Of a DNA stretch of 12,202 bases, positions 1-12,202 are shown piece after piece. The notes under the pieces are model-generated. The model saw only the letters and a program-made list of their open reading frames with translations. It was not told where the DNA came from and ran no database searches. The position numbers and the translations under genes are program-made. Every line of letters starts with the position of its first letter. Position 1 is the stretch's first letter. Source of the stretch: Paramuribaculum sp. (lineage in GTDB: Bacteria > Bacteroidota > Bacteroidia > Bacteroidales > Muribaculaceae); NCBI GenBank assembly GCA_029058455.1, contig JAIDXU010000080.1:1-12202 (forward strand), in the 5' to 3' direction.

Positions 1-166
1 GCATTATGGCGGCAAGTATAGGAATTCCAATGACATATCTGAAAAGAAGCACGGAATTGGGATTCATGCCCTGATCATATAGGGGAATGGCAAAGGCAGG
101 ATTGGTTCCGTAGGCCGCGGCAGCAATTGCAGCAAGCAAATAACCTTTTAATTTATCGATTGACAT
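1..166 (-). CDS. EamA/DMT-family transporter, N-terminal fragment (cut by window edge)
   Basis: The minus strand opens an uninterrupted frame from an ATG at 166-164 to the window edge, giving 55 codons that begin MSIDKLKGYLLAAIAAAAYG. A hydrophobic first helix rich in Ala (about residues 8-20) is followed by TNPAFAIPLYDQGMNP, then SVLLFRYVIGIPILAA, the start of a second helix. This pattern (small-residue helix, G-T-N-P-x-F-A, then an FRY motif before helix 2) is typical of the first EamA repeat of drug/metabolite transporters in Bacteroidales. The family exports amino acids or other metabolites across the inner membrane; the substrate cannot be told here. The gene is transcribed away from the recombinase at 411, so the 244 bases between them hold both start regions. 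No clear Shine-Dalgarno is seen, which is usual in this phylum. The rest of the gene lies outside the window. Confidence 0.8.
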   Translation of the reverse strand, partial: MSIDKLKGYLLAAIAAAAYGTNPAFAIPLYDQGMNPNSVLLFRYVIGIPILAAIM

Positions 167-410
167 AAGGATATTTTTAAGGATAACTCAGATTAGTTTA
201 TCGTTTTATCCAACCGTTATTATCGGCTTTTTATTGTCTTATAGAATTATCCACAATGCGAATTTACGACATATAATTCACTTAAAGATGAAATATTGCA
301 TAATTTAACTTTCTCATTTTGATTGTTGCTATTGCGTGAAAGGAATAAACGCGCTAAACTTATGGCCATTTTATACATAGGTTGATTATCTTAATAAATA
401 AGAAAACGAA
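167..410. other. Divergent intergenic region between DMT transporter and recombinase
   Basis: This is an AT-rich stretch between two divergent genes. I see no tRNA and no convincing ORF. There is a short direct repeat AAGGATA (168-174 and about 179-185) and a weak GGATAA/TTATCC pair near 181-211. The best rightward -7-like octamer is TAACTTTC at 306-313, one mismatch from TAnnTTTG and without a TTTG at the right distance. I therefore do not call a promoter. Confidence 0.4.
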
Positions 411-1613
411 ATGGCTTCAATAAAAGTAAAATTCCGTTACTCAAGTCTTCCTGACAGCGAGGGCACTATCTATTATCAGATTATTCATGACAGAAAAACC
501 CGTCAGCTTTTTACCGATTATCATCTGCTCGCTTCTGAATGGAGCGAACGACGCTCTACCGTTGCTACCGGTCATTCAGGCAGTCGTGTTGCTCAGATGA
601 TTTCGATCAAGGAGCATATAAGGCTCGATGTCGAGAGGCTGACCAAAATAGTTAGACAGTTCGACAGCCGATGTCTTGAATATAGCGCCGACGATATAGT
701 CGAGGAATATAAACGTTTTGTCAGTGAATATTCGCTGTTTAATTACATGAAAAGTGTGATTAGCAGTCTTAAGCAAAATCATAAGATACGCACTTCCGAG
801 ACCTATCAGGCCGCCCTCAACAGTTTCAGGAAATTCAGGGGTGGTAAGGATATATTGCTCGATTGTATTACATCGGAGGTAATGGAATCGTTTGAGGCCT
901 GGCACAGGAAGAAGGGCAACACTCAGAATACTTTTTCGTTTTATGCAAGGATTCTGCGCGCCACCTACAACCGGGCTGTGGAGCAGAACATAATCGAAAA
1001 CCGATTTCCCTTTCGTCATGTCTATACCGGAGTTGACAAGACGGTTAAGAGGGCTCTACCGCTCAACATCATAAAGCGGATCAAGTCGCTTAATCTTAAA
1101 TACTCTCCGTCGCTCGACTATGCCCGCGACATGTTTATGATGAGCTTCATGCTCAGGGGCATGAGTTTTATAGATATGGCCTATTTGCGCAAATCAGACC
1201 TGGCGCACGGATATGTAAGTTACAGGCGTCGCAAAACGGGGCAGAAGCTCATAATCGAATGGACTGAGGATATGCAGAGGGTTGTTGACAAATATCCTGA
1301 AAACAGTTCCGACTATCTTCTGCCGATTATAAAGCACCGGGGCATCAATGAGCGGTGTGTCTATCGCACCGCGGGCTATAGGATAAACTGTAATCTCAAG
1401 AAGCTGGGCGGCATGGTGGGAGTGGAGATGCCCCTCACGCTCTATGTGGCGCGTCACAGCTGGGCGAGTGCCGCCAGGGCCAAGGGGATACCGGTGAGTG
1501 TCATCAGCGAAGGAATGGGGCACGACTCCGAATCAACCACGCAGATATATCTCGCGTCGCTCGACACTTCGATGGTTGATCGGGCCAATATGCTGATACT
1601 CAGCAGTCTTTGA
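411..1613 (+). CDS. Tyrosine recombinase / site-specific integrase, Bacteroidota type
   Basis: This is a complete 400-residue tyrosine recombinase that would cut and rejoin DNA at specific sites through a 3'-phosphotyrosine link. The N-terminus (about 5-60) resembles the Arm-type DNA-binding domain of Bacteroidota integrases. Residues about 108-200 form the SAM-like core-binding domain, and 215-395 the catalytic domain. Visible catalytic residues are Arg249 (FMLRGMSFIDM), Lys275 (RRRKTGQ), Arg348 (YVARHSW), His371 (GMGHDS) and nucleophile Tyr380 (TTQIYL). The His of the classical H-x-x-R box is Tyr345, a pattern I recall as common in Bacteroidota members. All key residues are present, so it is probably active. 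No excisionase, relaxase or phage gene is nearby, which fits a lone recombinase such as those that invert promoters or a leftover of an integrated element. I found no convincing long inverted repeats flanking it. It ends 191 bases before fucI in the same direction. The ATG at 411 is the only sensible start. Confidence 0.93.
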   Translation: MASIKVKFRYSSLPDSEGTIYYQIIHDRKTRQLFTDYHLLASEWSERRSTVATGHSGSRVAQMISIKEHIRLDVERLTKIVRQFDSRCLEYSADDIVEEYKRFVSEYSLFNYMKSVISSLKQNHKIRTSETYQAALNSFRKFRGGKDILLDCITSEVMESFEAWHRKKGNTQNTFSFYARILRATYNRAVEQNIIENRFPFRHVYTGVDKTVKRALPLNIIKRIKSLNLKYSPSLDYARDMFMMSFMLRGMSFIDMAYLRKSDLAHGYVSYRRRKTGQKLIIEWTEDMQRVVDKYPENSSDYLLPIIKHRGINERCVYRTAGYRINCNLKKLGGMVGVEMPLTLYVARHSWASAARAKGIPVSVISEGMGHDSESTTQIYLASLDTSMVDRANMLILSSL

Positions 1614-1646
1614 ACGGAAGTGTCAGGCTGATGTGTTTACCGCAGA

Positions 1647-1687
1647 TATTTTCACTTGAAAATTAATGAAAAAGGCCGGTGAAAATA
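1647..1687. promoter_or_regulatory. Candidate operator: palindrome plus TGAAAA half-site cluster
   Basis: A 16-base palindrome ATTTTCACTTGAAAAT (1648-1663) has 7-base perfect arms around CT. TGAAAA recurs in direct orientation at 1667-1672 and 1680-1685. Separately, TATTTTCAC (1647-1655) is the exact inverse of GTGAAAATA (1679-1687), nine bases per arm. The cluster ends 34 bases before the -7 box, so it lies just upstream of the core promoter. That position would suit an activator or a transcription factor acting on fucI. The role is inferred; AT-rich repeats of this size can arise by chance. Confidence 0.45.
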
Positions 1688-1721
1688 GTGATGGCAGGTG
1701 GATAAAGAGAGGTTTTTTTCG

Positions 1722-1729
1722 TAACTTTG
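1722..1729 (+). promoter_or_regulatory. Bacteroidota -7 promoter box for the fuc operon
   Basis: TAACTTTG matches the TAnnTTTG -7 consensus of the Bacteroidota housekeeping sigma factor exactly. The expected start of transcription is near 1736, giving a 5' leader of about 70 bases before the fucI ATG at 1805. At the usual 19-base spacing the -33 position (about 1699-1702) reads TGGA, not TTTG. The promoter is therefore incomplete and may need an activator, as would suit an inducible sugar operon. Confidence 0.7.
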
Positions 1730-1804
1730 CCGTTAGTCATCTATAATGCTTTATCCTGTGATAAGCTAATAAATAATCATACCAAAATAAACTAAACATA
1801 TAGC

Positions 1805-3580
1805 ATGAAAAATTATCCTAAAATCGGTATTCGCCCCACTATCGACGGTCGTCAGGGTGGAGTGAGAGAGAGCCTTGAGGAAAAGACAATGGAACTTGCC
1901 AAGGCTGTGGCCAACCTTATCTCTACCAATCTGCGCTATCCCGACGGAACTCCCGTTGAGTGTGTGATAGCCGATTCAACAATTGGCCGTGTAGCCGAAG
2001 CCGCCGCTTGTGCCGAAAAATTTGAGAGAGAAGGTGTAGGCGCCACCATTAGCGTGACCTCATGCTGGTGTTACGGCTCTGAAACTATGGATATGCATCC
2101 CTATTGGCCCAAAGCCGTTTGGGGATTTAACGGCACCGAACGCCCCGGAGCCGTTTATCTTGCAGCAGTGTTGGCCGGCCACGCCCAGAAGGGTCTGCCC
2201 GCTTTCGGCATTTACGGCCATGATGTGCAGGATCTCAACGACAATACTATTCCCGACGATGTTGCTGAGAAGCTGCTCCGCTTTGCCCGTGCTTCGATCG
2301 CCGTTGCCCTTATGCGCGGCAAGAGCTATCTTTCGATCGGCTCGATGTGTATGGGTATCGCCGGTTCGATTGTCGAGCCTTCGTTCTTCCAGGAATATCT
2401 CGGCATGAGAAACGAGAGTGTCGACGAGACCGAAATTCTGCGCCGCATGGATGAGGGTATCTATGACAAAGAGGAGTATGCCAAAGCTATGGCATGGACC
2501 GAAAAATATTGCAAGCCCAACGAGGGTGAGGATATAAAGAACACAGTCAAGGCCAAAACCCGCGAACAGAAAGATGCCGACTGGGAATTTATCGTTAAGA
2601 TGACCCTTATCGTAAGAGACCTCATGATCGGTAATCCCCGTCTGCTCGAAGCCGGCTTCAAGGAGGAATCTCTCGGCCATAACGCTATCGCCGGCGGTTT
2701 CCAGGGTCAGCGTCAGTGGACCGACTGGAAGCCCAACGGTGACTATACCGAGGCTCTCATGAATACCTCTTTCGACTGGAACGGTATTCGCGAGGCATTT
2801 GTGCTTGCCACTGAAAACGACGCCTGCAACGGTGTGGCCATGTTGTTCGGTCATCTGCTCACCGGTATCGGTCAGATGTTCTCCGACGTGCGTACCTACT
2901 GGAGCCCCGAGGCTGTGAAACGCGTCACCGGCAAGGAACTCACAGGCCGCGCCGCCGGTGGTATTATCCACCTCATCAATTCAGGTGCCACCACTCTCGA
3001 CGCAACCGGTCAGAGTTTCAACGCAGCCGGCGAACCCTGCATGAAACCCTCATGGGAAATGACCGAAAAAGATGTCGAGGCATGTCTCGCAGCCACTACA
3101 TGGTATCCTGCCGACCGTGATTATTTCCGTGGCGGCGGCTTCTCGTCAAACTTCCTTACCAAAGGCGGAATGCCTGTCACCATGATGCGTCTCAACCTCG
3201 TGAAAGGTCTTGGCCCGGTTCTTCAGATAGCCGAGGGTTGGACTGTTGACATCGATCCTGAAATCAACGCCATTCTCGACAAACGCACCGATCCCACCTG
3301 GCCTACCACATGGTTTGTGCCCCGTCTCTGTCCCGACAGAGATGCCTTTAAGGATGTTTATTCGGTGATGAACAACTGGGGTGCCAACCACGGTGCTATT
3401 TCCTATGGCCATATCGGTAAGGATGTGATCACTCTCGCTTCGATTCTGCGTATACCCGTTTGTATGCACAATATTCCCGACACCGAAATCTTCAGACCTT
3501 CTGCATGGAATGCATTTGGAATGGATAAGGAGGGCGCAGACTATCGTGCATGTAAGAATTACGGACCTCTTTACAAGTAA
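1805..3580 (+). CDS. fucI: L-fucose isomerase
   Basis: FucI interconverts L-fucose and L-fuculose in the cytoplasm using Mn2+, the first step of the phosphorylative fucose pathway. The 591 residues equal the length of E. coli FucI and align with it nearly without gaps from PKIGIRP at the start to [12 protein letters not shown] at the end. Recognisable blocks are CWCYGSET (87-94), [15 protein letters not shown] (107-121), YGHDVQD (137-143), FQGQRQWTD (299-307), [12 protein letters not shown] (335-346) and [10 protein letters not shown] (361-370). The metal ligands known from E. coli (Glu337, Asp361, His528) correspond to Glu337, Asp361 and His529 here. It is the first gene of the operon; fucA begins 3 bases after its stop. 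The ATG at 1805 gives an N-terminus of normal length. A long open frame on the opposite strand (2060-2971) is a codon-bias shadow. L-arabinose or D-arabinose side activity is known in the family, but the context says fucose. Confidence 0.97.
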
Positions 3581-3583
3581 GTC

Positions 3584-4225
3584 ATGGCAACTTCAGCACA
3601 GATCGATCAGTTTATCCGCGCCGCCCATAAAGTCGGAGCCGCCGGGCTTACGATATGCAGCAGCGGTAACCTTTCGTGGCGTCTGCCCAACGGCGAGGTG
3701 CTTATTTCAGGCACCGGCTCATGGCTGCCCGAAATCACCGCCGACAGAGTGTCGGTGGTCGAGCTTGCCGAGGGAAAGATTCTCAACGGTGTCAAGCCGT
3801 CGATGGAGAGCACTTTCCACCTCAGCGTGATGAGAGAGCGCCCCGACGTTAATGTGGTGCTCCATTTCCAGAGCCCCTATGCCACCGCGCTTGCTTGCAG
3901 GAAAGAGCGTTTCACCAACCTCAATTTCACAGCCGAAATGGCTCTGCATGTGGGTGAGGAGATTCCCCAGATTCCCTATTTCCGCCCCGGCTCGCCTCAA
4001 CTTGCCGAGCATGTGATCGAGGCCATGCGCGAACACAACAGTGTGTTGCTGCTCAAACATGGTCAGGTGGTGTGTGGCGCCGATTTCGATCAGGCCTTTG
4101 AAAGAGCCATGTTCTTTGAAATGGGCTGTCGCATAGCGTTGCTCAACGGCTCGAATGTCGACCCCCTGACAAGAGCTGAGATCGATGACCTTGAATCCTA
4201 TTTCTTAGGCAAGGAAGGCAAATGA
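3584..4225 (+). CDS. fucA: L-fuculose-1-phosphate aldolase (class II aldolase/adducin family)
   Basis: FucA cleaves L-fuculose-1-phosphate to DHAP and L-lactaldehyde. The 213 residues compare with 215 in E. coli. The phosphate-binding SSGNLSWR (26-33) and SGTGSW (42-47), the catalytic Glu75 (PSMESTFH), His94 (VVLHFQ) and His159 (LKHGQ) are in place. By eye-alignment to E. coli FucA, Glu73, His92 and His155 are kept. The zinc ligand His94 is Gln96 here, giving H-F-Q instead of H-N-H, and Tyr113 is Phe115; the tail Tyr209 matches Tyr206. I believe the HFQSP version is shared by Bacteroides FucA proteins but cannot check it. The gene lies 3 bases after fucI and overlaps fucK by 4 bases (ATGA), so translation is probably coupled. 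Function rests strongly on the operon; a related class II aldolase specificity is the only alternative. Confidence 0.92.
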   Translation: MATSAQIDQFIRAAHKVGAAGLTICSSGNLSWRLPNGEVLISGTGSWLPEITADRVSVVELAEGKILNGVKPSMESTFHLSVMRERPDVNVVLHFQSPYATALACRKERFTNLNFTAEMALHVGEEIPQIPYFRPGSPQLAEHVIEAMREHNSVLLLKHGQVVCGADFDQAFERAMFFEMGCRIALLNGSNVDPLTRAEIDDLESYFLGKEGK

Positions 4226-5616
4226 AAGAAGCTTATATAGCAGTTGATTTCGGAGGAGGAAGCGGCAGGGTAATAGCCGCTTCCCTCTCCCGAAATTCAT
4301 TGACTCTTGACGAACTCCATCGTTTCGAAAACCGTCAGATAAATATGGGTGGCCATATTTACTGGGATTTCCTGTCGCTGTTTGAGGAGATGAAAACCGG
4401 TTTGAGAAAGGGTGTTGAGAAAGGCTATAAACTTCTGAGCGTGGGCATTGACACATGGGGAGTGGATTTCGGCCTTATAGACCGTCACGGCAATCTGCTG
4501 GGTAATCCGGTTTGCTACCGCGATCCGTCGCTTCAGGGTGGCCTGCAACGCTATTTCGAAACCGAAGACCCCGACGCTCATTATGCTCAAAGCGGTATTC
4601 AGCAGATGGATATAAATAGCCTGTATCGTCTGGTGGATATGCGTAAAAGTGCGCCCGAGCTTCTTGAGGTTGCGGCTCATCTGCTTTTCATGCCCGACCT
4701 CTTCAGTTATTTCCTCACCGGCGTAGCCTGCAATGAATATACCATCGCTTCGACTTCCGAGCTGATTGACGTTAAAACACGCTCATGGAACCGTGAGCTG
4801 ATAGCCCGAGTAGGGTTGCCTGAACATCTGTTTGGCCGTATAGTCATGCCGGGTGAAGTGCGCGGCAAGCTTACCGACGATATAAAACAGGAAATCGGTA
4901 TAGACTATGACGTTAATGTTATAGCTGTGGGATCGCACGACACCGCCAGCGCCGTTCATTCGGTTTGCGGAACCTATGAGAGCGACGGTACCGTTTTTCT
5001 CAGCTCCGGCACATGGTCGCTGCTTGGAGCCGTGATAAGCAATCCCGTGCTTACTCCGCAGGCACGTCTCGCCGGGTTTACCAACGAGGGTGCCACAGGC
5101 GGCAAAATAAGATTTCTTCAGAATATTACCGGTCTGTGGATTCTGCAACGCCTCATGGCCTTGTGGAAAGCCGCCGGAATGAGAACCGATTATGATTATC
5201 TGCTCTCGGAGGCTGAAAAGTCAGATTATTCGGAAGTGATCGATGTTGACGATCAGGTATTCACCACCGCGCGAGAGATGGAGAAGACGATCAGAAACTA
5301 CTGCCGCTCGCACAATCTTCCCGAACCTGAGACTCAGGGCGATATAGTGAAATGTGTGCTTCTGTCGCTTGCCACACGCTATAAGAGGGGTGTTGAAGAT
5401 CTCGGCTCAATGCTCGGCCGAAAGGTGGAGCGTATTCAGGTGATAGGCGGAGGCAGCCGCAACAAGCTGCTCAACCGACTCACCTCCCAACTTACAGGAG
5501 TGCCTGTCGAGGCGGGAGCTGTCGAGGCAACCGCTATCGGCAATGTTATGCTTCAGGCCCAGGCCGCCGGACAGTGTGTAACCATGGCCGAAATCAACGA
5601 GATAGTCTGCATATAG
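4222..5616 (+). CDS. fucK: L-fuculokinase / rhamnulokinase-like FGGY kinase
   Basis: This 464-residue FGGY carbohydrate kinase phosphorylates L-fuculose with ATP at the C1 hydroxyl, between the isomerase and aldolase steps. The N-terminal ATPase-fold domain opens with YIAVDFGGGSGRV (5-17), the phosphate-1 loop. GIDTWGVDFGLID (75-87) is the substrate-side motif typical of rhamnulokinases. AVGSHDTASAV (235-245) carries the likely catalytic base Asp240, and FLSSGTWSLLG (259-269) and VIGGGSRNKLLNRL (407-420) bind nucleotide. The C-terminal block AGAVEATAIGNVMLQA (431-446) closes the FGGY fold. By sequence it sits nearer to rhamnulokinase than to E. coli FucK, and annotation pipelines may name it rhaB. 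Its place between fucA and fucP makes fuculose the expected substrate. It overlaps fucA by 4 bases and is followed after 15 bases by fucP. Confidence 0.9.
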   Translation: MKEAYIAVDFGGGSGRVIAASLSRNSLTLDELHRFENRQINMGGHIYWDFLSLFEEMKTGLRKGVEKGYKLLSVGIDTWGVDFGLIDRHGNLLGNPVCYRDPSLQGGLQRYFETEDPDAHYAQSGIQQMDINSLYRLVDMRKSAPELLEVAAHLLFMPDLFSYFLTGVACNEYTIASTSELIDVKTRSWNRELIARVGLPEHLFGRIVMPGEVRGKLTDDIKQEIGIDYDVNVIAVGSHDTASAVHSVCGTYESDGTVFLSSGTWSLLGAVISNPVLTPQARLAGFTNEGATGGKIRFLQNITGLWILQRLMALWKAAGMRTDYDYLLSEAEKSDYSEVIDVDDQVFTTAREMEKTIRNYCRSHNLPEPETQGDIVKCVLLSLATRYKRGVEDLGSMLGRKVERIQVIGGGSRNKLLNRLTSQLTGVPVEAGAVEATAIGNVMLQAQAAGQCVTMAEINEIVCI

Positions 5617-5631
5617 AAAAACTTTATTGTA

Positions 5632-6948
5632 ATGGAAAAAACCTTAAATCGAAAGCCCCCGTTGGTAGAGAAAAAATATCTTCTGCCATTTATATTGTTG
5701 ACTTCTCTGTTTGTGTTGTGGGGATTTGCCAATGATATTACCAATCCTATGGTAGCCGCCTTTAAGGATATTATGGAAATATCCACGGCTCAGGCCTCGC
5801 TTGTGCAGTTCGCGTTCTATGGAGGATATGCCACTATGGCTGTTCCGGCAGCTCTTTTCATCAGGAAATTCAGCTATAAGAGCGGCATTTTGCTCGGACT
5901 CGGACTTTATGCCATCGGTGCGTTTCTCTTTATTCCCTCGGCGTCGCTTCAGAGTTTCACATTCTTCTGTCTGTCGCTCTATGTGCTGACTTTCGGACTG
6001 GCGTTTCTCGAAACAACTGCCAATCCCTATGTGCTGTCGCTTGGAGATAAGCAATCATCTACACGCCGACTCAATATGGCGCAGGCTTTCAACCCCGTGG
6101 GCTCGCTCTCGGGCATGGCCGTAGCCTCGTTTGTGATTCTGCCCAACCTGCTGTCTGACGTTCGCGATGCCGATGGCAATCTGGTATTTAATACTCTCAG
6201 CGTTGCCGAAAAAGCCGCTATCCGCACCCACGATCTCGCCGTGATACGCGACCCATACGTTGCGATCGGCCTTGTGGTGCTGGTGATGTTTATAATCATC
6301 GCATTGGCCAAAATGCCCAAACCTGTCAAGGATAATGACGACAGCTGTGGCGTGAAAACAACCCTCAGCCATCTGTGGCATAACCATGCTTATCGCTATG
6401 GTGTTATCTCCCAGATGTTTTATGTGGGTGCCCAGATCATGGTGTGGACATTTATCATTCAGTATGCCGGCAACCTCGGTATCAATAAGGCCACCGCACA
6501 GATCTATAATATTGTCGCCATGCTGCTTGCTCTCAGCTTCAGGTTTATCGGCACCTATCTGATGAAGTATATCCGTCCCGCCCGACTGCTGCAGATATTC
6601 GGAATCGGAGCCGTGATCTGCACCGCTCTGACAATCCTTATCGAGGGCATGATAGGTCTCTATTTCCTCGTTGCCATAAGTGCGTTTATGTCTATCATGT
6701 TCCCGAGTATCTATGGCATAGCTTTGGAAAAAGTCGACAAGACAGATACATCACTTGGCGCGGCATTTCTGGTAATGGCTATCGTTGGCGGTGCGCTTAT
6801 GCCTCCGCTTCAGGGCATGATTATCGACTGTGACAGAATCTTTGATTTCCCCGCTGTCAACATCTCGTTTGTGCTTCCGCTTATCTGTTTTATCGTAGTG
6901 GCTATCTACGGCACCTACTCCCAGAAGCGCAATAGCGTTGAAATCTGA
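5632..6948 (+). CDS. fucP: L-fucose:H+ symporter (MFS, FucP/GluP family)
   Basis: FucP brings L-fucose through the inner membrane with a proton. The 438 residues match E. coli FucP in length, with about 12 hydrophobic segments and a polar central loop near 225-245. Motifs are LWGFANDITNPM (29-40), FYGGYATMAVPAALFIRKFSYKSG (62-85), FLETTANPYVLSLG (125-138) and LNMAQAFNPVGS (147-158). Without gaps and with an offset of 8, Glu127 matches the essential Glu135 of E. coli, whereas Asp46 falls on Asn38; an Asp is present three residues earlier (Asp35). That arrangement is, as far as I recall, usual for Bacteroides FucP. It is the last gene of the operon, 15 bases after fucK, with a strong terminator 20 bases downstream. 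Bacteroides thetaiotaomicron has an extra gene (fucX) between kinase and permease; it is absent here. Confidence 0.93.
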   Translation: MEKTLNRKPPLVEKKYLLPFILLTSLFVLWGFANDITNPMVAAFKDIMEISTAQASLVQFAFYGGYATMAVPAALFIRKFSYKSGILLGLGLYAIGAFLFIPSASLQSFTFFCLSLYVLTFGLAFLETTANPYVLSLGDKQSSTRRLNMAQAFNPVGSLSGMAVASFVILPNLLSDVRDADGNLVFNTLSVAEKAAIRTHDLAVIRDPYVAIGLVVLVMFIIIALAKMPKPVKDNDDSCGVKTTLSHLWHNHAYRYGVISQMFYVGAQIMVWTFIIQYAGNLGINKATAQIYNIVAMLLALSFRFIGTYLMKYIRPARLLQIFGIGAVICTALTILIEGMIGLYFLVAISAFMSIMFPSIYGIALEKVDKTDTSLGAAFLVMAIVGGALMPPLQGMIIDCDRIFDFPAVNISFVLPLICFIVVAIYGTYSQKRNSVEI

Positions 6949-6967
6949 CCTCTTACTTCATAACCTA

Positions 6968-7008
6968 AAAACGGGCAGACCCTTAACCGAGGCCTGCCCG
7001 TTTTGTTT
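6968..7008. terminator. Bidirectional intrinsic terminator between convergent operons
   Basis: AAAACGGGCAG (6968-6978) is the exact inverse of CTGCCCGTTTT (6994-7004), an 11-base-pair stem with a 15-base loop. The plus strand continues TTTTGTTTTA after the GC core and the minus strand reads TTTTTAGG. The hairpin can therefore stop transcripts from fucP on the left and from the PLP enzyme gene on the right. It lies in the 97-base gap between the two convergent genes. Confidence 0.93.
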
Positions 7009-7045
7009 TATATGTGTATTTACCGTCAATCAATAACGGAATGGT

Positions 7046-8206
7046 TTAGAGGTTGTTGAGGAAGTGGCAGAGGCGGTTGAGGCCGTCGAGCATAACGGAT
7101 TTGGGGCAGGCGATGTTAATGCGCATGAAGCCGTCTTTGCCATACATAGTGCCTGAGTTGAGCCAAAGCCGTTCGGTGTCAAGCAGACGATGTTCGAGAG
7201 TGTCGGAATCAATGCCAAGCGAGCGGCAGTCAACCCACACAAGATATGTGCCTTCCATTTCGGTTACCGGCAGCCACGGGAGATATTTGGCAAAATATTC
7301 ACGCAGTGTGAGATAGTTATGGTATAGGTAATCAACAAGTTGACTGAGCCATTCCTCGCCTTCGGTATAGGCGGCGATGAGGGCTTCGACACCGAAGGGG
7401 TTTACATCACACACCTCGTTGATGTTGATAGCGCGGTCGATTGCAGCTCTTACTTCGGGAGATTGGGCGATGATATTGGCAATTTGGAGACCGGCGGTGT
7501 TAAACGCTTTGGAAGGGGAGTTGCAGGTAATGGAGTTGCGGAGGGTTTCGTCGCTGATTGAGGCAAAGGGAGTGAAACGATGACCGGGAAACACAAGCTC
7601 ACAGTGAATCTCATCGGCCACCACCATTACATTGTTGCGGAGACAGATAGTGTTGAGCTTTTCAAGTTCCTCGGCGGTCCATACTCTTCCTGCCGGGTTA
7701 TGGGGATTGCAGAGCAATAGTAGTTTGGCTTTAGGATCGCTTGCTTTCCGCTCGAGGTCTTCATAGTCGATCGAGTATCGGCAATTTTCGTAGCGCAGCG
7801 GATTGTCAACTATCTCGCAGCCGTTATTGCGAATTGATGAGAAAAAGCAGTTATAGACCGGTGTCTGCACAATAACCTTGTCGCCCGGCGAAGTCATGGC
7901 CTTGATTATAGCCGACAAGGCGGGAACCACTCCGCTGGTGTAGATTATCATATCTTTGGTAAACTGCCAGCCGTGACGGCGCCCGAACCATTCCACGACT
8001 GTCTCGTAATATTTATCCGGCACGCGGGTGTAGCCGAAAATGCCGTGGTCAACACGTCGGCGCAATGCTTCGATTATGCAGTCGGCGGTGCGGAAATCCA
8101 TGTCTGCCACCCACATGGGGAGCACATCGTCGCTTTCGGCCGAGTCCCATTTATATGATCCGGTGTTGCGACGGGGAATTATGCGGTCAAAATCATATTT
8201 TTTCAT
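7046..8206 (-). CDS. MalY/PatB-type PLP-dependent C-S lyase / aminotransferase
   Basis: This is a 386-residue fold-type I PLP enzyme of the MalY/PatB branch, usually cystathionine or cysteine-conjugate beta-lyases that release a thiol, pyruvate and ammonia. Marks of the branch are LPMWVADMDF (29-38) at the N-terminus, FGYTRVPDKYY (57-67), TPVYNCFF (115-122), CNPHNPAGRVWT (166-177) and VVADEIHCELVF (195-206). PSKAFNTAGLQIAN (231-244) carries the PLP lysine Lys233, and FMRINIACP (360-368) has the carboxylate-binding Arg362. Asp198 would pair with the PLP ring nitrogen. The N-terminus is cytosolic, with no signal peptide. Its ATG (8206-8204) overlaps the MATE stop by one base (TGATG), so it is translated from the same mRNA as the last gene of the operon. 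The true substrate is open: cystathionine lyase in methionine synthesis, a cysteine-conjugate lyase or a transaminase are all possible. Family assignment is firm. Confidence 0.92.
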   Translation of the reverse strand: MKKYDFDRIIPRRNTGSYKWDSAESDDVLPMWVADMDFRTADCIIEALRRRVDHGIFGYTRVPDKYYETVVEWFGRRHGWQFTKDMIIYTSGVVPALSAIIKAMTSPGDKVIVQTPVYNCFFSSIRNNGCEIVDNPLRYENCRYSIDYEDLERKASDPKAKLLLLCNPHNPAGRVWTAEELEKLNTICLRNNVMVVADEIHCELVFPGHRFTPFASISDETLRNSITCNSPSKAFNTAGLQIANIIAQSPEVRAAIDRAININEVCDVNPFGVEALIAAYTEGEEWLSQLVDYLYHNYLTLREYFAKYLPWLPVTEMEGTYLVWVDCRSLGIDSDTLEHRLLDTERLWLNSGTMYGKDGFMRINIACPKSVMLDGLNRLCHFLNNL

Positions 8207-9636
8207 CAGTGAGTCAGGGTTATATTGTTGACAGATTTAAGCCAGGCCTTGCTATAGAGTCTCCACAGGAATATCGCGCCACGGAAACATAGCTCGGCGC
8301 ACATCGCTATCCACACTCCGGCAAGCCCGTAGTCCGGGGCAAGAATTGCCGCTAACGTGAGTCTCACCGCCCAGATGCTTCCGAGGTTCATGCAACTCGG
8401 TATCAGGGTGTCGCCGGCTCCCACAAATGCGCCATAGGCCACTATCGCGGCGGCAAACATCGGTTCGGCCCAAGCCTCGATTCTAAGAATGGAGACGCCG
8501 AGCGACTGCACCGAAATGTCGGGAGTGAAAAACGACATCATTGCCGGCGCCACGAGATACATTATCGCTCCCATTACGGTCATTATTACCATGCCCGAAT
8601 AGATAGTGATTTTGGCAAATCTGTCGGCCAATTTCTTGCGGCCGGCGCCGATGCTTTGCCCCACAAGGGTAGTGGCGGCCTCTCCCACGCCGTAGCCGGG
8701 CATGTAGCAGAGACTCTCGGCAGTGATGGCAAAGGCGTTGGCGGCTATGGCTATCGTGCCCAAAGGGGCGACGATAACGGTAGTGATTATCTGGGCGCCA
8801 CACACCATTATATGTTCGGCAGCCAACGGAAGTCCAATCTTCTCGGCTCGTTGCAGAGTTCGGCGGCGGGGGAGGAATGTGCCCGAAGTGCGGCTCATAT
8901 CCAGCGGGCGGCATCGCCACCACATATAGGCAAACATCACCAGTCCGATAACACCCTCGGCAAGAAATGTGCCGAGAGCCGCACCCTTCACCCCCATGCC
9001 TGCGCCATAGAGGGTTATGCCCCATACCTCGCGCGTGGGGAATATCAGCAGGGTGTTGAATACCACATCGAGCACACACATCAGTATATTGAGCATGCCC
9101 GGCACAAACATGTTGCCGCTGCATCTCAATACCGCGCCCGCAAAATAGCCCAACTGAAATACCGGCAGTCCGGCTGAGAAGATAAAGAAGTAGATGGTGG
9201 CGTCGCTGTTGATCTCATCGTTGCCGCCGAGCCAAGAGGGGAGACCTCCGCTTATGATACACCCTATCGCGGCAAGAATAATGCTGAATGTTATGGAGGC
9301 AAACAATCCCTGCCTCACCACCGCCCGCGCGTCGTGGTATTTGTCGGCGCCGATAAACTGGGCTACCTGAACCGAAAAGCCGCTCACCACTGCCGAACAA
9401 ATGCTCCAGAACAACCATGTGGAGGTCGACACCAACCCTATCGACGCCGAGGCTTCAGCTCCGAGGCTTCCAACCATCGCGGCGTCGATATACTGCATTA
9501 TTATCGACGAGACCTGAGCGAGAATCGACGGCAAGCTCAGCAATACCGTCAGTCTCAGCTGATCACGTGTTCCGATATGCTTCCCCTCGCGAATGAGGGC
9601 TAACAGAGAGTCGGTATTTCTTATTCCGGCAAGCAA
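8206..9636 (-). CDS. MATE-family multidrug/metabolite efflux transporter
   Basis: This 476-residue inner-membrane protein has about 12 hydrophobic segments in two homologous MatE halves (about 30-240 and 260-460) joined by a basic loop (PRRRTLQRAEK). Typical features are MQYIDAAMVGSLGAEASASIGLVSTS spanning 47-72, RCSGNMFVPGMLNILMC (171-187) in the first half, and the matching GAGDTLIPSCMNLGS (406-420) in the second. MATE proteins export organic cations or metabolites using Na+ or H+ gradients; the substrate cannot be read from sequence. No ATG is available in the natural frame. The start chosen is TTG at 9636-9634, eight bases after the DUF3737 stop, because the pre-helix LIREGKH and DQLRLTVLLSLPSI resembles the N-terminus of Bacteroides homologs. 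An in-frame CTG lies at 9648. The stop overlaps the next gene's ATG by one base. Confidence 0.92.
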   Translation of the reverse strand: MLAGIRNTDSLLALIREGKHIGTRDQLRLTVLLSLPSILAQVSSIIMQYIDAAMVGSLGAEASASIGLVSTSTWLFWSICSAVVSGFSVQVAQFIGADKYHDARAVVRQGLFASITFSIILAAIGCIISGGLPSWLGGNDEINSDATIYFFIFSAGLPVFQLGYFAGAVLRCSGNMFVPGMLNILMCVLDVVFNTLLIFPTREVWGITLYGAGMGVKGAALGTFLAEGVIGLVMFAYMWWRCRPLDMSRTSGTFLPRRRTLQRAEKIGLPLAAEHIMVCGAQIITTVIVAPLGTIAIAANAFAITAESLCYMPGYGVGEAATTLVGQSIGAGRKKLADRFAKITIYSGMVIMTVMGAIMYLVAPAMMSFFTPDISVQSLGVSILRIEAWAEPMFAAAIVAYGAFVGAGDTLIPSCMNLGSIWAVRLTLAAILAPDYGLAGVWIAMCAELCFRGAIFLWRLYSKAWLKSVNNITLTH

Positions 9637-9644
9637 GCGGTTAT

Positions 9645-10493
9645 TCAGGCATTTCTGATTTCAATCTTACAATCGGCCGGAGCCTTGACAAATTTGTCGA
9701 TTATCACCTCTCCTATCGAATCGGCAGTGATAGAGCCGCTTATCGGGTTTTTAACGCTCGGGATATTGCCTTTTATGTCGGCCTTGAGAGTGGAGTATTC
9801 AAAAGCGAGGTCGCAATCTGAGTCCATCGTGCAGTCTTCCATCACGAGATCTTCGGCATAGCATAGCGGCTGAGTGCCTTTGAGATGACAGCGCACCAGA
9901 CGGAGGCGTTTTGAATGCCAGCCTATATATTCGCCGTCAATTTCAGAGTCATAGACGGTCACATCTTCGGTTTCCCAGAAAGCATCTTTGGTGTTGAGCA
10001 CGGCATTGTGAATCTCAACGTTACGGCATTTCTGAAAAGAGTAATTGCCCTGCTGACGATAGTTGTTGATCACAATATTCGAGCTGCGCATGAAAATATA
10101 GTCACCCTTTTCAACCTCCACATTGTTGAGGGTCACATCCGAGCAATCCCAGAGAGTCTCGAGAGCGTTGGGAATACGCACATTGTCAAGTTTGAGATTT
10201 TTCATCTCGCGAAACATCTTGGGCGCTTCAACAAGGGTGTCGGTCATTACGAGGTTTTGTGAATACCACAGCGCCGCGCGGGCTCCTTCGGTAAACAGGC
10301 AATCCTTTATCTTGAAGCCGTCAACATGCCAGAAGGGATATTTTCCCTCAAACCGGCAACCCTCGGCCTCGATGTTGCGACACTCCTTGAGCGCCGACTC
10401 TCCGGCATGGATTGTCACGTTTTCAAGACGCAGATCGCGGCTGCCAAACAGCGGGCGCTCGCCCTCAAATTCCTTATCTTTAATTATTTCCAT
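9645..10493 (-). CDS. DUF3737 family beta-helix protein
   Basis: This 282-residue protein of unknown function matches the DUF3737 pattern, including the opening KDKEFEGERPLFGSRDL (5-21). No signal peptide or membrane segment is seen, so it should be cytosolic. Aromatic residues recur at 55, 76, 94, 115, 134, 153, 173, 192, 212 and 231, a spacing of 18-21. Each is followed by a short polar turn and an alternating strand such as NLKLDNV, DVTLNNV, NIVINNY, NVEIHNA, DVTVYDS or DLVMEDC. This is the signature of about ten coils of a right-handed parallel beta-helix, as in pectin-lyase-like folds. No obvious catalytic triad can be assigned. The gene is 15 bases after the cyclophilin-like gene and 8 bases before the MATE gene. 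From memory, DUF3737 genes often neighbour MATE or PatB-type genes in other gut bacteria, which I cannot confirm here. Confidence 0.82.
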   Translation of the reverse strand: MEIIKDKEFEGERPLFGSRDLRLENVTIHAGESALKECRNIEAEGCRFEGKYPFWHVDGFKIKDCLFTEGARAALWYSQNLVMTDTLVEAPKMFREMKNLKLDNVRIPNALETLWDCSDVTLNNVEVEKGDYIFMRSSNIVINNYRQQGNYSFQKCRNVEIHNAVLNTKDAFWETEDVTVYDSEIDGEYIGWHSKRLRLVRCHLKGTQPLCYAEDLVMEDCTMDSDCDLAFEYSTLKADIKGNIPSVKNPISGSITADSIGEVIIDKFVKAPADCKIEIRNA

Positions 10494-10508
10494 ATTGTCA
10501 GTGTGGTT

Positions 10509-11060
10509 TTATCTTATTATTGTTTTCTTTCCGTTGATGATGTAGATTCCGGGAGTGAGGTCGCGGGTTATAATGCGGTTGCCGCCGAGATCATAAACAA
10601 CATCGGTGGGGCTAACGTCGGCAACCGGCCGCTCTATGGCCGATGATGAATCAATCGAGATTGTGAGCGACACATTCCCGCTGCCGAGAAAACGGCGCAG
10701 ACTCTCAGTGTCAGCTCCGTCTATTTTACCTAAGCGGGTGTAGCTCCATGAATTGCTGCCATAGAATATCACCATGTTATTACCCTGATAGAGCATTATG
10801 TCGCCTGCCTCTGTGGTAATCTGACTGTTGGATGTCGGTAGACTCTGAGGCAACGCCCCTACCTTTTCAAAGCCGCCGTAATCACTCATGCTTATGGTTA
10901 TAGGGCCTGAATTGAGGATTTTGACTAATGAGCGTGTCGCCTCGTTGTCGACCAAAGTGGCCGTCATATAGTCTTTGCCTGTTGCGAGCTTTATTTTTGT
11001 CTGAGCCGTTGTCATCAGTGATATAGCGGATAAAAGGATAAGAAGAAATAACTTTTTCAT
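10509..11060 (-). CDS. Secreted cyclophilin-like fold protein with C-terminal type IX-like sorting tail
   Basis: The 183-residue product begins with a signal peptide (MKKLFLLILLSAISLMTTA, cleavage likely after Ala19). Residues about 22-136 match the bacterial cyclophilin-like fold family. Conserved stretches are MTATLVDNEATRSLVKIL (32-49), ISMSDYGGFEKVGALPQSLP (56-75), ITTEAGDIMLYQGNNMVIFY (81-100) and the strongly conserved GSNSWSYTRLGKI (101-113). Proteins of this family are short and their activity is unknown; peptidyl-prolyl isomerase activity should not be assumed. The last 34 residues (VYDLGGNRI, then LTPGIYIINGKK) look like a Bacteroidota type IX secretion / Por C-terminal sorting domain, suggesting export across the outer membrane or surface attachment. 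It is the first gene of the minus-strand operon, 15 bases before the DUF3737 gene, with a perfect -7 box upstream. The ATG at 11060 fits the signal peptide. Confidence 0.87.
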   Translation of the reverse strand: MKKLFLLILLSAISLMTTAQTKIKLATGKDYMTATLVDNEATRSLVKILNSGPITISMSDYGGFEKVGALPQSLPTSNSQITTEAGDIMLYQGNNMVIFYGSNSWSYTRLGKIDGADTESLRRFLGSGNVSLTISIDSSSAIERPVADVSPTDVVYDLGGNRIITRDLTPGIYIINGKKTIIR

Positions 11061-11081
11061 AACCTATTTATGATTCGACTG

Positions 11082-11089
11082 CAAAGTTA
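11082..11089 (-). promoter_or_regulatory. Bacteroidota -7 promoter box for the minus-strand operon
   Basis: On the minus strand this reads TAACTTTG, an exact TAnnTTTG match, 22 bases upstream of the cyclophilin-like ATG. The 5' leader would be short, about 15 bases. At 19 bases upstream the -33 position reads ATTA rather than TTTG. Initiation may therefore rely on a factor bound at the adjoining palindrome 11111-11130. Confidence 0.68.
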
Positions 11090-11110
11090 GGAACTATTGC
11101 CGGGATATTA

Positions 11111-11130
11111 ATTACCACAATCGCGGTAAT
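11111..11130. promoter_or_regulatory. Candidate operator: ATTACC-N8-GGTAAT inverted repeat
   Basis: ATTACC (11111-11116) and GGTAAT (11125-11130) form a perfect six-base inverted repeat around eight bases. It covers or abuts the -33 position of the leftward promoter and lies 73 bases upstream of the -33 box of the rightward noncoding RNA promoter. This is where a dimeric regulator of the divergent region could bind. The function is inferred from position only. Confidence 0.4.
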
Positions 11131-11202
11131 CTTAACCCCGATCGCTTTTTCCCTGCTTCGTAGAAAAAAATGTCTCAGCCGGGATTATTATTAGACCGAG
11201 GG

Positions 11203-11233
11203 TTTGATATTCAAAAAAATAGTTATAACTTTG
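11203..11233 (+). promoter_or_regulatory. Complete Bacteroidota promoter for a noncoding RNA
   Basis: TTTG (11203-11206) and TAACTTTG (11226-11233) are separated by exactly 19 bases, matching both elements of the Bacteroidota housekeeping promoter at its preferred spacing. Transcription is expected to start near 11240. It is the only promoter in the window with both boxes intact, which suggests strong constitutive expression of the downstream RNA. Confidence 0.85.
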
Positions 11234-11239
11234 CTGCCG

Positions 11240-11538
11240 AATATCGCTCGCCGAAGTCCGATATGGGTTAAGCGGGCGGGATACATTTTATTAACATAGG
11301 AGCGTTTATCGACGCTTTTCTTGACTGATGGGAATCTCGCAAATTCTTCAGTTTGAGTCAAGAAATGGCAACGGTAGATGCCTTTCGGGTATGGTTTTTT
11401 ATGTCGTCTCAGCGATGAGGCGGCATAATATATCATACAGCGTGAGGCTTCGGCGTTGCTCTTTCTACTCAAACGGGCAATGCGAGAGCCTCCATCAGTT
11501 GAAAGAGCAACCGATACAGGCTTTCACGCTCTTTTTTT
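11240..11538 (+). ncRNA. Structured noncoding RNA of about 300 nt, family not recognised
   Basis: No credible gene lies in this stretch, yet it has a complete promoter in front, several strong hairpins and an intrinsic terminator. Stems seen: ATATCG/CGATAT (11241-11246 with 11259-11264); AGCGT/ACGCT (11301-11305 with 11312-11316); ten perfect pairs TTTCTTGACT/AGTCAAGAAA (11317-11326 with 11356-11365) enclosing GAAT/ATTC; and eleven pairs including two G-U (11400-11410 with 11417-11427, loop AGCGAT). The last is a long two-part stem of AGCGTGA/TCACGCT (11439-11445 with 11524-11530) and GTTGCTCTTTC/GAAAGAGCAAC (11455-11465 with 11501-11511), ending in seven T's (11532-11538). The interrupted long stem recalls 6S-like RNAs, and Rfam lists Bacteroidales-only motifs such as Bacteroidales-1, but I cannot match the sequence to one. 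Diagnostic cores of tmRNA, SRP RNA and RNase P RNA are absent. The 5' end is inferred from the promoter. Confidence 0.8.
11439..11538 (+). terminator. Terminal long hairpin and U-tract of the noncoding RNA
   Basis: The outer stem AGCGTGA/TCACGCT closes at 11530 and is followed by C and seven T's (11532-11538), as expected for intrinsic termination. The stem continues after an internal loop into eleven perfect pairs. The hairpin is much longer than a plain terminator, so it is probably also a functional domain of the RNA. Confidence 0.75.
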
Positions 11539-11585
11539 ATAAATAAGCAGCCAACGAGGGGAGTCCGGAGGCGTAAGTTTTAACT

Positions 11586-11837
11586 ATGTACAAATACCGA
11601 GTCGCATTCATGGTAAATGATAAGCAAATGAATGCATGGTTTGTATCTCCTACTGAATTTACAGTGGAAACCAAAAATCGGTTTCGCGAGATGGCCAAAT
11701 TGGCTGTTCAAGAATATCTTTGCGAAGCTAGAAGTGTGCCATCCGCTGGAACAGCTGAGGCTTTAGCAATTTGGCCCGAAATCTTGCCCTCAAAAGGAGT
11801 AATTCAACCTCTTGATGCATTCGAATTAACTGACTAG
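11586..11837 (+). CDS. Small hypothetical protein, 83 residues
   Basis: I do not recognise this product. It begins MYKYRVAFMVNDKQMNAWF, with alternating hydrophobic residues that look like a beta-hairpin (YRVAFMVN, then MNAWFVS). An amphipathic helix (about 31-46, NRFREMAKLAVQEYLC) follows, then a Pro/Ala-rich C-terminal part ending PLDAFELTD. There is no signal peptide, membrane segment or metal motif. The frame is supported by a proper ATG and by the downstream gene beginning 4 bases after its TAG, which suggests an operon. No own promoter is seen: TAAGTTTT at 11574-11581 is too close to the ATG. Expression may come by read-through of the noncoding RNA terminator 47 bases upstream. Its composition is more AT-rich than the operons to the left, suggesting accessory or transferred DNA. 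Confidence 0.6.
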   Translation: MYKYRVAFMVNDKQMNAWFVSPTEFTVETKNRFREMAKLAVQEYLCEARSVPSAGTAEALAIWPEILPSKGVIQPLDAFELTD

Positions 11838-11841
11838 AACT

Positions 11842-12202
11842 ATGAAACTAATCATTCACGAATTTTGGATGGTCATGGTAATGCTGGGGCTGTCCATTTC
11901 TGCATATGCCTACGATTTTGAAGTCGACGGGGTATTTTATACTGTGACAGACTTAGAGAAGTTTGAGATTGAGGTCGCAAACCCCTTTCCTAATGAACCA
12001 TATACCAAAACGGAAATTGTAATTCCATCAGAGATAGTATACAACGGTAGAACATTTGTTCCTGTTCGCATTGGTGAAAGAGCTTTTTATTACACTAAAA
12101 ATCTCAAATCGGTGTCTTTGCCATCTTCTATCAAGTCTATAGGAAAAGGAGCATTCCAAGATTCTGGATTATTTACAATCAATTTAAATGATGGCTTAAA
12201 AA
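11842..12202 (+). CDS. Secreted BspA-like leucine-rich repeat (LRR_5) protein, N-terminal part (cut by window edge)
   Basis: From the ATG at 11842 the frame stays open for 120 codons to the window edge. A signal peptide is visible: MKLIIHEFWMVMVMLGLSIS, then AYAYDFEVDG, with likely cleavage after Ala22 or near it. The following DFEVDGVFYTV is the usual opening of Bacteroidales BspA-like proteins. IVIPSEIVYNGRTFVPVRIG (about 61-80) and then ERAFYYTKNLKSVSLPSSIK with SIGKGAFQDSGL show the LRR_5 pattern, in which each ~23-residue repeat has I-G-x-x-A-F and an L-x-x-V-x-L-P strand. Such proteins are exported and often mediate adhesion or binding; no specific ligand can be given. It starts 4 bases after the small gene and was probably co-transcribed. 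Two 60-base lines that I counted here are about 32-35% GC against about 52% in fucI, so it may be laterally acquired. The C-terminus is not in the window. Confidence 0.85.
   Translation, partial: MKLIIHEFWMVMVMLGLSISAYAYDFEVDGVFYTVTDLEKFEIEVANPFPNEPYTKTEIVIPSEIVYNGRTFVPVRIGERAFYYTKNLKSVSLPSSIKSIGKGAFQDSGLFTINLNDGLK

What the first reader, a model, noticed from the sequence alone, without database searches (positions are those of the whole stretch)
11203..11538. Unassigned ~300 nt structured RNA with a perfect promoter and terminator
A complete TTTG-N19-TAACTTTG promoter leads into about 300 bases with no credible gene. Five stems of 5-11 perfect or near-perfect pairs follow, the last a long interrupted hairpin closing onto seven T's. 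This is what an independently transcribed regulatory RNA looks like. I cannot place it in tmRNA, SRP or RNase P RNA. A 6S-like RNA or a Bacteroidales-specific Rfam motif is possible, as is an undescribed family.
Basis: partly seen in the sequence, partly recalled or inferred. Interest (0 to 1): 0.75.

Follow-up and report, generated by a model that had tools for sequence, protein, structure and literature searches.

The report
Knotted RNA leader in gut Bacteroidales
Upstream of many unrelated surface, peptide and defence-like genes, bacteria of the order Bacteroidales carry copies of an unusual, knot-like 300-base RNA that ends in a transcription stop signal and probably works as an on/off switch for the gene behind it; it matches no entry of the standard RNA family library.

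Summary
In detail: promoter TTTG-N19-TAACTTTG (11203-11233), about 300 non-coding, strongly structured bases, and a hairpin ending in T7 (11532-11538). No Rfam 15 family matches there. It is not a lone curiosity: 155 of 198 genomes of the same family and 36 of 295 of the order match, the window's own included; one genome has 11 clear copies. Of 395 genomes sampled across the phylum only the window's own and one other of the order match. On 86 full-length copies a 90-pair model forms 90.2% standard pairs; 65 pairs show changes on both sides (851 cells; shuffled 288; slid at most 230). The RNA is real. The 'independent sRNA' reading is less likely: 110 of 136 copies have a same-strand ORF starting within 150 nt after the T-run, 2 of 110 spacers hold a promoter box, and a covarying helix joins the terminator strand to the spacer. 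I read it as a 5' leader: a riboswitch-like attenuator with chained exclusive helices and an extended loop-loop contact. The signal is unknown. Downstream genes are diverse: BspA-type LRR proteins, CXXX-repeat peptides, defence-like proteins.

The parts
11203..11233 (+). promoter TTTG-N19-TAACTTTG
   Evidence: sequence; TAnnTTTG found at the element start in 79 of 80 copies examined (the search model starts at this box, so partly by construction)
11241..11280 (+). 5' domain: helix H0 11241-46/11259-64 with loop 11247-58; alternative pairing 11247-52/11275-80
   Evidence: H0: 78.7% of cells paired, all 6 pairs with double changes; inner part of the alternative helix 69.5% paired
11302..11310 (+). 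strand 1 (GCGUUUAUC); pairs with strand 2 (11373-81), or locally with 11313-16
   Evidence: 1:2 helix 94.5% paired, 45 double-change cells against 11.9 shuffled; local helix 95.3% paired, 4 double-change cells
11318..11364 (+). hairpin P3 (outer stem 11318-23/11359-64, inner 11332-34/11344-46); its loop segments pair with the terminator loop: R1 11324-31, R2 11335-41, R3 11351-58
   Evidence: P3 outer 93.8%, inner 91.1% of cells paired
11368..11382 (+). strand 2 (GCAACGGUAGAUGCC); pairs with strand 1 or strand 3
11389..11438 (+). helix P5 with variable apical hairpin
   Evidence: 87.9% paired; apical part differs between copies
11440..11465 (+). strand 3, the switch strand (GCGUGAGGCUUCGGCGUUGCUCUUUC); pairs with strand 2, strand 4, or (11446-54) with the 5' domain loop 11250-58 (PK2)
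   Evidence: 3:4 with its inner stem 97.4% paired, 52 double-change cells against 10.3 shuffled; 2:3 91.5%, 25 against 5.9; PK2 86.8%, 40 against 19.2
11467..11499 (+). terminator loop carrying R3' 11467-74, R2' 11481-87, R1' 11492-99 and inner stem 11476-78/11488-90
   Evidence: R1 94.1%, R2 99.2% paired, all their pairs with double changes; R3 82.9 and 86.6% in its two halves; covariation scores up to 240 against sd 5.2
11501..11538 (+). strand 4 plus T-run: 3' arm of the intrinsic-terminator-like hairpin
   Evidence: 3' hairpin dG median -37.9 kcal/mol, z below -2 in 82 of 86 copies; at least 6 T in 8 nt in 133 of 139 copies, one random stretch per copy 8 of 139
11550..11572 (+). spacer element with strand 5 (11560-65) that pairs with 11519-24 (PD); small hairpin 11550-52/11570-72
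   Evidence: PD 79.3% paired, 64 double-change cells against 23.2 shuffled; small hairpin poorly aligned, 40.7% paired
11586..11837 (+). downstream ORF, 83 aa, no Pfam, PADLOC or NCBIfam family at E 1e-4; first gene of the presumed transcript
   Evidence: 88 relatives, called 'hypothetical protein' where a source gives a product name
11842..12201 (+). second downstream ORF, BspA-type leucine-rich repeat protein, cut by the contig end
   Evidence: PF13306, E 2.3e-9; contig is 12202 bases

Best explanation
The element is the 5' leader of the downstream gene(s), 11586 onward, and belongs to an apparently undescribed family of riboswitch-like transcription attenuators of Bacteroidales. RNA polymerase starts near 11238 and makes strands that can pair in a chain: 1:2 (11302-10/11373-81), 2:3 (11368-82/11446-59), 3:4 (11440-65/11501-29, the terminator hairpin before the T-run) and 4:5 (11519-24/11560-65, after read-through). 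When 1:2 is held, strand 3 is free to pair with strand 4 and transcription stops at the T-run. When 2:3 forms, the terminator stem is broken and the downstream gene is made. The P3 hairpin docks onto the terminator loop through R1-R2-R3 (8+7+8 bp in the window copy), and the 5' domain loop can take the middle of strand 3 (PK2); both probably bias the choice. SHOWN by comparison: the helices, that several of them exclude each other, the usual position before a same-strand gene, the T-run. INFERRED: transcription of the full leader, termination, switching, the direction of the switch, and that a signal (metabolite, ion, protein or temperature) sets it.
For: Structure: 90-pair model, 90.2% of 7381 cells paired, 851 double-change cells (shuffled 288.1, slid at most 230). 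Helices that exclude each other, each with more double-change cells than every one of 500 shuffles and than the slid versions: 1:2, 2:3, 3:4, 4:5, PK2. Terminator. Leader position: of 136 copies with at least 300 nt downstream, 110 have a same-strand ATG ORF of at least 40 aa starting under 150 nt after the T-run, 74 of them at 45-70 nt; in the 82 copies with both flanks held, 67 have an ORF of at least 80 aa there against 15 in the mirrored upstream position. Promoter box TAnnTTTG in the spacer in 2 of 110. Many copies per genome before unrelated genes, as for a shared control element. The four full own-genome copies are about 68-72% identical to each other (local alignments) and each has a closer copy (72-81%) in another genome: old paralogues, not fresh insertions.
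Against: No transcript data. At all nine lengths tested from 11466 to 11590 the MFE of the window transcript keeps strand 3 paired upstream (13-20 positions) and never in the terminator, and a rod fold that includes 2:3 also has a basal helix (11300-05/11526-31, 97.5% paired) ending at the T-run, so the rod itself might terminate. R1-R3 fit both folds and do not discriminate. Covariation of PK2 is modest: 303 of 500 shuffles reach its number of pairs with double changes and two slid versions exceed it; for 2:3 one slid version comes near (19 cells against 25). Swapping strand 2 between random copies still gives a 1:2 helix of 9 bp or more in 44 of 86, against 66 of 86 for true partners. 19 of 136 copies have no same-strand ATG ORF of at least 40 aa within 220 nt. 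No shared function of the downstream genes points to a ligand. Phylogeny was not modelled, and the structure was read from alignments of the copies it was tested on.
Confidence: 0.6

Rival explanations
1. Stand-alone trans-acting RNA: the ~300-nt transcript ends at the T-run and acts on other RNAs or a protein; downstream genes are only neighbours or get minor read-through.
For: Complete promoter and strong terminator; loops of different copies are alike in part; 19 of 136 copies lack a near same-strand ORF.
Against: Spacing to a same-strand ORF, spacer box in 2 of 110, covarying helix across the T-run, changing gene partners.
Confidence: 0.18
2. Leader that controls translation or mRNA stability rather than termination: the knot and PD (strand 5, 20-26 nt before the ATG) gate ribosome access or shield the 5' end; the T-run is an incidental or leaky stop.
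For: PD covaries and lies next to the start codon; most helices are compatible with one knotted fold.
Against: T-rich end in 133 of 139 copies directly after a strong hairpin.
Confidence: 0.15
3. Self-cleaving or otherwise catalytic RNA in the 5' UTR.
For: Size, multiple pseudoknots and loop-loop contacts are of the order seen in large ribozymes (general knowledge, no call).
Against: No cleavage site or catalytic core recognised; no Rfam match, ribozyme families included.
Confidence: 0.04
4. DNA-level repeat (mobile hairpin, recombination site) whose palindromic look is not about RNA.
For: Several copies per genome; some contigs of the window's own genome end inside or near copies; two of three viral-collection contigs with the pattern carry a full element.
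Against: G-U pairs among the paired cells, strand-specific promoter and T-run, usually on the sense strand of the next gene, old divergence of copies, no blastn match in the phage and plasmid collections at E 1e-3.
Confidence: 0.03

Closest known systems
Riboswitches and other transcription attenuators with intrinsic terminators (general class)
   Same: 5' leader position, terminator before the ORF, chain of mutually exclusive helices
   Different: No match to any Rfam riboswitch; no ligand or common pathway; extra helix across the T-run; P3 loop paired along 23 bp with the terminator loop
Large ornate bacterial RNAs OLE, ROOL, GOLLD (PMC12286853: abstract and outline seen)
   Same: Multi-helix architecture with kissing loops
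   Different: The abstract describes homo-oligomers; here the contacts fit within one molecule and oligomerisation was not tested; this RNA is shorter (their lengths recalled, no call) and sits as a leader in several copies per genome
Bacteroidales-1 RNA (RF01693)
   Same: Same order of bacteria, non-coding
   Different: No covariance-model match at the site; the genome carries a separate Bacteroidales-1 locus, 118 bits
CopA-CopT type extended kissing complex (recalled, no call)
   Same: Two hairpins whose loops are complementary over long stretches, giving a four-way junction
   Different: Here the two hairpins lie in one transcript and one of them is the terminator
Riboswitch candidate with a terminator loop that could pair with the preceding hairpin, in PMC11109978 (one passage seen)
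   Same: The authors suggest that such a pseudoknot could prevent the terminator
   Different: A different motif linked to one-carbon/folate metabolism; the terms Bacteroid, Prevotella and Porphyromonas do not occur in that main text

Membership tests
Transcription attenuator (generic) | Leader lies 5' of a same-strand gene without an intervening promoter | tested here: met
   (67 of 82 against 15 of 82 mirrored; spacer box 2 of 110); 19 of 136 copies are exceptions
Transcription attenuator (generic) | Intrinsic terminator: stable hairpin followed by a U-run | tested here: met
Transcription attenuator (generic) | Mutually exclusive antiterminator helix supported by comparison | tested here: met
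   2:3 helix 91.5% paired, 25 double-change cells against 5.9 shuffled, best slid version 19; support modest
Transcription attenuator (generic) | Termination that responds to a signal in cells or in vitro | not testable with these tools
   no expression data
Riboswitch | Direct binding of a small ligand by the leader | not testable with these tools
   none
Riboswitch | Match to a described class in Rfam 15 | tested here: not met
6S / Bacteroidales-1 / 6S-Flavo RNA | Covariance-model match | tested here: not met
   no match at 11203-11572 up to E 1; Bacteroidales-1 found elsewhere in the genome
tmRNA, SRP RNA, RNase P RNA | Covariance-model match or ARAGORN tmRNA | tested here: not met
Stand-alone sRNA | Own promoter and terminator with no dependent downstream gene | tested here: inconclusive
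   promoter and terminator present, but the downstream gene appears dependent

The most novel reading that the evidence does not exclude
An undescribed, order-wide class of RNA switch: one knotted leader, in up to eleven clear, diverged copies per genome, puts surface adhesins, modified peptides and defence-type genes of Bacteroidales under one unknown signal, and reads it by docking a sensor hairpin onto the loop of its own terminator (two four-way junctions closed by a kissing helix), followed by a second checkpoint (strand 5) beyond the terminator.
Probability: 0.35. Interest if true: 0.88.

Novelty: new variant of a known kind. Interest (0 to 1): 0.72.

Why it matters
If right, Bacteroidales have a shared RNA-based switch over a broad, variable set of surface and conflict genes for which Rfam 15 gave no matching model. 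It gives a concrete, testable regulon: find the signal that moves the 2:3 / 3:4 balance. The loop-on-terminator architecture would also be an unusual way to couple sensing to termination.

Tried and rejected
Rfam at E up to 1 on the window and E up to 5 on 19 of the 272 loci then held: the matches listed do not overlap the element. Bacteroidales-1 as identity: rejected, separate locus. Pure rod (the MFE and RNAalifold picture): kept as an alternative state, not the whole story, because the local hairpins P3, PT/PB and the inner stems are supported too. Coding element: rejected. Recently mobile element: not favoured, though two viral-collection contigs carry a copy. A single functional theme of downstream genes: not found; 36 Pfam, 75 PADLOC and 31 NCBIfam families over 102 proteins, 25 of each shown, most of those shown with one or two members. 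PADLOC hits at helicase and kinase domains may be generic. Literature: five searches, of which I saw listings only (1 of 1, 15 of 46, 20 of 60, 12 of 28 and 12 of 14 papers), showed no title about this RNA. Of six papers opened I saw: passages of PMC8040213 (12 of 15 places), PMC10994844, PMC11109978 and PMC2864571; no hit for my terms in PMC8632094; abstract and outline of PMC12286853. PMC8040213 reports 3161 human-microbiome candidates whose supplement I could not open, so a fragment of this RNA may be listed there (for example its HMP2_1881, 108 bp, Bacteroidetes, near radical SAM domains). No R-scape was available; I used an APC-corrected G-test and the shuffles and slides of the counting tool.

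Rows dropped: 6 partial loci before the first oriented alignment and 4 more (L012, L017, L026, L027, with inserts) for A1 (25 of 29), hits under 180 model positions and redundant copies, leaving 143 from 151 loci (149 with a hit); 4 of those 143 before the 139-copy alignment. A2 holds 86 of 139 (full length, spacer held, element at most 345 nt). The 102 downstream proteins are those of at least 70 aa starting within 150 nt, out of 136 copies.

Full report
WHAT IS THERE. The promoter is TTTG 11203-11206, 19 bases, TAACTTTG 11226-11233; the T-run is 11532-11538. The plus strand folds far better than shuffles (z -8.7; minus strand -5.6). Rfam 15 gives nothing at the site even at E up to 1, nor over the element in 19 relatives up to E 5.

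HOW COMMON. The window's genome (2.0 Mb, 379 contigs, 79.75% complete) has 8 match rows with a sequence-only model: four full copies including this one, two that match only to model position 177 near a contig end, one weak partial, and one weak antisense row over this copy. In the same family 155 of 198 genomes match by DNA at E up to 0.01, the window's own included. In the order 36 of 295 match at E up to 0.001, in 17 families, two of them only by weak partial rows (strict filters, so probably a lower bound). In a sample of 395 genomes across the phylum 2 match: the window's own and one other of the order (strict filters). In 25 genomes searched more fully, 24 with an earlier hit and one (G057) without, all match, with 1 to 13 rows each at E up to 0.01, some partial; G008 has 13 rows, 11 of them at E below 1e-14. 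All 118 give an HMM hit to the element. By my reading of the names, 75 of the 80 listed titles are Bacteroidales, among them Prevotella denticola, Hallella mizrahii, Paraprevotella xylaniphila, Phocaeicola oris, Xylanibacter rodentium and Bacteroides sp. GM023; three carry Clostridia-type names, probably binning errors (inference), and two name no group. Three contig lengths in that list equal those of genomes of the window's family and are titled Muribaculaceae or Amulumruptor, so the window is probably Muribaculaceae (inference).

STRUCTURE. RNAalifold on 25 copies predicted 75 pairs, 42 with double changes. On 139 copies (Neff 123) the strongest covarying pairs, with scores up to 240 against a background sd of 5.2, lie between the loop of hairpin P3 and the loop of the 3' hairpin: R1 11324-31/11492-99, R2 11335-41/11481-87 and R3, covarying at 11353-56/11469-72 and extended by complementarity to 11351-58/11467-74. 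Pairs of the local hairpins covary as well: P3, the terminator stems PT and PB, and both inner stems. P3, PB, R1 and R3 can form together as a four-way junction, with R2 as a kissing helix at the far end (inference from the pairing). The 5' domain loop 11250-58 is complementary to 11446-54 between PT and PB (PK2), and 11519-24 pairs with 11560-65 beyond the T-run (PD). This set, 90 pairs, is paired in 90.2% of 7381 cells on 86 copies, with 851 double-change cells, 288.1 expected from shuffles and at most 230 for slid partners. A rod model of 45 pairs scores equally well in its own terms (92.4%), in part because it shares R1-R3.

THE SWITCH. Several strands have more than one supported partner. 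Strand 1 (11302-10) pairs with strand 2 (11373-81): 94.5%, 45 double-change cells against 11.9 shuffled. Strand 2 pairs with strand 3: 91.5%, 25 against 5.9. Strand 3 pairs with strand 4, the terminator: 97.4% with its inner stem, 52 against 10.3. Strand 4 pairs with strand 5 past the T-run: 79.3%, 64 against 23.2. 1:2 and 2:3 cannot coexist, nor can 2:3 and 3:4. The longest 1:2 helix reaches 9 bp in 66 of 86 copies; with strand 2 taken from a random other copy it still does in 44 of 86, as expected where the strands are conserved. The 3' hairpin alone has a median energy of -37.9 kcal/mol and z below -2 in 82 of 86 copies. Against the model, the MFE of window transcripts at all nine lengths tested from 11466 to 11590 keeps strand 3 paired upstream, so at equilibrium the antiterminated fold wins and termination would need kinetics or a bound signal; and the rod's base also abuts the T-run. 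PK2 is the weakest of the helices named: 303 of 500 shuffles reach its count of pairs with double changes.

WHY A LEADER. Of 136 copies with at least 300 nt downstream, 110 have a same-strand ATG ORF of at least 40 aa starting less than 150 nt after the T-run, 74 of them at 45-70 nt; 104 have one of at least 80 aa within 220 nt; 19 have none of 40 aa. In the 82 copies with both flanks held, 67 have an 80-aa ORF downstream against 15 in the mirrored upstream position. TAnnTTTG occurs in 2 of 110 spacers but at 79 of 80 element starts (the latter partly by construction). In the window the first gene is an 83-aa protein of unknown family (88 relatives) followed by a BspA-type LRR protein cut by the contig end.

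WHAT IT CONTROLS (if a leader). Among 102 first downstream proteins, 11 match BspA-type LRR_5; families with one or two hits include CsgG, SNF2-related and PLD-like domains, Pkinase, AbiGi, FRG, DUF2971, vWA and an outer-membrane beta-barrel. NCBIfam finds six matches to the CXXX-repeat radical-SAM target family. PADLOC gives defence-type matches such as HKD+Snf2, MADS6 kinase and PD-T4-6, some of which may be generic domains. No pathway suggests a ligand.

JUDGEMENT. That it is a real structured RNA family: about 0.97. That it acts in cis as a leader: about 0.85. That it works by switchable termination as described: 0.6. Novelty is judged against Rfam 15 and the literature listings only.

Noticed in passing
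own genome C222 (copy 3157-3337 of 3374) and C101 (18778-18930 of 18967); L003, L040: Two copies of the element match only up to model position 177, the variable apical hairpin, about 37 nt before a contig end, as if assembly or sequencing stopped at the hairpin.
   Followed up: no
L031, L035, L075, L113, region after the T-run: Copies before the same kind of 225-aa protein (KEQRKER...KASKKELNEKASKAARKEAK) have a different spacer sequence (GGACUGUGA...UCACAGUCC or similar) in place of the GGGGAGUCC motif.
   Followed up: partly
own genome C282:3348-3537 (L275): A separate Bacteroidales-1 RNA (RF01693), 118 bits.
   Followed up: no
L062 1041-1076 (minus strand): Sub-threshold match to DUF805b RNA (28.4 bits, cut-off 35.6).
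   Followed up: no
window 411-6948: Phage-integrase-family protein next to an L-fucose isomerase, class II aldolase, FGGY kinase and MFS transporter set.
   Followed up: no
L270, L271 (viral contigs): Two of three viral-collection contigs with the pattern carry a full element; whether these are phages or bacterial flanks was not examined.
   Followed up: no
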